Source: Candidatus Woesearchaeota archaeon
Lineage (GTDB): Archaea > Nanobdellota > Nanobdellia > Woesearchaeales > ARS49
Reading direction: 5' to 3'
Length of the DNA: 64,000 bases
NCBI GenBank assembly: GCA_030750765.1
Contig: JASMHM010000006.1
Span: 1-64,000, forward strand
The notes below the pieces were generated by a model. It saw only the letters and a program-made list of their open reading frames with translations. It ran no database searches and was not told the origin of the DNA. Below, piece by piece: positions 1 through 64,000 of this stretch; the first letter of the stretch is position 1, and the number at the start of each line of letters is the position of its first letter. A program made the translations under genes and the position numbers.

Positions 1-1
1 C

Positions 2-340
2 GTACTTGTTCTACAAGGCATTCTTCCCAGTTCAGGCATTGTTATTATTGTCGCGTTATTCGCAGTCATGCTTCTAGGCTTTGCAGGCGGCGGTCAAGTA
101 CCCAACTACCTTACAGGATTAGTGGGTCTGGGCAGCGTCCTTGCATTGTTAGTTATTGCATTATATGCTATCTGGCCTCGAACACCACAACTTGCGTTCC
201 TCAACAATCCCGTCATGCAATCGGCGTTGATCATTATCGCCGTGATGGGCTTAGTCATCTGGTTTGTGACCAGTGACGATGAAAAGTATGATGCTGGCAA
301 GAGCCTTCGCGCATGGTACGATCCATGGAATAAAGAATAA
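2..340 (+). CDS. Polytopic membrane protein, 5' end outside window (partial)
   Basis: The frame is open from the first bases, so this is the C-terminal part of a larger gene; the ATG at 68 is probably internal. The visible part has about four hydrophobic segments (around LPSSGIVIIVALFAVMLLGF, LVGLGSVLALLVIALYAIW and SALIIIAVMGLVIWFV) and a short charged tail ending WYDPWNKE. It lies 5 nt before another membrane protein in the same direction and near a secretion ATPase and its platform, so it may be an integral part of that machine. No family is recognised from the fragment. Confidence 0.7.
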   Translation, partial: VLVLQGILPSSGIVIIVALFAVMLLGFAGGGQVPNYLTGLVGLGSVLALLVIALYAIWPRTPQLAFLNNPVMQSALIIIAVMGLVIWFVTSDDEKYDAGKSLRAWYDPWNKE

Positions 341-345
341 TCACA

Positions 346-906
346 ATGGCTACACTCCTTGACATCGGACTCTTGAAGGGACTTTCAGGCATCTTTCCAC
401 TACTTCTCATCTTTGCAGTCATGTACGCCGTACTCACACGGTTGGACTTTTTCAAAGAAAAACAAGTACTTGCAGCAATCATTAGTATCGTGCTAGCATT
501 TACGGGCTTGTTCAGTCCGTTAGTAGCCAAGACAATCATGCGCGCCTCACCTTTCTTTGTGTTAGTGTTCATCTTTTCTGTCTTTGCCATCATGGTGTAT
601 GGTGCCTTTGGTATTGAACAATCTTCCATGATCAGTACGATTACTGGGGAAAAATGGGGCAGCACGTTTGGCTTGTGGATGCTTGCGCTTATCTTAATCA
701 TCAGCATTGGTAGTTTCAGCTCGGTGCTGTCAGAAGAGCAAGGATTCTTAGACCTCACAGAGGGCAACCAATCCGTCAATGTTGGTGCGGCAGGCTCAGA
801 ACAAGCAGGCTTCTTCAGCGTGGTCTCACACCCAAAAGTGTTAGGGATGATTTTGGTGTTGTTAACCGCAACGTTCACGGTAAAATATCTTACAGACTCA
901 AGCTAG
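346..906 (+). CDS. Polytopic membrane protein, hypothetical (186 aa)
   Basis: About five to six predicted membrane segments: residues 8-28, 40-62, 72-92, 108-128 and a C-terminal one near 165-182. A small extracytoplasmic stretch around residues 130-160 is rich in E, G, Q and S. It follows the upstream membrane gene by 5 nt, which suggests one transcript. Its stop codon abuts the stop of the convergent coiled-coil gene with no gap. The context suggests a membrane part of the neighbouring type IV pilus/archaellum-like apparatus. No catalytic motif or known family is visible. Confidence 0.75.
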   Translation: MATLLDIGLLKGLSGIFPLLLIFAVMYAVLTRLDFFKEKQVLAAIISIVLAFTGLFSPLVAKTIMRASPFFVLVFIFSVFAIMVYGAFGIEQSSMISTITGEKWGSTFGLWMLALILIISIGSFSSVLSEEQGFLDLTEGNQSVNVGAAGSEQAGFFSVVSHPKVLGMILVLLTATFTVKYLTDSS

Positions 907-1617
907 TTATTTTCTCTTAGGCTTTTCTTTAACGTCCTTAGACTTTCTTGTCATCCTGCTCAACTCTTGAACGTTGGTGGTGAGCTCTGGCAACACTTTC
1001 TTGAACACTTGTTCCATGGCCTTGATCTCCACGCCTACATCGAGAAGATTGCGATCATATTCTCCAATTTTAGAAACGATAGCTTTGTGAAGGTTTTCCA
1101 AGTCTGCTTTCAAGTCTTGGACGTTGGTCTCTATCTTGGTATTTCGAGCCTCTACCTTGTCTCGCCATTCGTTTGTTTTGGCTAGCTCTTTCTGGACGTC
1201 TTTCCACTTTTCCTCAACCACACGCTCTACTGCTTCTTGAACGTTAGGTTGCTCGACAGGCGCTGCGCCAGCAACAGGAGCGACAGGTTCTGGTCCTCCT
1301 GCTTGTCTTGATTGTACTATAGCATCATACACTTGGGTTTGGTCAAAGCCCTTCTTGGTGAGCTCTGCGACTATCTCTTGATCAGTCTTGTTTTGTGCCT
1401 CTAGTTGTTTTACTAGATCAACAGGAGTGTTGCCGGGTGGTGGTGGCGGTGCTCCAGGTATAGGTGGCGCGCCAGGTAGTGCTCCGGGCATTGGTGGAGG
1501 TGGTACTCCAGGCGGGGCTCCAGGTGGTAGAGGTACGCCAGGTGGTGCTCCAGGAAGAGCTCCGGGTACGGGTGCAGCCTCAGGTTTTTTCTTCTTTAAT
1601 GCATCAAGGAGTCCCAT
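907..1617 (-). CDS. Pro/Gly-rich plus coiled-coil protein, FlaC/D-like accessory (236 aa)
   Basis: Three parts are visible. Residues 1-12 are basic (MGLLDALKKKK). Residues 13-63 are a flexible Pro/Gly/Ala tract built on repeats such as PGAPPGVP. A short helical module at about 66-105 (TDQEIVAELTKKGF..VYDAI) resembles UBA-like three-helix units. Residues 125-225 are a long charged coiled coil ending in a basic tail. It has no signal peptide, so it is cytosolic. It lies beside a second coiled-coil protein and a secretion ATPase, as FlaC/D/E proteins do in archaellum loci. The function is inferred from architecture and neighbours. A TATA element at 1642-1653 precedes the start. Confidence 0.65.
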   Translation of the reverse strand: MGLLDALKKKKPEAAPVPGALPGAPPGVPLPPGAPPGVPPPPMPGALPGAPPIPGAPPPPPGNTPVDLVKQLEAQNKTDQEIVAELTKKGFDQTQVYDAIVQSRQAGGPEPVAPVAGAAPVEQPNVQEAVERVVEEKWKDVQKELAKTNEWRDKVEARNTKIETNVQDLKADLENLHKAIVSKIGEYDRNLLDVGVEIKAMEQVFKKVLPELTTNVQELSRMTRKSKDVKEKPKRK

Positions 1618-1644
1618 TCTGCGTTTTGTCAGCTGTAAACGTAT

Positions 1645-2052
1645 TTAAATGTTCTCTTCTTCTGGCTTCTGAGCGTCTTCCATCTCATCGCGTACATACT
1701 TGCCGATTTGGTCCACGGTGACGAACTTTACAGGATTGAAGTATTCCATGTACTTTTTGACTAAATCCACGTCCTCTTTCTTGGGTGTGAGTTGGAGTTC
1801 TTTGATGATCGTGACTATTCTATCCTCAATGTTGCGCATGGTTTGCTTCATCTCGGTGATCTCGTCCATTATGAGTTTGAAGTCCCCAGAACTCTTTTTG
1901 GTGTGTTTCAAGCTGTTCGTTTCTACTAACGTTACCTTTCTTCTAATCTCCATCATACGCTCTTCTGAGAGGCGTATTCTTGCACCCATAGAATTGATGA
2001 CTTCTTGTGAGTTCGCTGGTTCCGGAGGTTTTACCTCTTCCTTCTTGGCCAT
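1645..2052 (-). CDS. FlaC/D/E-like coiled-coil protein (135 aa)
   Basis: Cytosolic protein with a charged N terminus, a coiled coil over about residues 20-90, and a C-terminal segment (YFNPVKFVTVDQIGKYVRDE) that resembles the conserved end of archaellum accessory FlaD/FlaE proteins. In the family these form a cytosolic ring around the motor and can relay chemotaxis signals; that role is inferred here. A Shine-Dalgarno-like GGAGGT (2065-2070) and a TATA box (about 2073-2082) precede the ATG. It is transcribed divergently from the ATPase gene, and its end overlaps the promoter of the coiled-coil gene at 907-1617. Confidence 0.6.
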   Translation of the reverse strand: MAKKEEVKPPEPANSQEVINSMGARIRLSEERMMEIRRKVTLVETNSLKHTKKSSGDFKLIMDEITEMKQTMRNIEDRIVTIIKELQLTPKKEDVDLVKKYMEYFNPVKFVTVDQIGKYVRDEMEDAQKPEEENI

Positions 2053-2136
2053 GTAGGAAGAAAAACCTCCCTCTATAAAATACTTTATTACGCGTAACGC
2101 TTAAATAAAGGAACGTCTGCCCTTTAAAAGAGGGGT

Positions 2137-4395
2137 ATGGCATCTGCGGACCAGTACGAAATAGTCAAAGAAGGCGAAGAAATAGTTCTTAAGGTAGACG
2201 CTGCCAAATTCACCTTCTTCCCTAGCGTGGAGGATGAGGAACGTGCCATGGCCCTAATCGTGGACATGCTTTCAGAAGCAGGCACGATTACAAAGATTGT
2301 CATCTCCCAACAGCGAGACTACGAGTATGACTTTGAGCAGACCACGATGCTCTCAGAGTTGGCAGTTGCTTGGAGGAATCTTAAGCAAAAAAAGTTCTCC
2401 CAATTAAGCCCAGAATTCTTACGCTTCATGGACGCTCGACTAATCAAATACAAGCACATAGTCCATGAGCGATTGAAAGCAGACCCTATCGGTGCGTATG
2501 TAGAGTTAGTACGATTTATCCGCAACGAAAAGTCCATCTCAGATGCAGGCCTACCAACAAACGTAGCACCATACCATGACAAGTTCACCGCCTTTGTCCG
2601 AGACACGCTACAGCAAGTAGAAGCTCTAAGCTTGATCCGCGCAGCAAGAGAAGACATTGCCGGCTATCACGCAGGGGACAGGGAAGCCTACAGAAAATTG
2701 TTCTCCCCCATCATCAGACCAGACTTCATGTACACCAAACTCATGTCCTTATACCCTCCAGAAGCAGAGGAGATCGGAAATTATCAGGTAGGGCAGACCG
2801 ACATCGCCATCTTCCAGATGCCCGACTCAGTAAAATACCTGTACCACCTCATGCCTCCTGAGTTTAAGCTAAGCGAAGAGATGTACTCGTTGTTGGATGC
2901 AGCAAGAAAGATATTATCTGAACACAAGCCAACCAAGAACGAGTTCGTAGACCCAGAAAGGATAAGGCACGTCTTCACCAACATCGGCATGGACTTGCTG
3001 GAAGAGTTGTCTGGCTACAAAGGCATACAATTAACGACCAAACAAAAAACAGACCTGGCAGAGATCCTCTGCAGATACACCATCGGATTTGGGTTAATCG
3101 AAGTGTTGATGGAGGATGAGGAAGTCCAAGACATCAGCATCAACTCCCCAATGGGAAGAACGCCCATGTTCATCGTCCACGGAGAGTTCGGAGACTGCAT
3201 GACAAACGTCATCCCCACCCATCCAGAAGCAGAAAGCTGGGCAGGAAAACTACGATTGATGTCTGGCCGTCCTCTAGATGAAGCAAACCCCATTCTAGAT
3301 ACTGAGATTGAGACGCCCAAAGCAAGAGCAAGAGTGTCTGCCATCTCCTCACCACTAAACCCTTCAGGCTTAGCCTTCTCCTTCAGACGCCACAGAGACA
3401 AGCCCTGGACCTTCCCCTTATTCGTGAAGTCAGGCATGGTCACACCCTTCGCAGCAGGCCTCATGAGCTTCCTCATAGATGGAGCCCGCACCATGCTGGT
3501 GGCAGGAACGAGAAGCAGTGGAAAGACAAGCCTGCTAGGCTGCGTCATGACCGAGCTTATGAGACGAGCACGAGTTATCACTATAGAAGATACCTTAGAA
3601 TTGCCCACCACCCCCTTACGCAGGTTGGGCTACAACATCCAAGCAATGAAAGTGGCAAGCTCCTTAACAAAAGGAACCCAAGAGGTCAGTGCAGAAGAAG
3701 GAATTAGAACCACCTTACGATTAGGAGACAGCGCGTTGTTCGTAGGAGAAGTTCGTTCCACAGAAGCAAAAGCGCTCTACGAATCCATGAGAGTGGGAGC
3801 CCTAGCAAACGTTGTCGCAGGAACCATCCACGGAGACTCACCGTACGGCGTGTATGACAGAGTCGTGAATGATTTAGAGGTTCCAAAAACAAGCTTCAAA
3901 GCTACAGACATCATCGTGGTAGCAAACCCGATAAGAAGTCCAGATGGCATTCACCGGTTTAGAAGAGTCACCCAGATCACCGAGGTAAGAAAAGACTGGG
4001 AAGACGATCCACTTAGAGAGAATGGCTTCATCGACCTGATGAAGTACAACGCAGAGACCGACCAGCTAGAACCATCAGAAGAGTTGTTATCTGGAAATTC
4101 AGAAGTGCTGAAAAGCATTGCGGCAAACGTCAAAGAATGGGCAGGCAACTGGGACGCAGTGTGGGAAAACATCCAGCTAAGAGCAGACGTGAAAAAAGCC
4201 CTCGTGGACATTGCTGAAGCAGAAAAAGATCCAGAACTCCTAGAAGCAGAGTTCAGCATACTCTGTAACGATGTCTTCCACAACATTTGTGAAAGGGTAC
4301 GCGACGAAGTAGGATACCAAAAGCCAGACAAGATTCTATTTGAATGGACAGAGTGGCTGAAGTTAGCAGTCAAGAGGCGACGTAATGGATATTGA
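2137..4395 (+). CDS. Type II/IV secretion system ATPase, GspE/FlaI-like (752 aa)
   Basis: Hexameric motor ATPase for a type IV pilus/archaellum-like machine. Visible motifs are Walker A GTRSSGKTS (about residue 458), an Asp box IEDTLELP, Walker B around LGDSALFVGEVRS, and a His box AGTIHGDSPYGVYDR. The roughly 300-residue N-terminal region is longer than in typical FlaI, and a C-terminal extension of about 130 residues follows the core. It overlaps the downstream F-type platform gene by 11 nt, the usual ATPase-platform pair. The ATG is preceded by TATA-like CTTAAATAAA near 2100 and a purine-rich AGAGGGG. It could belong to an archaellum, pilus or secretion pump; the sequence alone does not decide. 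Confidence 0.93.
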   Translation: MASADQYEIVKEGEEIVLKVDAAKFTFFPSVEDEERAMALIVDMLSEAGTITKIVISQQRDYEYDFEQTTMLSELAVAWRNLKQKKFSQLSPEFLRFMDARLIKYKHIVHERLKADPIGAYVELVRFIRNEKSISDAGLPTNVAPYHDKFTAFVRDTLQQVEALSLIRAAREDIAGYHAGDREAYRKLFSPIIRPDFMYTKLMSLYPPEAEEIGNYQVGQTDIAIFQMPDSVKYLYHLMPPEFKLSEEMYSLLDAARKILSEHKPTKNEFVDPERIRHVFTNIGMDLLEELSGYKGIQLTTKQKTDLAEILCRYTIGFGLIEVLMEDEEVQDISINSPMGRTPMFIVHGEFGDCMTNVIPTHPEAESWAGKLRLMSGRPLDEANPILDTEIETPKARARVSAISSPLNPSGLAFSFRRHRDKPWTFPLFVKSGMVTPFAAGLMSFLIDGARTMLVAGTRSSGKTSLLGCVMTELMRRARVITIEDTLELPTTPLRRLGYNIQAMKVASSLTKGTQEVSAEEGIRTTLRLGDSALFVGEVRSTEAKALYESMRVGALANVVAGTIHGDSPYGVYDRVVNDLEVPKTSFKATDIIVVANPIRSPDGIHRFRRVTQITEVRKDWEDDPLRENGFIDLMKYNAETDQLEPSEELLSGNSEVLKSIAANVKEWAGNWDAVWENIQLRADVKKALVDIAEAEKDPELLEAEFSILCNDVFHNICERVRDEVGYQKPDKILFEWTEWLKLAVKRRRNGY

Positions 4396-6532
4396 GACAA
4401 AAAAACTCGTTGACAAGTACAAAAAAAAGCTTGAAGCAGAGATAGCAGGCGACAGTGACAGCAGCAGAGAATACCAAAATTTCAAAGTAGAGTTCAAACA
4501 AAAACTTCCATCAAAATACGAAAAGCTAGCCATGTGGGTGGGCAGCAAAGTCCAACCCAAAGTGCCCAAAAAGAAAAAGGACGAGTTACAAGAAAGCATA
4601 GACTTTGCCAAGCTCGTCATCACACCAGAAGATGTTATAGCCACCTCCTACGTAGTACCTATGGGCTTGATCATCATAGGTATGGTGATCAGCGTGGTGT
4701 TGTTCGGCAGCATGTTCATGGCCATGTTCTCCTTCATGTTTGGCGTGGCGTTCATCGTGATACTAGGATACTATCCGCACTTTTTGGCAAACAACGAACG
4801 CATGGCTGCCTCCAACCAAATGGTGCTGTGCATCTTCTATATTGTGACGTACATGCGTCACACCTCCAACCTGGAAAGGGGCGTCACGTTTGCGGCAGCC
4901 CACCTCTCCCCCCCTCTTTCTGAAGACATGAAAAAAGTGTTATGGGACGTCCAAACCAACAAGTTTGAGAACGTCAAGATGAGTCTGGACAATTACCTGA
5001 AAAAATGGAGCAAATACAACAAAGAGTTCGTGGAAAGCTTCAACCTCGTCCAAAGCAGTCTCTTAGAGAATAACGAAGAAAGAAGAATAGGTATGCTTGA
5101 GAAATCCTTAGACAACATTCTTGAGCAAACCTATGAGAAAATGTTGCACTTTGCCCAAGGGTTGAAAGGACCCATCACGCTGCTGCACATGATGGGCATC
5201 ATTCTACCCATCTTAGGCATGGTGATGTTGCCCATGATGGTGAGCTTCATGGAAGGCGTAAAATGGTGGCATATTGCCATCATCTACAACATAGGCTTCC
5301 CCATGTTCGTGTTCATTTTTGGCAAAAAAATCCTAGGCAGTCGCCCATCAGGATATGGCGCGGCAGAGCAAGGCAGCGAGACCGAAAGACAAAACCTCAC
5401 GTTCAAGCTGGGCCCCAAAGAGTTTAGCATCAATCCCATACCCCTCTGTGTGGTCATTGGTGTCTTTGTGGGCCTGGTGGCTTTAATTCCTGTAGCAGCA
5501 GACGCATTCATCCAATGTGAAGCTGTAGACAAAGTAGTGGTGTGCACAGACATTGACATGGGCTTTGGCCTCAAATTCTTTGGCTATCGAGCCTCGGCAG
5601 GAGATGACACCACGATCATCGGACCCTTTGGATTAGGTGCCAGCTTACTTAGTGGCGCTGTTCCCCTAGCGTTTGCGCTAAGCATAGGGCTATTCTATTA
5701 CATACGAAGCAAGAAAGTGTTGGAGATACGAGAAAGAGTGAAGAAGTTAGAGGAAGAGTTTACCACTGCGCTCTTCCAGTTTGGTAACCGACTAGGAGAT
5801 GGAATACCTGCAGAGATAGCCTTTGAGAAGGCAGCAGAGCAGATGAAAGGCACCACCTCTGGACAATTCTTCCAGCTAGTCAACGTAAACATTAGGCAGT
5901 TAGGTATGGGCATAGACCAGGCATTGTTTGACCCCAAACGTGGAGCAGTGCTCTCCTACCCAAGTGCGTTCGTCCAGAGCAGCATGAAGATCTTAGCAGA
6001 AAGCATCAAGAAAGGGCCCACCATCGCAGCAAATGCTATCTTGAACATTAGCAGGTACATTAAAGAAATTAAGAAAGTGAATGAACGACTGAAGGATTTG
6101 ATGGCAGAGATCATCGCAGACATGAAAAACCAGATTTCCTTCCTAACACCTGCCATCGCAAGCATTGTTATCGCCATCACAGCCATGATATCTAGCATTC
6201 TTGGGGAGTTGGGCAACAAACTCAAGAATGTTAGCCTTGACGACTCGGGCGGTGGAGGGGTTGGCGGTAATGTTAGTGGCATCCTTTCCTTGTTCGGAGA
6301 CGGTATCCCCACGTATTACTTCCAGATCGTTATTGGCACCTACGTCTTCCAGATTGTCTACCTACTAACCATCATTTCCAACAGCATAGAGAACGGTAAT
6401 GACACCCTACAAGAAGAGTATCTGTTGGGCAACAACCTCATCAGAAGCACCATCCTGTACGTGGTGGCAAGCAGTGTCTTAATCATCCTGTTCAGCGTGA
6501 TAGCCGGAACGATCGTTAATCGGATTAAGTGA
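4385..6532 (+). CDS. Type II secretion F-domain membrane platform, FlaJ/TadC-like (715 aa)
   Basis: Integral membrane partner of the ATPase. It has a cytosolic charged N terminus (1-85), membrane segments near 90-140 and 260-315, an extracytoplasmic insert at about 375-420 with two cysteines (IQCEAVDKVVVCTD), then a second half with segments near 425-445, 580-600, 645-670 and 690-713. Two cytosolic helical F domains (about 155-255 and 455-565) fit the duplicated T2SSF architecture. A Gly-rich loop (GGGGVGGN) precedes the last segments. At 715 aa it is larger than most FlaJ proteins. The start overlaps the ATPase gene by 11 nt. Confidence 0.9.
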   Translation: MDIETKKLVDKYKKKLEAEIAGDSDSSREYQNFKVEFKQKLPSKYEKLAMWVGSKVQPKVPKKKKDELQESIDFAKLVITPEDVIATSYVVPMGLIIIGMVISVVLFGSMFMAMFSFMFGVAFIVILGYYPHFLANNERMAASNQMVLCIFYIVTYMRHTSNLERGVTFAAAHLSPPLSEDMKKVLWDVQTNKFENVKMSLDNYLKKWSKYNKEFVESFNLVQSSLLENNEERRIGMLEKSLDNILEQTYEKMLHFAQGLKGPITLLHMMGIILPILGMVMLPMMVSFMEGVKWWHIAIIYNIGFPMFVFIFGKKILGSRPSGYGAAEQGSETERQNLTFKLGPKEFSINPIPLCVVIGVFVGLVALIPVAADAFIQCEAVDKVVVCTDIDMGFGLKFFGYRASAGDDTTIIGPFGLGASLLSGAVPLAFALSIGLFYYIRSKKVLEIRERVKKLEEEFTTALFQFGNRLGDGIPAEIAFEKAAEQMKGTTSGQFFQLVNVNIRQLGMGIDQALFDPKRGAVLSYPSAFVQSSMKILAESIKKGPTIAANAILNISRYIKEIKKVNERLKDLMAEIIADMKNQISFLTPAIASIVIAITAMISSILGELGNKLKNVSLDDSGGGGVGGNVSGILSLFGDGIPTYYFQIVIGTYVFQIVYLLTIISNSIENGNDTLQEEYLLGNNLIRSTILYVVASSVLIILFSVIAGTIVNRIK

Positions 6533-6566
6533 AGGTTTAAAGGTTACACTAAATCCTTTTCTCGTA

Positions 6567-7184
6567 ATGAGCACAGCCAGCGTTATAGAACTCCAATCGT
6601 TGCTTGAAAGGTCCTACCTTGATCAAATAGCAGAGATCATCGGCGCCAATTTTCCGCAATATGAAAGAGCGTTTAGCAGCTCAGTGCCCGAAAACGCAGA
6701 AAGGCATTTGATGGGGCAGGAACAAGATGTGAGACTCCCACCTGTTCCTGCAAGTCTAAGGGTGCAACCCTTTCTTGAAGACATGAGAAGCCGCCATCGT
6801 GATGCGATATTTGTAACCGGACATCCGTTGTGGGATCGAACAGAAAGCGTGGCGATTCGCGGGCCTACTGAAACCTACACGCATGCCAAAAACAAGTTGG
6901 CTGTTGTTTCCACGCATCGAATTCTCCAATATCAACAAAAAAGTCTCCAACACTGTCTAGCAATGTTGTCCTTGCAAGCTATGGGCCATGCATGGGGCTT
7001 GGAGAGCTGCATGCTTGCATCAGGAGGACGCACCCCCTCTGGAAAATACTGCTCAATGCTTGCTGAGAGCGAACTCCCAACAGGCGCTCTCTACGACGGC
7101 ATTCCCCAGAAGTATCTTTGCCGCGATCTTGAGTATTGTGGCGCGTGCAAGGAAAAGTTGGAAGCTGCCACAGCAGAAGCGTAG
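6567..7184 (+). CDS. Archaemetzincin-like protein with destroyed catalytic motif (205 aa)
   Basis: The C-terminal half matches the archaemetzincin layout: KLAVVSTHRI before the active-site helix, the helix itself, a C-x-M segment (KYCSML), and a final C-x-x-C (CGAC) for the structural zinc. The catalytic motif, normally HExxHxxGxxH-C, reads Q137-A-M-G-H141-A-W-G-L-E-S147-C148. The first His, the catalytic Glu and the third His are replaced, while the middle His, the Gly and the cysteines remain. It is therefore predicted to be a non-catalytic relative, perhaps a zinc-structured binding protein. TATA GTTTAAAGG (about 6535-6542) lies 26 nt before the ATG, so the gene looks expressed. Identification is by motif reading only. 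Confidence 0.6.
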   Translation: MSTASVIELQSLLERSYLDQIAEIIGANFPQYERAFSSSVPENAERHLMGQEQDVRLPPVPASLRVQPFLEDMRSRHRDAIFVTGHPLWDRTESVAIRGPTETYTHAKNKLAVVSTHRILQYQQKSLQHCLAMLSLQAMGHAWGLESCMLASGGRTPSGKYCSMLAESELPTGALYDGIPQKYLCRDLEYCGACKEKLEAATAEA

Positions 7185-7242
7185 CCGTAAGATTTCCGAA
7201 AAATCCAGAAGAACCTACGGGACATGGACGCGTATCGCTTTG

Positions 7243-7257
7243 AAAAAAGAAAAAAAA
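7243..7257 (-). terminator. T-rich terminator after tRNA-Phe
   Basis: Immediately after the discriminator base, the minus strand runs into two T tracts (8 and 6 T) separated by one C. T tracts are the usual archaeal intrinsic termination signal. There is no hairpin. Confidence 0.55.
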
Positions 7258-7258
7258 G

Positions 7259-7353
7259 TGGGACGAGGGAGATTTGAATACGGGGGATCTTTCGATCCTC
7301 TCCCGACACCACGATCTTCAGTCGTGTGCTCTCCCAGGCTGAGCTACCGTCCC
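7259..7353 (-). tRNA. tRNA-Phe (GAA) with a 21-nt intron in the T arm
   Basis: Acceptor arm GGGACGG (7353-7347) pairs with TCGTCCC (7266-7260), and A73 is at 7259; CCA is not encoded. The D arm is GCTC/GAGC. The anticodon arm is CACGA-CTGAAGA-TCGTG with anticodon GAA at 7319-7317. The T stem GGGAG (7304-7300) pairs with CTCCC (7271-7267) around loop TTCAAAT only if 7299-7279 is removed. That insert forms a strict bulge-helix-bulge: helix CGGG/CCCG (7305-7302 with 7284-7281) lies between 3-nt bulges AGA and TAT, and a GGATC-GAAA-GATCC hairpin caps it. Cutting after the second base of each bulge excises exactly 21 nt, between positions 53 and 54. There is no anticodon-loop intron. The mature tRNA is 74 nt. 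Confidence 0.92.
7279..7299 (-). other. tRNA intron, position 53/54 (21 nt)
   Basis: The intron runs from A7299 to A7279 on the minus strand. It contains a 5-bp stem with a GAAA tetraloop and the CCCG strand that pairs with the 5' exon. The cut sites AG^A and TA^T are where a splicing endonuclease would act on a canonical bulge-helix-bulge. Confidence 0.85.
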
Positions 7354-7383
7354 ATTGTCGGAGATTAATAGCTCGTTGGCTAC

Positions 7384-7391
7384 TTTATAAA
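7384..7391 (-). promoter_or_regulatory. TATA box of tRNA-Phe
   Basis: TTTATAAA on the minus strand, within GGTTTATAAAGT, lies about 34 nt before the first base of the tRNA. It predicts a short 5' leader that RNase P would remove. Confidence 0.7.
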
Positions 7392-7435
7392 CCTTTACAA
7401 ATAGTTGAGAAAGAAAAAAAGTAAAGAAAAAAGAA

Positions 7436-7789
7436 TTATTCTCCGTCAGGAGCGTCTTCTGCAGGTGCATCAGCGGCATCGTTAGCTGGAGCGTCGCCAC
7501 CCTCGCCTTCGATTTCTAGCTTGCCGAACTTGCCTGTGGTAAGTTGGGCTTCGCCTCTGAACTCGTTGCAGTAGCCGTTTGTTAGCTTGATCTTCATGCC
7601 TGGCTTGACCTTGTCGATGTCGTCATTCCATAGCGTGAGTTTGATCTCACCAGAATCATCCTTTACATTGGCGTTGCACACTCTGCCTTGCTTGCCGAAC
7701 TTTTCGAACGATCTTGGCTCGTCGAGTGAAACTACTTCTACTTCTACTTCAATGTCTCCTTGTCCTGGTTGTACTTCGCTTATTTTCAT
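7436..7789 (-). CDS. ssb: Single OB-fold ssDNA-binding protein, crenarchaeal SSB-like (117 aa)
   Basis: One OB fold over about residues 10-90 (core strands around GRVCNANVKDDSGEIKLTLW and GMKIKLTNGY) followed by an acidic Ala/Asp/Glu/Pro tail (residues 93-117). This layout, one OB fold plus an acidic C-terminal tail, is that of crenarchaeal SSB, where the tail contacts partner proteins. The window also encodes a larger RPA (52308-53261), so the organism probably has both types. It ends just upstream of the tRNA-Phe promoter, and its ATG is 3 nt past the glyS stop, so the two are probably cotranscribed. An RNA-binding role cannot be excluded. Confidence 0.75.
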   Translation of the reverse strand: MKISEVQPGQGDIEVEVEVVSLDEPRSFEKFGKQGRVCNANVKDDSGEIKLTLWNDDIDKVKPGMKIKLTNGYCNEFRGEAQLTTGKFGKLEIEGEGGDAPANDAADAPAEDAPDGE

Positions 7790-7792
7790 TTT

Positions 7793-9292
7793 TTATTTGT
7801 TACCTCTTCTAAGGCATTGTTCGACCTTGCTTTTTAAAGCTGACGCTTTTACCCGCTCTTGTTTAGTCGTGTCTCGATCTCTCAAAGTGACGTCGCCGCC
7901 CTCTAAAGAGTCAAAATCTATCGTGATGCACAATGGCGTACCAATTTCATCTTGTCTGGCGTACCGCTTCCCTATGCTTCCGGATTCGTCATAGAACACG
8001 TGAAAATCTTGCTTTAGATCTTCATAGATCTCTTTTGCTCTATCCACCAGCTCCTTCCTATTCTTGAGCAAGGGGAATATGGCTGCCTTGTACGGCGCCA
8101 GTTTGGGGTGCAAATGCATGACTACGTTCTCTCTTTTATGATCAAATTCGTAAGCATCAAACAAAAACACCAGTAATGCTCTTCCTACACCTAGTGAGGG
8201 CTCGCACACTACATGCGGTACGAATTTCTCTTTGGATTCTTCGTCAAACAAGCTTAGATCCTTGCCCGAATGCTTGATGTGTTGTTGTAAGTCAAAGTCT
8301 TGTCTGTTGGCAACTCCTTGTAGCTCTTTGTAGCCGAAAGGAAACTTGTACTCTATATCCCAGGTGTCCTTGGCGTAGTGTGATAGCTCTGTTTTGATGT
8401 GTTGGCGGCAGCGGAAGTTCTCTTTCTTTGCTCCTAGGCTCACAAACCATCGGGTGATTATTGCTAGCCAGTACCCATGCCAAGGCATGAGCAATTTTTT
8501 GGTGACTGCTTCCTTAACAGTCATGGTTTGTGCTTCGTTGTCGTTCTTTTGGTCATCCTCTGTGAAGAGTACAAGTTTGTCCTTGGCCACCTCATCAAAA
8601 AAGGGACATTCTGCCTCTTGTTTGGGATGGATAAAGTACTCGATTTCCATCTGTTCGAACTCTCTGCATCGGAAAAGGAAGTTTCTGGGTGCTATCTCGT
8701 TTCGGAACGCTTTACCAATCTGAGCAATACCAAAGGGCGGCTTGACTCTGCTGGTGTCTGCGACTCCTTTGAAGTTGGTGAAGATAATTTGTGCGGTTTC
8801 TGGGCGTAGGAAGCCCTGGTTTTCGGGAGTTTTGTCTCCGATGTACGTCTCAAACATTAGGTTAAAGGGCGTGCACTGTCCTAGGTCTCCTCCACATTTC
8901 TTGCAGCGGATGTTTTTCTTCTTGATGTGCTTGTCCAACTCTTTTGCTGTCAATCCGTCAGTGCGAATGCCTACTTCATCTTCTACCAAATGATCTGCGC
9001 GGTGTTTTTCTTTGCATTGTGTGCATCCTACTAAGATGTCATCAAAATTTTGTGTGTGACCTGATGCTTCCCAGACCGCTCTTGGATTGACTATAGAACC
9101 ATCAATACCTACCATGTCCTGTCTGTCTTGGACAAAGAACTTCCACCAGCTTTGTTTTAGGTTGTTGGCTAGCTCCACTCCTGCTGGACCGTAGTCCCAA
9201 CTACCTGCCATCCCTCCGTAGATCTCCACGCTAGGAAACACCAAGCCTTTTCGTTTGCAAAAGCTTGCCATTTCATCAATAGTGATGGTCAT
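7793..9292 (-). CDS. glyS: Glycyl-tRNA synthetase, archaeal/eukaryotic class II type (499 aa)
   Basis: Charges tRNA-Gly. The N terminus (MTITIDEMASFCKRKGLVF..YGGMAGSWDYGP) is characteristic of dimeric GlyRS. Class II motif 2 is at FRNEIAPRNFLFRCREFEQME and motif 3 near VVCEPSLGVGRALLVFL. A C4 zinc cluster is formed by VGCTQC and RCKKCGG. The C-terminal anticodon-binding domain contains YDESGSIGKRYARQDEIGTP. The start at 9292 is chosen because TATA CTTAAATA (9322-9315) lies 26 nt upstream, giving a leaderless mRNA; a longer frame reaches 9355 but lacks family similarity. The promoter lies inside the 3' end of rfcL. Confidence 0.96.
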   Translation of the reverse strand: MTITIDEMASFCKRKGLVFPSVEIYGGMAGSWDYGPAGVELANNLKQSWWKFFVQDRQDMVGIDGSIVNPRAVWEASGHTQNFDDILVGCTQCKEKHRADHLVEDEVGIRTDGLTAKELDKHIKKKNIRCKKCGGDLGQCTPFNLMFETYIGDKTPENQGFLRPETAQIIFTNFKGVADTSRVKPPFGIAQIGKAFRNEIAPRNFLFRCREFEQMEIEYFIHPKQEAECPFFDEVAKDKLVLFTEDDQKNDNEAQTMTVKEAVTKKLLMPWHGYWLAIITRWFVSLGAKKENFRCRQHIKTELSHYAKDTWDIEYKFPFGYKELQGVANRQDFDLQQHIKHSGKDLSLFDEESKEKFVPHVVCEPSLGVGRALLVFLFDAYEFDHKRENVVMHLHPKLAPYKAAIFPLLKNRKELVDRAKEIYEDLKQDFHVFYDESGSIGKRYARQDEIGTPLCITIDFDSLEGGDVTLRDRDTTKQERVKASALKSKVEQCLRRGNK

Positions 9293-9314
9293 GGTGTTTG
9301 CGGTAGAACGAGCG

Positions 9315-9322
9315 TATTTAAG
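9315..9322 (-). promoter_or_regulatory. TATA box of glyS, inside the rfcL coding end
   Basis: CTTAAATA on the minus strand is centred about 26 nt before the ATG at 9292. It decides the leaderless start and rules out the longer frame from 9355, whose start would lie upstream of the box. Confidence 0.7.
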
Positions 9323-10499
9323 CCTTTGCCAGCCAGGCTGCGTGGTCATCTTCAAGGTTTAATTCTTCTACAACAGCAGGAATGAGCTTTTTTTGTTTCA
9401 TTATATGAAGTAGGTAGGGTGCTTCTTTCTTTGCTTTTGCAACACTGCAGTGCATCTTTTCTGCCATTTTCTTAAGGATCGCGTCTCTTTTTGCATACTT
9501 CATCTTGTTGATCCACATGCTAAGTATTCTTCCGGGTTGTTTGTACCTTGCGTAGTCTTTTGGGCCTGCTTTTGCTGCACTAACCCCTGTTGTTATGAGT
9601 TCTACGATGTATGCCAAAAAACGCCAGTGCTGCATTCTCATGATGCGACCCTTATAGACGTCTGCCTTGCTTAAACACTCGTATGCTGCTGCTTTCTCGG
9701 TTATAGAGTATTGTGCTGCCATGTTCTCATCGATCCACAGCATCCATTCATCAGGCATTTCATTGGTTTTGTCAAAGGCTTCTTTGGCTTGCTCTGGCTT
9801 TCCTTGGAATAAGGTGGTGAGTGCTTCGTTGAACGTGGCTTCCTTATCTCTCGCATCCAACCCTTCGAGATGTTTGCTGCTCACCTCTGCAAGGCTTGCA
9901 AGATCTTGGAGCGCCCCTCTCAGGTCTCCGTTGCTCGTTCTTGCTAAGGTATGTAGGGCTACTTGATCATGCTGGATGCCGTGCTTTTGACAGATCCCTT
10001 GAAGTATTGCTTTGATGTTAGTAGTAGGAATCTCTTTGTACTCGATCATCAAGCTCTTGCTTCGCAAACTCTTCAGTTTCTTGTCAAATGCCTTGTTTGC
10101 GGTCATGATGATGGGATGGGGTGTTGCGGCTATGATTTTTGCTAGCGCTTGCACACCACCACGATCTGCGTTTCCTGCTATACCGTCTACTTCATCAATT
10201 AGTAAGAGTTTGCTGCTCGCAACGAGACTTTGTTGGAATGCTGCTTGTCCAACAACTTCTTGAATTTGTGCTTTGTTCCTGACATCAGAACTGTTGACTT
10301 CGATGACCTCAAAGCCGAGCTCTTTTGCAACTGCATATACAGAACTTGTTTTTCCTGTACCTGCTGGACCGTGGAGCAAGCACGCTCGCTTCTTTTGCTT
10401 GTCATACGTGCCTAGATAGTCCTTAAGCATCTTTATGGAGAAGGGTTGTGGGATCTCTGCTGAGCTTTCTGGTTTCCACTCATCCAAATGTGATCGCAT
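9318..10499 (-). CDS. rfcL: Replication factor C large subunit (393 aa)
   Basis: AAA+ clamp-loader subunit that opens PCNA with RfcS (34769-35719). Walker A is GPAGTGKTSS (residues about 44-53), Walker B LLLIDEVDGI, and a sensor-1 region is at PIIMTANKAF. The N terminus (LDEWKPESSAEIPQ) corresponds to the EKYRP..EIVGQ box but has lost the strict consensus. At 393 aa it is shorter than many archaeal RfcL, and its C terminus lacks an obvious PIP box. TATA at 10521-10529 is 26 nt before the ATG, supporting this start. It is divergent from valS. Confidence 0.93.
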   Translation of the reverse strand: MRSHLDEWKPESSAEIPQPFSIKMLKDYLGTYDKQKKRACLLHGPAGTGKTSSVYAVAKELGFEVIEVNSSDVRNKAQIQEVVGQAAFQQSLVASSKLLLIDEVDGIAGNADRGGVQALAKIIAATPHPIIMTANKAFDKKLKSLRSKSLMIEYKEIPTTNIKAILQGICQKHGIQHDQVALHTLARTSNGDLRGALQDLASLAEVSSKHLEGLDARDKEATFNEALTTLFQGKPEQAKEAFDKTNEMPDEWMLWIDENMAAQYSITEKAAAYECLSKADVYKGRIMRMQHWRFLAYIVELITTGVSAAKAGPKDYARYKQPGRILSMWINKMKYAKRDAILKKMAEKMHCSVAKAKKEAPYLLHIMKQKKLIPAVVEELNLEDDHAAWLAKA

Positions 10500-10520
10500 G
10501 GGACTGCCAGGGTTTCAACA

Positions 10521-10529
10521 TATTAAAAC
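10521..10529 (-). promoter_or_regulatory. TATA box of rfcL
   Basis: GTTTTAATA on the minus strand is centred 26 nt before the ATG at 10499. It fixes the somewhat unusual N terminus of RfcL. Confidence 0.6.
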
Positions 10530-10540
10530 CTTCACAAACG

Positions 10541-10548
10541 TTTATAAG
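10541..10548 (+). promoter_or_regulatory. TATA box of valS
   Basis: TTTATAAG lies 26 nt before the ATG at 10570, which makes valS leaderless and places its start downstream of the in-frame start at 10435. The rfcL and valS TATA boxes are about 12 bp apart on opposite strands. Confidence 0.7.
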
Positions 10549-10569
10549 CAATCTTTCTTCCGTCATACC

Positions 10570-12939
10570 ATGCCTATCGAGGATAAAAGGTGGACCAAGG
10601 AAAAGGAAGAATCCTTAGCTAAACAGTGGCGTACCAGTCCGTACCCGTTTGATAAGAAGAACGAAAAACCTCTTTTCTCTGTAGACACACCACCGCCGTA
10701 TGTGAACGCGCCAGTCCACATGGGTCACGTAACAACGTACATCATCATGGACATGATCGCCCGCTTCAAAAGAATGACAGGGCATAACGTGTTGTTTCCC
10801 TTAGGATTGGACAGAAACGGCCTGCCCATTGAAGTGGCAGCAGAGAAAAAGTTCAAGAAAAAGCTCACTGAAGTTCCAAGAGAAGAAGCCATCGAGATGT
10901 GCAAGAAGATCTTAGAAGAGTCAAGCTTAGCTAGTGTGGAATCCTTTGCACGCGCGGGAATAAGCTTCAACAGCTGGAAGATAGGTACTAATCCTGGAGA
11001 GATCTACCTCACAGACAGCGACGACTACAGAGCCTTGACACAAGGAACGTTCATCGACATGTGGAAGAAAGGGTTGATCTATGAAGATGTAAGAACGAAC
11101 AACTACTGTCCTGGTTGTCAAACCACGATTGCAGATTCGGAGATAGAATACGAAGACAAGCCAACAATATTCACAGACATCCAATGGGAGACAGATACTG
11201 GTGAAAAGATAGTTATTGGAACCACACGACCAGAATTGCTGTGCAGTTGCGAAGCCGTGCTCTACCATCCCAACGACCAACGCTACAAGCACCTAGAAGG
11301 GAAGAACGCCATCACCCCGATCTACGGAAGAAAGGTGAAGATCATGGCACATCCCTTGGCAGAGATGGACAAGGGAACCGGGCTAGTCATGATGTGCGCG
11401 TTCGGAGACTACACCGACATCCGCTTTTTCCGAGAACAAAAGTTAACACCAAAGATAGCCATCAACAAAGATGGGACCTTAAACCAACATGCTGGAAAGT
11501 ACGAAGGGAAAAGAATCTACGCCGGAAGAAAAGCCATACTCGAAGATTTGAAAGAAGCAGGACTCATCGTAGAGCAACGCCAGATCCAACACCGAACTCC
11601 TGTGTGTGATCGATCCAAAGACGACGTAGAATTCATAGAATTGCCAGAGTTCTACGTAAAGCAGTTGGAGTTCAAAGATACATTGCGAAGCATAGCAGAA
11701 AGCGTCAGCATCCATGCAGAACCCTCCAGACAGATACTCCTTGACTGGATCGACAGCATCGCCATCGACTGGCCCATCTCTCGAAGAAGATTCTACGCAA
11801 CCGAAGTTCCAGTATGGCACTGCACCAAATGCAAAGAAATAGTCCTACCACCAAAAGGCAAGTACTACCAGCCGTGGAAGGAAAAAAGTCCAGTGCCCTG
11901 TCCAAAATGTCAAAGCACAGATTTGAAAGGTGAAGAACGCGTGTTTGATACCTGGTTTGACAGCAGCATCAGCCCCCTATACATCCTACAGTATGAAAAA
12001 GACGACAAGTTCTTCAGGAACAACATACCCTGCAGTCTCCGACCGCAAGGTAAGGAAATCGTACGCACGTGGTTGTACTACACGTTGCTCAAATGCTTCC
12101 ACCTCACCAACAAGACCATCTTCAAAGACGTGTGGATCCACTATCACGTTGTGGATGATAATGGAAAAAAAATGAGCAAGAGTGTTGGCAACATCATCGA
12201 CCCACAAAAGTTGTTGGACGACCATGGCGCAGAAAGCTTACGATTATGGGCTGCCACAGAAGGAGATCTCAGCAAGGGAGACATTAGGTGTAGTGATGAA
12301 CGCATTAAAGGCGCAGGAAAGACCTTAACAAAATTATGGAATGTGGCACGTTTTGTGAGCTCCTTCCCAGAAGGCAAAGAAGGGAATTTGGAACCGTTAG
12401 ACGAATGGATTCTTGATGAATTAAACACATTAATAGCTTTGGCAAATGAAAAATACGCACACTACGACTTTTTCACGCCTGCTCTTGCTCTACGCCATTT
12501 TGTGTGGGAAACCTTTGCATCACACTATCTAGAGCTAGCAAAGAACAGAGCGTACAACAATGAAGACTTATACACTGATGAAGAGGCCAACTCTGCAAGA
12601 TACACCCTGCATACCGTGCTATCACGACTGACAAGACTTTTTGCCCCTATCCTACCCATGGTGACGTACGAGATCGTCAAAGCCACCGAAAACAAGGATG
12701 TTCATCAGGAAGCCTTCCCTAAGGTAGAACGCACGTATCAGCCCCCTTTTAAGACTGAAGAACTCATGGAAACGAACGGTGCTATATGGAAAGCCAAGCA
12801 AGATAAGGGCATTTCACTCAAAGCAGAGGTCAAAAAAGCAACCCTTCCGAAGAGCTTACAAGTGATAGAAAAGGATATAAAGCACACGCATACAATAGGT
12901 GATATAACATATGGAGATACGTTCGCTATAACACTATGA
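10570..12939 (+). CDS. valS: Valyl-tRNA synthetase (789 aa)
   Basis: Class I synthetase for valine. The HIGH box is at PPPYVNAPVHMGH, the KMSKS box at GKKMSKSVGN, and the editing domain begins around IGTTRPELLCSCEAVLYHP. Zinc-ribbon cysteines are visible (YCPGC; HCTKCKE with CPKCQ). The sequence follows archaeal ValRS (FDTWFDSSISPL, LRPQGKEIVRTWLYYTLL). The C-terminal anticodon domain is short and ends with a beta-rich tail. It overlaps the HD-domain gene by 4 nt (ATGA). Confidence 0.95.
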   Translation: MPIEDKRWTKEKEESLAKQWRTSPYPFDKKNEKPLFSVDTPPPYVNAPVHMGHVTTYIIMDMIARFKRMTGHNVLFPLGLDRNGLPIEVAAEKKFKKKLTEVPREEAIEMCKKILEESSLASVESFARAGISFNSWKIGTNPGEIYLTDSDDYRALTQGTFIDMWKKGLIYEDVRTNNYCPGCQTTIADSEIEYEDKPTIFTDIQWETDTGEKIVIGTTRPELLCSCEAVLYHPNDQRYKHLEGKNAITPIYGRKVKIMAHPLAEMDKGTGLVMMCAFGDYTDIRFFREQKLTPKIAINKDGTLNQHAGKYEGKRIYAGRKAILEDLKEAGLIVEQRQIQHRTPVCDRSKDDVEFIELPEFYVKQLEFKDTLRSIAESVSIHAEPSRQILLDWIDSIAIDWPISRRRFYATEVPVWHCTKCKEIVLPPKGKYYQPWKEKSPVPCPKCQSTDLKGEERVFDTWFDSSISPLYILQYEKDDKFFRNNIPCSLRPQGKEIVRTWLYYTLLKCFHLTNKTIFKDVWIHYHVVDDNGKKMSKSVGNIIDPQKLLDDHGAESLRLWAATEGDLSKGDIRCSDERIKGAGKTLTKLWNVARFVSSFPEGKEGNLEPLDEWILDELNTLIALANEKYAHYDFFTPALALRHFVWETFASHYLELAKNRAYNNEDLYTDEEANSARYTLHTVLSRLTRLFAPILPMVTYEIVKATENKDVHQEAFPKVERTYQPPFKTEELMETNGAIWKAKQDKGISLKAEVKKATLPKSLQVIEKDIKHTHTIGDITYGDTFAITL

Positions 12940-13487
12940 ATCCTATGGACATCATCGAAAAGTACTACGACACAGATAGCAAAGCGTACGAAATTCTGGT
13001 CCAACACGCACTTTGTGTGACTAAAAAAGCCCTAGAAATTGCTGAAAGCGTGCCTGAACTCAACCCTGACCTACGATTCATTGAAGAGGCAGCCATGCTG
13101 CACGATATCGGCATCATCCGAACCCACGTACCCGAACTTGGTTGTTTTGGCAAAGAGCCGTACGCAAAGCACGGCATTATTGGCAGAGAAATGTTAGAAA
13201 AAGAAGGACTGCCAAAACACGCGCTTATCTGTGAGCGTCACACCGGCGTAGGCATAACCAAGGAAGATATAGAGAAGCAAGGCTTGCCCTTGCCTGCCCG
13301 GGACATGATACCTTTGACATTAGAAGAAGAGATCATCGCTCTAGCAGACAATTTTTACTCTAAAAGTGGCGAGGACTTAACCAAAGAAAAGCAACTTTCT
13401 ACTATTCGAAGAGGCTTATCAGAATATGGTCAGGAAAAAGTCGTAAAGTTTGATGCAGGATGCAAAAAATTCGGCATAACGATTTAA
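12936..13487 (+). CDS. HD-domain phosphohydrolase (183 aa)
   Basis: Metal-dependent phosphohydrolase-like protein. The HD signature is AAMLHDIGI (about residues 47-55), with further ligand candidates H24 (VQHALCV), HGIIGREML and CERHTGVG, then ALADNFYS. The order resembles the archaeal HDIG family of uncharacterised predicted nucleotide hydrolases. No other domain is present. It is translationally coupled to valS through ATGA. The substrate is unknown. Confidence 0.85.
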   Translation: MNPMDIIEKYYDTDSKAYEILVQHALCVTKKALEIAESVPELNPDLRFIEEAAMLHDIGIIRTHVPELGCFGKEPYAKHGIIGREMLEKEGLPKHALICERHTGVGITKEDIEKQGLPLPARDMIPLTLEEEIIALADNFYSKSGEDLTKEKQLSTIRRGLSEYGQEKVVKFDAGCKKFGITI

Positions 13488-13783
13488 GCGCTGCCTTGTG
13501 GTTCATTGAGAATTAATCCTAAATCTTCCTCATCAGCAAAAGTACATCCGCCATTTTCTGCTTCACTCAAGTATGTTCTCACTCTATGAAACTGTTCGGA
13601 TGAAAGTGCAGGATGTGAGCCATTACAGCGTGCAAACGATTCTAAGGCTTCTCGCACGTGATGGCCTCCACCTGGCTCGTAAGGAACGCTATGAAGTGCA
13701 CGACCTCCAAACTGCAAAATCAGGTACTTCTTTGGACCTTCAGTTTGTATTTGTCCAGTAATATGTATTGTTCCGACACTCAC
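13484..13783 (-). CDS. Hypothetical protein (99 aa, GTG start)
   Basis: No family is recognised. The GTG at 13783 is preferred because TATA CTTATAAGT (about 13806-13814) is about 26 nt upstream. A longer frame from 13876 would overlap cysS by 47 nt. The protein starts VSVGTIHITGQ and looks beta-rich at first, then mixed, with one cysteine pair (RCNGSHP, GGCTFADEED) and an acidic C terminus. It overlaps the HD gene by 4 nt at the 3' ends. It may be a small cytosolic protein. Confidence 0.5.
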   Translation of the reverse strand: MSVGTIHITGQIQTEGPKKYLILQFGGRALHSVPYEPGGGHHVREALESFARCNGSHPALSSEQFHRVRTYLSEAENGGCTFADEEDLGLILNEPQGSA

Positions 13784-13829
13784 GAAAGTATAAGGATAAA
13801 GTCCACTTATAAGTGTTTTGTAAAAGTCC

Positions 13830-15206
13830 CTATAACTTCTTAGCCACGGCACCGTCTGCAGTGTCGTCGATTTCATACCCTAAATCGTGCACTTTTTCGC
13901 GTATTTCGTCTGCTTTTTGGAAGTCTTTTGCCTTTCTTGCTTGCTCTCTTGCCTTGATGAGCTCTGCCACTTCAGGAGTTGCCTGGTCGTGCTTGAAATC
14001 CTTTATGCCTAGTCCTAAGACCTTGTCAAAGTGCAATGCTAGACTGTAGCGTTGTGCAGGGCTTAATCGTTCGTTGCGTAGCACGTTCCACAATACTGCT
14101 AGCGCTTTAGGAGTGTTCAAGTCATCTGCAATCACTTTTTCGAACTGCGCGACATACTTTTCTGACAATTTTGCTTTTTTGTGGTCTAACGAAAGTATGA
14201 CTTCTTTCAATCTTGCATACGTGTTTGCAGCCCCGTCTAGAGCGGACAGGCTGAAGGTGAGTTTTTTTCGATAGTGCGCCGTGAGACATAGATAACGATA
14301 AGCCAAAGGATCATACCCTTTGTCTGTTAGCGTGCGCAGTGTGATGAAATTTCCTAAAGACTTGCTCATTTTAGCGTCCTTTTCCAACACCAAAAATTCT
14401 CCATGCAACCAGTACTTCACCCAAGGAGATTTGCCTGTTGCTGTCTCTGCTTGGGCGATCTCGTTACTATGGTGGACAGGGATATGATCTATGCCACCAG
14501 TGTGAAGATCAAACTGCTCGCCTAAATACTTTGTTGCCATAGCACTACATTCAATGTGCCAACCAGGGAAGCCTCTTCCCCACGGAGATTCCCACTCCAT
14601 CTCTCGTTTTTCTCCAGGAGGAGCAAACTTCCACAGAGCAAAGTCTGTTTTTTGTTTTTTGCCTTTCATGTCAATGCGAGACCCTGCTTGTAATCCTTTG
14701 ATGTTAAGTTTGGCAAGCTTTGCGTAGTTAGGAAATGTTGAGGTGTCAAAGTAGATACCATCATCTGTTGCGTAGGTTGCGCCTGCTTTTTCTATGGCTT
14801 TCACCATGTTGATTTGCTCCTTGATATGGTCTGTAGCTTTGCATAGAATGTGTGCTTGGATGATGTTGAGTTCTTGCATGTTTTCTAAGAAGGCCTTAGT
14901 GTACATTTCTGCGATTTCGTACGCGCTCTTTTTCTGTTCTCTAGCGCTTTTTTCCATCTTGTCCTCACCCGTATCTGCATCGCTGGTAAGGTGTCCTACA
15001 TCTGTGATGTTCATGACGTGTTTGACCTTGTACTTGAAGGCTTCCAATACTCTTCTGAGAATGTCCTCAAACACGTACGTTCTAAGATTGCCGATATGTG
15101 CGTAATTGTATACCGTAGGACCGCACGTGTACAAGCTTACCTCGTTCTTCTTGAGAGGTTTGAACTCTTCTAGCTTCCTTGATAGCGTGTTGTGCAGTTT
15201 GAGCAT
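13830..15206 (-). CDS. cysS: Cysteinyl-tRNA synthetase (458 aa)
   Basis: Class I synthetase. The HIGH box is at [17 protein letters not shown], the KMSKS box at [12 protein letters not shown], and the zinc/substrate site includes Cys in WHIECSAMA and the His pair in [16 protein letters not shown]. The full-length C-terminal helical anticodon domain is present. A symmetric TATA element at 15229-15236 lies about 27 nt before the ATG, so the mRNA is probably leaderless. A direct CysRS means the indirect Sep-tRNA route is not needed here. Confidence 0.96.
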
Positions 15207-15228
15207 GATTCATTTATCCGGTGTTAGC

Positions 15229-15236
15229 TATATAAA
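15229..15236. promoter_or_regulatory. TATA element between cysS and acylphosphatase
   Basis: TATATAAA on the plus strand reads TTTATATA on the minus strand. It is 27 nt before the cysS ATG (minus). It is also the only TATA-like element before the acylphosphatase gene (plus), so one element may serve both directions. Confidence 0.55.
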
Positions 15237-15277
15237 TCTGCCGTAGGTTTTTTATGCTTGTTGTGCTGGCAAAAGGC

Positions 15278-15535
15278 ATGCGTGTTGAGATATGGATTTC
15301 CGGAGATGTCATTGGCGTGTTCTTTCGTGCAGGAGTTAGAGATCTTGCCCGCTCGCTTGGCTTGACAGGCATGGTGGAAAATAGCGGAGATAAGGTGCAC
15401 GTGATTGCTGAGGGTGAGAAGAAAGCCATCGATCAGCTCATAACATTTTGCAAGCAAGGACCAGAAGGTGCAAAAGTAGAGAACGTTGATGTTACGCAAC
15501 AGCCTGAGACGGGAGAGTTTCAGGAATTTGCCTAG
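15278..15535 (+). CDS. acyP: Acylphosphatase (85 aa)
   Basis: Small enzyme hydrolysing acyl phosphates. The phosphate-binding loop and active Arg are in SGDVIGVFFRAGVR, and the active Asn in GMVENSGDKVHVIAEG. The family normally begins right at the strand MRVEIWISG, which favours ATG 15278. An in-frame ATG at 15254 would add eight residues and cannot be excluded, since the TATA box lies near 15229-15236. The canonical GVGFR is GVFFR here. Its 3' end overlaps the convergent gene at 15492-15926 by 44 nt. Confidence 0.88.
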   Translation: MRVEIWISGDVIGVFFRAGVRDLARSLGLTGMVENSGDKVHVIAEGEKKAIDQLITFCKQGPEGAKVENVDVTQQPETGEFQEFA

Positions 15536-15926
15536 CTAACGGCGCCACTTTTACTTTGCTACCGAAAAGAGAGTTAAAAACCTCAAACATTTTTGTATAC
15601 GCTTGTGGGTGAGTGATCACAAGGAAAGGTGCCTTGCGTCCTCGAACGTACTCCCCTGCGAAAGGTATAAGCAAAAGCTTAGCGTAATGATCTCCGTTTC
15701 GTAGAGCAGAGGACATAGGGTGTCCTACCTTGCGATGGATGATGGTTTGGTGGCTTCCAGAATAGGGCCCATGCCTATGGAGGCCGTGCACTAATACGTG
15801 CCTTGGCGGCGTGGGTAGTTCATAACCGTCGTCCCCCAACGCACCAGTGATCGTAGACAGATTTGCGTCCTTGTGCAGGTAGGCGCGGAGATCGTTTGGC
15901 GTTGCTACTTGTACAAGTTGCGGCAT
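15492..15926 (-). CDS. Hypothetical protein at end of ABC transporter operon (144 aa)
   Basis: No family is recognised. It is cytosolic, with a His-rich middle (HVLVHGLHRHGPYSGSHQTI) and a beta-rich C-terminal half. It starts at the last base of the ABC permease gene, so it is cotranscribed and translationally coupled. It could be an accessory of the transporter, or a metal-binding protein given the histidines; both are inference. Its 3' end overlaps acyP by 44 nt. Confidence 0.6.
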   Translation of the reverse strand: MPQLVQVATPNDLRAYLHKDANLSTITGALGDDGYELPTPPRHVLVHGLHRHGPYSGSHQTIIHRKVGHPMSSALRNGDHYAKLLLIPFAGEYVRGRKAPFLVITHPQAYTKMFEVFNSLFGSKVKVAPLARQIPETLPSQAVA

Positions 15927-17698
15927 TATCTTCCTATACGGATCTTCTTGTTCTTAAACTTTTTGACTTTCTCGCCCATCACTGTCTTGAACATTCTTCG
16001 ATTGTCAGCAGAGTACGCCATCCAGCACACAAAGATCATGATGATTATGTAGATGAACAAGGTAAGTACGCCTTTGCCTGTACCGGTTAGTCCATCAAAC
16101 ACGAGTGTCTGGCGTAACAGATTGCTTCCAATAACGAACGGACTCAGTTTGGATAGGGAGATAAGCCAGGTAGGCATGGTCTCTATGGGTATGATGGCTT
16201 CAGACATGAGCAAGGAAAGTATTGCCAAGCTCACCGACGCAAGCATTGCAGTCTCTTCGGTGTTGAACAGATACCCAATAAGCATGCCTGCGAGCACGAA
16301 AATGCTTGCGGTGAATGCTAACACGAATACTGTTTCTGGAAGGTGTCCGATGATCTGAGTTTTGAAGAAGAGCGCAGCGATCAACAACACAACGATGAGT
16401 TGTGCTAGCAACATCAAGAAAATGCTGATGAAGGTAGCTAGCATGTATGTGTAACTCTTTGTGGGGGTGAGATAGTTGCGGATAACCGCAGGACTCTTCT
16501 TCTCAATCATGATTAGCGTGGGTGGAAGTATAACGCTGGTGAACATGATCACTAACAATATCAGCACTGGGAAGAGGTATTGCAGGTAGGTCTTCTCTGC
16601 TACCACGGGCTTTATGACCGTCTCTATAGGTTGGGCGATGTTGCCTGCATCGCGAATAGCAAGATCGTCAATTTGGTTGTCAATGATATTCAGACTTTGT
16701 TGGATGTCCAACAATCCTAGCAGGGAACGATCCAAACGGTAACCCGTAGCTCTTAATGCGTCCCCACTCAACCCTTGGACGCGCGCGATCTCCTGAATTT
16801 GGCTATCTGTAGCTTCTACTTGCTCTACGAGTGCAGCAAGTAGGGTTGAGAATGCTTCAAATTCTGTGGCTAGAAGCGCTGTCGTGGCGTCCATAGACTT
16901 GCGTTGCTTTTCTAGGTCTGCCACTGCTTTTGCTAGTGCGGTCTGGACGTCTTCGTTACTTGCCGTGCTCTGGTGAGCGACGTTGATGAAACTTTCTGCG
17001 TCTTTCAAGCTTTTCTCGCCTAGCTGGACTGCGTTTTCTATCCATTGTTTGACTATCTGCTTTTTGGTGGCTAACTCATCTATCTGGAAGTCGCCCTTAG
17101 CAAAGTTTGTGTTTAACTCCATCAATTCTGCTTGCATCGTCATCATGTCTTGACGGTTTGCTTCGTTATCAGTCGTCATCTGCACCACCACTGGACGCAA
17201 TCGTATGACATGTTCTTCTGTCACCGCTACTGAATCGAGAAGATTGCTGGTCAGATTCCTCGTCAACTCAAAGTTTCCTTCCATGACGTGTTTGGTCATG
17301 ACGTTAACAATAGTCCACACAAGATTCATCCGGCTGTGGTCTACGTAGAAGATCATGCTTGCGTTCTTCCCTACGGTCATATCTTTGGGGAACTCTACAC
17401 AAAGGTGTGCCTCTCCTTTTCTGATGGCAAGTTTGCAATCATTTAATGCATCATACCTCGTGAGTTGGTATCGGTTCTGTGATAAGCGTTCTACAAAGGC
17501 GTTGGATAGTTCATTGTAGCTTTCGGAATACGTCCCTACACTGACGGCGTAGGTATTCGTGTTGTCAAAAGCTAATCCTGCTAACAATATGAGGAGGAGC
17601 GGTCCTAGAAGCACAACTAATGCGGACGCTCGTGCGCGAACAAGCACTAGCACGTTCTTGCGGATCAATGCTCCGATGTTTTGCAAGTATGTTATCAT
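15926..17698 (-). CDS. ABC-2 type transporter permease with large extracytoplasmic domain (590 aa)
   Basis: The first membrane segment is at about residues 23-45. An extracytoplasmic domain of about 300 residues follows, rich in heptad-like helices (coiled coil around 150-320). Five or six C-terminal segments lie at about 375-565, including FPVLILLVIMFTSVILPPTL. This is the ABC2_membrane/YhgE-like layout, an exporter permease with a long ectodomain. The gene overlaps the ATPase by 4 nt. The substrate is unknown; such systems export drugs, lipids or polysaccharides. Confidence 0.85.
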   Translation of the reverse strand: MITYLQNIGALIRKNVLVLVRARASALVVLLGPLLLILLAGLAFDNTNTYAVSVGTYSESYNELSNAFVERLSQNRYQLTRYDALNDCKLAIRKGEAHLCVEFPKDMTVGKNASMIFYVDHSRMNLVWTIVNVMTKHVMEGNFELTRNLTSNLLDSVAVTEEHVIRLRPVVVQMTTDNEANRQDMMTMQAELMELNTNFAKGDFQIDELATKKQIVKQWIENAVQLGEKSLKDAESFINVAHQSTASNEDVQTALAKAVADLEKQRKSMDATTALLATEFEAFSTLLAALVEQVEATDSQIQEIARVQGLSGDALRATGYRLDRSLLGLLDIQQSLNIIDNQIDDLAIRDAGNIAQPIETVIKPVVAEKTYLQYLFPVLILLVIMFTSVILPPTLIMIEKKSPAVIRNYLTPTKSYTYMLATFISIFLMLLAQLIVVLLIAALFFKTQIIGHLPETVFVLAFTASIFVLAGMLIGYLFNTEETAMLASVSLAILSLLMSEAIIPIETMPTWLISLSKLSPFVIGSNLLRQTLVFDGLTGTGKGVLTLFIYIIIMIFVCWMAYSADNRRMFKTVMGEKVKKFKNKKIRIGR

Positions 17699-18624
17699 TT
17701 TATGTGTGGGCTCAGCCCTAGTAAGGTAATGTGCTCTCCTGTTAGGGATGCAGCGATGGTGGCCAGGGCCTTTTGTGGGTCTTGAGTTATGATGACGTAC
17801 TCATCTCCTTGTTTTCTGCCCATCCCTTTCAATCCCCCATACTTTCCGCTCTTTGTTTGGAGTGTGATTCGGTAAGCGGCAGTAGGATCTACCTCGCGGA
17901 CGGTTCCTTGGTTGATGTAGCACATTCTATCACACAATACCCCAATTTCGTCCACAAAATGCGAGGCAACGATGACGGTGGTGCCTTTTTGGTTGATCTC
18001 CTTGATTAATGACCATAAAGAGTGTCTAAGATCCTCATCCAAGCCTGTTGTTGGCTCGTCCAAGATCAAGATGTACGGATTGTTTATGAGTGCGCAAGCG
18101 ATGTCTAACCGCTTGAGCATGCCTCCTGAAAGGTTTGATGCCAGCACGTCACTGCTGCTTGCCAATCCTACCATCTTAACTAGCTTTTCTGCTCTTCTTG
18201 AGGCTTCAGGAGGGCTTAGTTGGTACAAGGTAGCAAAGTGTAGCAGGTTTTCTAGCACTGTAAGATCTTTGTACACGCTGGGCGTCTGGGTGCTTAACCC
18301 AAAGAAATTGGTGGCCTTATCCACGTTCAACTCTTGATCGTCTTTTGTTATGTAGATGCGACCTTCGTCTGGCCGGATGAATCCTACTAGCAAGTTCAAG
18401 AGTGTGCTTTTCCCGCTTCCGCTTGGTCCGGAGACGCCAAAGATCTCTCCTGCTTTCACGGTGAAGCTCACGCTGCTCAGCACCGGACGGTCAAAGCTTT
18501 TTTTGACGTCCTGTACGCAGAGTTTGCCGGCAAATGATCTAAAAGCGCTGTGTAGGTAGTCGTGGATGATGCCCTTGGGCCACCCACTACTCAACAGTGT
18601 TGCCTCTACTTCTTTCTTGCCCAT
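17695..18624 (-). CDS. ABC transporter ATP-binding protein (309 aa)
   Basis: Walker A is GPSGSGKST (about residue 68), the Q-loop region is FGLSTQTPSVY, the signature is NLSGGMLKR, Walker B is YILILDEPTTGLDE, and the H-loop is VIVASHFVDE. A helical module of about 35 residues precedes the domain (ATLLSSGWPKGIIHDYL), similar in style to short winged or UBA-like helices in archaeal proteins. The C-terminal extension of about 70 residues may be regulatory. It is first in the three-gene operon, and an AT-rich TATA region lies at about 18645-18655. Confidence 0.93.
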   Translation of the reverse strand: MGKKEVEATLLSSGWPKGIIHDYLHSAFRSFAGKLCVQDVKKSFDRPVLSSVSFTVKAGEIFGVSGPSGSGKSTLLNLLVGFIRPDEGRIYITKDDQELNVDKATNFFGLSTQTPSVYKDLTVLENLLHFATLYQLSPPEASRRAEKLVKMVGLASSSDVLASNLSGGMLKRLDIACALINNPYILILDEPTTGLDEDLRHSLWSLIKEINQKGTTVIVASHFVDEIGVLCDRMCYINQGTVREVDPTAAYRITLQTKSGKYGGLKGMGRKQGDEYVIITQDPQKALATIAASLTGEHITLLGLSPHIK

Positions 18625-18720
18625 TAAGACTAAGAACCAGAAGGTTTTTTAAAATAAAACGCCACTATTTGGTAGTGGGTTCACAAAAGTTTCTTATACT
18701 TGGTGTGCATAGGGTAGGAT

Positions 18721-19152
18721 ATGCAACCGTGTGAGTTATGCGGCAAATACCCTTCTGCTAAAGTTGTGGATGTTGAGGGTAGCACGATGAGTGTGTGCCA
18801 AGCATGCACTTCCTTTGGCACAATCATAGAACAACCTACAGTTGTACAAAAAAAGGTGCGAACTGTTGAACCTGAACAGAGCGTGGTTGGCAACTTTTCA
18901 TCACTCATTAAGCAATCAAGGGAAAGCAAGCAGATGACCCAGCATGAATTTTCTCAGTTTGTTGCGGTCAAAGAGAGCACGATCCATCAGCTGGAGACTG
19001 GAAACCTCACACCTAGCCTAGAACAAGCGACAAAATTGGCAAGAAAGCTAGGAATACGTTTGGTTGAAACCATAGAGCACACGAAAGTAAAAGTTGCATC
19101 TTCTAAAGAGAAAGATCTTACTATCGGAGATATTCTCGAGTTAGGGAAGTAG
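18721..19152 (+). CDS. mbf1: Multiprotein bridging factor 1 homologue (143 aa)
   Basis: N-terminal zinc ribbon with C4-x2-C7 and C26-x2-C29, then an XRE-type helix-turn-helix at about residues 62-115 (LIKQSRESKQMTQHEFSQFV). This is the architecture of archaeal MBF1, which links regulators or TBP and also contacts the ribosome. TATA TCTTATAC (about 18693-18700) is 25 nt before the ATG. It stands alone between divergent ABC genes and a small membrane protein. Confidence 0.92.
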   Translation: MQPCELCGKYPSAKVVDVEGSTMSVCQACTSFGTIIEQPTVVQKKVRTVEPEQSVVGNFSSLIKQSRESKQMTQHEFSQFVAVKESTIHQLETGNLTPSLEQATKLARKLGIRLVETIEHTKVKVASSKEKDLTIGDILELGK

Positions 19153-19182
19153 GTTTAAAAGCCATCAATTTACTCTGGATAG

Positions 19183-19656
19183 ATGCCCAAACTTAACTAC
19201 TATCCTGAGGGAGGCATAGGCATCAAGATGGATAATTTCATGGTGCAAAGCGCTTCCCACGTAGGAAGAGCCTGGCAAAAAGTGACCAAAACTCCTGCAT
19301 CCAATCTGACCGAGGCAGCACATGTTGCAGCAATGAGTTGTTACTTTGCTAGCTTGCGCATTTTTTTGGTAGGTTACAGCTACATACGGGCTGCCCAGAG
19401 TCAGGACAAGATCAGTTTACAGGGCGAACGTAAGATAATGGAGAAATCCATTATCCCTTCTGGAGCGATGCCGTTCGCGCGAGCTGGACTCATGGTTGGA
19501 GGCGCCCTCCTTCTTGCAGATGCGTACGTCCAAAGCAAATCTGACTCCGCACACAGATATTTGGTCTTCAAACAGATGAGCATGGGGATAGGCATGTTCT
19601 TCACCAGTATTGGGGAGTACATGTCTCGTGCAGACGTGCCTGCTCTGGAGACATAA
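19183..19656 (+). CDS. Hypothetical membrane protein (157 aa)
   Basis: No family is recognised. Two or three weakly hydrophobic segments are present (about residues 45-68, 95-115 and 128-146). The N terminus is soluble. TATA GGTTTAAAAG (about 19154-19163) lies about 25 nt before the ATG. It sits just upstream of the glycosyltransferase group but has its own promoter. Confidence 0.65.
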   Translation: MPKLNYYPEGGIGIKMDNFMVQSASHVGRAWQKVTKTPASNLTEAAHVAAMSCYFASLRIFLVGYSYIRAAQSQDKISLQGERKIMEKSIIPSGAMPFARAGLMVGGALLLADAYVQSKSDSAHRYLVFKQMSMGIGMFFTSIGEYMSRADVPALET

Positions 19657-19688
19657 CCCTTTTAAAATATACTCACCCCTCGTCGTGT

Positions 19689-20930
19689 ATGAACGCCTTC
19701 ATTAAGGTACTCCTCTGGGCCTCGTACGCTATCTCCTTATACTTCGCTATCTTCCTATTTTTGCAGCTCATCAAGAACAAGTACCGACCATCCAAGAAAA
19801 AACTCACCACCTTTCCTAAGGTAACCATCACAGTACCTGCGTATAACGAAGCAAAGACCATCCTGCCAACGTTAGAAAGCTTACACAATCTTAACTATCC
19901 TAAAAACAAGATACAGATTGTCATTGTCGATGATGGAAGCACCGACGGCACTGAGAAAGCAGTGAAAGCGTATATCAAGAACAAATCCCACATGCAGTAC
20001 GTCAAGAAAAAGAACGGCGGCAAGGGAAGTGCGTTAAACGTCGGACTGAAGTTAGCCAAGGGCGAGTATTTCTCGTGTCTAGATGCAGATTCTGAGATGA
20101 CTCCTGATGCATTGCGCAACATGGTGGGCGTTTTTGACAAGGACATCGCTATCGTGACGCCGGCCATGCGCATCAAAGAAGCAAAGACTCTCATCCAAAG
20201 AATGCAACGGGTGGAGTACATCATCCAAGTGTTGCTCGCCAGACTAATTTCCCACCTTGACTGTCAGTACGTGGCACCTGGACCGGGTTCTGTGTACAGA
20301 ACAGGCGTGCTCAGGAAATTAGGCGGCTTTGACGAGGGCAACCTGACAGAAGATCAGGAAATCGGCTACCGTCACCAGCTCCACCACTACCGAATTCGCC
20401 ATTGCAACGAAGGGTTAGTGTTTACCAAAAGTCCTGCCACGTTTAAAGAATTTTACAAGCAAAGAAATAGGTGGTACAAGGGAGGCTTTTCCAACCTGCT
20501 GCAATACCGCAAACTCATGTTCAACAAGAATTACGGCGATTTTGGCGTGATGCAGATGTTGATGAACGTGGTACGCTACGCTTTATGCATCGTGGCTCTG
20601 ATCGTAACGTTTGACATCTTTCTTCTACCCTGGCTCAAACGACTGAAAGATTTGAGCATCATAGAGTATGATTTGCTGCCTTATCTAGAAAAGCTCACAC
20701 TCCACCTAGACATTGCAAGTATTGGCATCCTCCAGATGCTCGTGTTGACCGTTATCTTTGCGATAACGTTGTACTTGTTCTGGACAGCACATAAGGAAAT
20801 GAAGGAAGGCATCATAAGCCAAGGGGTACTCATGTTCATCCCCTACTTCTTCTTATACTACCTGGCCAAGAGTGCTATTGTTTTTATAGTGCTCATTGAG
20901 ATCGTGGTGGGTAAGAAGCAAAAATGGTAA
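19689..20930 (+). CDS. Processive family 2 glycosyltransferase, membrane-bound (413 aa)
   Basis: The catalytic GT2 domain follows one N-terminal membrane segment (about 5-27). The nucleotide-binding start is TVPAYNEAKTILPT, with VDDGSTDGT, then the DxD-like CLDADSEM, the acceptor ED (LTEDQEIGYR) and the Q/RxRW motif (KQRNRWYKGG). These are marks of BcsA/hyaluronan-synthase-like enzymes. Three or four C-terminal segments (about 295-405) probably form the membrane channel region. It overlaps the thioredoxin-like gene by 7 nt. Polymer synthesis or dolichol-linked glycan assembly are both possible. Confidence 0.9.
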   Translation: MNAFIKVLLWASYAISLYFAIFLFLQLIKNKYRPSKKKLTTFPKVTITVPAYNEAKTILPTLESLHNLNYPKNKIQIVIVDDGSTDGTEKAVKAYIKNKSHMQYVKKKNGGKGSALNVGLKLAKGEYFSCLDADSEMTPDALRNMVGVFDKDIAIVTPAMRIKEAKTLIQRMQRVEYIIQVLLARLISHLDCQYVAPGPGSVYRTGVLRKLGGFDEGNLTEDQEIGYRHQLHHYRIRHCNEGLVFTKSPATFKEFYKQRNRWYKGGFSNLLQYRKLMFNKNYGDFGVMQMLMNVVRYALCIVALIVTFDIFLLPWLKRLKDLSIIEYDLLPYLEKLTLHLDIASIGILQMLVLTVIFAITLYLFWTAHKEMKEGIISQGVLMFIPYFFLYYLAKSAIVFIVLIEIVVGKKQKW

Positions 20931-21595
20931 TGCAACGTAAGATCAGCACGTCAGACTACGTGATTGCAGGCATCATAACAATCCTTGTGTTCAGTCTAGG
21001 GTTGAGCCTAGGCATCATCATAGACAACGCACGCTACAAAAACACCGAAGTGCAGATTCGCACCCAAGAACTGGACTACAACAGTCTCCAATTCCAATCC
21101 TTATATCTGAGCACGCTAGAGCGAGAACGCAGCTGTCCTGTGCTGCAAGCATCCTTGAAGACCGCCATCTTTGACCTCTCGGAATCCTTAGAAAAGGTTA
21201 TCTCGTACGGCGGTAATGGTAATCTTGCGAATGGAGATTATGAGTTCTTGCGAAGAAGATACTTGCTGGACAATCTTCGGTATTGGCTTCTCGCAAAGGA
21301 GACCAAAAAGCTATGCGGCCTAGACACCGTGTCTGTGCTGTACTTTTATGAAGATGATTGCGACGACTGCCCCAACCAAGGAGTGCTGCTCTCCCACTTC
21401 AAGAATGTGCATGGCGACAGATTGTTAATCTTCCCAATCGACACGTCTGTGGAAGGTGAGCCCCTGATTAAGATCTTGCAAGGACAACACAACGTCCATA
21501 TCTACCCCTCCATCATTGTGGAAAGCTTCAAGTTTGAAGGGTTAACCACGAAAGAGGAGTTGGAGGGCTTGCTATGCAGAGATCTCGGGTGCTAA
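20924..21595 (+). CDS. Membrane-anchored thioredoxin-like protein (223 aa)
   Basis: One membrane segment (about residues 12-34), a helical linker, then a thioredoxin-like fold from about 135. The redox motif C146-D-D-C149 follows VLYFYEDD, and a cis-Pro is at HIYPSIIVE. Three further cysteines (C76, C134 and the terminal LGC) might be partners. The domain is predicted to be outside the membrane. It is coupled to the GT2 gene (7-nt overlap) and the GT-C gene (22-nt overlap), so it may act on cell-surface glycoprotein folding. No close family is recognised. Confidence 0.7.
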   Translation: MVMQRKISTSDYVIAGIITILVFSLGLSLGIIIDNARYKNTEVQIRTQELDYNSLQFQSLYLSTLERERSCPVLQASLKTAIFDLSESLEKVISYGGNGNLANGDYEFLRRRYLLDNLRYWLLAKETKKLCGLDTVSVLYFYEDDCDDCPNQGVLLSHFKNVHGDRLLIFPIDTSVEGEPLIKILQGQHNVHIYPSIIVESFKFEGLTTKEELEGLLCRDLGC

Positions 21596-22911
21596 AGCAC
21601 TGGCCATTACTCATCATTATCGGTGTTTTCCTTCTTGCCAAGCTGTTCGTGCTGTTCCTTCCTCAAAGTCTGATATGGGATGAAGCAGTGTATGTAGGCA
21701 TGGGCAAGTACATCTGGAGTCATGGTACTGTTGGCTTGTGGGAACAGTTCCGTCCGCCGCTCGTGCCCCTCGTTCTTGGCATGTTCTGGAAACTAGGCCT
21801 TGATCCTTTGTTCTGGGGAGAATTGTTCATGCTCGCTTGCAGCGTAGGCTTGATCATCACCACCTATCTTTTAGGATTGCAGCATTCAAAACGCGTTGCC
21901 ATCATAGCCGCCACTTTCTTGGTGGCAACCCCTATCTTCTTCCTGTACAGCAGTTATCTCATGACCCACATGCCCTCAATGTTGTTAGTCACCACCGCCA
22001 TGCTAGTTCCCTCGTCATGGGCAAAAGGCGCGCTTAGCACGTTAGCAGCGCTTGTGCGCTTTCCTGTAGGGTTGGCACTCTTTTTCCACAAATGGAAATG
22101 GCAGTTGTTCATTGCTGCAGGCTTGGTGTCGGTACCTTTCTTTTTTGTCAATTACGCAGTCTACAAAGATGACACAGGTACGGCGTTTGATGCTATGACA
22201 AGGCCGCTACAACTCGCTGCAGAACACCAAGACAATCCTTGGGAGTTTGTCCAAGAGAAAGGATTGTATTATGTGTTGTTGTTAGCCAACCAGATACCCT
22301 TGCTCCTGTTGTTCCTACCGCTAGGGATATGGTTAGGATGGAGGACTCAAACATTCAGATTTTTCGCAGGATTCGTCATCTACTACCACCTCATCCCCAA
22401 CCGCCAAGACCGATTCATCCTAGAATTCCTTCCGTTCATGTGCATCCTTGCCGCCCTAGGCATTGTATGGTATCTCAAGAAGGTTAAGCACAATCGTTAT
22501 GTCGTTGGCTTTCTTATCTTAACACTCTTAGCACCCATCTTGTTCAGCGTGGGAACGATGGGGTGGCGAATCAATGAACGACCCGAGATGGGCTTCTACA
22601 CGTATTTTGACGACCATCCTCCTGAAGAGGCAGTGCTTGCTGCCAACCCTGTCCCGGCAGCCTACTCGGATGCCTTGTTCATCCCGTACTATTTTTATGC
22701 TGACGAAAAGCCCGCCATCCTGAACCGGTGGGAAAGAAAGGTGGACGTGTCGCACGTAACGTGGGCCAGCAACGCCTTCCCTTGTGCGGATAAGGAATGT
22801 CAAGATCGCACGGACAAGCTCTACGCACACATCTCGAAAGGAGAACAAGTCTACTCAGAAAGCTATCCAGGAAAGAAGGGAGATGTTAGTTATGAGATCT
22901 TTACGTACTAA
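21574..22911 (+). CDS. GT-C glycosyltransferase, ArnT/PMT (GT39)-like (445 aa)
   Basis: Polytopic enzyme with about ten membrane segments. The first loop has the catalytic acidic pair of the GT-C superfamily (LIWDEAVYVGMG, residues about 30-41) followed by RPPLVPLVLG. The C-terminal extracytoplasmic domain (about 330-445) has the motif AYSDALFIPYYFYAD and a Cys pair (FPCADKEC). These enzymes transfer sugar from lipid-linked donors outside the membrane. It ends 4 nt into the convergent GT-C gene. The acceptor (protein or lipid) is unknown. Confidence 0.8.
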   Translation: MQRSRVLKHWPLLIIIGVFLLAKLFVLFLPQSLIWDEAVYVGMGKYIWSHGTVGLWEQFRPPLVPLVLGMFWKLGLDPLFWGELFMLACSVGLIITTYLLGLQHSKRVAIIAATFLVATPIFFLYSSYLMTHMPSMLLVTTAMLVPSSWAKGALSTLAALVRFPVGLALFFHKWKWQLFIAAGLVSVPFFFVNYAVYKDDTGTAFDAMTRPLQLAAEHQDNPWEFVQEKGLYYVLLLANQIPLLLLFLPLGIWLGWRTQTFRFFAGFVIYYHLIPNRQDRFILEFLPFMCILAALGIVWYLKKVKHNRYVVGFLILTLLAPILFSVGTMGWRINERPEMGFYTYFDDHPPEEAVLAANPVPAAYSDALFIPYYFYADEKPAILNRWERKVDVSHVTWASNAFPCADKECQDRTDKLYAHISKGEQVYSESYPGKKGDVSYEIFTY

Positions 22912-24086
22912 CGCTTTCCTTTAAACTCATACAAGGTAGCATACTCATTCTCCACGACCGGTTCGAAGACTAGTTGGTTCTTCAACAAGAAAAGCATGCC
23001 TTGGTCTTCACGATCCCACACCTTTCCAATCATGTCTTTGGTTATCAGAATGTGCGTCACCCCATTTCTGCTAAAGTAGAATATGGTCTCATCAAGATCG
23101 TACGAAAGCATGCGTTGCGAAGCCTCTTCGTTATGCTCTCCAGGATACAGCAACGCTTGACGTTCTCCAAACCACTCAATCCAATGACCGTTGTCAGGAT
23201 GGCTGAACACCAAAGCATGGGAGTTGCTGTCTCGAAGAGGGTAGAGTGCCTCCTCAACATCTTTGTTCGGAGCCATATCTCCCACCACGATGGCGTATGA
23301 TAGTCCGCTAAAGAGCAATCCACAGAACAACAAGAGGAGGAAGAGTTTCTGGACGTCCACCAACTTCCACTTAGCCTTGCGGATGCCTCCTATGGCCGTG
23401 GCAACAAGTAGTACCACGATGATGTTTGCGTACACCATCAAACTCTGCTCGTACGCGCTCAGCGCTAGCAATCCAAAGGCGGAGACGAACAACCAGTAGT
23501 ATCTGCTCTTGTACTTCCACAAGAGCACCATACCCATTATTGCGAGCAGTACTGCGAAAGAACTGAGCCCTGCTTTGCTTCCCAACTCGGTAAGCAATCC
23601 TGATGCTCCGGTAAATCTTGCTTGAGAGGCCATGTAGATCAGTCCAGGAAGAGCCACCCACGGCTTTTTCTTGACTAATGACAAGAAAATGAATGCTACA
23701 ACAGCATGCGTGAAGCCCAACCAGCTAAGCACGAACAAGGAAGCGTACAACACTAACGTGACGTTCGCAAGATAGCCGAGGACTGCTGCTAAGAATAAAG
23801 GTTGTGCGATTACTGCAGGCGTGGTAAACAAGGTAGTGTAGACAAAGTAAGGAGAGATGCTAAACACCCACACTAGGTCTGGGAGTTTTATGTGCTGACG
23901 GAGTCGATGCACCAACCACACGCTGGAGAAGGCAAGCACGATCGTGAACAAGAGTGCCACGTCTCCTGATAACCACATAGGAAGGTATGCATAACTGTCT
24001 GCACCTGGAGGCATGGGCAAGTCCTTTGACCATCGCAAACCCACAGCTATGATAACTAAGGCAAGACCGAATAGTCCGCCCTTCAT
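22908..24086 (-). CDS. GT-C-like membrane glycosyltransferase paralogue (392 aa)
   Basis: The start is the ATG at 24086, overlapping the upstream stop (ATGA). An apparent longer frame lies over the neighbour and is not used. About nine membrane segments are followed by a C-terminal domain with HWIEWFGERQAL and GVTHILITKDM, which parallels the end of the upstream paralogue (GWINTLGERGNV, GATFVLTDQPL). The first loop carries PPGADSYAYLPMW, where D is a candidate catalytic residue. Compared with AglB or PMT it is short, so its role could be accessory. Confidence 0.7.
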   Translation of the reverse strand: MKGGLFGLALVIIAVGLRWSKDLPMPPGADSYAYLPMWLSGDVALLFTIVLAFSSVWLVHRLRQHIKLPDLVWVFSISPYFVYTTLFTTPAVIAQPLFLAAVLGYLANVTLVLYASLFVLSWLGFTHAVVAFIFLSLVKKKPWVALPGLIYMASQARFTGASGLLTELGSKAGLSSFAVLLAIMGMVLLWKYKSRYYWLFVSAFGLLALSAYEQSLMVYANIIVVLLVATAIGGIRKAKWKLVDVQKLFLLLLFCGLLFSGLSYAIVVGDMAPNKDVEEALYPLRDSNSHALVFSHPDNGHWIEWFGERQALLYPGEHNEEASQRMLSYDLDETIFYFSRNGVTHILITKDMIGKVWDREDQGMLFLLKNQLVFEPVVENEYATLYEFKGKR

Positions 24087-25519
24087 TGTTCTCTCACCCT
24101 GCATAGTGTTGATTTTTCGTAAATAGTGAAGTCTTGGTTGGTGAAACGCTCTTGGAAGCATTTTCCTGGAGCGTAAGCAAGAGGTTGGTCGGTAAGCACA
24201 AACGTGGCACCATACTGGTCCATGATTTCTACTGCTTCGGTTTGCGAACTGGTTTGGAAGAGACGTTGGACCGCAGAGTAGCGCTCTGTAGGACGCAGAA
24301 CCATAAGTACGTGAGGATCGATGACGTTGCCCCTCTCGCCTAGCGTGTTGATCCACCCGCCATGCTGCAGCTGGCTTGCTACGATGGAGTTTTCAGGGGT
24401 GGTGCGTATCCAGTCCAACGCTTCACGCAATTCAGCAGAGGGCTGGCCTTCCAGAGCACCACCGTAAGCCGGTTGGATGCTGGTAGCGTAGAACACTAAG
24501 ACGAGAACGACATACAACAACCACACGTGCTCTCCTAATCGCGTAGTTTTGTACCACTCCCGCACCGTCTCAAAGCCGTCTGCAAAGAGTATCGCGAAAG
24601 GAAGACTAAGATACACTAGCCCGTGGGTGGTAGGGATGAAACGCAGCCACACCAAGATGGCTACGGTGATGATTATTCCTGTAAGAAGATAGATTTCCTT
24701 TTTCTTCTTCTTCAAAAAGTATTGGTACATGACAAGGATTCCTGCGAAAAACGGCACCACACCAATCAAGTATAGGGCTGCTAGCAGGCTCGTGCCTCCT
24801 ACGGTGAAAGGAAGCGGGAGATTGTTGAAAAAAACGTTGGTTCCATGGAAGAATAGGACGTCTTTGTAAAGAACGAACTGTGCCCATAATGCAAAAAAGA
24901 TCGTGAACAACACCAATTCTAGCTCTTGACGGGTTGACTCAAGATTTTCTGTCATGACCAAAGCTAAGTAGATGGCCAACGCGAACACGAACAACAAAAT
25001 GTAGGGACTGAAAAAGCTCGCTATTAGTAAGGTGATCAGATAAATCGTCACCCAGTGCTTGTCCTTGGTACGCAACAATGCGTAACACAAAAATAGGATG
25101 AGCGGAACGCCCAAACTGAGTGGGCTGGCAGTGAGTAGCGTTTGCTGGACGAACACGGGCAAGAAGCCAGCAAAGCCTGCAGCCATCAAGCTCACATTTT
25201 CCTTTTTGGTGAGCATTTGCGCAAACAAGTACACAACTATTACCGATAAGCTTGCGAAAAGGTTAGGAATGATCTTGAGCGCGTAGCTTCCCATGAACAA
25301 GGAAAAAAATGCTAGGAGATAGTCAAACACAGGAGTGCCTACCACCTGTCTTCCTCCCCAGCTTAACTCATCATACGCCAAGGGAAGGCCTGTAGCAAGG
25401 ATATGGTCTACTTGCCGGGCGTGTTCATACCCTTCAAAAGCAAGATGTGGCGTGGAAAACGCCAGCCATAAGCGTAGTGCTAGCACGATGGCAAACACCA
25501 CCCCTATCCACTTACCCAT
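24083..25519 (-). CDS. GT-C-like membrane glycosyltransferase, STT3/PMT style (478 aa)
   Basis: Polytopic protein with about eleven segments. The first extracytoplasmic loop contains LAFEGYEHARQVDHI and DELSWGGRQVVGTPVFDYL, with acidic residues in the position of the GT-C catalytic site. The C-terminal globular part (about 385-478) has two cysteines (GKCFQE, STLCRV). The start at ATG 25519 follows TATA CTTTAAATA (about 25547-25555). The TTG at 25534 is too close to the box. It forms a two-gene operon with 22908-24086. Family membership rests on topology and the first-loop pattern. Confidence 0.7.
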   Translation of the reverse strand: MGKWIGVVFAIVLALRLWLAFSTPHLAFEGYEHARQVDHILATGLPLAYDELSWGGRQVVGTPVFDYLLAFFSLFMGSYALKIIPNLFASLSVIVVYLFAQMLTKKENVSLMAAGFAGFLPVFVQQTLLTASPLSLGVPLILFLCYALLRTKDKHWVTIYLITLLIASFFSPYILLFVFALAIYLALVMTENLESTRQELELVLFTIFFALWAQFVLYKDVLFFHGTNVFFNNLPLPFTVGGTSLLAALYLIGVVPFFAGILVMYQYFLKKKKKEIYLLTGIIITVAILVWLRFIPTTHGLVYLSLPFAILFADGFETVREWYKTTRLGEHVWLLYVVLVLVFYATSIQPAYGGALEGQPSAELREALDWIRTTPENSIVASQLQHGGWINTLGERGNVIDPHVLMVLRPTERYSAVQRLFQTSSQTEAVEIMDQYGATFVLTDQPLAYAPGKCFQERFTNQDFTIYEKSTLCRVREQ

Positions 25520-25605
25520 AGCCCTCTTGAACAAAGTAGGTATTTAAAGGGTTGCGTGACGGTGGATGCTCCCGCCGGGAAATGAACGAAGCTATTGGCG
25601 CAATG

Positions 25606-25613
25606 TTATAAAG
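25606..25613 (+). promoter_or_regulatory. TATA box of radB
   Basis: TTATAAAG is centred 26 nt before the ATG at 25635. It supports a leaderless start and excludes the upstream ATG at 25566. Confidence 0.65.
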
Positions 25614-25634
25614 TCAGCACGTTTACGCAAAGTC

Positions 25635-26306
25635 ATGAAGCTAGTGCCTACTGGCAGCACCCTTTTGGATAACTTCTTAGGCGGGTTCGAGCCAGACGCG
25701 ATAACCACGATCTACGGTCCTGCAGGAAGTGGAAAAACAAACATTGCGGTCCTAGCTGCTGCTAGCGTGGCCGAACGAGGCAAAAAGGTGATCTACTTGG
25801 ACACCGAAGGTGGTTTCTCTGTCACACGACTAAAACAAATAGTGAAGGACCCCAAAAAAGTGCTTTCAAAAATCATGTTCTTAAGTCCAACAAACTTCGA
25901 AGAGCAAGTACAATCCTTCAAAAAACTCCAAGCGTTGATGCGCTCAAAATCTAGCGACAAAATAGGCATGGTTATCGTTGACACCATAGGAATGCTGTAC
26001 CGATTAGAAAGAAAGTTTGGAGAAGGAACCTTTCATCAAGAACTAGGCTTGCAAATAACTACATTAAACGAGATCTGCAGGAAAAAACACATCCCCGTAC
26101 TCATCTGCAACCAAGTGTACAAGGGTTTTGACATGCAAAAAGGAGATATGGTGGGTGGAGACATCGTACGCTACGCCTCCAAATGCTTGATTGAACTAGA
26201 AGCTCTACACGGTGGAAAACGAAGAATCATTCTGAGAAAGCACCGTAGCATGCCAGAAAAGGATGGATTGTTTAAGATTACTGGAAGCGGCCTTGAAGAA
26301 CTTTAG
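25635..26306 (+). CDS. radB: RadB recombinase paralogue (223 aa)
   Basis: RecA/RadA-core ATPase without the N-terminal HhH domain, as in archaeal RadB. Walker A is GPAGSGKTN, the Walker B region is [11 protein letters not shown], and the N terminus [19 protein letters not shown] is typical. It modulates RadA in recombination repair. The length matches the family. Its 3' end overlaps rpsB by 4 nt (convergent). Confidence 0.93.
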
Positions 26307-26884
26307 TCTTCAGAAAAGTCATCAATATTCAATTCTTTTTCAACACCACGATGCTTCAAATACTCGCGAGCCATCAAGAAGAACAATAATCCCAAACTTT
26401 TCTTGCCTTTGTTGTTGCAAGGAACAACTAAATCTACTTCATTGCTTTGGTTGTTCGTATCACATAACGCAATAAGTGGGATGCCGATCTGCATGGCATC
26501 CTTGACCGCGTTTCTGTCTGGCCACGTGTCAGTCACCATGATAAGTTTGAACTCGCTATACTCGCTGTGGTTAGGATTCGTAAGAATGCCAGGAGGGTAT
26601 CTGCCTGCAAACACTTTGACGCCAGTAGCCTTACCGAAAGCTTTGACTGACTTCCAGCCGTTCTCTCGCCTACTTACAAGCATGATGTCTTCTGGCTCGT
26701 ACTGGTTCATCATGTTGATGGCTAGACGCAATCTTTCATCAATTTTGGCTAGATTGAGCACGCTTAGCCCATCTGGGCGAGTCTTGTAGATAAAACGACC
26801 CATATAGGCAGTTTTGAACTTGGATCCAATGTGGATGCCACTCTTCAAGTACTGATCCTGTGATGCTAAAAGCTCTTCAGCCAT
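26303..26884 (-). CDS. rpsB: Small ribosomal subunit protein uS2 (193 aa)
   Basis: Archaeal S2: [41 protein letters not shown] in parts, [13 protein letters not shown], and [25 protein letters not shown]. An acidic tail (NIDDFSED) ends the protein. TATA CTTTATAAAT (about 26908-26917) is about 28 nt before the ATG. It is not accompanied by its common neighbours (enolase, RNA polymerase subunits) in this window. Confidence 0.96.
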
Positions 26885-26998
26885 ACAAGAGGGTACCTTC
26901 GAACTCGATTTATAAAGCTATTGGAAAGGCACCATAAGGGCAAACGTAGCTACTCCACAATAATAATCTTTTTTAACTACTACGCTTCTGGACCCTTT

Positions 26999-28066
26999 AT
27001 GAGGGATCCTAGGCATGAAGCAGTAGCAAAAATTCTCGTGGACTACTCTACGAAGGTGCAACCACGCGAAACTGTGCAGATCACCGGTCAGATTGGCGCC
27101 ACACCCTTAATGCTCGAGATTTACAAGCTTTGCCTCGAAAGAGGTGCTCTTCCAGTACTTCACCCAAGCCTGCCAGGAGCAGCCTACACGTTCTACAAAC
27201 ACGCCCAAGACTTCCAACTCAAGTATTTTCCTAAGGTAAGCTGGTATGAAGTTAGGAATACTGACGTGTTCTTCTCCATCGGAGCAGAATACAACACCAA
27301 AGAGTTCAGCAATGTTGATCCAAAGCGTCTAGCCATGAGAAAAAGAGCGGTCAAACGCATCCAAGACTGGAGGGTGAACAACACAAGATGGTGTTTGTTT
27401 GAGTTCCCACAACATGCAGGAGCGCAAGACGCCAACATGGCCCTTCCTGAGTACGAAGAGTTTGTCTACAATTCTACCATCATCGACTGGGAAAGCTTTG
27501 CAGAAGAGTTACGAAGAATTTGTGATGTTGTGAACCAGTCCAAGAAAGTCCGCATCATGGGCAAAGATACCGATCTTAGCTTTAGCATCAAAGGAATGAA
27601 CTGTATTGCTGGAGACGGCAGGTACAACATGCCAGATGGTGAAGTTTTCACCGCTCCAGTTCGAGACTCTGTGAACGGACACATCACTTTTGACGTGCCC
27701 ACCATCTACAACGGAGTAGAGGTAGAGGGCATGTACTTAGAGTTCAAAGATGGATTATGCACCAAAGCAACAGCTGAGAAGGGCGAAGAGTTCTTGTTGA
27801 GCATGCTTGACCAAGATCCTGGCGCACGCTTCATCGGCGAGTTCGGTATAGGTTGCAATAACAAGATCCAAAGAGCCACCAAGAACATTCTTTTTGATGA
27901 AAAGATTGGTGGCACCGTACACTTAGCCATGGGACAGTCCTACAAGGAAAATAGAGGTAGAAACATGTCTGCCCTGCACTGGGACATGATCAAAGATCTA
28001 CGCCAAGAAGGCACTGTCTTGTTCGACGACAGGATCTTCTTACAGAACGGCAAGATCGTTATGTAA
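26999..28066 (+). CDS. Aminopeptidase, M29 family (355 aa)
   Basis: Metallo-aminopeptidase resembling AmpS/PepS. Metal-ligand regions of the family are visible: LEFKDG, FIGEFGIGCN, VHLAMGQS and SALHWDMIKDLR. The N-terminal domain starts MRDPRHEAVAKILVDYSTKVQP, so ATG 26999 is preferred over an upstream in-frame ATG at 26921 that adds 26 unrelated residues. It probably degrades peptides in the cytosol. Its 3' end overlaps the solute-binding gene by 8 nt. Confidence 0.92.
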   Translation: MRDPRHEAVAKILVDYSTKVQPRETVQITGQIGATPLMLEIYKLCLERGALPVLHPSLPGAAYTFYKHAQDFQLKYFPKVSWYEVRNTDVFFSIGAEYNTKEFSNVDPKRLAMRKRAVKRIQDWRVNNTRWCLFEFPQHAGAQDANMALPEYEEFVYNSTIIDWESFAEELRRICDVVNQSKKVRIMGKDTDLSFSIKGMNCIAGDGRYNMPDGEVFTAPVRDSVNGHITFDVPTIYNGVEVEGMYLEFKDGLCTKATAEKGEEFLLSMLDQDPGARFIGEFGIGCNNKIQRATKNILFDEKIGGTVHLAMGQSYKENRGRNMSALHWDMIKDLRQEGTVLFDDRIFLQNGKIVM

Positions 28067-29126
28067 ACTTTACAAACTTTCCGTTCTTGACAGTTTTTAT
28101 CAATACTGGCTTCTTGACATCCCCATTCTTGTCAAACGATAATGATCCGCCCGCACCAGCGTAGTTCTGCACACCCAGCAGGAACTGCTTTATCTCTTCG
28201 GGCTCTCGGGAATATTGGAATCCTAGTACAAGAAGGTGCAAAGAGTCATACGCGTTGGCAGCACCCAAGCTAGGCACACCCCCATATTTGGATTGATACT
28301 TTTGGACGAACGCCTGCACGTTTGCGGCTTCACTGTTGACATCATACGGATAAGGATACACTATTCCTTCCACAATGTTGCCGTACGCCTCAAGCATGGG
28401 TTGGCTTTCTGCGCCAAAATGGCTCAGCCATAACACATCTGCCCCCAACTCTTTTGCTTGTTTGATGAGTAACCCTTGCATGGGTCCGCTTGAGTGCAGG
28501 TTAAGTATGGTGTCTGGATTTTTTTGTAACACTTTGGTTATCTCAGACCGGACGTCTGTAGCAGTCATGGTAAAGGTTTCAGTAGCGACCATCGTTCCCC
28601 CCATTGATTCAAAGTATTTTTTGAAATCTTCAACATGCTCAACACCAAAAGGTGTTTGTTGATGGAGGACGGCAACCCTTCTTGCTCCTTGAGCGTATGC
28701 ATGTTGTGCGAGCAGCTCCATCATGCGATCTGTTGTGGACATCGTACGGAAGAAAAGATCATCTTGGCTTAGCGAATCTAACAAGACGATAGGCGAGATA
28801 AGCAAAACGTTATTTTCATTAGTAAACGGCACTACCGCTACCGTTGTTGAGGACCAACTGTCCCCAATAATATATCTAGCCCCATCCACCTCCATTAGCT
28901 TTTTTGCTGCAGTAACCGCAGTTGCTGGTTCTGCTCTGGTGTCTTCGTACACCAAACGGATATCCATACCCTGCTCTGTCAGTTCCTCCAGCGCAATCTC
29001 CAGCCCCCTTCGCTCTTCCTCACCCTGGAAAGAACCTACCCCGGTAAGAGTGCCAAGCACGCCTACAACAATAGCGTCCGACCCACAGCCTGCTAGTATC
29101 AATAATAGTAATGCGTAATATTTCAT
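28059..29126 (-). CDS. Solute-binding lipoprotein, branched-chain amino acid type (355 aa)
   Basis: Periplasmic-binding-protein type I fold (LivK/Peripla_BP_6). Signal peptide and lipobox LLLLILAGC give Cys14 as the lipidation site, followed by VVGVLGTLTGVGSFQGEEERRGLEIA and the domain-2 region ARRVAVLHQQTPFG. In the family it delivers amino acids or related ligands to an ABC transporter. No LivH/M/G/F genes are nearby, so this may be an orphan receptor. It has a GAGGTG Shine-Dalgarno (29132-29137) and TATA CATTTAAG (29161-29168), and it is divergent from a TrmB regulator. Confidence 0.9.
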   Translation of the reverse strand: MKYYALLLLILAGCGSDAIVVGVLGTLTGVGSFQGEEERRGLEIALEELTEQGMDIRLVYEDTRAEPATAVTAAKKLMEVDGARYIIGDSWSSTTVAVVPFTNENNVLLISPIVLLDSLSQDDLFFRTMSTTDRMMELLAQHAYAQGARRVAVLHQQTPFGVEHVEDFKKYFESMGGTMVATETFTMTATDVRSEITKVLQKNPDTILNLHSSGPMQGLLIKQAKELGADVLWLSHFGAESQPMLEAYGNIVEGIVYPYPYDVNSEAANVQAFVQKYQSKYGGVPSLGAANAYDSLHLLVLGFQYSREPEEIKQFLLGVQNYAGAGGSLSFDKNGDVKKPVLIKTVKNGKFVKFT

Positions 29127-29173
29127 CTCTACACCTCTTACGCTGTCAAGCGAAAATAGACTTAAATGTGTTC

Positions 29174-29193
29174 ACTCTCCAATTATGGAGAGT
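29174..29193. promoter_or_regulatory. Inverted repeat operator between binding protein and TrmB regulator
   Basis: A perfect 7-bp inverted repeat, ACTCTCC-N6-GGAGAGT, sits between the two divergent TATA boxes (29161-29168 minus; about 29205-29213 plus). Its place suggests that it controls both genes. Confidence 0.6.
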
Positions 29194-29233
29194 AATAAGT
29201 AAGTTTTTTATAGGTAAAACCTCTGAAAAGGGT

Positions 29234-29947
29234 ATGGACCTGTCAGTTTTGGAGGATGTTGGCCTAAGCGCAGGCGAGGCCAAAACATACACAACCTTGC
29301 TCGAACTGGGCACCACCAAAATAGGACCAGTCATAAAAAAGGCAGGATTGGCCAGCTCTGCAACACATAACGCAGTCAACACCTTGGTGAATAAAGGGTT
29401 AGTAGCGTACGTCAAGAAGGGCCAGGTCAAACACTACACCGCAGCACCTCCAAAGGAACTTTCTCGGTTTGTGGAAGAAAAAAGAAACAATTTCCGAAGC
29501 TTGCTTCCTGAACTAGAGATGCGCGCAGCCCATGCAAACATGCAAGAAGAGGCAGAAGTGTTTGAAGGATGGAAAGGAGTTAGGACCATGCAAGCATTAC
29601 ATCTTGATCCTGCAAAAAAAGGGGACAAATTCTTCTTCTTTGCAGCAGACGTACCACCCAAGAACAAAGAAATCCAAGCTTTCTTTGAAAAGTATGATGC
29701 GGTAAGGAAAGAAAAAGGCGTCATCGCCAAAGGTATCGCACCCAAACGCATGAAGCACTTGTTTAAACACCGCTCCTACCTAAAAATGAAGTATGTAGAC
29801 CATCCCGTGCCTCCAGGACTAGGCATGTGCGCCAACGGCATCACCCTCATCTCCTTCGAAGACCGTCCTGTAGGCTACTTGCTACGAAGCAAACAACTGT
29901 ACGACATTTTTAGAAACTATTTTGATAGCATTTGGAAAAACACCTAG
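29234..29947 (+). CDS. TrmB-family transcriptional regulator (237 aa)
   Basis: N-terminal winged helix-turn-helix (about residues 3-65: LSAGEAKTYTTLLELGTTKI..VNTLVNKGLVAYVKKG) and a C-terminal effector-type domain (about 85-235), a pattern of TrmB-like sugar or metabolite sensors. ATG 29234 is chosen because TATA TTTTTTATAGG lies about 25 nt upstream; a longer frame from 29111 runs through the promoter. It is divergent from the binding lipoprotein, with a palindrome between them, so local control is likely. Confidence 0.88.
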   Translation: MDLSVLEDVGLSAGEAKTYTTLLELGTTKIGPVIKKAGLASSATHNAVNTLVNKGLVAYVKKGQVKHYTAAPPKELSRFVEEKRNNFRSLLPELEMRAAHANMQEEAEVFEGWKGVRTMQALHLDPAKKGDKFFFFAADVPPKNKEIQAFFEKYDAVRKEKGVIAKGIAPKRMKHLFKHRSYLKMKYVDHPVPPGLGMCANGITLISFEDRPVGYLLRSKQLYDIFRNYFDSIWKNT

Positions 29948-29981
29948 CCAAGTTTATAAGCCACCCCCACCCTGTTCCACA

Positions 29982-30836
29982 ATGATTCCATATGCTGTAG
30001 CGCTAGCAACCACTATAGGCATGATGACTATCAGCATGTCATCATTGTTAGGATTTTTTCGGGCAAAAACACACACGGGTAGCTCCTTTTTGGCTCCAAA
30101 GCGATTGTTGGACTATGCGTGCACCGCAGCTTTGGGCGGCCTGGGACCGTATTTGGGAAACTATCTAGGATATCAAAGCACCGCAGAACTCGTCGCTGTG
30201 ACGTCCTGTTGCGTGGGTGCTACAGGAGCGGGATACATAGGCGGCAACGAACGGTACCATTATCTTTTTGAGCCCTTGTTCAAGAAAAACGAACGCGCAG
30301 AAATTCTCAAAAAAATAGACCATTTGATGTTCGAGTCTGCCAACGGTGCGGGGGCGCGCAAGCAGGCCGAACTAGAATACGCAGGATTCATGCGCGCGGT
30401 CAGAAAGCGACACTATGGCTCACCCGGCATTCGCGACATGGCAGAAAGGGCCCTCTTCACTTCTCGAAAAAACGCCCTGACTCATCACGTTCTTGAACGC
30501 TCTCTCAGTCCAGGAATCTTTGGAACCGGTCTTCTTTCTCAACCGAAAGAAGAAGGAATAGCATATGTCGTCAACAGAGAAAAGTTTATGGCTTTGGATG
30601 TAACGATGATCCAAAACGAGCAGCCGCACATCATTCCTGAAGAGCCAAGAAACTACAAAAGACGTCGTCTTGCCCTACAGATTGCTAAGAACGATGACGC
30701 GTGGATGCTCGTGGCCGGCACGCAGAGTATGGAAGAACTTACAAAACGAGCGATAGAAGAAATTACTTGGTTCTCACAGGACAAAGATCTCTCGGTTAGA
30801 AGCAGTCAACACCTCAACCCCGTCGACAGTTACTAG
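29982..30836 (+). CDS. Hypothetical protein with N-terminal membrane segments (284 aa)
   Basis: No family is recognised. Two or three hydrophobic segments (about 3-27, 45-62 and 68-85) are followed by a soluble, charged, mostly helical domain with many Arg/Lys (KRHYGSPGIRDMAERALF). ATG 29982 lies 26 nt after TATA TTTATAAG (about 29953-29960). The 3' end overlaps the convergent M24 peptidase by 63 nt. Confidence 0.65.
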   Translation: MIPYAVALATTIGMMTISMSSLLGFFRAKTHTGSSFLAPKRLLDYACTAALGGLGPYLGNYLGYQSTAELVAVTSCCVGATGAGYIGGNERYHYLFEPLFKKNERAEILKKIDHLMFESANGAGARKQAELEYAGFMRAVRKRHYGSPGIRDMAERALFTSRKNALTHHVLERSLSPGIFGTGLLSQPKEEGIAYVVNREKFMALDVTMIQNEQPHIIPEEPRNYKRRRLALQIAKNDDAWMLVAGTQSMEELTKRAIEEITWFSQDKDLSVRSSQHLNPVDSY

Positions 30837-31766
30837 CACGGTGTCTTCGATACGAATGCCTCTTCCTTGACCGTACACGCCAGGTTCTATGGTGAGCACC
30901 ATGCCTGGCTTGAGCTTGTCTAAGGGTTCATGGATTTCTACCCCCACACCGTGCCCTATTCCGTGGATGAACTGCTTGCCTAGCCTTTTTTTTGCAAATT
31001 CGGTGAGTTCTTTGAGTTTCACTCCCTTTTGCACTTTTTTTATGCAAGCTTGTTGTGTTTTCAACACTTTGTTGTACAATGCTCGGTCTTTGAAAGATGG
31101 AGTGCCAAGATGTATGGTTCTTGTCATGTCGCTCATGTACCCTTGGTACACGACCCCAAAGTCTATCACGCAAAAGCCAGGTTGTAGTTCGTTCTTTGCC
31201 TCATGGTGCGGATGTTGTGCATTCCCGCCTGATGCTACGACCGGAGGGAAGGCGATGCGTAATCCTGCTTGTTTGATCTCTTTCTCCAGCCACTGCACGA
31301 TGTCTAGTTCTGTGTTGAGCTTTGGTAGCGAAAGTAATAGCCTTCTCCAGATGGAGTCGGTAAGCATGCATGCTTTCCGCACTCGGTCTTGCTCTTCTGC
31401 GGTTTTCTTTGCTCGTAGAGCAAAAAGGTCCTTACTAATGGGCTTGGATGTTGCAAACTTGTGGAGTTTTTCTTGCTCAGCAACGCTCATCACAGTCTCG
31501 TTGATGCCGATCTTTTTGCCCCCCACCTTCTTTATGTCCTTCCACCAGTTCTTGGTGTGCAAAACATTTTCCTTCTTCATTCTTTCATATTCAAAGCCGG
31601 GAACGAAATGGAACACTTCTTTTTTTGTGACCACCAGACAGCTTATGTCTGTGTGTAGTTGTGTAAAATAAAGAACGTTAGGGTCTGGCTTTTCTGAGGT
31701 GGTTAAGAAGACAGCAGAATCTAGCCCTTTCTTTTTGAGTATGGCTTGGAGCTCCTTTACCCTCAT
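30774..31766 (-). CDS. Xaa-Pro dipeptidase/aminopeptidase, M24 family (330 aa)
   Basis: Pita-bread metallopeptidase. The ligands are visible in order: Asp in VIDFGVVYQGYMSDMTRT (both Asp), His in HGIGHGVGVEIHE, Glu in LTIEPGVYGQ and Glu in IRIEDTVLV. The N-terminal creatinase-like domain (1-120) is present, so it is PepQ-like rather than a methionine aminopeptidase. It is coupled to tyrS by ATGA (31763-31766). Confidence 0.92.
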   Translation of the reverse strand: MRVKELQAILKKKGLDSAVFLTTSEKPDPNVLYFTQLHTDISCLVVTKKEVFHFVPGFEYERMKKENVLHTKNWWKDIKKVGGKKIGINETVMSVAEQEKLHKFATSKPISKDLFALRAKKTAEEQDRVRKACMLTDSIWRRLLLSLPKLNTELDIVQWLEKEIKQAGLRIAFPPVVASGGNAQHPHHEAKNELQPGFCVIDFGVVYQGYMSDMTRTIHLGTPSFKDRALYNKVLKTQQACIKKVQKGVKLKELTEFAKKRLGKQFIHGIGHGVGVEIHEPLDKLKPGMVLTIEPGVYGQGRGIRIEDTVLVTVDGVEVLTASNREIFVL

Positions 31767-32830
31767 CTCGTGACTTCATAGGAAAGGACGGCTTTTAAGA
31801 GTTCGGCAGGTTTGCCCTTGGTAAAGTGTTTTCTGATGGGTTCCAAGAGCTTGTTGACCTCTACTGCAGTCATGGTTTTGAGATCTTGCGGATGGATTTT
31901 TTTGGCTAAGTACGCTTCCTTCAACTCGGTGTACGAGCCAAAGGATTGGTTGCCACCGTACTTTGCAGGTCGTTCGATGTTTACTTCCTTTTGTTTTTCA
32001 AACACCATGTGCTTGAGGTATTCTAAGACAGGATTTTCGTTCTCTTCTGGAGGACACCAAGCGTTTCCGATCTTTTTGGTGACCTCTTCTACTGTGTCGG
32101 TAACAAAGATGGAATTTTGTGGTTTGCTCTTGCTCATCTTCATGGCTATCGCTCTGTCTACCCCTTCTCCTTCTTTGGGGGGTTGGGATAGTCCGGCCAG
32201 CATACGATGATGTACTGCTACGGGTTTGTTCCATCCTAGTTTGGGTGCTACCTCTCTTAGTAAGATGTTTACCTTTCTTTGGTCCATGCCTAGTTGGCAG
32301 ATATCAACGCCTAGATGTTCAACATCTGCTGCTTGCATGGCAGGGTACATGAGCTGTGCCACTCTTTGCATCTCTTGGTCGTCCCTCCCCATGATCTGGC
32401 CGCATCTCATCATTCTTTGGACCGTGGTTTGTTGTGCCACTTGGATTATTTTCTTCCAGTAACTTTGGTCGTCTACCACTTCTGTTGCAGAGACGAACTT
32501 TACGTTTTCCATGTCCATGCCTGCGGCTTTCCAGATCTCTTCAAAGTATTCGGCTACGGTATGAATCTTATCTAGGTCTCCGCCCATCTTGTTGTTGATC
32601 CAGGCGTGCCAGTCTGCTTCCCATAGGATGAACTTGCAGCCTGCTCTAGTCATTTTGTTGATGGTTATCACGCGCAGTACTGCTTGTGCGATGTGCATGT
32701 TGCCACTTGGCTCGAAGCCGTCATACGCTACAGGATGGGCCTTTTCTTCTAACAATTTTTTGAGCTCATCCTCTGTCAGAATCTCCTCTCCGACCTCCCT
32801 TATGAGCTGTAAACGCTTTTCGAGCTGCAT
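31763..32830 (-). CDS. tyrS: Tyrosyl-tRNA synthetase (355 aa)
   Basis: Class I archaeal-type TyrRS. The HIGH-equivalent region is GFEPSGNMHIAQA, tyrosine recognition runs through QLMYPAMQAADVEHLGVDICQLGMDQRKV, and the KMSKS box is AMKMSKSKPQNSIF. There is no S4 domain, as expected for archaea. TyrRS and TrpRS are similar, but the QxxxAxD and GxDQR context fits TyrRS. The downstream M24 gene is cotranscribed. Confidence 0.94.
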   Translation of the reverse strand: MQLEKRLQLIREVGEEILTEDELKKLLEEKAHPVAYDGFEPSGNMHIAQAVLRVITINKMTRAGCKFILWEADWHAWINNKMGGDLDKIHTVAEYFEEIWKAAGMDMENVKFVSATEVVDDQSYWKKIIQVAQQTTVQRMMRCGQIMGRDDQEMQRVAQLMYPAMQAADVEHLGVDICQLGMDQRKVNILLREVAPKLGWNKPVAVHHRMLAGLSQPPKEGEGVDRAIAMKMSKSKPQNSIFVTDTVEEVTKKIGNAWCPPEENENPVLEYLKHMVFEKQKEVNIERPAKYGGNQSFGSYTELKEAYLAKKIHPQDLKTMTAVEVNKLLEPIRKHFTKGKPAELLKAVLSYEVTR

Positions 32831-32956
32831 ATCGCCCTGTAAGCACCTTGGCTTTTATACCTTGCTCTTTAGTTTTTTCCACTTATGAGTCGTTAATTTG
32901 GGGGGTAGAATTCGAAAAACTTATATACTTACACTGTTCCCGGCAATTGGGGAATA

Positions 32957-33217
32957 ATGGACGACGAAAAGAGATTTTCAAAGGCGCTGATCGGGAAGAC
33001 CGTAGTCAGCAAATCCGGCAAGAAGTTCGGAGAGGTTGGTGACATCGTATTCGAGACGAAGAGCGGAGAACTCATCCACATAGTGATGAAAGGTCCTACT
33101 TCCTATATCGAGAAGCTAGAGCTAGAAAAGGACAAGTCTGGAAAGCTCCTCATACCGTTTAGCGCAGTCATCGCCATGGGCGATTTCTTAGTGGTTTCTG
33201 AAGAAGACGTGGTGTAG
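32957..33217 (+). CDS. PRC-barrel domain protein (86 aa)
   Basis: Single PRC barrel: KALIGKTVVSKSGKKFGEVGD then SYIEKLELEKDKSGKLLIPF and the end DFLVVSEEDVV. Archaeal PRC-barrel proteins are small and linked to RNA metabolism or cell division (CdpB). TATA CTTATATAC (about 32920-32928) precedes the ATG. The reading frame stays open for 123 codons after its TAG. A 22-bp stretch near its end is repeated at 34167-34188 (see findings). Confidence 0.85.
   Translation: MDDEKRFSKALIGKTVVSKSGKKFGEVGDIVFETKSGELIHIVMKGPTSYIEKLELEKDKSGKLLIPFSAVIAMGDFLVVSEEDVV
33191..33212 (+). repeat. 22-bp direct repeat, copy 1 (end of the PRC-barrel gene)
   Basis: Identical over 22 bp to 34167-34188. Copy 1 encodes the Val-Val-Ser-Glu-Glu-Asp-Val end of the PRC protein. 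The two copies start 976 bp apart. Confidence 0.95.
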
Positions 33218-33586
33218 GCAGAGCGGATCCCTCTACTCAATTCCGAAGCGTTTAGAGAGTTTCAAAAAACATTCAACGCCCTGACCAAGCTCGTTCAGGA
33301 ACGTCTCCAAGCCAATAGTTTAGCGCAAACATGCGACGCAGGACTTGAACGTGCCGGGGAGGCAGTACGTATGGAGTGCATAGTGGATCACGAGTTAAAA
33401 GAAGGTAGCAATGTTCTGTTTCAGATGATCTACGAAAACGATCAGCCAGGCGACAAGTCCACCCTGCCAAGAGGCACCATAACTACAGAGATACTGACAA
33501 CCGAACCTCGGATTGTGGACATCTGCCAGACGAGTATTGACGAATTAAAACAAACATTCTTGAAAGTTGCGAGAACCGTGGTCTGA
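33218..33586 (+). pseudogene. Open frame after the PRC-barrel stop, no own start codon before 33371
   Basis: In the same frame as the PRC gene, sense codons continue directly after TAG (33215-33217) to a TGA at 33584-33586. The first ATG is at 33371; no ATG, GTG or TTG occurs before it, yet the 51 upstream codons read like protein (AFREFQKTFNALTKLVQERL). The part from 33371 is 71 aa with a mixed alpha/beta look. It may be a C-terminal extension cut off by a new stop, a gene fragment brought in by insertion, or a 71-aa protein from 33371. Confidence 0.45.
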
Positions 33587-33602
33587 GTTAATGACTTATT
33601 CC

Positions 33603-34130
33603 TTAGGTAATGTTACCCTTCCACCAGTCGATACCTTGTATCCAGCTTCCAACTCTTGTTAAAATCGCACCAAGCGTGGGCTTCTCAACGAAGGACGTAG
33701 GTCTCCATGCTTTTCCTGACAGGTCGCGACTCAGAGGCTCTTCTGGAGTTCCATATCGTAGCTTACTCGTATTAACACAAACGCTAGGCGTGTACGAACC
33801 TCCTTTGGCGTGGAATCCCATGAGGTATCTCCACTCCCAGCTACCCTCTGCTCCTTTGATTTTCTTGCATTTCACGATTACTAAGAAAGCAATCATGCTG
33901 TGCCAGTGCCTTCTCATCGACCGTAGCTCCTCATCGCTTATCCACTCTACTGTGACCGATTCTACTACAGACGAATCATTCTTGCACTTGTATAAGCCCT
34001 GATTGCCCAAAACATCTGTAATCACGCTAACCTGGTCTAATAAGGAAGGCGCCTTTGGCTTTTCGGGCTCAGGATCCGCCCTGCTAAGCTTTTCCTTAGA
34101 TTGGTCCACCATTTGGGCATAGCATGACAT
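33603..34130 (-). CDS. Hypothetical protein (175 aa)
   Basis: No family is recognised. The N-terminal 35 residues are charged and Pro-rich (LSRADPEPEKPKAPSLLDQ). The rest looks like an alpha/beta domain with conserved-looking aromatics (WISDEELRSMRRHWHSM, WEWRYLMGFHAKGG). It has no signal peptide. Minus-strand TATA-like TTTTAAAT lies about 25 nt before the ATG. It lies wholly between the two copies of the 22-bp repeat and may be cargo of whatever created them. Confidence 0.6.
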   Translation of the reverse strand: MSCYAQMVDQSKEKLSRADPEPEKPKAPSLLDQVSVITDVLGNQGLYKCKNDSSVVESVTVEWISDEELRSMRRHWHSMIAFLVIVKCKKIKGAEGSWEWRYLMGFHAKGGSYTPSVCVNTSKLRYGTPEEPLSRDLSGKAWRPTSFVEKPTLGAILTRVGSWIQGIDWWKGNIT

Positions 34131-34166
34131 GCGCGTGTTGGATTTAAAATAATTTGCTTTTGTGCT

Positions 34167-34188
34167 GTGGTTTCTGAAGAAGACGTGG
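34167..34188 (+). repeat. 22-bp direct repeat, copy 2 (intergenic)
   Basis: Second copy of the 33191-33212 sequence, immediately upstream of the promoter of the frameshifted gene at 34232. Outside the 22 bp the flanks differ at once on both sides. Confidence 0.95.
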
Positions 34189-34231
34189 GTATTACCATAA
34201 CATTTTTAAGCGTAATACTGCTTTGTAGTGT

Positions 34232-34718
34232 ATGCCTAACTACGGAAGAATAATGTGCTCGCTCGTGCTTACAGCAGCGGGCGGAGCAGGATTGTATAGA
34301 AATAGTACAACCGAACACCCCCCCAGAAAGAGCCATTCTTACTAATGCTGCAAAGATTGTCTCACAAGACACTGGACGCACCCAAAAGCAAAAAGCAGCA
34401 TATATTGGAACAACCCTCCGAGCCCTTCCCACTTTTGGATCCAGACCGAGTGAAGTTTCAGCGTTGGAAGAAGATGTCCAAATAATTCACGACTCTCTCC
34501 CACCTCAAGACTCTCCTGAGCATGAAGCCACGATGCAAGCTGTCGCTACGAGAACCGCAAACTTAGGAAAGAGTTACCATAAGGACCGCACTAACCTATT
34601 TGTTGGAATCATGATGGGTATTTGTGCGTTGATGTATTGGATAACACCTGAAACCTGGCGAAACGACAACAAGAAATCCGAGGAAGAACCCATCACTGCT
34701 GACCCCGTAGCCGAATAG
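34232..34718 (+). pseudogene. Frameshifted two-membrane-segment protein (about 161 codons)
   Basis: The first frame begins ATG 34232 (MPNYGRIMCSLVLTAAGGAG) and stops after 37 codons. From a run of seven C (34318-34324) a second frame continues without stop to 34718 with good coding character: ERAILTNAAKIVSQDTG at the shift, later NLFVGIMMGICALMYWITPE. Removing one C joins them into a protein of about 161 aa with an N-terminal hydrophobic segment and a C-terminal membrane segment. TATA TTTTTAAG (about 34203-34210) is 26 nt before the ATG. Mutation, sequencing error and programmed or phase-variable shift are all possible. Confidence 0.6.
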
Positions 34719-34768
34719 AAAGTTTCTTGTTCCCGCACCTTTTTATACACCTCTTGGCTGGCTAAAGA

Positions 34769-35719
34769 ATGACGGATTCCTTTTTGTGGGCAGAAAAGTA
34801 CCGGCCCAAAACCTTTGACGAGTTTGTGGGACAAACACACATCTTAGAGGGCGTAAAACAATTAGTGGCACAAGGTAACCTGCCTCACGTCATGTTTGCC
34901 GGCCCTGCGGGAGTGGGTAAGTCGACCCTCGCTATCGTCGTTGCCAGAACATTATTTGGAGATAGTTGGCGACAAAATGTTCTTGAACTAAACGCTTCTG
35001 ATGAGAGAGGCATTGACGTCGTACGAACAAAGGTGAAGAACTTTGCGAGAACAAAAGCTTTCGAGGTTCCTTTCAAGATTATCTTCCTAGACGAGTGTGA
35101 TGCGCTAACAAGAGACGCACAGCAAGCATTACGAAGAACGATGGAGAACTTCTCCAACAGCTGCAGATTTGTTCTATCGTGCAACTATCCGAGCAAGATC
35201 ATCGACCCCATCCAAAGTCGGTGTGTGAACTACCGCTTCAAATCCTTAACCAAAGAAGACATCCTCATCTTGGTAGATCGTATCTCTAAAGGAGAGGGAC
35301 TAACGATAGATGCTGAAACAAAGGAATCCTTATACACATGCTGTGAGGGAGATTGTAGAAGAGTGGTTAATCTCTTACAAGCAGCCTCCACGAGCAGCAA
35401 AACCCTCACCAAGGACAAGATTGAGACGTTAGCAGGTTTGGCAACACCTCAAGAGCTGCCAGAAATGTTATCCTTAGCGCTAAAAGGAGATTTGTTGAGC
35501 GCAAGAAAACACCTAATAGGTATGATGGGCGCTGGACTTTCAGGCCAGGACATCATCAAACTCATCCAAAAAGCAGTATGGGATCTAGAGATTGAGGCCA
35601 AACAAAAACTACAATTAGTGGATCGTTGTGGAGAGTGTGAGTTCAGATTGGTAGAAGGAAGCGATAGCGTTATTCAGCTTGAAGCGTTACTTGCCCAGTT
35701 CGGTCTCCTGCGTGCTTAA
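34769..35719 (+). CDS. rfcS: Replication factor C small subunit (316 aa)
   Basis: AAA+ clamp-loader subunit. The RFC box is WAEKYRPKTFDEFVGQ, Walker A GPAGVGKST, Walker B IIFLDECDAL, sensor 1 CNYPSKI, and the SRC motif QSRCVNYRF. It works with RfcL (9318-10499). TATA TTTTTATAC (about 34739-34747) is 26 nt before the ATG. The last 50 nt overlap the convergent lipoprotein gene. Confidence 0.96.
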   Translation: MTDSFLWAEKYRPKTFDEFVGQTHILEGVKQLVAQGNLPHVMFAGPAGVGKSTLAIVVARTLFGDSWRQNVLELNASDERGIDVVRTKVKNFARTKAFEVPFKIIFLDECDALTRDAQQALRRTMENFSNSCRFVLSCNYPSKIIDPIQSRCVNYRFKSLTKEDILILVDRISKGEGLTIDAETKESLYTCCEGDCRRVVNLLQAASTSSKTLTKDKIETLAGLATPQELPEMLSLALKGDLLSARKHLIGMMGAGLSGQDIIKLIQKAVWDLEIEAKQKLQLVDRCGECEFRLVEGSDSVIQLEALLAQFGLLRA

Positions 35720-36605
35720 CCACTAAGGTCGTTTGGGCGAATGTCTCATAATCGTAATTCACAGTGATGTCAACAGGCTGCTCAAAGTCTCCCTTTGGCA
35801 CTGTCTGAGTGCACGTGATTGTTTTCGCGCCATCAAAGAGTTGTACAGTGCCTTCAACGAATTCTCCTGCACGCGTTAACCCGGTGCAGTCTAGTCCTTT
35901 CATGCCTGTATCGATCTTTACGAATACACGGTTGCGGTTTTTTTCAAGATCTGGACAGCCACTTCCTTTGGTGTAGGGCTTGCCACTACCAACATGTTTG
36001 ATGTCAAAGCTTATCCCTACCTTGTCTGCTCCTCGAGCGGTTTCCTTAACATTCTCTACATGGATAGGCGCTCCGCTGTTATGGACGGGTTTCTCCTCAC
36101 TAATAACACAAGGACCCTCTTGCGGGCTGAGGATGTTTCTGCGTACGCAGAACTTGCTCACGGCTTGGGTCTTATACCCATAGCACACATTGGCTCGTAA
36201 GGGGTATTGCAGTTTGCTTCCAGTAATAGTAGTAAGATGGTTTAGTCCTTGAAATTCTAGGAACTGTGCTGGACTCTTAATGACCCCATCAACACGCTGT
36301 TCGTTAGCAAGTACATCATCTGTGGGCTTTCTGGTGAGCTGGTCTTCTGTCTTGCCGAACGCTAAGGGGTTTATTCCATCCAATCGCACGACCACGTTAT
36401 CTCGTGAGATGGCTGCCTCTCCGTGGTTGTCTATCCTGATAACCACGTCAAAAGGATCGTTACCGCCGTCAAACACGTGCTCTCTTAAGTCAGCAAAGCT
36501 TGCCTGCACGCCCTCTTTACCGCCTATGAAAGGCTCTAAATCAACACTAGAGGGTCTTGCACAGCTTGCTAGCAATAGTATCAAGAGTATACTCAACCTT
36601 CTCAT
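35670..36605 (-). CDS. Lipoprotein of a three-gene paralogous set, A (311 aa)
   Basis: Signal peptide and lipobox: LLILLLASC, start ATG 36605 (the frame reaches 36650, but the signal begins here). It is a secreted beta-sandwich-like protein with repeating pattern elements shared with the next two genes: PFDVVIRIDNHGEAAI early, LRANVCYGYKTQAVSKFCV in the middle, CVISEEKP then APIHVENVKE, and VDITVNYDYETFAQTTLVVK at the end. It is last in an operon with B, C, the 592-aa and the 383-aa proteins. Function unknown; the outer-surface location is inferred from the lipobox. Confidence 0.75.
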   Translation of the reverse strand: MRRLSILLILLLASCARPSSVDLEPFIGGKEGVQASFADLREHVFDGGNDPFDVVIRIDNHGEAAISRDNVVVRLDGINPLAFGKTEDQLTRKPTDDVLANEQRVDGVIKSPAQFLEFQGLNHLTTITGSKLQYPLRANVCYGYKTQAVSKFCVRRNILSPQEGPCVISEEKPVHNSGAPIHVENVKETARGADKVGISFDIKHVGSGKPYTKGSGCPDLEKNRNRVFVKIDTGMKGLDCTGLTRAGEFVEGTVQLFDGAKTITCTQTVPKGDFEQPVDITVNYDYETFAQTTLVVKHAGDRTGQVTLQAE

Positions 36606-36642
36606 GATAGAAACCGCGTCTCTCGTGTTTATAAACTTTTTC

Positions 36643-37578
36643 CTAGTCAATGTCTGTCTTGATGATGACTAGGGAGTGCTGAATATTGCTTCGGTAGCCG
36701 TAGGTAAGATCAATGGTGATTGGGCTGAGGAAGGTTGCGCTTCCGGTGGTGGTGAATTCACAGTAGAATTCTCCTCGTCCGGTGGCAGGGTCCAAGCGTA
36801 CGTGTCCTCTGTCTAGAGGTCTGCAACTGCTTCGGACACTGATGCCGCCCACTTTTACGTCCGTCACTTCTACAAAGTCTACTTCGTTAAACTTCAATCG
36901 TTCTTGTGGATTGCATCTTCCAAGAGCAGAAGCATCATTTCTGAATGGTGCTCCGCCGCCTACATTAGCAATGCTGATTCTAAAGCCAGTCTTGGATCTT
37001 CGTGGCTCCACGTCGATATTTGTAACTGCGACAGGTGCTGCCTGGTCTCCTAATCCTACAGGGGAGGGCTCACACACTTTGGTTCTAATGCCTGGACTGA
37101 ATGGGTCTGGGTCTATGCATACGTTCGTTGTTGCTTCGGTTTTGTATCGATAGCATAACGTTGCTAGAAGAGGTTGTGGGACAACGTCTCCGGTAATTTT
37201 GGCGATCTGGCCTTTGAAGCTTACGGTGTCTCTGCTTCCGCGAGCGTTAAACTGATTCTTGCCTTCTAAGGGCGGTATAGGCACGCCACCAGAGGGGATG
37301 CCTGTGATAACTCTTGAGTCAAAGCCACTCAGGTAGACTCGGTCTCCTGCAGCTCCAGCATCGTGTGCTCCCACGTTCTCTAGCTCAACTAAGGCGTTAA
37401 ACTCTTCTGTGTCGAATAAGCGATCGGTAGGCACTCCAGGGGTGAAGAACATGCGAATGCCCTCACTTCCCACTCGGAAATTCTCTTGTACTCCGCCGCG
37501 AGAACCTGATGGTTCGCCTCCTCCCGCACACCCAATTAGTACGGAAAGACAGAGTAAGAGCACTATGGCCTTTTTCAT
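36643..37578 (-). CDS. Lipoprotein of a three-gene paralogous set, B (311 aa)
   Basis: Lipobox LSVLIGC. The same order of elements as A and C: EFNALVELENVGAHDAG, ATLCYRYKTEATTNVCID, KVCEPSPVGLGDQAAPVAV, ITIDLTYGYRSNIQHSLVI. The paired Cys in LCYRYKT and NVC are conserved in all three. It is probably one or two Ig-like or COG1361-type domains held outside the cell. It is separated from C by 38 nt and from A by 37 nt. Confidence 0.75.
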   Translation of the reverse strand: MKKAIVLLLCLSVLIGCAGGGEPSGSRGGVQENFRVGSEGIRMFFTPGVPTDRLFDTEEFNALVELENVGAHDAGAAGDRVYLSGFDSRVITGIPSGGVPIPPLEGKNQFNARGSRDTVSFKGQIAKITGDVVPQPLLATLCYRYKTEATTNVCIDPDPFSPGIRTKVCEPSPVGLGDQAAPVAVTNIDVEPRRSKTGFRISIANVGGGAPFRNDASALGRCNPQERLKFNEVDFVEVTDVKVGGISVRSSCRPLDRGHVRLDPATGRGEFYCEFTTTGSATFLSPITIDLTYGYRSNIQHSLVIIKTDID

Positions 37579-37616
37579 ACGTGGATTCGCCCGTTCCTCT
37601 TATAAATACTTTTTGG

Positions 37617-38486
37617 TTATTTCTGCACCGTGATGGTTTGGACGATGGTGTCAAAGTAGGCGTACTCGAGAGATACGGTTAGATGTGCAAGGTAGGCAGG
37701 CTGATCTGGTATCCCTTCTGGGAGGGTGCACACCACTTTATTGAAGGATTTATCACTAGGGTTGATTCTGAAAGGCTTGCACTGGAGGGGCACGTTGCTA
37801 AACGTTGCTTGCACCCCAATCCTGCCAAAGTCCTCTTTTGGGGTGGGTTTTCCTTGGCAAGGGCTCCTCACGCCCTTGGCTACAACAACGCCTTGGTTGA
37901 GGTTGTTCACAGTAATGGTAAAGCGAGGCACAAACACCCCTTCTGCCTCCCCTGGAAGAAGTTTCATCTCCACCAACTCTATGCCTACTGGAGCGCCCTG
38001 GCCTCCGCCTGCAGAGACAGTTGAGGGCACACAGACCTTGTCTCGGTCTAGTTCTGGTCTTGTGTCAACACATACTGGAACGGTGGCGTCTGTTTGGTAA
38101 TCATAACACATGTTGAATCGTACTGCTGCTTCAGCTGTTTGTTGACGTTTGGCAAGCTCGCTCACTCTTCCCTTGAACTGGAGTACTTTCTTTTCTCCAA
38201 CAGGTGTGAAGGTGCTCCTTCCTTTCAATTTGAATCTTCCTGAGGTAGGATCTTGGAGTTGCAACACTTGGGGGTCGGTGGCGATGGTGTACGCCCCGTC
38301 ACTGATGGAGGCGCCATCGTTGAACACTTCAATTAGGAACCCTACTCGTTCTCCTGGTAGCACGAATTCTGTCGGCCGGATGTACTGGGCGAGGATGCCA
38401 TCTGTGCCCACATGTGCGTCTTCAGTCACTTCTCCGCCTCCGCCGCATGCTGACAAAAACAGCAGTAGCACGGCTAGACGTTTCAT
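37617..38486 (-). CDS. Lipoprotein of a three-gene paralogous set, C (289 aa)
   Basis: Lipobox LLLFLSAC. Shared elements: VGFLIEVFNDGASISDG, RFNMCYDYQTDATVPVCVD, VCVPSTVSAGGGQGAPVGI, and LTVSLEYAYFDTIVQTITV at the C terminus. It overlaps the 592-aa gene by 4 nt (ATGA) and is thus coupled to it. The three lipoproteins probably arose by tandem duplication and diverged. No enzyme motif is visible. Confidence 0.75.
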   Translation of the reverse strand: MKRLAVLLLFLSACGGGGEVTEDAHVGTDGILAQYIRPTEFVLPGERVGFLIEVFNDGASISDGAYTIATDPQVLQLQDPTSGRFKLKGRSTFTPVGEKKVLQFKGRVSELAKRQQTAEAAVRFNMCYDYQTDATVPVCVDTRPELDRDKVCVPSTVSAGGGQGAPVGIELVEMKLLPGEAEGVFVPRFTITVNNLNQGVVVAKGVRSPCQGKPTPKEDFGRIGVQATFSNVPLQCKPFRINPSDKSFNKVVCTLPEGIPDQPAYLAHLTVSLEYAYFDTIVQTITVQK

Positions 38487-40261
38487 ACCTTCTCCTCTTT
38501 CTTCTTCTCCACGTCTACTTTGACTTTGGTGGTGATGGAATAATCGTATTCTGCGAACACCGAAAAGGTGTGGGTGGCTACTGCGTTAGTTCCTAAGATC
38601 GTGTCTGTTGGTGCTTCCACACGCATGTTCATGGTGACAAAGCCTTGTTCGTACTCCCCCGCATAGGTATCTAGAGCTGCCTTGCTGATGTCGTACACGT
38701 TGGTGATGTCATCCTCACACGCTTGGTGTGGGAAGCCTGCGCAGGTCACTTGGGCTATGCCCTCTGCAGCTGAAGGATTCTGGATAGCGCTAAATCTTGA
38801 GAGCGTGAATGGTTTAGAGAGCAGCACGTACAAACGGCTAACACTGTCTACTGAACCTTTGCCTTGCCCAATGAGTCTTCGTTGGGCACCAATATTCTCT
38901 ATCGTCATTTGCAAGGGCAACCCTAAGATATTTTTTTCTGGATCAACGCTGATAGGCTGGGCAGTGACGGTTTTGATACCTATCCCGACCGGGCCAGACG
39001 TGAATGAAGCTTTACCGTCTGTGTGTACTATTCCGTACTCGGATAGGGGTTTCTTTTCTTTCTTGACCTGTCTGGCTAATTGCTTGCCAATGAAGTCATT
39101 CTTAAGCGTGGTGGTAGTGGTGAAGGCAAAGCCCGTTTTTATTTCCACTCGATCAAAGTCCGCATCCACGTCTTCTCCAGGCACGATACACTCGATGGAT
39201 TCTTGGACTTCATCCTCTGGCTCAAGAGAGAAGGTATCATCTGCTAGTGTGCCAGGAATCTCTCTCACGGCAACCGTAGAGTCGTCTGTTTTGCTGAAGG
39301 CGGTGCACGCCACAGTTATAGCGAGAGGAAGGTCTATCGTTTTAGCGTCGATGAGTCCGGTGATGAGCAAGTCCTCTCCTTCTTTTGGTCGTTTCAGCTC
39401 AGATTTTACGTCTCTCACCGCAACACCAAGATCTACCTTTACCTCTTCTTCCTCTCCTTCAACGCGTTCCATACCTTCCCCTGTTGCCAACCGTATTGAG
39501 TTGGTGTAGCTTGACGCGAGCTGAGTCCCGATGAAAGATATCAGCTCCCCCGATTTTTCTATGTAATACGAGAAGACCACTTTGAAGCTTGGCGTGTTGA
39601 GGCGGATGCCTCTTGCCCCGGCAAGCTCTTGGACGTCTTCTAGGTAGAAGGAGTAGATGCACACGATAAGGAACAAAAAGTAGAACAAGGATATTCTTGG
39701 ATGTTCAGCCACGAATCTGAGCACGTAAGGGTGGCAGAAGTACATGACAAAGCCAAGCATCATGCCAAAGTATCTGCTGTTCGGGAAAAAGTCACCTATC
39801 AAGGCTAGGAGGGGCCAGAAAAAACCAATGGCCGAGAGTTGGACTCCCTCTTTGACTGGTTTCTTCATCGAGATCACCCACACAACACCTAGGAATACGT
39901 ACACCAAACTGAAAGCAAACCAGAGTCCGAAATTGGAAAAGCTAGTGGAGTACCTTCCCATGAACACGTCTAAGAAAAGAAAGAAGAGTGCTATGAGCCA
40001 GAACGCAGTAGTGTTCGTCTCTTTGTCATTCGTATTTTTAGTTGTGGCAGCGTTAGACTTTCCGATAGCGCTTGCCAAGCTCCCTATGTTAGACTTTCCG
40101 ATAGCGCTTGCCAAGCTCCCTATAAGTTTGTCTTCCTTCGGCTTCTCTTTCTTGTCAGCTTTAGGCTTGTCTTCCTTAGGTTTATCTTCCTTCTTGTCTT
40201 CCTTAGGCGATTCTTTCTTGTCAGCCTTTGGCTTCTCTTCTGCTTCAGTGGACACTTTCAT
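38483..40261 (-). CDS. Large membrane protein with Lys/Glu-rich cytosolic tail (592 aa)
   Basis: Residues 1-45 are a highly charged tail of Lys/Glu/Asp/Pro repeats (PKADKKE, PKEDKKED). Residues about 46-71 contain two tandem 12-residue units (IGSLASAIGKSN). About five membrane segments follow (85-240). A large C-terminal region (about 250-580) is beta-rich with cysteines (VACTAF, SIECIVPG, VTCAGFPHQAC) and ends in a charged tail EKKKEEKV. The C-terminal strand pattern (FSVFAEYDYSITTKVKVDV) recalls the ends of the neighbouring lipoproteins, so they may share a domain. It starts 1 nt after the 383-aa gene. Confidence 0.7.
   Translation of the reverse strand: MKVSTEAEEKPKADKKESPKEDKKEDKPKEDKPKADKKEKPKEDKLIGSLASAIGKSNIGSLASAIGKSNAATTKNTNDKETNTTAFWLIALFFLFLDVFMGRYSTSFSNFGLWFAFSLVYVFLGVVWVISMKKPVKEGVQLSAIGFFWPLLALIGDFFPNSRYFGMMLGFVMYFCHPYVLRFVAEHPRISLFYFLFLIVCIYSFYLEDVQELAGARGIRLNTPSFKVVFSYYIEKSGELISFIGTQLASSYTNSIRLATGEGMERVEGEEEEVKVDLGVAVRDVKSELKRPKEGEDLLITGLIDAKTIDLPLAITVACTAFSKTDDSTVAVREIPGTLADDTFSLEPEDEVQESIECIVPGEDVDADFDRVEIKTGFAFTTTTTLKNDFIGKQLARQVKKEKKPLSEYGIVHTDGKASFTSGPVGIGIKTVTAQPISVDPEKNILGLPLQMTIENIGAQRRLIGQGKGSVDSVSRLYVLLSKPFTLSRFSAIQNPSAAEGIAQVTCAGFPHQACEDDITNVYDISKAALDTYAGEYEQGFVTMNMRVEAPTDTILGTNAVATHTFSVFAEYDYSITTKVKVDVEKKKEEKV
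40052..40123 (-). repeat. Tandem 36-bp duplication within the 592-aa gene
   Basis: Two identical 36-bp units (40052-40087 and 40088-40123) encode two copies of a 12-residue segment in the cytosolic tail. Exact DNA identity points to a recent or slippage-maintained duplication. Confidence 0.95.
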
Positions 40262-40262
40262 G

Positions 40263-41414
40263 TCACTCCACCCTGATCTCGAGTTCCAAGATTTCTAAAG
40301 AAGTTCGTGGGGTTATTTGTAGGTAGTTGTTGCCACCGCGGACGATGCGTGAAATGTCTCGTTCAAACACCGCTTCCTTTTGGTCGATGGCATCTAGTAC
40401 GCCATTGATGTTGGTGATGGCGCGATGACTTTTTTTGTCATCAACAAACGTGACGCGCATGACTACATGGGCCAATCCCCTTTGTGCGTCCACCTCTAAT
40501 CTTGAGGGCAGGTTGAAGTATTTCAAGTATCCTTGTCCGCCGGCAAAGGAAAGTTCGACAGTTGCTTGTTCCATCTGGACTCTGCCTTTGTCAAGGAACA
40601 TACGCAAGACGTTCTTGCCAGATCTGAGCTCGGTTTTGTCGATCTCCTGGACGTTGATGGTGTCGCAACTTGGCACGGTCTGGCTGAGCTGGTTTCCGTT
40701 CAAGCTTACCGTGATGGTTCCAACATCACTTTGTAGACAACCTGGGAAGAATGTGAAGACCGCTCGCTCGATGTTGTCGTATTCTTTTTCCGTCACCGTA
40801 AAGCTGTGCTCCATGGTTTGGCGGTTCAACAGTGGAATGTTCTCAACAATCTTGACGTCTAAGAGATTGTAAGATTTCTTCTCAAAGAATCTTCCTGTCA
40901 CTTCGAAGGTGAGCGTGTTTACGGCGCGAAGATCGCTCAATATCAACGGAGAAGGACTGGTTACTCTGTCTTCAAAGATGATGCGATCGTTTAAACGAAT
41001 GCGCAAAACACCCTTAGCATCTTGCACTTGGTAGGTGAGGATGGCGCTTTGGGTTGAGGCGCGGAACTCTATCACTTTTCTTCTGCTTCTCAAGAACTTT
41101 TTGACGTTGAAGAATCCGCCAGTAGCTAGCAATTTTGTTTCTTTGGTCTCCTCTAGGTACGCGTTAGGTATGGGTATCTTCAAACCTTCTGCAGGGATGA
41201 AGTCTAATCTTCCTACCGGTTCTCGTACGAGGACGTCTCGCGTAGGTCCTCCGGAACCTTGAAACTGTCCGCCAAAGCCTTGGCCAGGCTCGTTCAGTAT
41301 CTCTGCCCTTTCTGCAGGCGGTAGGAACAAAATGTAGAAAAGAAACAACAGTAAGATCACACCTATGAGGCTGCCAGCTGCGCTAGCATTTGCTTGTCCT
41401 TTCTTACGTCGCAC
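40263..41414 (-). CDS. Membrane-anchored ectodomain protein with class III-like signal (383 aa, GTG start)
   Basis: The N terminus is MRRKKGQANAS followed by a membrane segment (about 14-32). KKG-Q is the form of an archaeal class III (prepilin-type) cleavage site. The remaining 350 residues are beta-rich and extracytoplasmic, with carbohydrate-binding-like stretches (FEVTGRFFEKKSYNLLDVKI) and a single Cys pair (FFPGCLQSD, VPSCDTINV). First gene of the lipoprotein operon. The GTG at 41414 lies after TATA at 41435-41448 (leaderless). Confidence 0.7.
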   Translation of the reverse strand: MRRKKGQANASAAGSLIGVILLLFLFYILFLPPAERAEILNEPGQGFGGQFQGSGGPTRDVLVREPVGRLDFIPAEGLKIPIPNAYLEETKETKLLATGGFFNVKKFLRSRRKVIEFRASTQSAILTYQVQDAKGVLRIRLNDRIIFEDRVTSPSPLILSDLRAVNTLTFEVTGRFFEKKSYNLLDVKIVENIPLLNRQTMEHSFTVTEKEYDNIERAVFTFFPGCLQSDVGTITVSLNGNQLSQTVPSCDTINVQEIDKTELRSGKNVLRMFLDKGRVQMEQATVELSFAGGQGYLKYFNLPSRLEVDAQRGLAHVVMRVTFVDDKKSHRAITNINGVLDAIDQKEAVFERDISRIVRGGNNYLQITPRTSLEILELEIRVE

Positions 41415-41434
41415 AGTCTTGAGCCAGCCATTGG

Positions 41435-41448
41435 GTTATTTAAATGTT
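41435..41448 (-). promoter_or_regulatory. Promoter of lipoprotein operon (shared 14-nt element)
   Basis: AACATTTAAATAAC on the minus strand. The same 14 nt occurs at 61863-61876, and in both places it ends 21 nt before the start codon. A 12-nt core is also found at 1642-1653. Confidence 0.6.
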
Positions 41449-41504
41449 ATGGCAGGAGCTATCTCGTCGATGCCTTTAAGTAGGAGTACTGTTGGGTGCA
41501 GCGT

Positions 41505-41942
41505 ATGCCAAAGATTGCAGTAGGTATTGTGCTGGCAGTGGCCGTTGCAGCGTTATTTGTTGGAATGGACTCACCCACCGGTGCACAAGTCTACGCACCC
41601 TACGCTGCTGGAGGGTATTATGAGCCGTACCAAAACTACAACCCCAACCAGTACAACAGGTATACAAACTTCAACACGCAGTACTACCAACCAAGAATCT
41701 CACCCTACTACAACGCGTACTCCCGAACTGATCCGTACCAAGCACAGTACGGAAGGTATAGCAGTTTAGGATACAGCTTGGGAACAAATGGTCAGTGGGG
41801 TCTGTACCGTGGCTATTATGACACACAATATCCTTCACTGAGAACGTATAGCCCATATAGTTATTCTGGGTACAACCCTTACTCTAATTCTGGCTACACG
41901 CAAAATAGAAATTATGATTACTTGTATTCTGGTTATACATGA
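41505..41942 (+). CDS. Secreted Tyr/Asn-rich low-complexity protein (145 aa)
   Basis: Signal peptide (MPKIAVGIVLAVAVAALFVG) followed by a sequence dominated by Tyr, Asn, Gln, Ser, Pro and Gly in short repeats such as YNPNQYNRY and YSGYNPYSNSGY. It has no charged core, no cysteine and no domain. ATG 41505 is 27 nt after TATA CTTTAAGT (41474-41481). The composition resembles prion-like or extracellular adhesive proteins. It is probably cell-surface or matrix material; the function is inference. Confidence 0.7.
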   Translation: MPKIAVGIVLAVAVAALFVGMDSPTGAQVYAPYAAGGYYEPYQNYNPNQYNRYTNFNTQYYQPRISPYYNAYSRTDPYQAQYGRYSSLGYSLGTNGQWGLYRGYYDTQYPSLRTYSPYSYSGYNPYSNSGYTQNRNYDYLYSGYT

Positions 41943-42454
41943 TGACCTAGCGCGTTCAACACTGCGACACGCTCTGGCATGTCCTCCGGTATCAACGAGA
42001 CAAACAGCGTTTTTGCGCTCCTGGCCATCATCCCTTCAGGATAGCCATGAGGGTATGCTTCCGTTCTATAGAACCTATCAAGCGCGACAATGTCAGATAG
42101 TAGACACCTTTGGTCTGTGGTGAGCTGCGTCGCCCAGCCGTAATTGTCCTGCTGTCGATAATCCCATGGCAAACGCTTAGGAGTTACGAACACGTCCTCT
42201 ACGTTGAAAGCATCTGTCTCGCCTGGAGCGATGATACGCAACAAGTCCACCACCACGCAACGCGTGTCCGGATCACGGTCTGGCCAGCTAAAGTCTGGCG
42301 GCAACGAACAAGCAAGGTACATGTGGGAACCGTACAGCAATTGGTCTGATGATGAATCTCCCCCAAAATCCTGCAATCCAACCTCTAGCCGAGAGGTGGT
42401 GTGATCAAACTTACTAAACAAGAATTGTTGACCCTGCTCCCAGCCACATAACAT
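41933..42454 (-). CDS. Hypothetical protein (173 aa)
   Basis: No family is recognised. Soluble, no signal peptide, mixed alpha/beta with many aromatic residues (LPWDYRQQDNYGWATQL, DIVALDRFYRTEAYPHGYP). TATA at about 42477-42484 on the minus strand is 26 nt before the ATG, so the start is well supported. It lies between the two Tyr/Asn-rich secreted proteins on the opposite strand and overlaps the first one by 10 nt. Confidence 0.65.
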   Translation of the reverse strand: MLCGWEQGQQFLFSKFDHTTSRLEVGLQDFGGDSSSDQLLYGSHMYLACSLPPDFSWPDRDPDTRCVVVDLLRIIAPGETDAFNVEDVFVTPKRLPWDYRQQDNYGWATQLTTDQRCLLSDIVALDRFYRTEAYPHGYPEGMMARSAKTLFVSLIPEDMPERVAVLNALGHHV

Positions 42455-42535
42455 GCAAAAGAGGAACCTCGTCCAGTATAAAAACCCTGCCGCCAGCTTT
42501 ATATACTCAGAATCGTTTCACTCCTGTCAAGGGGT

Positions 42536-43159
42536 ATGAAAATCAATAGATGGTTGCTATCAGTGGCTTTGCTCGTTGTCTTGTCGACAGCAGTCCATGC
42601 TGAGTACGGTTATGGACGGAGCAGGAACTCTGGAAACTGCGGTTATTTTGACGATCCTATCTACGATCCTTCTTGTGGTAGCGGATCTTACTATGTAGAC
42701 CAAGCAAGCCCGTACTGGCCGCCGTCTTACAGAGAGGTAAACAGTTCCACAAACTACCAATACAGTTACACCGACAACAGCAGATACACAGGATTGCAAG
42801 GTTGGAATCCCTACTACTACAACCAGTATGGTGGTAATTATCAAAACGATCCCGTCTTTGGCTACCAGTACAACAACTACAACCGGAATGATGGGTACTA
42901 CAACAATAACCAGTATAACAACAATTATGGGTACAACGGATACAACAACTATTACCAAAACAACAACTTCAACCCATACTCCTACAACTACAATTCGTAC
43001 CCCACACACAACTACTACGACCAGTACAACAATCGAAGATATGGAAACTATGGGGGCTACCCCTACAGCCCGTACGGCTCATCCTACTATGGATATGGTA
43101 ACTCCTTTGGCAGCTACTACGACTATCTCAGCCCTGGCTACCAGTACTACGGCAGCTAA
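42536..43159 (+). CDS. Secreted Tyr/Asn/Gly-rich low-complexity protein (207 aa)
   Basis: Signal peptide MKINRWLLSVALLVVLSTAVHA. Mature start EYGYGRSRNSGNCGYF with two cysteines (NCGYF and PSCGSG). The rest is almost only Y, N, G, S, P, Q and D in tracts such as YNNNQYNNNYGYNGYNNYY. TATA CTTTATATAC (about 42497-42506) and a GGGG before the ATG are visible. It is similar in composition to 41505-41942 but not obviously an aligned paralogue. A candidate for extracellular fibre or adhesin material. Confidence 0.72.
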   Translation: MKINRWLLSVALLVVLSTAVHAEYGYGRSRNSGNCGYFDDPIYDPSCGSGSYYVDQASPYWPPSYREVNSSTNYQYSYTDNSRYTGLQGWNPYYYNQYGGNYQNDPVFGYQYNNYNRNDGYYNNNQYNNNYGYNGYNNYYQNNNFNPYSYNYNSYPTHNYYDQYNNRRYGNYGGYPYSPYGSSYYGYGNSFGSYYDYLSPGYQYYGS

Positions 43160-43191
43160 GCTATAAATACACTAAGTTCTGAACATCCCTT

Positions 43192-44217
43192 ATGAAGGTC
43201 TTACACAAGCATAAGGAAGAAGTACGCTTGCTCATCGAGACAGTCGAGGATCTTTGGTATCTACATTCCATCCTTGAAGAAGGAGATATTGTTGAAGGGA
43301 AGACCATACGAAAGGTCAAGAAGGACGAGCAAGAAGGCAAACGCAAGCCCATGTTCTTGTCCATCAAGGTGGAAAGACAAGAATTCATGCCCACGCAATT
43401 GCGAGTTCTCGGCACCATCGTGGACGGACCTGAAGACGTGCCACGAGGCGAGCACCATTCTTTCATGGTGGAGGAAGGCAGCAAGATAAAGATCATCAAA
43501 GAATGGTCAACCTACCATTGGGCGAGAATCAAAGAAGCCACAGAAAAAAAGCCCGTCCACATACTGATGGTAGTTTTTGATAGAGAATCATGCTTGTTTG
43601 CCAACGTGGAACAAAACGGCTTTGACATATTATCCAAATTACAAGGCAACATCCAAAAAAAACAATTCGATCAGCAAGTACGCGGCAACTTCTTCAAAGA
43701 CATTGCACAACAGATTGATGAGTATGAAAAAAGAAAACCCTACGACCACATCGTCGTGGGCTCCCCCTCATTTTGGAAGACAGAATTAATGCAACAACTC
43801 ACCTATCCGTGGAAGGATAAGGTGGTGGCTGCCTCTGCGTCCACCGTGGACGAGGCAGGATTAAGAGAAGCGTTCAAAAGCGAAGATACTGAAAAAGCAC
43901 TCCATCTTGCCTCCACCTCCAAAGAAGTGAGATTAGTGGAGGAATTGTTGTCGCGCATCGCCACCTCGGAGAAAGTAGCATACGGCATAGAGGACGTGAA
44001 GAAGTCCGCCCCTGCTGTAGAAAAACTCCTGGTGACGAACCACTTTGTCGCGAAAATGAGAGAACAAAAACAAATGAAGGAGTTGGAGGCGTTGCTCAAC
44101 GCCGTAGAAGAGGTCAAGGGCAAGATTTTCTTTATTAGTGATGGACATGAAGGCGGGAAGAAATTGGACGGATTAGGCGGCATTGCGGCCTTCTTACGGT
44201 ATATTGTCACCGGATGA
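43192..44217 (+). CDS. pelA: Pelota, mRNA surveillance/ribosome rescue factor (341 aa)
   Basis: Dom34/Pelota with the usual three domains. The Sm-like N-terminal domain begins MKVLHKHKEEVRLLIETVEDLW, the central domain holds HILMVVFDRESCLFANVEQNGF, and the C-terminal domain runs from about 255. It lacks the GGQ motif of release factor aRF1, as expected. It rescues stalled ribosomes with aABCE1. TATA CTATAAAT (about 43161-43168) is 27 nt before the ATG. Confidence 0.93.
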   Translation: MKVLHKHKEEVRLLIETVEDLWYLHSILEEGDIVEGKTIRKVKKDEQEGKRKPMFLSIKVERQEFMPTQLRVLGTIVDGPEDVPRGEHHSFMVEEGSKIKIIKEWSTYHWARIKEATEKKPVHILMVVFDRESCLFANVEQNGFDILSKLQGNIQKKQFDQQVRGNFFKDIAQQIDEYEKRKPYDHIVVGSPSFWKTELMQQLTYPWKDKVVAASASTVDEAGLREAFKSEDTEKALHLASTSKEVRLVEELLSRIATSEKVAYGIEDVKKSAPAVEKLLVTNHFVAKMREQKQMKELEALLNAVEEVKGKIFFISDGHEGGKKLDGLGGIAAFLRYIVTG

Positions 44218-44251
44218 CCAGAATCTCTACCACAACATTAAAATAGTAGTT

Positions 44252-44274
44252 CCTGTTTACCACCAACCAACAGG
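44252..44274. promoter_or_regulatory. Inverted repeat in the TrmB-like gene leader
   Basis: CCTGTT-N11-AACAGG lies between TATA CATTAAAATAG (about 44237-44245) and the ATG at 44283. A site there could block transcription by the gene's own product. Confidence 0.5.
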
Positions 44275-44282
44275 GAAGAGCC

Positions 44283-45086
44283 ATGATCGTCAAAGAAGAA
44301 TTTTTGAATAAGCTGCGGAGATACTTTTCGCTAAACCTCTATGAGGTTAAAATCTGGGCCGCACTTTTAAGTAGAGGCGTGGCAACAGCAGGCGAACTCT
44401 CAGATATTGCTAACGTTCCTCGCTCTCGAAGCTATGATGTCTTGGAGAGCCTAGAAAAGAAGGGCTTTGTCATCATGAAACTAGGCAAGCCCATCAAATA
44501 TCTCGCCGTACCACCCACAGAAGTGTTGGAACGCGTGAAAAAGAACCTCAGCAACGAAGCTGATGAAAAAATGCGCAGGCTTGAGGATCTCAAGAAAACT
44601 GATGTTCTGGGCGAATTAAACGTTCTCCACACGCAAGGGATAGAATTAGTAGAGCCCTCCGACCTCAGCGGAAGTCTTCGAGGCCGACACAACCTATACT
44701 CACATTTAGAAACCGTGTTGAAGAACGCAACAAAAAGTGTAACGTTACAAACAACAAGCCAAGGATTCATCCGCAAGGTTGACGGATTAAAACCCTTGTT
44801 TGAGAAACTCAAAAAAAGAGGCGTGAAGATTCGCATAGCTGCGCCGATAACTAAAGATAACAAAGACGCATTGAAAGATGTGAGCACGGTGGCAGAGGTA
44901 CGCCACACAGACACCAAAGGAAGATTCTGCATCGTGGATGCCAAAGAGTTAGTCTTCATGATTCTGGACGACCAGGAAGTCCACCCAACGTACGATGTAG
45001 GCATCTGGTTGAACGCACCATTCTTGGGTCAAGCAGTAGAGAACATGTTCGAAGACTCTTGGAAAACGATGAAGCCACTCAAGTAG
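44283..45086 (+). CDS. TrmB-family transcriptional regulator (267 aa)
   Basis: N-terminal wHTH (about residues 8-75: LNLYEVKIWAALLSRGVATAGELSDIANVPRS in parts, then YDVLESLEKKGFV). A linking coiled coil (about 85-115) and a C-terminal phospholipase-D-like sensor domain of TrmB proteins (SVTLQTTSQGF, FCIVDAKELVFMILDDQ) follow. The PLD-like HKD motif is absent, as usual for TrmB. The leader has an inverted repeat, so autoregulation is plausible. Target genes are not evident. Confidence 0.88.
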   Translation: MIVKEEFLNKLRRYFSLNLYEVKIWAALLSRGVATAGELSDIANVPRSRSYDVLESLEKKGFVIMKLGKPIKYLAVPPTEVLERVKKNLSNEADEKMRRLEDLKKTDVLGELNVLHTQGIELVEPSDLSGSLRGRHNLYSHLETVLKNATKSVTLQTTSQGFIRKVDGLKPLFEKLKKRGVKIRIAAPITKDNKDALKDVSTVAEVRHTDTKGRFCIVDAKELVFMILDDQEVHPTYDVGIWLNAPFLGQAVENMFEDSWKTMKPLK

Positions 45087-45122
45087 GCATACGTTTTTAA
45101 GCACTTCTAGCTTCGCACACAT

Positions 45123-46565
45123 ATGAGCCTAGCCGAAAGTTTGCACGTTCTCGAGCGGCAAATCCTGCCCTTGCTGAAGACAGCGAAGACTGTTCCCGAG
45201 CTAGCAGCCGAGAGCAAACTTCCTGAAGTGAGCGTTGTACGCGCACTCCAATGGCTAGAAAAAAAGAAGCTCGTAGCCACAGAAACAACAACCGATACTC
45301 ATTTTGATGTTACCGAACGTGGAAAGCAAGGACTCCCAGAAAAGGCAGTTCTCGCACTGGTACTCCAAAGACCGCAAGCTATCAAAGATCTAGCACAAAT
45401 CCAGGGAGGCCAAGCAGCCATAGGCGTGTTACGCCAGCAAAACCTAGTGATTGTGAAGGATGGGAGTGTTGAGGCCACTGCAGAAGCAAGCAAGGCAACA
45501 TTTCCCGAAGAATCCTTACTCAAAAAAATGCCTTGCCTTCCATCCAAAGACGACAAAGGACTGGCACAAAGCCTCCAAAGAAGAGGACTCATTGCTGAGA
45601 CCACCAAAAAAACAGTCAAGGCGTTCATCACAGATGCAGGCAAGAATCTCGTCCAAAAAGGGATAGCGAGCGTCGTAGACCAGCTCACCCCCACAATGCT
45701 TCAAGACGGATCTTGGAAGGGGAAAAACTTCAGAAGGTATGACCTTACCAGCATCGCACCTCGATTACATGGAGGAAAGCTCCAACCCTACAAAAAATTC
45801 TTGGATAGCGTACGAAAACAGTTCATAGCCCTAGGATTTGAGGAAATGGACGGTCCGGTGGTAGAAAGTGATTTTTGGGATATGGATGCATTGTACATGC
45901 CACAATTCCATTCGGCAAGAGACATCCATGAAGGGTACTACGTAAAGAACGCACCACCTGCAGACGTTGAGGAAGGTGTGATGAAGCGTGTCAAAGAAGC
46001 TCATGAAAAGGGTGTTGAGGGCAGCTCCGGATGGCAGTACGACTTTGATGTTAACCATGCCAAAAGACAACTCCTCAGAACACAAGGGACGGCCTGCAGC
46101 GCAAGAATGCTTGCCAACCCAAACCTCAAGATTCCAGGAAAGTACTTTGCCATATCTCGATGCTTCAGATATGACGTTATAGACTCCACCCACCTTCCTG
46201 ATTTCAACCAAGTGGAAGGCATAGTAGTGGACAAGAACCTCACCCTACGCCACATGATAGGATTGTTGAAACAGTTTGCGAAAATCTTCGCACACACCGA
46301 TGAAGTAAAGGTCGTACCAGGTTATTTTCCGTTCACCGAACCGAGTGTAGAATTATTTGCCAAACACCCAGAACTAGGATGGATAGAGTTGGGCGGGGCA
46401 GGAGTTTGCCGCCCTGGAGTGGTGCAACCTCTCGTACAAAAAGACGTACAAGTGCTCGCCTGGGGTATTGGTGTAGACCGCCTAGGGATGTTCAATCTAG
46501 GTATCAAAGACATCCGCAACCTATTCAGCAAAGACCTTGCGTACCTTCGCAAGGCAAAGGTGTGA
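45123..46565 (+). CDS. pheS: Phenylalanyl-tRNA synthetase alpha subunit (480 aa)
   Basis: The N-terminal region (1-190) has winged-helix repeats as in archaeal PheS. The catalytic core includes FRRYDLTSIAPRLHGGKLQPYKKF in parts, motif 2 around HAKRQLLRTQGTACSARML, and motif 3 around GGAGVCRPGV and AWGIGVDRLGMF. It pairs with PheT. TATA TTTTTAAGC (about 45094-45102) is 26 nt before the ATG. It is followed by pheT with one base between them. Confidence 0.95.
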   Translation: MSLAESLHVLERQILPLLKTAKTVPELAAESKLPEVSVVRALQWLEKKKLVATETTTDTHFDVTERGKQGLPEKAVLALVLQRPQAIKDLAQIQGGQAAIGVLRQQNLVIVKDGSVEATAEASKATFPEESLLKKMPCLPSKDDKGLAQSLQRRGLIAETTKKTVKAFITDAGKNLVQKGIASVVDQLTPTMLQDGSWKGKNFRRYDLTSIAPRLHGGKLQPYKKFLDSVRKQFIALGFEEMDGPVVESDFWDMDALYMPQFHSARDIHEGYYVKNAPPADVEEGVMKRVKEAHEKGVEGSSGWQYDFDVNHAKRQLLRTQGTACSARMLANPNLKIPGKYFAISRCFRYDVIDSTHLPDFNQVEGIVVDKNLTLRHMIGLLKQFAKIFAHTDEVKVVPGYFPFTEPSVELFAKHPELGWIELGGAGVCRPGVVQPLVQKDVQVLAWGIGVDRLGMFNLGIKDIRNLFSKDLAYLRKAKV

Positions 46566-46566
46566 C

Positions 46567-48186
46567 ATGCCAACGCTAACCTACGACAAGAAGGATTTTT
46601 TTGCACTCCTGGGTAAACTTGTTTCCGAAGAAGAGCTTGTGGAAGCGCTTAGCTGTCTGAAAGCAGAGCTCGCTGAATTTGGTGAGAACATCTCCGTAGA
46701 ATTCAACGACACCAACCTACCCTGGATTTGGAGCGTGGAAGGGCTAACAGCCATGCTCAGAGGACTACTAGGTGTAGAGAAAGGTCTAGCAACGGTTGAC
46801 GTAAAAAAACCAGAACGCCAAACCATCGTAGACAAGGTACCAGGACGGCAGCATGTTGCAACTTTTGTTGCCAAGGGCAAAATGTCTGAATCTCTGCTTG
46901 AAAATCTTATCCAACTCCAAGAAAAGTTCTGCGAAAGCTACGGAAAAAAACGACAGAAGGTTTCGGTGGGTCTGTATCCTGCGAAGAACATCGCCTTCCC
47001 TGTGCACTACACAGCAATTGAAGGAACGATGGCCTTCACACCTCTAGATGGGGAGCACATGAGCATCACAGACATCCTAGAAAAACATCCCAAAGGAAAA
47101 GAATACGGGCACCTTATAGCAAGCATGAAAAAATTCCCAGTATTCATGGATGCCAACAACCACATACTCAGCCTACCCCCCATCATTAACAGTGAGGAGA
47201 TGGGCAAGGTCGATGCAGACACGAAAGAGCTCTTTTTCGATGCCACTGGCACGGATGAGCGTATCGTCAAGCTTACCGCAGCCATCTTTGCCTTTGCTCT
47301 ATCCAAAAGAGGCTTTGCCATAGAATCCATGAACGTTAGCTACCCAAAACATAACGTGGTCATGCCAGACTTCACTCCACAAGAGATGAAGCTAGACATG
47401 GCGCAGGTGGACGCATTGCTAGCCTTAGACATCTCCGAGCCAACCGCAAAAGGATTATTAGAAAAGATGCGGTACGGCACCAAAGGAAACATACAAGTTC
47501 CTGCAATGCGCAATGATGTCATGCACAACGTGGACTTGGTGGAGGATGTTGCAGCAGCATACGGCTACAGCAACATGGAAGCCATACCAATAACCACGCA
47601 TTCGGTTGGAGGAACAACACCACTCCAAAACTTTGCAGACGACATGCGCGCATTAGTGGTAGGATGCGGATATCAAGAAATCTTTAGCGCAATGCTCACC
47701 AATCCAAAAAGTATGACAAAGGACATGCGTGTCAAAGGGAAATTAGCCGAGTTGGACTCGTACTACTCCAGCTCCTATAGCGCGTTGCGAAGCTGGCTCA
47801 CACCCGTACTCCTACAGTTCCTTGCCCAGAACAAGCACGTGGACTACCCGCAGAACATCTTTGAAGAAGGACCAGCCACCAGCGGAACGTTACAAGACGA
47901 ACGCAAGCTAGCGTTTGCCTCTGCACATAGCGAAGTGTCAGCCACCGAAATGAAAGAGGTGTTGGATTTCGTCTTCGACGCGATAGGTGCGACATATGAA
48001 GTGAAGGAGAAGGATTGTGAGTGGTGCATCCCGGGTAGGAGTGCAGAAATTCTTGTCAACAAGCACCGCGTAGGTTGGTTTGGCGAACTCCACCCAGAAG
48101 TGCTAGCAAACGTCAAATTAGAAGTGCCAGTAGCGGGTGCAGAACTTGATCTGGGAAGGTTGTTTGATCATCTAACCGCTTCGTAA
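46567..48186 (+). CDS. pheT: Phenylalanyl-tRNA synthetase beta subunit (539 aa)
   Basis: Archaeal/eukaryotic-type short PheT. B3/4 editing region around PAKNIAFPVHYTAIEG; B5 region at LDISEPTAKGLLEKMRYG and VPAMRNDVMHNVDLVEDVAAAYGY in parts; catalytic-like core at the C terminus (VGWFGELHPEVL). ATG 46567 follows the pheS stop by one base; an upstream in-frame ATG at 46537 lies inside pheS. Its last 19 nt overlap the convergent cfa gene. Confidence 0.95.
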   Translation: MPTLTYDKKDFFALLGKLVSEEELVEALSCLKAELAEFGENISVEFNDTNLPWIWSVEGLTAMLRGLLGVEKGLATVDVKKPERQTIVDKVPGRQHVATFVAKGKMSESLLENLIQLQEKFCESYGKKRQKVSVGLYPAKNIAFPVHYTAIEGTMAFTPLDGEHMSITDILEKHPKGKEYGHLIASMKKFPVFMDANNHILSLPPIINSEEMGKVDADTKELFFDATGTDERIVKLTAAIFAFALSKRGFAIESMNVSYPKHNVVMPDFTPQEMKLDMAQVDALLALDISEPTAKGLLEKMRYGTKGNIQVPAMRNDVMHNVDLVEDVAAAYGYSNMEAIPITTHSVGGTTPLQNFADDMRALVVGCGYQEIFSAMLTNPKSMTKDMRVKGKLAELDSYYSSSYSALRSWLTPVLLQFLAQNKHVDYPQNIFEEGPATSGTLQDERKLAFASAHSEVSATEMKEVLDFVFDAIGATYEVKEKDCEWCIPGRSAEILVNKHRVGWFGELHPEVLANVKLEVPVAGAELDLGRLFDHLTAS

Positions 48187-49286
48187 CGTCCAGGAAAACC
48201 ATCTTTAGAGAAAACTCCTTGGTAGAGCATGTTGTTCTGGCGGGATCTAAACATGCCCGCGCAGGTGCGCAGATAGTACGTCCACATACGGAAGAATCGG
48301 TCGTCATAGTTTCCTGACTTTTTGATCTCGGGCCAGTGCTTCACAAAGTTTTTGTGCCATTCCATCAACGTGGTGTCGTAGTCCTGGCCAAAATTGTGCC
48401 AGTCCTCAATTATTAGTAACCCTTCAGAGGCGCGACCTACTTGTGCCATGGAAGGTAGGGACGCGTTGGGAAAGATATACTTGCGAATCCATGCGTCTGT
48501 GAGTAATGTTCCTTTGAGTGCGCCGATTGAGTGATACAAGAAGAGACCGTCATCCTTCAGGACACTAGCAACCTTTTGTAGATACGTTCGCAGGTTTTTG
48601 TAACCCACGTGCTCTGCCATACCTATACTCACGACTCGGTCAAACGTTCCTTGCGTGTCTCGATAGTCTTGTACAACAATGTCTACAGGAAGACCCTTGC
48701 AAGATTCTCTTGCAAATTTGGCTTGCTCTTCTGATATGGTTATTCCTACCACCTTGACTTTGTATTTTGTTGCAGCATGCTTGGCAAAGCTTCCCCACCC
48801 ACAACCAATATCCAACACTTTCATGCCGGGTTTGAGATGGAGCTTTCTGCACACCAAATCTAGCTTGTCCTCTTGTGCTTGGTCAAGATTTTTTGCTTTC
48901 TTCCAGTACCCACAGGAATAGGTCATGCTTTTCCCCAGCATTTTTTGGTACAAAAAATTGCCTGTGTTGTAGTGATCTGCAGTTTTCCACGCGCGCACCT
49001 TGTTTTGCATGTTGATGAGTTTTGCTGCTAACAACGTAAGCATCAAACGTTTGTTGTTCACCACTTTTTGGTCCAGCTTTGCGCGGAGTACTTTGTCAAA
49101 GAATTGGTCCAGGCGATCACAATCCCACCAACCATCCATGTAACTCTCTCCGAGAGCTAACGAACCACCACCAAGCACACGCTTGTAGAGTGCGGGATTG
49201 TTAACTTTAATGTCTCCCTTATTAGGACCGTTGATGGTTATCCCCGCAGATTCTAAAAGCTGCCGAGAAATACTCTCTGCACTCAT
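48168..49286 (-). CDS. cfa: Cyclopropane-fatty-acyl-phospholipid synthase, copy 1 (372 aa)
   Basis: SAM-dependent enzyme that adds a methylene across a lipid double bond. The N-terminal domain (DIKVNNPALYKRVLGGGSLALGESY, in parts, and GWWDCDRLDQFF) and the catalytic domain (YSCGYW, SAM loop VLDIGCGWGSFA, MAEHVGYKN, HSIG, WHNFGQDYDTTLM, MWTYYL) follow E. coli Cfa closely. Known active-site Cys, Glu, His and Tyr positions are conserved. Archaeal lipids are isoprenoid ethers, so the substrate is unclear; the gene looks acquired from bacteria. TATA lies within the 49308-49326 element. Confidence 0.93.
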   Translation of the reverse strand: MSAESISRQLLESAGITINGPNKGDIKVNNPALYKRVLGGGSLALGESYMDGWWDCDRLDQFFDKVLRAKLDQKVVNNKRLMLTLLAAKLINMQNKVRAWKTADHYNTGNFLYQKMLGKSMTYSCGYWKKAKNLDQAQEDKLDLVCRKLHLKPGMKVLDIGCGWGSFAKHAATKYKVKVVGITISEEQAKFARESCKGLPVDIVVQDYRDTQGTFDRVVSIGMAEHVGYKNLRTYLQKVASVLKDDGLFLYHSIGALKGTLLTDAWIRKYIFPNASLPSMAQVGRASEGLLIIEDWHNFGQDYDTTLMEWHKNFVKHWPEIKKSGNYDDRFFRMWTYYLRTCAGMFRSRQNNMLYQGVFSKDGFPGRYEAVR

Positions 49287-49307
49287 GGCAGGAGAATAGG
49301 AAGAGGC

Positions 49308-49326
49308 AATAAAAAGGTCTCTATTT
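49308..49326 (-). promoter_or_regulatory. Conserved 19-bp promoter element of cfa copy 1
   Basis: Identical over 19 bp to 50483-50501, in both cases ending 22-24 nt before the ATG. On the minus strand it reads AAATAGAGACC then TTTTTATT (TATA-like). Both copies are thus likely leaderless and under one control. Confidence 0.75.
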
Positions 49327-49337
49327 TTCCCTGCCCA

Positions 49338-50459
49338 CTATCTTGCTGTCTCGTATTCTCCAGGAAAGCCATATTTGGTGAGAACGCCTTGCATTAGTTG
49401 GTGGTTCTGTCTGCATCGGAAGATTGCTGCTGCAGATAACAGATAATATTCCCACATTCTGAAAAAGCGTTCGTCGTAATCTCCTGATTTTTTGATCTCA
49501 GGCCAATGCTTGATAAAATTTTTGTGCCAGGCCATCACGGTCTTGTCGTAGTCGTCCCCTAAATTGTGCCAGTCCTCTGAACGGAGTATGCCGTCTGTTG
49601 CCGTGAGCAGCTGACCCATTGAGCTTAGGTGGCCGTTAGGGAAGATGTATTTGTTGTACCAAGGATCAGATATGGGTACAGGCTCTCTACACACAAAAGA
49701 ATGGTACGCAAAGATGCCATCATCTTTGAGTAGGCTTGCAATTTTCTTCATGTAGGTTCGCATGTTTTTCGGACCTACATGCTCTGCCATACCGACGCTA
49801 ACCACCCTGTCATACTGACCTTTGATGTCGCGATAGTCTTGGACTTTGATCTCTACGGGTAGTCCTTTGCACAACTCTCTCGCGAGTTTTGCTTGCTCTT
49901 CTGAAACGGTAACGCCCGTAACTTTGGCTTTGTACTTTTTGGCTGCGTGTCTTGCGAGACCGCCCCAGCCACACCCGATGTCAAGCAAGGTCATGCCTGG
50001 TTTGAGGTGAAGTTTTCTGCATAGGAGATCGTATTTGTCCTCTTGTGCTTGGTCGAGATTTTTTGCTTTCTTCCAGTAAGCGCAGGAATAAGCCATGGAC
50101 TTTCCTAGCATTTTTTCATACAAGAAATTGCCTGTGTTGTAGTGCTTGGCGATCTGAAACGCTCGCATGGGATTCTGCAAATTGACAACCTTTGCGGCAA
50201 TCAACTTGAGCAACAAACGCTTGTCGCTCTTGACTCTGAGTTCTAACCTTGCTCTGAAGACCTTATCAAAAAACTTGTCTAGGGCCTTACAATCCCACCA
50301 ACCTTCCACGTAGCTCTCCCCCAGACCGAGACTTGCCCCAGAAAGCACGCGTTTGAAAAAGTTAGGATTGTGTACTTGGATGTCGTAAGGTTTGTTGCCG
50401 TTGACTGTTATTCCTGCTTCAGCCAAGAGATCAGTGATAAGCTTCTCTGCACTCTCCAT
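49338..50459 (-). CDS. cfa: Cyclopropane-fatty-acyl-phospholipid synthase, copy 2 (373 aa)
   Basis: Full-length paralogue of copy 1, collinear over the whole length. Motifs: VLSGASLGLGESYVEGWWDC, YSCAYW, LLDIGCGWGGLA, MAEHVGPKN, WHNLGDDYDKTVM, MWEYYL. The region after the catalytic His differs (YHSFVCREPVPISDP against YHSIGALKGTLLTDA), which could alter substrate choice or bicarbonate binding. There are 52 nt between the two genes and each has its own copy of the promoter element. Confidence 0.93.
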   Translation of the reverse strand: MESAEKLITDLLAEAGITVNGNKPYDIQVHNPNFFKRVLSGASLGLGESYVEGWWDCKALDKFFDKVFRARLELRVKSDKRLLLKLIAAKVVNLQNPMRAFQIAKHYNTGNFLYEKMLGKSMAYSCAYWKKAKNLDQAQEDKYDLLCRKLHLKPGMTLLDIGCGWGGLARHAAKKYKAKVTGVTVSEEQAKLARELCKGLPVEIKVQDYRDIKGQYDRVVSVGMAEHVGPKNMRTYMKKIASLLKDDGIFAYHSFVCREPVPISDPWYNKYIFPNGHLSSMGQLLTATDGILRSEDWHNLGDDYDKTVMAWHKNFIKHWPEIKKSGDYDERFFRMWEYYLLSAAAIFRCRQNHQLMQGVLTKYGFPGEYETAR

Positions 50460-50482
50460 TATGTGAGAAAACTAGCATGGTT

Positions 50483-50501
50483 AATAAAAAGGTCTCTATT
50501 T
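50483..50501 (-). promoter_or_regulatory. Conserved 19-bp promoter element of cfa copy 2
   Basis: Same 19 bp as 49308-49326. It overlaps the 3' end of the L14e gene by 6 nt, so the element is kept although it touches coding sequence. Confidence 0.75.
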
Positions 50502-50885
50502 CTTGGCGGTTGCTGCAGGTTTTGCAGCTGTCTTAGAAGGCTTTGCTGGAGCTTTGGCTGCAGCTTTAGTAGCAGGTTTAGCTGGCTCTGCCTTGGGTGC
50601 TGCCTTTTTCTTGGTGCGATCGCGTACCGGTCTAGGCTTTGCCTTTTTGGGCTTGGTTTCTTTGATGGTGATACCTATTTTTTTGAGTGCAGCCTTCACA
50701 TCAGCTGCGCTTGCGTCTTTCTTGATGGGTACTGTCTTGTCGGTAGGCAGCAAATGCATGATGTTTACCTTTCTTCTGCGCACTTCACCATCTAATAGAA
50801 CATTATGCTTTTCCACGCCGAGAACGACGCCTCTTTTTCCAGCATCTCTTCCGGTTGTCTTAACGCAAATCTGGCCGACTTTCAT
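50496..50885 (-). CDS. rpl14e: Large ribosomal subunit protein L14e (129 aa)
   Basis: The KOW-like N-terminal domain (MKVGQICVKTTGRDAGKRGV, VRRRKVNIMHLLPTD) matches archaeal L14e. The C-terminal 45 residues are a low-complexity Lys/Ala/Pro tail (PAKPATKAAAKAPAKP), which is unusual for the family and may contact rRNA. It overlaps the L34e gene by 4 nt. Confidence 0.93.
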   Translation of the reverse strand: MKVGQICVKTTGRDAGKRGVVLGVEKHNVLLDGEVRRRKVNIMHLLPTDKTVPIKKDASAADVKAALKKIGITIKETKPKKAKPRPVRDRTKKKAAPKAEPAKPATKAAAKAPAKPSKTAAKPAATAKK

Positions 50886-51148
50886 CCCATCACCTTCTTC
50901 TCGTTAAGAATGCGTAGACATTTCCCACAAAGATTGCCTGCATACGGTCTTGTAGGTCGTTTTTGGCTTCTGGTAAGGTTTCTTAGTACACTTCGTATAA
51001 CGTGAGGGATGCCTGCCATGTATGCACCGCAGTCTCTGCACTGCGCTTTTCCTGGCTTTCTCATCCTGTAATGTGTGATGGTCTTGCCTCCTGGCGTCTT
51101 CACCTTCACACGTCGTAGCGTCCTGCTACGCTTCTTGCCCTCTACCAT
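50882..51148 (-). CDS. rpl34e: Large ribosomal subunit protein L34e (88 aa)
   Basis: RSRTLRRVKVKTPGGKTITHY at the start and a C4 zinc site: CRDC near residue 38 and CGKC near residue 76, as in archaeal L34e. An AT-rich symmetric element TTTTTAAAGG (about 51168-51177) precedes it and also the divergent Rpp30-like gene. The L34e-L14e pair is a common archaeal arrangement. Confidence 0.94.
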   Translation of the reverse strand: MVEGKKRSRTLRRVKVKTPGGKTITHYRMRKPGKAQCRDCGAYMAGIPHVIRSVLRNLTRSQKRPTRPYAGNLCGKCLRILNEKKVMG

Positions 51149-51208
51149 ACCTCATCCACCAGTGGTCCCTTTAAAAAGGTTTTTATGTCGCGGAGCAGTC
51201 TTAGTCGT

Positions 51209-51649
51209 ATGGAAGACTTGTGCTTTCCAGGAAAGGAAGAGGACTTTCTCAAAGTAGCTGACAGGCTAGGACTGAAACTGACCTTTGTGTACAAGAAAAG
51301 ACCCCAAAAAGAGGGCGTCATGGCCCTTTCCGATCTTTCGCTTTTGGATTCTAGAAAAGCGCTGAAAAAAGACGCTTTAGTGCATGGCTTGTTTGAGACA
51401 GAAGTCAGACTCAACCAAGTGGTTTGTAAGATTGCGGTCAAGAACAACTGTACATTTTTGCTGCCTTTCGCTCCCTTGTTGCGAATGACGCTTCCACAAA
51501 GAGCAGAGCGTCTTGCTAAATGGGCCTTCGCCTTTCGCTTGTTCAAGAAGTACAAAGTGAAGTATCGTGTTGTTTCGTTTGCAAAGGATCCTTCAGAACT
51601 AAGAAGCAAGTTGCAATTGGATGCGGTTGTTGCTAGTCTTGGAAAGTGA
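51209..51649 (+). CDS. rnp3: RNase P protein subunit Rpp30-like (146 aa)
   Basis: The C-terminal two thirds fits the Rpp30 TIM-barrel family: LNQVVCKIAVKNNCTFLLPF, PLLRMTLPQRAERLAKWA, and KYRVVSFAKDPSELRSKLQL. It would be part of RNase P, which removes tRNA 5' leaders. At 146 aa it is short; archaeal Rpp30 is usually about 210 aa, so the N-terminal strand with DLHVH is missing or degraded. ATG 51209 fits the TATA distance better than ATG 51185. The neighbourhood of L34e/L14e supports the call. Confidence 0.7.
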   Translation: MEDLCFPGKEEDFLKVADRLGLKLTFVYKKRPQKEGVMALSDLSLLDSRKALKKDALVHGLFETEVRLNQVVCKIAVKNNCTFLLPFAPLLRMTLPQRAERLAKWAFAFRLFKKYKVKYRVVSFAKDPSELRSKLQLDAVVASLGK

Positions 51650-51687
51650 ACCACCAACCTTTTAAGAGTACGGAAGATAGATAGATC

Positions 51688-52311
51688 ATGATAAAGTACG
51701 TCTGGTTTGATCTTGAAGAAACCTTAACCGTTAGGAATGCGGAATTTCAAAAGGTGTGGAACACGCTAAGGTACAAAACCTATTCTGAGGCCACCAACAA
51801 ACCAGTAACTCCTGAATTAATGGAGGAATACGAACAAAAAATAAAACAACACGGAAGCAATTCTGCAGTCTTTGTCTCGCTAGGCCTGCCATCAGATCAT
51901 TGGCACAAACATTATGCGACCTTAGACAAGAAAAAACACTACCGTCCTGATGATAAAATTACGGCTACCCTACAAGAACTCAAACAACGCATGCCCATAT
52001 CATTATTCACCAACGTAAAGAAAGAAGAAACCTTGAAAATTTTGGGGGCGGTCGGCCTACCAACAGAATGGTTCACCAACATTTTGACGGGTGATGACAT
52101 CCCCACAAGAAAACCTTCACTGGACGGGTTTAAAGAAATGATCAAAAGATCGGAACTGGGAGCAGACGAGCTAATCTACGTGGGCGACCGTGTCAACTTG
52201 GATATTGTCCCTGCAAAACGTGTCGGCATGCACACATGCTTAGTAGGAAGCACATCACCTGAAGCAGAGTATTCCTTTGAGAAGTTTGAAGATATTTTAA
52301 CGATTTTCTAA
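51688..52311 (+). CDS. HAD-superfamily hydrolase (207 aa)
   Basis: Rossmann-like phosphatase. Motif I is WFDLEETLT, where the second Asp of DxD is Glu; motif II is SLFTNVK; motif III is the Lys in TRKPSLDGF; motif IV is YVGDRVNLDIVPAK. A helical cap lies between about residues 20 and 95. Substrate is unknown (phosphoglycolate-like hydrolases are the nearest layout). TATA CTTTTAAGAG is about 26 nt before the ATG. Its 3' end overlaps rpa by 4 nt. Confidence 0.88.
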   Translation: MIKYVWFDLEETLTVRNAEFQKVWNTLRYKTYSEATNKPVTPELMEEYEQKIKQHGSNSAVFVSLGLPSDHWHKHYATLDKKKHYRPDDKITATLQELKQRMPISLFTNVKKEETLKILGAVGLPTEWFTNILTGDDIPTRKPSLDGFKEMIKRSELGADELIYVGDRVNLDIVPAKRVGMHTCLVGSTSPEAEYSFEKFEDILTIF

Positions 52312-53261
52312 CTCGAAGCCGCGGTAGCCTTTTCAACGTTCTGTGCCACGAATTCTAATCTGTTGAAGAACATGTTGTTCTTGGCTCGACCACTTATTTT
52401 GTATTGCTCACCTAAGAGCTCAGTCTTTAGTGGTTCGTACAGTTCTGGCGAGGTGCGGAAGGTGAGCATGTCTTCTTTGCTTTTCCCTAGTAATTGTTCG
52501 GCTTGTTGTCTGAACAACGCAACACGAATGTTTTCTGTACCATCATCCAAGAACACGTTCACCACGTAACTGTAATCCAAAGGTTTAGGACCGTGCCTTG
52601 CGCACTTCCACTCGCTCTCAGCTTGTTTCAACCTGCCACCACAGTCTGGGCACACTTCAAAGTATTTTGGTTCAAAGACTTGGACTACCGTGCCTAGGAT
52701 TTGTACGTTGCCGTCTTCTTCCGTGAGATCGCGAATGGGTTTGTGTACGGCTTCTGGCGCTACATACGCTTGTACTTCTACCCCTTCAGGGTTAACAACC
52801 ACTTTGGTTCGTTCTGAAACGTGTAGTTCTGTGCCGCGTTGGCCTTCTTTTGGAACGCCATCGTTGATCTTGACTATTGTTCCTTGTTCGAGTTTTTTTA
52901 GTATTTGTGCTTGGTCTCCCCAGCACACAACTCTGAGCGTGCCGGTCTCGTCTCCCATGATGAAGTTGCCCACATACCCTTTAGTGCCGTCTTTTCTGTC
53001 AAACTCGTTGATTTCGTACACTTGGAGCACTTTTCCGTTGACTTCTGGGCTTCGCATGCCTGGATAGGTGTCTTTGATCTTGCCAGTGTTCTCAAACAGC
53101 TTTACTCCTAGTTCGTTAGCTAAAATGTGTGCTGCGCCCTCTTTGGAGACTAATCCTGAGAGTTTTTCGAGCTTTTCGTCTATCTTTTGGTTGATTGCTG
53201 CCTCGTCAAGGCCTTTTTGCTCCTTGATCTTTGCTAGGATGTCGGGTAAAGGGATATTCAT
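52308..53261 (-). CDS. rpa: Replication protein A, OB-fold/zinc-finger ssDNA-binding protein (317 aa)
   Basis: An N-terminal helical domain (1-60) is followed by an OB fold (about 70-165: GKVLQVYEINEFDRKDG, GTLRVVCWGD) and a second OB-like domain carrying a zinc finger (CPDCGG near 205 and CARH near 220), an archaeal RPA41-like arrangement. It binds ssDNA in replication and repair. The ATG is at 53261; a TTG three bases earlier is also in frame. An AGGAGG (about 53278-53283) and TATA TTTTTAAA (about 53294-53302) are present. Confidence 0.9.
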   Translation of the reverse strand: MNIPLPDILAKIKEQKGLDEAAINQKIDEKLEKLSGLVSKEGAAHILANELGVKLFENTGKIKDTYPGMRSPEVNGKVLQVYEINEFDRKDGTKGYVGNFIMGDETGTLRVVCWGDQAQILKKLEQGTIVKINDGVPKEGQRGTELHVSERTKVVVNPEGVEVQAYVAPEAVHKPIRDLTEEDGNVQILGTVVQVFEPKYFEVCPDCGGRLKQAESEWKCARHGPKPLDYSYVVNVFLDDGTENIRVALFRQQAEQLLGKSKEDMLTFRTSPELYEPLKTELLGEQYKISGRAKNNMFFNRLEFVAQNVEKATAASS

Positions 53262-53303
53262 CAAACCACCAATTTGTTCCTCCTATAGCGTGGTTTAAAA
53301 ATT

Positions 53304-54095
53304 TTATTGTTGTACAGACACTATTGCAAATCTTAGAGGTCTGCTTCTTAAACCAGGAATACTGATTTCGTTGGGGGTGTACTCGAGGAAGGCCACCTCG
53401 TCCGTGCTGTCAGACCGCTTGAACAAGCTCGCAGCGACGTTGCTCAAACATTCTGGGTCATCCTCTTGTACGCACGCATCAATACGTTCCATGTTGGTCA
53501 CAATATCAAGGATTTCTTGGATGTTGTACGCTATCTCCACGTCAAAGCTCATGTCTGCTGCTACTGTGGCAACCGCTTTGTTGTTCAAGCTTCCGTCCAC
53601 GTTGACAGGGAGGAGAGCGACTCGATGGGGCACACCTATCACTCGCATACCTTTGTTTTGCGGGATGATGCTGATGTCAAAGTCTCTAGAGATAAAACGA
53701 TCTTCCTCTCTAGGCAGGTACGCTTTTATTCTTTGTGCGATGTCTTTTTGTAGTTGGGTGAGTATTCGTTTGGTGGAGGGAGCGCACACCCCGTTCTTGT
53801 ACCATACTACCTCTCCAGGGTCCTCGCCGCATTCTGAGACCAGCACGCGTGTTCGGGTGGGGGTTAGAAGAGAAAGATCTTCTAATGCTTGGTGCGTGGC
53901 TTGCACACCTATACGTTGGGCGCGTAATTGCAGACTTGTCGCTTCTTGGTTGGCTCGGACGACGGCTACTCCCTTTGCTCCCACATCACCTAGTGCGTTG
54001 ATGCCTTGTCCTGCAGAGTAGAGCAGCACCATGAGTGCTACCAGCGCTCCTAGTAGGATGAAGAATACTATGGTTGCGAAGAACACCCCCTTCAT
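53304..54095 (-). CDS. Membrane-anchored ectodomain protein, filament operon gene 12 (263 aa)
   Basis: N terminus MKG then a hydrophobic helix (about 5-28), prepilin-like. The ectodomain has two cysteine pairs (VSECGEDPG and NGVCAP; DACVQEDDPEC) and beta-rich stretches. It is the last gene of the 61135-53304 operon and overlaps the previous gene by 4 nt. No family is recognised. Confidence 0.7.
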   Translation of the reverse strand: MKGVFFATIVFFILLGALVALMVLLYSAGQGINALGDVGAKGVAVVRANQEATSLQLRAQRIGVQATHQALEDLSLLTPTRTRVLVSECGEDPGEVVWYKNGVCAPSTKRILTQLQKDIAQRIKAYLPREEDRFISRDFDISIIPQNKGMRVIGVPHRVALLPVNVDGSLNNKAVATVAADMSFDVEIAYNIQEILDIVTNMERIDACVQEDDPECLSNVAASLFKRSDSTDEVAFLEYTPNEISIPGLRSRPLRFAIVSVQQ

Positions 54096-54619
54096 GGTCC
54101 GCCTCCTTCCATCACCACATCAACGCTGTCAAAACTATTGTAGATTATGAGGTTGGCCTCCACCATACCCTTTGCCGCAGGTATGGCAATGGTTTCGTCG
54201 AAAGTAACTTGGCCGAGACCGGCGTGGAGTGCGTCAACTAATGTATGCCTTACCCCGTCGGGAGAGGTTACGTGTAACGTCCACAAGCAAGTGTCTTGGG
54301 TTACAGTACAGGCAAGCTTGTCCATGGCTGCTTGATCCAAGTCTAGAGGTATCTTTTTGGTCTGCCCGTTAAGCAGGTCTGCCTGGCTTGCGAGCGCTTG
54401 CCAGACTTTGACGTTGTTGTACTTGGTATCTACGTAAGGTAGTTGTAGGAATGCCTCCATTTTTTGGTGGTCAAAGGTTGCTTGTTCGGTCGCTTGGATG
54501 TCTACCGTGCGCGGCTTTGCCGTTGAGATGATAAAACCGAAGAAGATTATGATGACTACGGCACTCGCGAGGTATATCCAAAAGTCTGCACCCACGCTAG
54601 GTAGGAGTCCTTTACGCAT
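54092..54619 (-). CDS. Membrane-anchored ectodomain protein, filament operon gene 11 (175 aa)
   Basis: N terminus MRKGLLPSVGADFW and a membrane helix (about 13-33). The ectodomain is beta-rich with one Cys pair (LACTVTQDTCLW). RKG with a downstream hydrophobic helix is prepilin-like, though Q at +1 is replaced by L. It overlaps neighbours by 4 nt and 8 nt. No family is recognised. Confidence 0.7.
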   Translation of the reverse strand: MRKGLLPSVGADFWIYLASAVVIIIFFGFIISTAKPRTVDIQATEQATFDHQKMEAFLQLPYVDTKYNNVKVWQALASQADLLNGQTKKIPLDLDQAAMDKLACTVTQDTCLWTLHVTSPDGVRHTLVDALHAGLGQVTFDETIAIPAAKGMVEANLIIYNSFDSVDVVMEGGGP

Positions 54620-55064
54620 GGTAGACCTCCACGGTCACGGGGGTGGCGCGCCCATCTAGGCTTGCAGGATGAACTTCTTTGACAAACGCGACATCCTTGC
54701 CAAACACGCCTCCTCCTTTGAGCACGACCAAAAACTCGTAATCTTTTAGCCGCCAGTACGCGCTTTTGCCACCTATGCTTATCTTAGCCCCTACCCTTTT
54801 GTTTGCGGCTATCTTGAGCGTGTCTAGTCTTTTTTGTAACAAAGTCATATCTTCACTCGTGATCTCGTTGCCCGGCGGAAGCATCTCTAAGAATCGTGCC
54901 ATGAGTATGTTGGTCTCGCTCTCCGTTATGTCGGTGCGTACTTTGAGAGCGGTGCTTCTTGCCATGATTAAGGTGAGTAACACTATCACGACGTATCCTA
55001 TTCGTAGAATCCATATCAGGTATTCTGCTGCCTGTCCTTTACGGGAATGCCTTAGCGATAGCAC
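54612..55064 (-). CDS. Prepilin-like protein, filament operon gene 10 (150 aa, GTG start)
   Basis: N terminus with SRKG-QAAEYLIWILRIGYVVIVLLTLI: a basic stretch, G before Q, an acidic residue near +4, and a long hydrophobic helix. This is a class III signal peptide of archaeal prepilins. The ectodomain (about 40-150) is alpha then beta, as in type IV pilins. It overlaps the upstream gene by 26 nt. The GTG at 55064 is the apparent start; later starts would cut the signal. Confidence 0.72.
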   Translation of the reverse strand: MLSLRHSRKGQAAEYLIWILRIGYVVIVLLTLIMARSTALKVRTDITESETNILMARFLEMLPPGNEITSEDMTLLQKRLDTLKIAANKRVGAKISIGGKSAYWRLKDYEFLVVLKGGGVFGKDVAFVKEVHPASLDGRATPVTVEVYHA

Positions 55065-56100
55065 TTGCCACCTCCCTTGGGTTGTCGATGAATAACTCTG
55101 GAGGCCCTATCTGGATTTCTATGCCCGGTTTCAGGGAGAGCCCTTCTGTCGCGCTGAATTGCGCAGGGTGCACTTCCAGCAGTGCGGCCCCTTCCACATC
55201 TCTACTGTATAAGTCAGTAAGTTGGTTGTATACCGCACATGCTTTGGGGGAAGTGTAGAGGATGCGCAGGCCAGGCCGTTCAGAGGCACTGACAGATATG
55301 TACGCGTCTTGGTCTTGGAGAAGGCTTTCCTTGTCTTCCTCATCTAGTAAGCTCAGTATCTGGATGTTTTTTTGTTTGAGTCGTGCCTCTAGGTTGAGGA
55401 GCAGAGTTTCCATATCCGCAGTGCCGTCCAGGGCTATTTTTTTGATGTTACTCGTGATGGGCTTGCAGTTTTTTCTGTAGGGATTCCACACTATTTTGTC
55501 TTCCTCAAGAGTGTCCAGTCTTAGCTGTCCTGGTTCGTAGACAAATCGCAACAAGGATTTGCCTTTGGCCTCAAAACCTTTTTGTTGTATATACGGATAC
55601 ACCTCTCCTGCGTTTGTTCCTTTTCGAACGATAACCAACTCTCCAGTTTCTATGGTAAAAGTTTGAAGAATGGATGAGTCCTCTCCTAGTGTTGCGACGT
55701 AACCCCTCCCTATACCCCACGCGGCGAGTATCTCTAGAGGTGCTGCTACCGCAGTAGCTGCCAGACTTGCAGTGTATGTGGCGAAGACTGCTGCTCTCGT
55801 CACAAGATTTCGGGTCATTAGTGCAGCACCTCCCCCAGTACCTAGGGCGGCTCGCTTGAATTCGGTATTGAACGCTTTTACAGCCGCATCATTGTCGTAC
55901 TCGTAAAAACCGTAGAGGAAGACTACAGGATGGTCTGCGAAGCTGTCTATTAGTAGGGCAATATCTCTTGCTAGGAACCGTTCTTGATAGATGTCATCCA
56001 CATCTTTGAGTGTTTTGGAGACTGCCACCGAAAACATCACCACCATGATGAGCTCGATCATGACGAATAGGATGAGCCTTATGCTGGCTTGGCTTCTCAT
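55039..56100 (-). CDS. Membrane-anchored ectodomain protein, filament operon gene 9 (353 aa)
   Basis: N terminus MRSQASIRLILFVMIELIMV: RS-Q then a hydrophobic helix. A second long hydrophobic Ala-rich stretch (about 105-125, TRAAVFATYTASLAATAVAA) may be a buried helix or a second membrane segment. Two Cys (RKNCKP, PKACAV). The C-terminal half reads like a lipid- or protein-binding alpha/beta domain. No family is recognised. Confidence 0.7.
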   Translation of the reverse strand: MRSQASIRLILFVMIELIMVVMFSVAVSKTLKDVDDIYQERFLARDIALLIDSFADHPVVFLYGFYEYDNDAAVKAFNTEFKRAALGTGGGAALMTRNLVTRAAVFATYTASLAATAVAAPLEILAAWGIGRGYVATLGEDSSILQTFTIETGELVIVRKGTNAGEVYPYIQQKGFEAKGKSLLRFVYEPGQLRLDTLEEDKIVWNPYRKNCKPITSNIKKIALDGTADMETLLLNLEARLKQKNIQILSLLDEEDKESLLQDQDAYISVSASERPGLRILYTSPKACAVYNQLTDLYSRDVEGAALLEVHPAQFSATEGLSLKPGIEIQIGPPELFIDNPREVASAIAKAFP

Positions 56101-56138
56101 GGCTGGTTTTTAAGCTGTCCGTCTTAAAATGATTTCGG

Positions 56139-56885
56139 TTAACCCAGCACGTCTCTCACTTGAAAGCCAGTGTTTTGACGCTTTGAGGTCATGTCTGCAA
56201 TTTTTAGGTCTCCTTCATTTTTGAGCGACACTTGCAATTCTATCACGCTCGTCTCGATCTCTTGACATCTTCCATAGGTGACGGCAAGATCTCTGTCAAG
56301 GCTGAGCGTGTCTATTGGCAAGGGTCGGCAATCTACGAGTTCGTAGTTGGCAAAACATGTTCGATGGTTGACGAGAATGCCATCTGAATTATACTTGTAG
56401 ATGCAAGCGCAGGATCGCTTTCCGCATCTTGGATCGCGGGAGATGAACTCTTTATCTGAGCATCTCTTTCCGATGAGGGCCGAGGCGGCTCTTCTTGCGG
56501 CCGTGGGTGCAAAGAAGGCACCTAGACCAATTCCTTGATCCTTTGCGGCTTGGAGTGGGTTAATGCGGTTGAGAAAACCTTTCTCGTTTTGGCACGTATC
56601 CTCAACCTTAAATTGATCTGCTGTAAAAAACACCAAAACGTGATTCTTGTCTATCACCACAGGAAGAGGAAAGTTTAGTTCGTCTTTGTTTTCCTTATCT
56701 AAGAGAGTAGTTTTTCCGCGTATCGTGCTTTCTATTGCCTTTAATTGTCCTACCGCACCTTCTTTGTCTGTCTCTTCAGCCACACCGGTAAATCGGGCGA
56801 GTCCTTTGAACCCTGCATAGGTGGTCAACACCATGAGTAGGAGCAGGGCCACCTGGAGGTACATCATGGATGTTTGTGACTTCAT
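56139..56885 (-). CDS. Cys-rich membrane-anchored protein, filament operon gene 8 (248 aa)
   Basis: N terminus MKSQTSMMYLQVALLLLMVL: KS-Q then a hydrophobic helix. The ectodomain has at least nine cysteines, several in a cluster (GKRCSD, PRCGKRSCACIYKY, RTCFANYELVDCRPL), suggesting disulfides. It overlaps the Ca-binding gene by 4 nt. No family is recognised. Confidence 0.7.
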   Translation of the reverse strand: MKSQTSMMYLQVALLLLMVLTTYAGFKGLARFTGVAEETDKEGAVGQLKAIESTIRGKTTLLDKENKDELNFPLPVVIDKNHVLVFFTADQFKVEDTCQNEKGFLNRINPLQAAKDQGIGLGAFFAPTAARRAASALIGKRCSDKEFISRDPRCGKRSCACIYKYNSDGILVNHRTCFANYELVDCRPLPIDTLSLDRDLAVTYGRCQEIETSVIELQVSLKNEGDLKIADMTSKRQNTGFQVRDVLG

Positions 56886-57376
56886 GATTCTATACTAATC
56901 CCGCTTTTGAGTTTAGGACAGGTCTTGTCCAACACGCAAGGTAGGGTGCACCTAAAGTTGTCCTTGTCCCAGCAGCGATCCGGGGTGGGGAACTGTCCTA
57001 ACTTTTCTTTTTTCTCCAGCTCCTTGCACTTCTGGACGCATGCGGTTCTTGCGTTGGAAGTTTTGGATTCCTCTTCAGGTTCACAATCATCAGGAATACC
57101 GTCTCCATCCTTGCTTATGCGGTCATCTCCTCCTTGACAGATATCACATGCATCAGGATGTCCATCTCCATCAAGGTCGGGTGGTCGTTCATCGTTCACA
57201 AAAGATCCTAAACTGGGAAAATCTGAACAAAGAGCGTTGGATAGGCTATCGGCAGTACCGCCAAAACGGGCTCCTAATTTAGTAAGATGACCGCCTTGTA
57301 AAGCGAAGATGACAAATCCCATAAAGAATAACACGAGTATGGTGCTGACGACAAATTTTAGTGGGTCCTGACTCAT
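56882..57376 (-). CDS. Membrane-anchored protein with thrombospondin type 3-like Ca repeats, gene 7 (164 aa)
   Basis: N terminus MSQDPLKFVVSTILVLFFM and a membrane helix (about 7-28). Residues about 66-100 contain DLDGDGHPDACDICQGGDD and KDGDGIPDDCEP, the D-x-D-x-D-G pattern of calcium-binding thrombospondin type 3 repeats. A second Cys-rich part follows (CVQKCKELE, DRCWDKDNFRCTLPCVLDKTC). The family uses Ca to fix stalk-like ectodomains. It shares DPLK plus a hydrophobic stretch with the next gene. Confidence 0.78.
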   Translation of the reverse strand: MSQDPLKFVVSTILVLFFMGFVIFALQGGHLTKLGARFGGTADSLSNALCSDFPSLGSFVNDERPPDLDGDGHPDACDICQGGDDRISKDGDGIPDDCEPEEESKTSNARTACVQKCKELEKKEKLGQFPTPDRCWDKDNFRCTLPCVLDKTCPKLKSGISIES

Positions 57377-57624
57377 GGACTACCCCCAAATTGGGTGTTT
57401 GTACAACAGATTAGTTTTTTGTCTCCAGGGCACGTGAAGGATGATCTTTGTCCTCCTCGGTCGTCACACGTATCTCTTTGTATGCATTCGCCTTTTCCTT
57501 CACACTGAATGCCTGAGGCGAAGTTGCCACCTCCTTTGAAGATGAGGTTGACAACGATGATGGCAACAATGCCTATGATGATCAATCCAATAATTATTTT
57601 CAGAGGATCTGTTTCGGCACGCAT
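57373..57624 (-). CDS. Small Cys-rich single-pass protein, filament operon gene 6 (83 aa)
   Basis: N terminus MRAETDPLKIIIGLIIIGIV and one membrane helix (about 8-28), then a small ectodomain with six cysteines (QCEGKGEC, RDTCDDR, FTCPGDKKLICC). The DPLK start resembles gene 7. It overlaps gene 7 by 4 nt. Probably a minor surface subunit; no family is recognised. Confidence 0.68.
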   Translation of the reverse strand: MRAETDPLKIIIGLIIIGIVAIIVVNLIFKGGGNFASGIQCEGKGECIQRDTCDDRGGQRSSFTCPGDKKLICCTNTQFGGSP

Positions 57625-57660
57625 AGGGGTGGGCTAGTCTTCAGTATTATAAACGTTGCG

Positions 57661-59289
57661 CTACGAGGAGCCAAACGAAGGGAGGGAGATTTTTCTTTTT
57701 GGAGTACCATCAGCAGGACAACGAGCTGGCGCCCGTGGAGCCACTATAAGGTCTTCGCCTACTGCGAACCTGTCTCGGTTGTTGCTGAGGCGTTGTTGTA
57801 CTTGGCCTTGGACGTTAGCAGGCGCATTATTTTCGGTGAGGCCATCTACTTCCGATATGAATAACGTGTCAATACCTGATGGTAAACCGTTTTGTGTTAC
57901 GACGAACGGTTCCCGGTACGCTTCATCGTTCTGTTTGGCTTGCTGGCTTGGAAACATTTTGATGGTGACCGGTCCGGTGTAGCCATCTCGAACAAAGGTC
58001 AGCGATAGTAATTGTGTCTCATCGGGCGTTATCGTGGATTGCTTCAAGTCTTGGGCTACGACCTCAAGGTCAGGTGTAAGGGTAAAGAGGGGGGAAAATA
58101 CTGCGGGTTCGTTGAAGGGATTGGTGGCCTCCAAAATAATACGGTGTCGTTCTGCTTCATTAATTTGCACCGAGCCTGGTCGGATGAAGAGCGTGGGTGT
58201 GGCAGGGACTTTTATGGCACCTACAGGTATGTGCTGGCCGAAAAAATCAATATGTAAGTGCAACGTGAAAGGTACGAACAATTTTTTGTAAATAAGGTGT
58301 GCGGTGACTCTTTTGATTTCTCCTGGAGCAAGAGTGAGCCTGCCGCTGGATCCACCGAGCGTCTTCCCTTTCCAGGTGGCATCGACTACAACCACGTCAC
58401 TTTCTCCTGTTGCAAGGAACAAACCGGGGTTGAGACCGAATTTTCCAGTATTTTGGACTTCAAAATACACTTTGCCTAACTTATCACTTTCGGTCTCAAA
58501 ATACACTTCCTCGTAAATCACGCTTCGGGGTAGTATTTGTATGGAGTCGAAACTTTGGGGAAGCTCGTCCACACGTTCGAGTACCGAAAGTGTTGATTTT
58601 GAGGCTTGGCCTAGCTCGAACATTTTTCTGGAGGCTAACTCCTTGAACTTGTCGGGGCAGGTTCCTTGCAAAGTGTAGGTAACCGTCGGGTAATCTTTGT
58701 CGTATTTTTTCGCGAATTTAGGTTCTAGACAATCCGTGCCAGGATTATCAAGGTGTCCTATGGGTACGAATTTGCCACACTTGCCTTCGGCCACATCCCT
58801 CCTCATGAGTTCTTTTTCTTCTAGGTGAGCAAAGATGCATCGAGATAAGCGTATCGCGTCGTAAAAGTTCCCTACGAGTGCCCGGATCTCTGTTTGTTCG
58901 TCATAGCAGTCCTTGATTAGCGTGTCTCGCTCATCATCAAAGTAGTCCTCATGGATGCATACTGCTCCGTGATCTCCTGGTTGGAGGAAGTAGGTGTTGA
59001 CATTTTTGAGCTTGGGAAGCACGATGTCAGCATCAGGATAGCAGTATTTTATCTCTGAGACGTACTTTGCGATGTCTGCCGAATGGCAACTCACTGCGGC
59101 GAGTCGTATGAGCTCTTGATATTGTTCATGGGTGACTCCAGTTTCTTCACAAGGAACGTCCAATTTGGCGATTCTTCCTGCGCTTTTACCAAGTTTGAGT
59201 ATGGTTCCTTGCGCGTTGGTGAGTAAGAAAACCAGACCGAACAAAAGGATCAGGGTGACGATGAGCTTCATGCTTGATTGTGCTCTCAT
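57661..59289 (-). CDS. Large membrane-anchored protein with Ig-like domains, gene 5 (542 aa)
   Basis: The start is ATG 59289 because MRAQSSMKLIVTLILLFGLVF carries the RA-Q plus hydrophobic helix. A longer frame to 59364 lies inside the small upstream gene. Residues about 30-240 are Cys-rich and helical (CEETG, SCHSADI, RCIFAHLEEKEL). Residues about 255-500 are tandem beta-sandwich (COG1361-like) domains (KVYFEVQNTGKFGLNPG, HRIILEATNPFNEPAVF). It is the largest ectodomain of the operon, a candidate tip or adhesive subunit (inference). Confidence 0.75.
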   Translation of the reverse strand: MRAQSSMKLIVTLILLFGLVFLLTNAQGTILKLGKSAGRIAKLDVPCEETGVTHEQYQELIRLAAVSCHSADIAKYVSEIKYCYPDADIVLPKLKNVNTYFLQPGDHGAVCIHEDYFDDERDTLIKDCYDEQTEIRALVGNFYDAIRLSRCIFAHLEEKELMRRDVAEGKCGKFVPIGHLDNPGTDCLEPKFAKKYDKDYPTVTYTLQGTCPDKFKELASRKMFELGQASKSTLSVLERVDELPQSFDSIQILPRSVIYEEVYFETESDKLGKVYFEVQNTGKFGLNPGLFLATGESDVVVVDATWKGKTLGGSSGRLTLAPGEIKRVTAHLIYKKLFVPFTLHLHIDFFGQHIPVGAIKVPATPTLFIRPGSVQINEAERHRIILEATNPFNEPAVFSPLFTLTPDLEVVAQDLKQSTITPDETQLLSLTFVRDGYTGPVTIKMFPSQQAKQNDEAYREPFVVTQNGLPSGIDTLFISEVDGLTENNAPANVQGQVQQRLSNNRDRFAVGEDLIVAPRAPARCPADGTPKRKISLPSFGSS

Positions 59290-59447
59290 TTTTTCCAGAG
59301 TAACAGCATGCCGTATCCAAAGGCTTGGTCGAGCGCTGCGGTGGCCGTGTCCTTGTTCATCCAATCATTGATCAAGTACGCAGCCGTGATAAAGAGGGTG
59401 AATGCCAGCAGTGCCAACACCAAATTCTCTGCGGTCATGCCTTTCAT
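59286..59447 (-). CDS. Small prepilin-like protein, filament operon gene 4 (53 aa)
   Basis: Coding is clear on the minus strand: MKGMTAENLVLALLAF, a membrane helix, then LINDWMNKD and a C-terminal amphipathic end FGYGMLLLWKK. KG followed by an acidic residue (E) and a hydrophobic helix is the prepilin pattern. The stop TGA overlaps the next ATG (ATGA), so the two are translationally coupled. Confidence 0.65.
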   Translation of the reverse strand: MKGMTAENLVLALLAFTLFITAAYLINDWMNKDTATAALDQAFGYGMLLLWKK

Positions 59448-59478
59448 AGACAAGCCTCGGATTCTATCCTATAAAAGC

Positions 59479-60348
59479 TTACCTCGTAGAAATGAGGCTT
59501 TTGCACTGCAAACCTTTGAGTGCTTCGCTTTCAAAGGGTATGAGTTGTAGGTAGGCAGCAGTATCCGAGTCCTCTCCGCCAAAGACTTCGTTCCATGCGA
59601 TGACTGCTGCGCCTCCAAGTGAGATGATGATTCCGCCTCCTATGCCCACTAATCCTGGTGCTGCTCCCACACCGGTAAACACGCTGGCCAATCCTGCTGC
59701 AGAGGTTTTCAGCCCTATCACGATCATGGTTCCGCCAACGCCGTAACTAAGGCCTTTTTTGGAGTAATGCGCTACCAGTTCGCCCAGCCCTCGTCCTCGT
59801 GCATACACAAACACAACTGCGTATTGTTGGCTCGTGTCCAACACATCTCCTTGCTTGATTTGGTCACCTAAGGCGTCTAGGGCAGCGTCGGTTCCGCTGA
59901 AGGCAGGCGACATGCTCTGTGCGTAGGTCTTTCCTGCTCGGACCTTCGCCGTGTGTAAGTATTTCAGCATGCCTTTTACTTCTTGTTCCTTCTCAAACCC
60001 GATGGTGCTGCACAGATGGCAGAAAACCCCATCACCCTCAAACAAGTCTAATTTTCCGTACCCAAACGTGTCCCAGCAAGAATGCATGGCTCGTGCCACC
60101 GTCCTCTTGATTGGTAGGGGATCTTCTGTTTTGATGAATATTTCTGTGGTGGGACAGTTGAATTCTTGGCTGAACCTTGCGCTGCCTACTGCTGCAAATG
60201 CGTTTGCGTAAACATCTGCTTTGCATCTGTTTGCGTCGACGCTAGCTTCGAGCTTGCTGCCAAAACCGCTTCCAAACCCTAGCCAAAGAATAAGGAAAAG
60301 AGCTGCGAGCATTGCTGCGGTGAGTTCTTGCCAAGTTAGTCTTCCCAT
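59479..60348 (-). CDS. Membrane protein with Cys-containing ectodomain, gene 3 (289 aa)
   Basis: N terminus MGRLTWQELTAAMLAALFLI (about 5-28 hydrophobic). The ectodomain has Cys (NRCKAD, FNCPTTE, HSCWDTF, CHLCSTI). A second hydrophobic Gly/Ala-rich pair of segments (about 205-255, VGGTMIVIGLKTSAAGLASV then GIGGGIIISLGGAAVIAW) suggests a hairpin in the membrane. It starts at the last base of gene 2. The first 180 residues share a layout with gene 2 (Cys-x2-Cys after a soluble part: LCLICDI there, CHLCSTI here), so they may be relatives. Confidence 0.7.
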   Translation of the reverse strand: MGRLTWQELTAAMLAALFLILWLGFGSGFGSKLEASVDANRCKADVYANAFAAVGSARFSQEFNCPTTEIFIKTEDPLPIKRTVARAMHSCWDTFGYGKLDLFEGDGVFCHLCSTIGFEKEQEVKGMLKYLHTAKVRAGKTYAQSMSPAFSGTDAALDALGDQIKQGDVLDTSQQYAVVFVYARGRGLGELVAHYSKKGLSYGVGGTMIVIGLKTSAAGLASVFTGVGAAPGLVGIGGGIIISLGGAAVIAWNEVFGGEDSDTAAYLQLIPFESEALKGLQCKSLISTR

Positions 60349-61037
60349 TAGTTGAGGACCTCGTCACAGTTTTGGTGCAAATACTTTACTTGGTGGAAGA
60401 TCAGGGCTTGTTCGACAGAATTGTCTGGACGTAAGGGATCTATGGTGCCTGCCCATTTGATTGCTTTGTTCTTTTTGCTTCCCACAGCGTAGATTGCGTA
60501 TGTTTCCTTTGGGTCGATGTCTACGTCGATGAATGTGGCAAACTTATGTGGAAGGTTGTCCAAGGACATGAAGTATTGTTGGTAGGTGAGTTCCTGCCCT
60601 CGCGGTCTTCTACTTCTTAGGTGTGTGAGAAAGTCTGGCTTTGGATTTTTTTTATTGAAGCTTACGATGTCACAGATCAAACAAAGGTTTTTTCCTCCTA
60701 AGAGTTCTGAAAAGTACGGCGAGCCGGGCCAGTTTTTCTTGCCCTCCCCTATCATGAGCGCGCAAAGATGTAGTCTTTTTGCGAGTTCTCTGACTACTGT
60801 CTTTTCATCCTCGTCATCAAAATTTAGATTGTTTCTCTCACAAGGTAGTCTGGTGATTCGTTCTCCGAAGGAAAGCACTTGACCTGCTGAGGCAAGAGTG
60901 ATGCCAAGCTTGCAGGCTTCTCGCTTGCTTTTTTCTTCTGTCGCTCCTAAGAGTACGTTGGTGAAGCCGCCAAGAAGCACGATGGCTACGACGGCGAGCA
61001 TGAGAAGCATCATTTGTTGGTGTGTCTGGGCTTTCAT
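60348..61037 (-). CDS. Membrane-anchored ectodomain protein, filament operon gene 2 (229 aa)
   Basis: ATG 61037 gives MKAQTHQQMMLLMLAVVAIV, KA-Q plus a hydrophobic helix. The ectodomain has Cys (EACKLG, RLPCERN, LHLCALM, LCLICDI, NCDEVLN). The segment ALMIGEGKKNWPGSPYFSELL is characteristic. The longer frame to 61115 lies across the small gene 1. No family is recognised. Confidence 0.7.
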   Translation of the reverse strand: MKAQTHQQMMLLMLAVVAIVLLGGFTNVLLGATEEKSKREACKLGITLASAGQVLSFGERITRLPCERNNLNFDDEDEKTVVRELAKRLHLCALMIGEGKKNWPGSPYFSELLGGKNLCLICDIVSFNKKNPKPDFLTHLRSRRPRGQELTYQQYFMSLDNLPHKFATFIDVDIDPKETYAIYAVGSKKNKAIKWAGTIDPLRPDNSVEQALIFHQVKYLHQNCDEVLN

Positions 61038-61135
61038 GGTACGAGTTTGGCGAAAATCTTTGAAAGCATGTACAACAAGACGAGCATGATGATGATAACG
61101 ACGGTTACGAGCCATGTTCTCGTTTGGGCTTTCAT
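61034..61135 (-). CDS. Very small membrane protein, first gene of filament operon (33 aa)
   Basis: MKAQTRTWLVTVVIIIMLVL then YMLSKIFAKLVP: the same MKAQT start as gene 2, one membrane helix and a basic tail. TATA ATTTTAAATACG (61167-61156) is about 26 nt before the ATG, giving a leaderless first gene. Its TGA overlaps gene 2's ATG. The shared MKAQT start, correct promoter spacing and coupling support a real gene despite its size. Confidence 0.6.
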   Translation of the reverse strand: MKAQTRTWLVTVVIIIMLVLLYMLSKIFAKLVP

Positions 61136-61156
61136 ACTGCTATCAGCTCGTCACTC

Positions 61157-61167
61157 GTATTTAAAAT
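61157..61167 (-). promoter_or_regulatory. TATA box of the 12-gene filament operon
   Basis: ATTTTAAATAC on the minus strand is centred about 26 nt before the ATG at 61135. It is the only TATA-like box visible before the operon; within it genes overlap or lie at most about 40 nt apart. Confidence 0.6.
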
Positions 61168-61223
61168 GAGTAGATTAATGACTAATCGGTTCCGGGCGAG
61201 GTCGGTTGTGTGCTTTGGGCGCT

Positions 61224-61511
61224 TCAGGTTCTCTTCACCTTACAGCAGATGTTATTTTCAGCATAAGACTGTTTTTTTGCTTCTGGCTGCTGGGTAAACT
61301 CACGGAAGTTCCTTCCTAAAGGAAAGTTTCCGTTGTCAATATTGCACTCTCCTACCTTGACCACCTTGCCTCCAACCGAGAGGCACGTTCCAGAGTTCTC
61401 ACTCCAGCCTTTAATTTTTCCGGTAAAAATAGCGATAATAACAACAAGAACGAGCAACACCATGATAGCGATAACAATCGTTTGTAAGGGTAAGCCTTGG
61501 CCTTTCTTCAT
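61224..61511 (-). CDS. Prepilin-like protein with class III signal peptide (95 aa)
   Basis: MKKG-QGLPLQTIVIAIMVLLVLVVIIAIF is a textbook class III form: KKG, Q at +1, and a long hydrophobic helix. The short ectodomain has cysteines (GTCLSVG, GECNID, NICCKV). It has its own TATA CCTTTAAGAT (about 61537-61545). It is a close relative of the next gene (MKAQGLP start). It may be a major or minor filament subunit. Confidence 0.78.
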   Translation of the reverse strand: MKKGQGLPLQTIVIAIMVLLVLVVIIAIFTGKIKGWSENSGTCLSVGGKVVKVGECNIDNGNFPLGRNFREFTQQPEAKKQSYAENNICCKVKRT

Positions 61512-61548
61512 GGAAGGGTTCCAAGCGTACTAGATCTTAAAGGTTTCG

Positions 61549-61566
61549 AAAAAAAAAGATAAAAAA
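61549..61566 (-). terminator. T-rich terminator after the 91-aa prepilin gene
   Basis: On the minus strand TTTTTT-ATC-TTTTTTTTT follows the stop of the 61567-61842 gene and precedes the promoter of the next one. Confidence 0.5.
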
Positions 61567-61842
61567 TTATCCTATTGCTACACAGCACTGCGTACAGCTT
61601 ACTAACTTGTCAGCTTTTACCTGTTGGTTAGGCTTGATGTAGACGCCGCTGATGGCTCTCTCGCGTCCTTCAACACAAGGAGTTGTGCCTTCGTCTGCAA
61701 CATGGCACCTGCCAGCGCATTCGCTGGCGATACGTCCAAACTTGCCTACCTGGCCTGAGAATATGGCTGCGATGACAACCAAGACTAGCAGGCCGAGTGC
61801 TGCCACAATAATTACCGTTATGGGTAAACCTTGGGCTTTCAT
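61567..61842 (-). CDS. Prepilin-like protein with class III signal peptide (91 aa)
   Basis: MKA-QGLPITVIIVAALGLLVLVVIAAIF: A before Q at +1 and a hydrophobic helix. The ectodomain has six cysteines (SECAGRCHVAD, TTPCVEGR, VSCTQCCVAIG). QGLP is shared with the 95-aa protein. The promoter at 61863-61876 lies in the 3' end of the Lrp-like gene, giving a leaderless start. The stop overlaps no gene and is followed by T tracts. Confidence 0.78.
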   Translation of the reverse strand: MKAQGLPITVIIVAALGLLVLVVIAAIFSGQVGKFGRIASECAGRCHVADEGTTPCVEGRERAISGVYIKPNQQVKADKLVSCTQCCVAIG

Positions 61843-62333
61843 GTGCTCTTTACCGAGGAGCTGTTATTTAAATGTTTTGGATACAATAAGGGTATGAGTT
61901 CTGGCTCTGTAAAGAAACGCTCTCGCATTACTTCTTCCAAGACGTAATGCACTTTCTTGTCCTCTATCGAAAAGCGTTTGTCTAGCCGTTCTAAGAAGGC
62001 TTCGAGTGCGTGCATGGTAGGAAAGATGAACTCCACCATCACGTTCCAGCCGTTATTCACTCTGAATAACGTGTTGACGTTGTGATGTTTTTGGAGGTAC
62101 TGCATGAAAGAATCCTTGTCTTGGAGCTTGAATAACACGTACGCACGACTGTCAAAGCCTAGTTTACTAAAATTAATGAGACAGCTGTGCCGTACGACAT
62201 CAGGGTAGTGGTGCTTCATGCGATCGAACAAGGTGGAGACAGGTATCCTTGTCCTCCTGGAGAGCTCTGTGAGCGACATTCTCCCGTCCTTTCGCAGCCA
62301 GCTGATGGTTTTCCTGTCTTGGTCTCGGATCAT
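61839..62333 (-). CDS. Lrp/AsnC-type transcriptional regulator (164 aa)
   Basis: N-terminal HTH (IRDQDRKTISWLRKDGRMSL..LSRRTRIPVSTLFDRMKHHY) and an alpha/beta domain related to the Lrp effector domain (AYVLFKLQDKDSF, NGWNVMVEFIF). The two-domain layout and size match the family. It directly precedes the prepilin gene and overlaps it by 4 nt, so it may regulate the filament genes. TATA-like AAGTATATG (about 62362-62370) and an inverted repeat at 62345-62359 lie upstream. Confidence 0.85.
   Translation of the reverse strand: MIRDQDRKTISWLRKDGRMSLTELSRRTRIPVSTLFDRMKHHYPDVVRHSCLINFSKLGFDSRAYVLFKLQDKDSFMQYLQKHHNVNTLFRVNNGWNVMVEFIFPTMHALEAFLERLDKRFSIEDKKVHYVLEEVMRERFFTEPELIPLLYPKHLNNSSSVKST
61863..61876 (-). 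promoter_or_regulatory. Promoter of the 91-aa prepilin gene (shared 14-nt element)
   Basis: AACATTTAAATAAC on the minus strand, the same 14 nt and the same 21-nt distance to the start codon as at 41435-41448. Confidence 0.6.
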
Positions 62334-62344
62334 CTTCGAATATA

Positions 62345-62359
62345 TCGGAAGTTCTCCGA
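62345..62359. promoter_or_regulatory. Inverted repeat in the promoter of the Lrp-like gene
   Basis: TCGGA-N5-TCCGA lies between the TATA box and the ATG of the Lrp-like gene. Nearby, ACATATAC is repeated at 62361-62368 and 62383-62390, 22 nt apart (about two helical turns). Confidence 0.5.
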
Positions 62360-62428
62360 AACATATACTTTTGCCTTAAAGTACATATACTGGCATAAGT
62401 TTATATGTTTGGCCAGCTCGCCCAACAC

Positions 62429-63259
62429 ATGAGGCGCAGTCTTGTCCAGCTCGGTCGCACCACGCTATGCGTGAGCTTGCCACACGAATTCGTACAACGA
62501 TACGGATTGCAGAAAGGGGATGAGATAGACGTATCAGAAGAAGAGGCACAACTCGTGCTGAATGCCCAGCCTGCTGGAAACACCTCATGCGTGGTAAACA
62601 TTACTGATGAACATTATTCTGTTGCTTGGTACACCATCACGGCAGCGTACATGGCAGGGCACGCCACCATCGATATTCAGTTTGAGACACCCCACCTAAA
62701 AAAAAGTAAGGAAATACCCACCAACCAAGCTATTGCAGAACTCACCGGCTCGCTGATAGGAATGGAAGTGATGGAACAAGGGAAAAATCATTGTTTACTG
62801 AAAGAAATTGCTCTTCCAAAAAAGGACGAGCTGCCAAAGTTGCTATCGCGCATCTGGAACGTTCTTGTAGTGCTGGCAAACGAATGCAGGGATCCCGAAT
62901 TGAGGAAAATCGTACACGTCCATGAGGACCAACTCAACAAATTAGTGATGTACGGGATGCGGTTACTTTCCCGCGCCGGAGCAGGTACTCGTCAGGAAAG
63001 TTTGGCCACGTATGCCATACTCTCTCGCTTGGAAGTGGTGGGAGATCTGTTCCAGCAATTGCTCGCAGAACTAGAAGATGAGGGATGTCTGGAACAATTA
63101 GAAGAGGTAGTGAGAAGTTCTAGGGACGCTTTCTCGACGGGAGATATCGCAAAAGCATGGCATGCTCGGCACGCTCTACAAAAGGTAGATAACGAGATTG
63201 CCAAGCAAATCTCTGACAACCTTATGGATGCTCTGCATCTTCGCCTCACCTACACATAA
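62429..63259 (+). CDS. AbrB/PhoU-type phosphate-signalling regulator (276 aa)
   Basis: The N-terminal SpoVT/AbrB-like swapped-hairpin domain (RRSLVQLGRTTLCVSLPHEF, GLQKGDEIDV) is joined to a PhoU-like helical domain (about 150-276: LSRLEVVGDLFQQLLAE, IAKQISDNLMDAL). Such fusions are common in archaea and are linked to phosphate regulation. ATG 62429 is 26 nt after TATA TTTATATG. No phosphate transporter genes are in this window. Confidence 0.85.
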   Translation: MRRSLVQLGRTTLCVSLPHEFVQRYGLQKGDEIDVSEEEAQLVLNAQPAGNTSCVVNITDEHYSVAWYTITAAYMAGHATIDIQFETPHLKKSKEIPTNQAIAELTGSLIGMEVMEQGKNHCLLKEIALPKKDELPKLLSRIWNVLVVLANECRDPELRKIVHVHEDQLNKLVMYGMRLLSRAGAGTRQESLATYAILSRLEVVGDLFQQLLAELEDEGCLEQLEEVVRSSRDAFSTGDIAKAWHARHALQKVDNEIAKQISDNLMDALHLRLTYT

Positions 63260-64000
63260 CAAAGGCTAGGATGGTATTTGTGTACCTTCTCGCTTGCTTG
63301 TCGAAAGTTTGCTTCGAGTTGGACAGCATCCCCTTCTCCGTACTCCCTGTTTCTTCCCAACAGGCGAGCGGTTACGAATACATCTGCGATAGCCTCTGCC
63401 TCGCTAGGAAAACTTATCGCATCCCCTAGCGTGCGATAGCTTTGGGCAGTATCAATAGCGCGGTGACCCGCCGCGGCATCATCAAAATCAATATACACCA
63501 CGCGATGGTTGAAAGGGTCATGGAAAACGTTATGCGGATGGATGTTATTATGGAGTACCACGTTTTGTTGGTATAAGACCCCCCATGCAGTGGTGGGTTT
63601 GTAGTCTACCTTTATTCGTGCGAGTTGTTGGCGGAACTCTGCTTCGTAGTCCAGCTTATTGAAGCCGAAAATTTTGGCACTGTCCAATTTCTTTGTGGCA
63701 GAGAGAATCGGCCCTAGATGGTCGTGCGTGACGGGCGTCCCTTGTACACGTCGGACAAACATCGTATCCCAATCACCCGATACAAAACCCCATGGACGCA
63801 TCGCATTAACCCCTAGAACCTCGCTGCATGTCCTCGCTTTCCACCATACGCCGCGGAGATCCTTCCCACGGTACGCAAGATACAACCGTTTCAGCGCCTC
63901 AGAACCTTGGAGCGTGTAGACTTCCTTGCTTGTCGCACCCTCTATGAACGAATCAGGGGCTCGACGTGCCAACTTTTTGTGCAGCGGTTCGAGGAGAAAA
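63250..64000 (-). CDS. Kinase-like protein, 5' end outside window (partial, at least 250 aa)
   Basis: The frame is open to the right edge, so the start lies outside (TTG 63972 is not necessarily used). The catalytic loop VVLHNNIHPHNVFHD and metal-binding YIDFDDAAAGHRA are those of the aminoglycoside phosphotransferase/choline-kinase-like fold. The expected catalytic Asp of H-x-D reads Asn (HNN), so activity may be lost or changed. An ATP-binding lysine region may be at KLARRAPDSFIEG..SKEVY. The C terminus overlaps the AbrB/PhoU gene by 10 nt (convergent). Substrate unknown. Confidence 0.65.
   Translation of the reverse strand, partial: FLLEPLHKKLARRAPDSFIEGATSKEVYTLQGSEALKRLYLAYRGKDLRGVWWKARTCSEVLGVNAMRPWGFVSGDWDTMFVRRVQGTPVTHDHLGPILSATKKLDSAKIFGFNKLDYEAEFRQQLARIKVDYKPTTAWGVLYQQNVVLHNNIHPHNVFHDPFNHRVVYIDFDDAAAGHRAIDTAQSYRTLGDAISFPSEAEAIADVFVTARLLGRNREYGEGDAVQLEANFRQASEKVHKYHPSLCYV

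Follow-up and report, generated by a model that had tools for sequence, protein, structure and literature searches.

Position 53/54, in the T arm, already stands in the published list of noncanonical intron sites in archaeal tRNAs, a list rich in Crenarchaeota and Nanoarchaeota (PMC4090602), and noncanonical introns have been described outside the Crenarchaeota in Nanoarchaeum equitans, ARMAN, Thaumarchaeota and Asgard archaea (PMC4033280, PMC8450103, PMC11291895). According to reviews, splicing endonucleases of the α4 and α′2 types cut only the canonical bulge-helix-bulge (BHB) motif, relaxed motifs being tied to the (αβ)2 and ε2 types, and a loop bearing a lysine accompanies relaxed-motif cleavage in the crenarchaeal and ARMAN enzymes (PMC4033280, PMC6379350, PMC12397907). 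We found no literature on tRNA introns of Woesearchaeota among open-licence papers; others may exist.

Within the window, the whole 64,000-nt stretch of a Candidatus Woesearchaeota archaeon genome analyzed here, we identified a tRNA-Phe(GAA) gene, belonging to the Woesearchaeota order (DPANN), that is very probably functional and apparently present in one copy; a BHB-type intron interrupts it at the noncanonical position 53/54 and is very probably removed by splicing (Table 1). It shares with the known 53/54 BHB introns the site, the 3-nt bulges around a 4-bp helix, and the building of that helix from a 5′ exon strand and the 3′ part of the intron (PMC4090602). It differs from them in its setting, the Woesearchaeota order, and in the accompanying enzyme, a single α-type EndA without the crenarchaeal loop. 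ARMAN-1 and ARMAN-2 likewise belong to DPANN and carry introns at varied tRNA positions (PMC4033280, PMC12397907), but their ε2 enzyme consists of three fused units, whereas the enzyme found here is one unit of about 171 amino acids lacking the ARMAN-specific loop. The Asgard Atabeyarchaeia and Freyarchaeia also have introns that are often noncanonical, outside the Crenarchaeota; introns interrupt 92–95% of their tRNA genes (PMC11291895), against 8 of about 41 in the window's genome.

Table 1. Features of the tRNA-Phe(GAA) locus and its predicted BHB motif (window coordinates)
Feature	Coordinates	Strand	Basis and remarks
tRNA-Phe(GAA) gene with intron, 95 nt	7259..7353	minus	Rfam RF00005 match; cloverleaf once intron removed
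tRNA-Phe exons	7353-7300 + 7278-7259	minus	Discriminator A at 7259; CCA not encoded
21-nt intron AGGATCGAAAGATCCCCCGTA at tRNA position 53/54	7279..7299	minus	Unique register; same site and length in G001 (L104); empty site in G005 (L044)
Central helix, 5′ strand CGGG, positions 48-51	7302..7305	minus	Pairs with intron CCCG at 7284-7281
Central helix, 3′ strand CCCG, inside intron	7281..7284	minus	Pairs with CGGG at 7302-7305
5′ bulge AGA	7299..7301	minus	Geometry; predicted cut after second base
3′ bulge UAU	7278..7280	minus	Predicted cut after second base; exon-side helix beyond is unformed (U47 faces U55)
Intron hairpin GGAUC-GAAA-GAUCC, 5 bp, GNRA loop	7285..7298	minus	Pairing geometry
BRE/TATA-like box AAAGGTTTATAAAG	7383..7396	minus	About 30 nt upstream of tRNA-Phe; coordinates counted by eye
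T-rich terminator-like stretch CTTTTTTTTCTTTTTTCA	7241..7258	minus	Directly 3′ of tRNA-Phe; similar stretch in G001

The Rfam tRNA model covers the gene over its full length at 40.7 bits (E 3.5e-5; the gathering score is 29), and this is the sole Rfam match within the window. ARAGORN called no tRNA in the window and missed the gene, a limit of the tool that does not count against the gene. Removing the insert yields, as originally predicted, a standard 74-nt cloverleaf with the T stem GGGAG/CTCCC and the loop TTCAAAT, and every other tRNA element is intact. Ahead of the gene on the same strand lie genes for a replication-factor-C-like AAA protein, a class II (probably glycyl-) tRNA synthetase and a small OB-fold protein.

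The motif had been described as a strict BHB in which the 5′ T-stem strand itself pairs with the intron. That pairing is present, with all four central pairs formed, and strictness holds for the two 3-nt bulges, which are in register, and for the 5-bp inner helix provided by the intron hairpin. It does not extend to the exon-side flanking helix, which has 0 contiguous pairs; beyond a U-U mismatch, at best the pairs G46-C56 and U45-A57 can be read by eye. A 4-bp central helix together with at least four inner pairs arises in the 95-nt precursor for a single pair of cut sites, those whose use restores the tRNA. When the 21 intron bases were shuffled, such helices appeared at these cut sites at a rate of 5.5e-5. 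In the predicted minimum-energy fold of the precursor, the 3′ strand of the T arm is mispaired with the D-loop region, so that folding alone does not establish a cloverleaf-like precursor.

Conservation in relatives is stronger evidence than the shuffle rate that the insert at 53/54 is a real intron. In a genome of the same genus, Ca. Woesearchaeota archaeon ARS49 (G001; NYZT01000003.1, matched by identical sequence), a 21-nt intron, CCGGTCGAGAGGCCGCCCGAA, occupies this site between identical T-arm exons. Its hairpin reads CGGUC-GAGA-GGCCG and keeps all inner pairs; relative to the window gene, both bases are changed in two pairs and a single base in a third (counted by eye). The TATA-like string upstream is identical in the two genes, and the ARS49 gene carries an additional anticodon-loop intron that the window gene lacks. 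Another genome of the same family (G005) has a near-identical intronless tRNA-Phe, GTCGGGAGTTCAAATCTCCC, which presents the empty site with a standard T arm.

These comparisons bear on two other explanations of the insert. Were the gene a pseudogene or relic, the real copy would lie elsewhere or in an assembly gap, and the window's genome (G000) does consist of 16 contigs at 98.7% estimated completeness and also yielded no tRNA-Thr(GGU) or tRNA-Ser(GGA). We nevertheless regard this as very improbable: the tRNA elements outside the insert are intact, the second species preserves the position and length of the insert with compensatory changes, the promoter-like box is shared by the two species, and a second tRNA-Phe, which the original prediction had named as grounds for calling this copy a pseudogene, was absent from the 41 tRNA matches at E ≤ 10 in the whole genome. 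Slightly more remote still is a stable expansion retained in the mature tRNA. In its favour, the insert folds into a 5-bp hairpin and also forms pairs with CGGG, but keeping it blocks the normal T stem and loop, it sits in BHB register, and the empty-site homologue forms a standard T arm. The insert thus has, by sequence, what marks predicted archaeal BHB introns at noncanonical positions: its removal restores the tRNA, the bulges and 4-bp helix are in place, and an endonuclease and RtcB are encoded in the genome.

For the spliced intron we propose the following pathway. In the precursor, the intron's CCCG would hold CGGG, which consists of position 48 plus the T stem's first three bases, and the GNRA-capped hairpin would stack inside the central helix. 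EndA would then cut after AG and after UA, RtcB would join the exons, and the T arm would form only upon joining. We infer that cleavage and ligation would fall to EndA and RtcB; the latter is encoded once in the window's genome, by a gene scoring 546 bits.

The EndA gene is likewise single. The original prediction had implied a heteromeric endonuclease, but searches of the window's genome with Pfam and with a profile of 8 sequences at E ≤ 10 each gave a single gene and detected no β subunit, and the window's genome and 19 relatives, 20 in all, have exactly one Pfam EndA match each. The protein, whose GTG start codon we picked from the alignment, is a single domain of which residues 5-171 align colinearly to 5-171 of the M. 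jannaschii α4 enzyme (1a79). Its active-site residues Y107, H117 and K148 and the bulge-binding R141, with roles assigned by comparison with ARMAN-2 numbering, are invariant in 8 sequences. Between YG(T) and L-S-EA, the stretch in which ARMAN-2 K161 lies, its alignment shows no long insertion corresponding to the crenarchaeal or ARMAN specific loop and no lysine. Typing by the second bulge-recognition residue (Arg or Trp) was dropped, as the alignment did not fix the position.

From these features we infer that EndA is probably a homotetramer of the α4 type. A heteromer whose β subunit is too divergent for detection is unlikely given the single genes found by both searches and across all 20 genomes, though it would accord with the closest relatives of the α subunit, which include the N. 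equitans catalytic subunit (3iey), known to work with a partner, and with a motif relaxed on one side. Lacking an exon-side flanking helix, the motif does not match the form reportedly required by α4 and α′2 enzymes (PMC4033280, PMC6379350). If the enzyme is a plain α4, Woesearchaeota EndA would either tolerate the absent outer helix or manage with the two offset pairs.

A survey of the order, with a search pattern designed for tRNA-Phe genes whose D arm and anticodon stem are uninterrupted, recovered at least 141 tRNA-Phe copies from 140 genomes. The 53/54 intron occurs in at least six genomes, G000 and G001 in one family and G178, G188, G189 and G193 in another. Among the latter four, two introns form all four central pairs and two (G188 and G189) form three of four, and none of the six introns has a contiguous exon-side pair. 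Introns on the 3′ side of the T loop are commoner: at least 22 copies were automatically classed with an intron at 58-60, and some seven more near 59/60 were added by eye, about 29 among the at least 141 copies. Here the invariant T loop gives half of the central helix. Both types thus lie in the T arm and draw an exon strand into the central helix, but at 59/60 the outer helix is supplied by the T stem, which allows a fully flanked motif, something that is impossible at 53/54. In several T-loop introns the inner helix is weak or absent. In other tRNA-Phe copies, introns interrupt the anticodon loop or the variable region. The T arm of one gene in G193 (L207) apparently holds two introns, one at 53/54 and the other on the T-loop 3′ side, and in three other genes (L100, L101 and L118) an intron of 31-45 nt that contains a long hairpin apparently breaks the 5′ acceptor strand after position 4.

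The expectation that such an intron would be unusual for an archaeon of this kind was not borne out, as T-arm introns are common in tRNA-Phe of the order and occur in three genes of this genome. The window intron is accordingly an ordinary representative of a local class. Introns of this class appear to have entered T arms repeatedly in the order, and the presence of the 53/54 intron in two families with many intronless relatives between them suggests more than one gain.

Elsewhere in the window's genome, anticodon-loop introns occur in tRNA-Tyr, tRNA-Ser(UGA), tRNA-Arg(UCU) and a putative tRNA-Ile(UAU). The last (L014, C16:7675-7770) is a probable gene with a 21-nt intron; a UAU anticodon would be an unusual archaeal means of reading AUA. 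At 59/60, tRNA-Lys(UUU) (L272, C12 from 11227, plus strand) has a 15-nt T-loop intron, ATCGAAAGACGAACA, whose central helix has 4 bp and whose outer helix is the T stem; the intron hides the gene, which falls under the Rfam cut-off. A 28-nt T-loop intron with a complete BHB lies at the same position in tRNA-Ala(UGC) (L039, C8 from 145093, plus strand), where the Rfam match ends before the true 3′ end. The D loop of tRNA-Val(UAC) (L033, C9:222564-222664), which ARAGORN miscalls as Ala, holds a further 28-nt intron with a complete BHB. Genes for tRNA-Thr(GGU) and tRNA-Ser(GGA) were absent from the whole-genome tRNA matches, and pattern searches for them gave nothing convincing; splitting, heavy interruption or gaps in the assembly could each account for this.

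Genes of this kind are missed or scored too low in these genomes by general tRNA finders, by ARAGORN in the case of tRNA-Phe and by the Rfam cut-off in that of tRNA-Lys, and the tRNA counts of such genomes can therefore come out low. With these introns, a large uncultured archaeal order joins the groups known to have noncanonical tRNA introns. The mismatch between a motif relaxed on one side and an apparently plain α EndA is the interesting part, if modestly so. Since its enzyme resembles a small, single α subunit, the order is well suited to testing cleanly whether the range of substrates tracks endonuclease architecture. It is possible, if somewhat short of probable, that a plain single-α EndA removes one-sided BHB introns from T arms and that such introns have spread through the Woesearchaeota order. 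If so, the order would break the rule that links noncanonical or relaxed BHB introns to (αβ)2 or ε2 endonucleases with the lysine loop.
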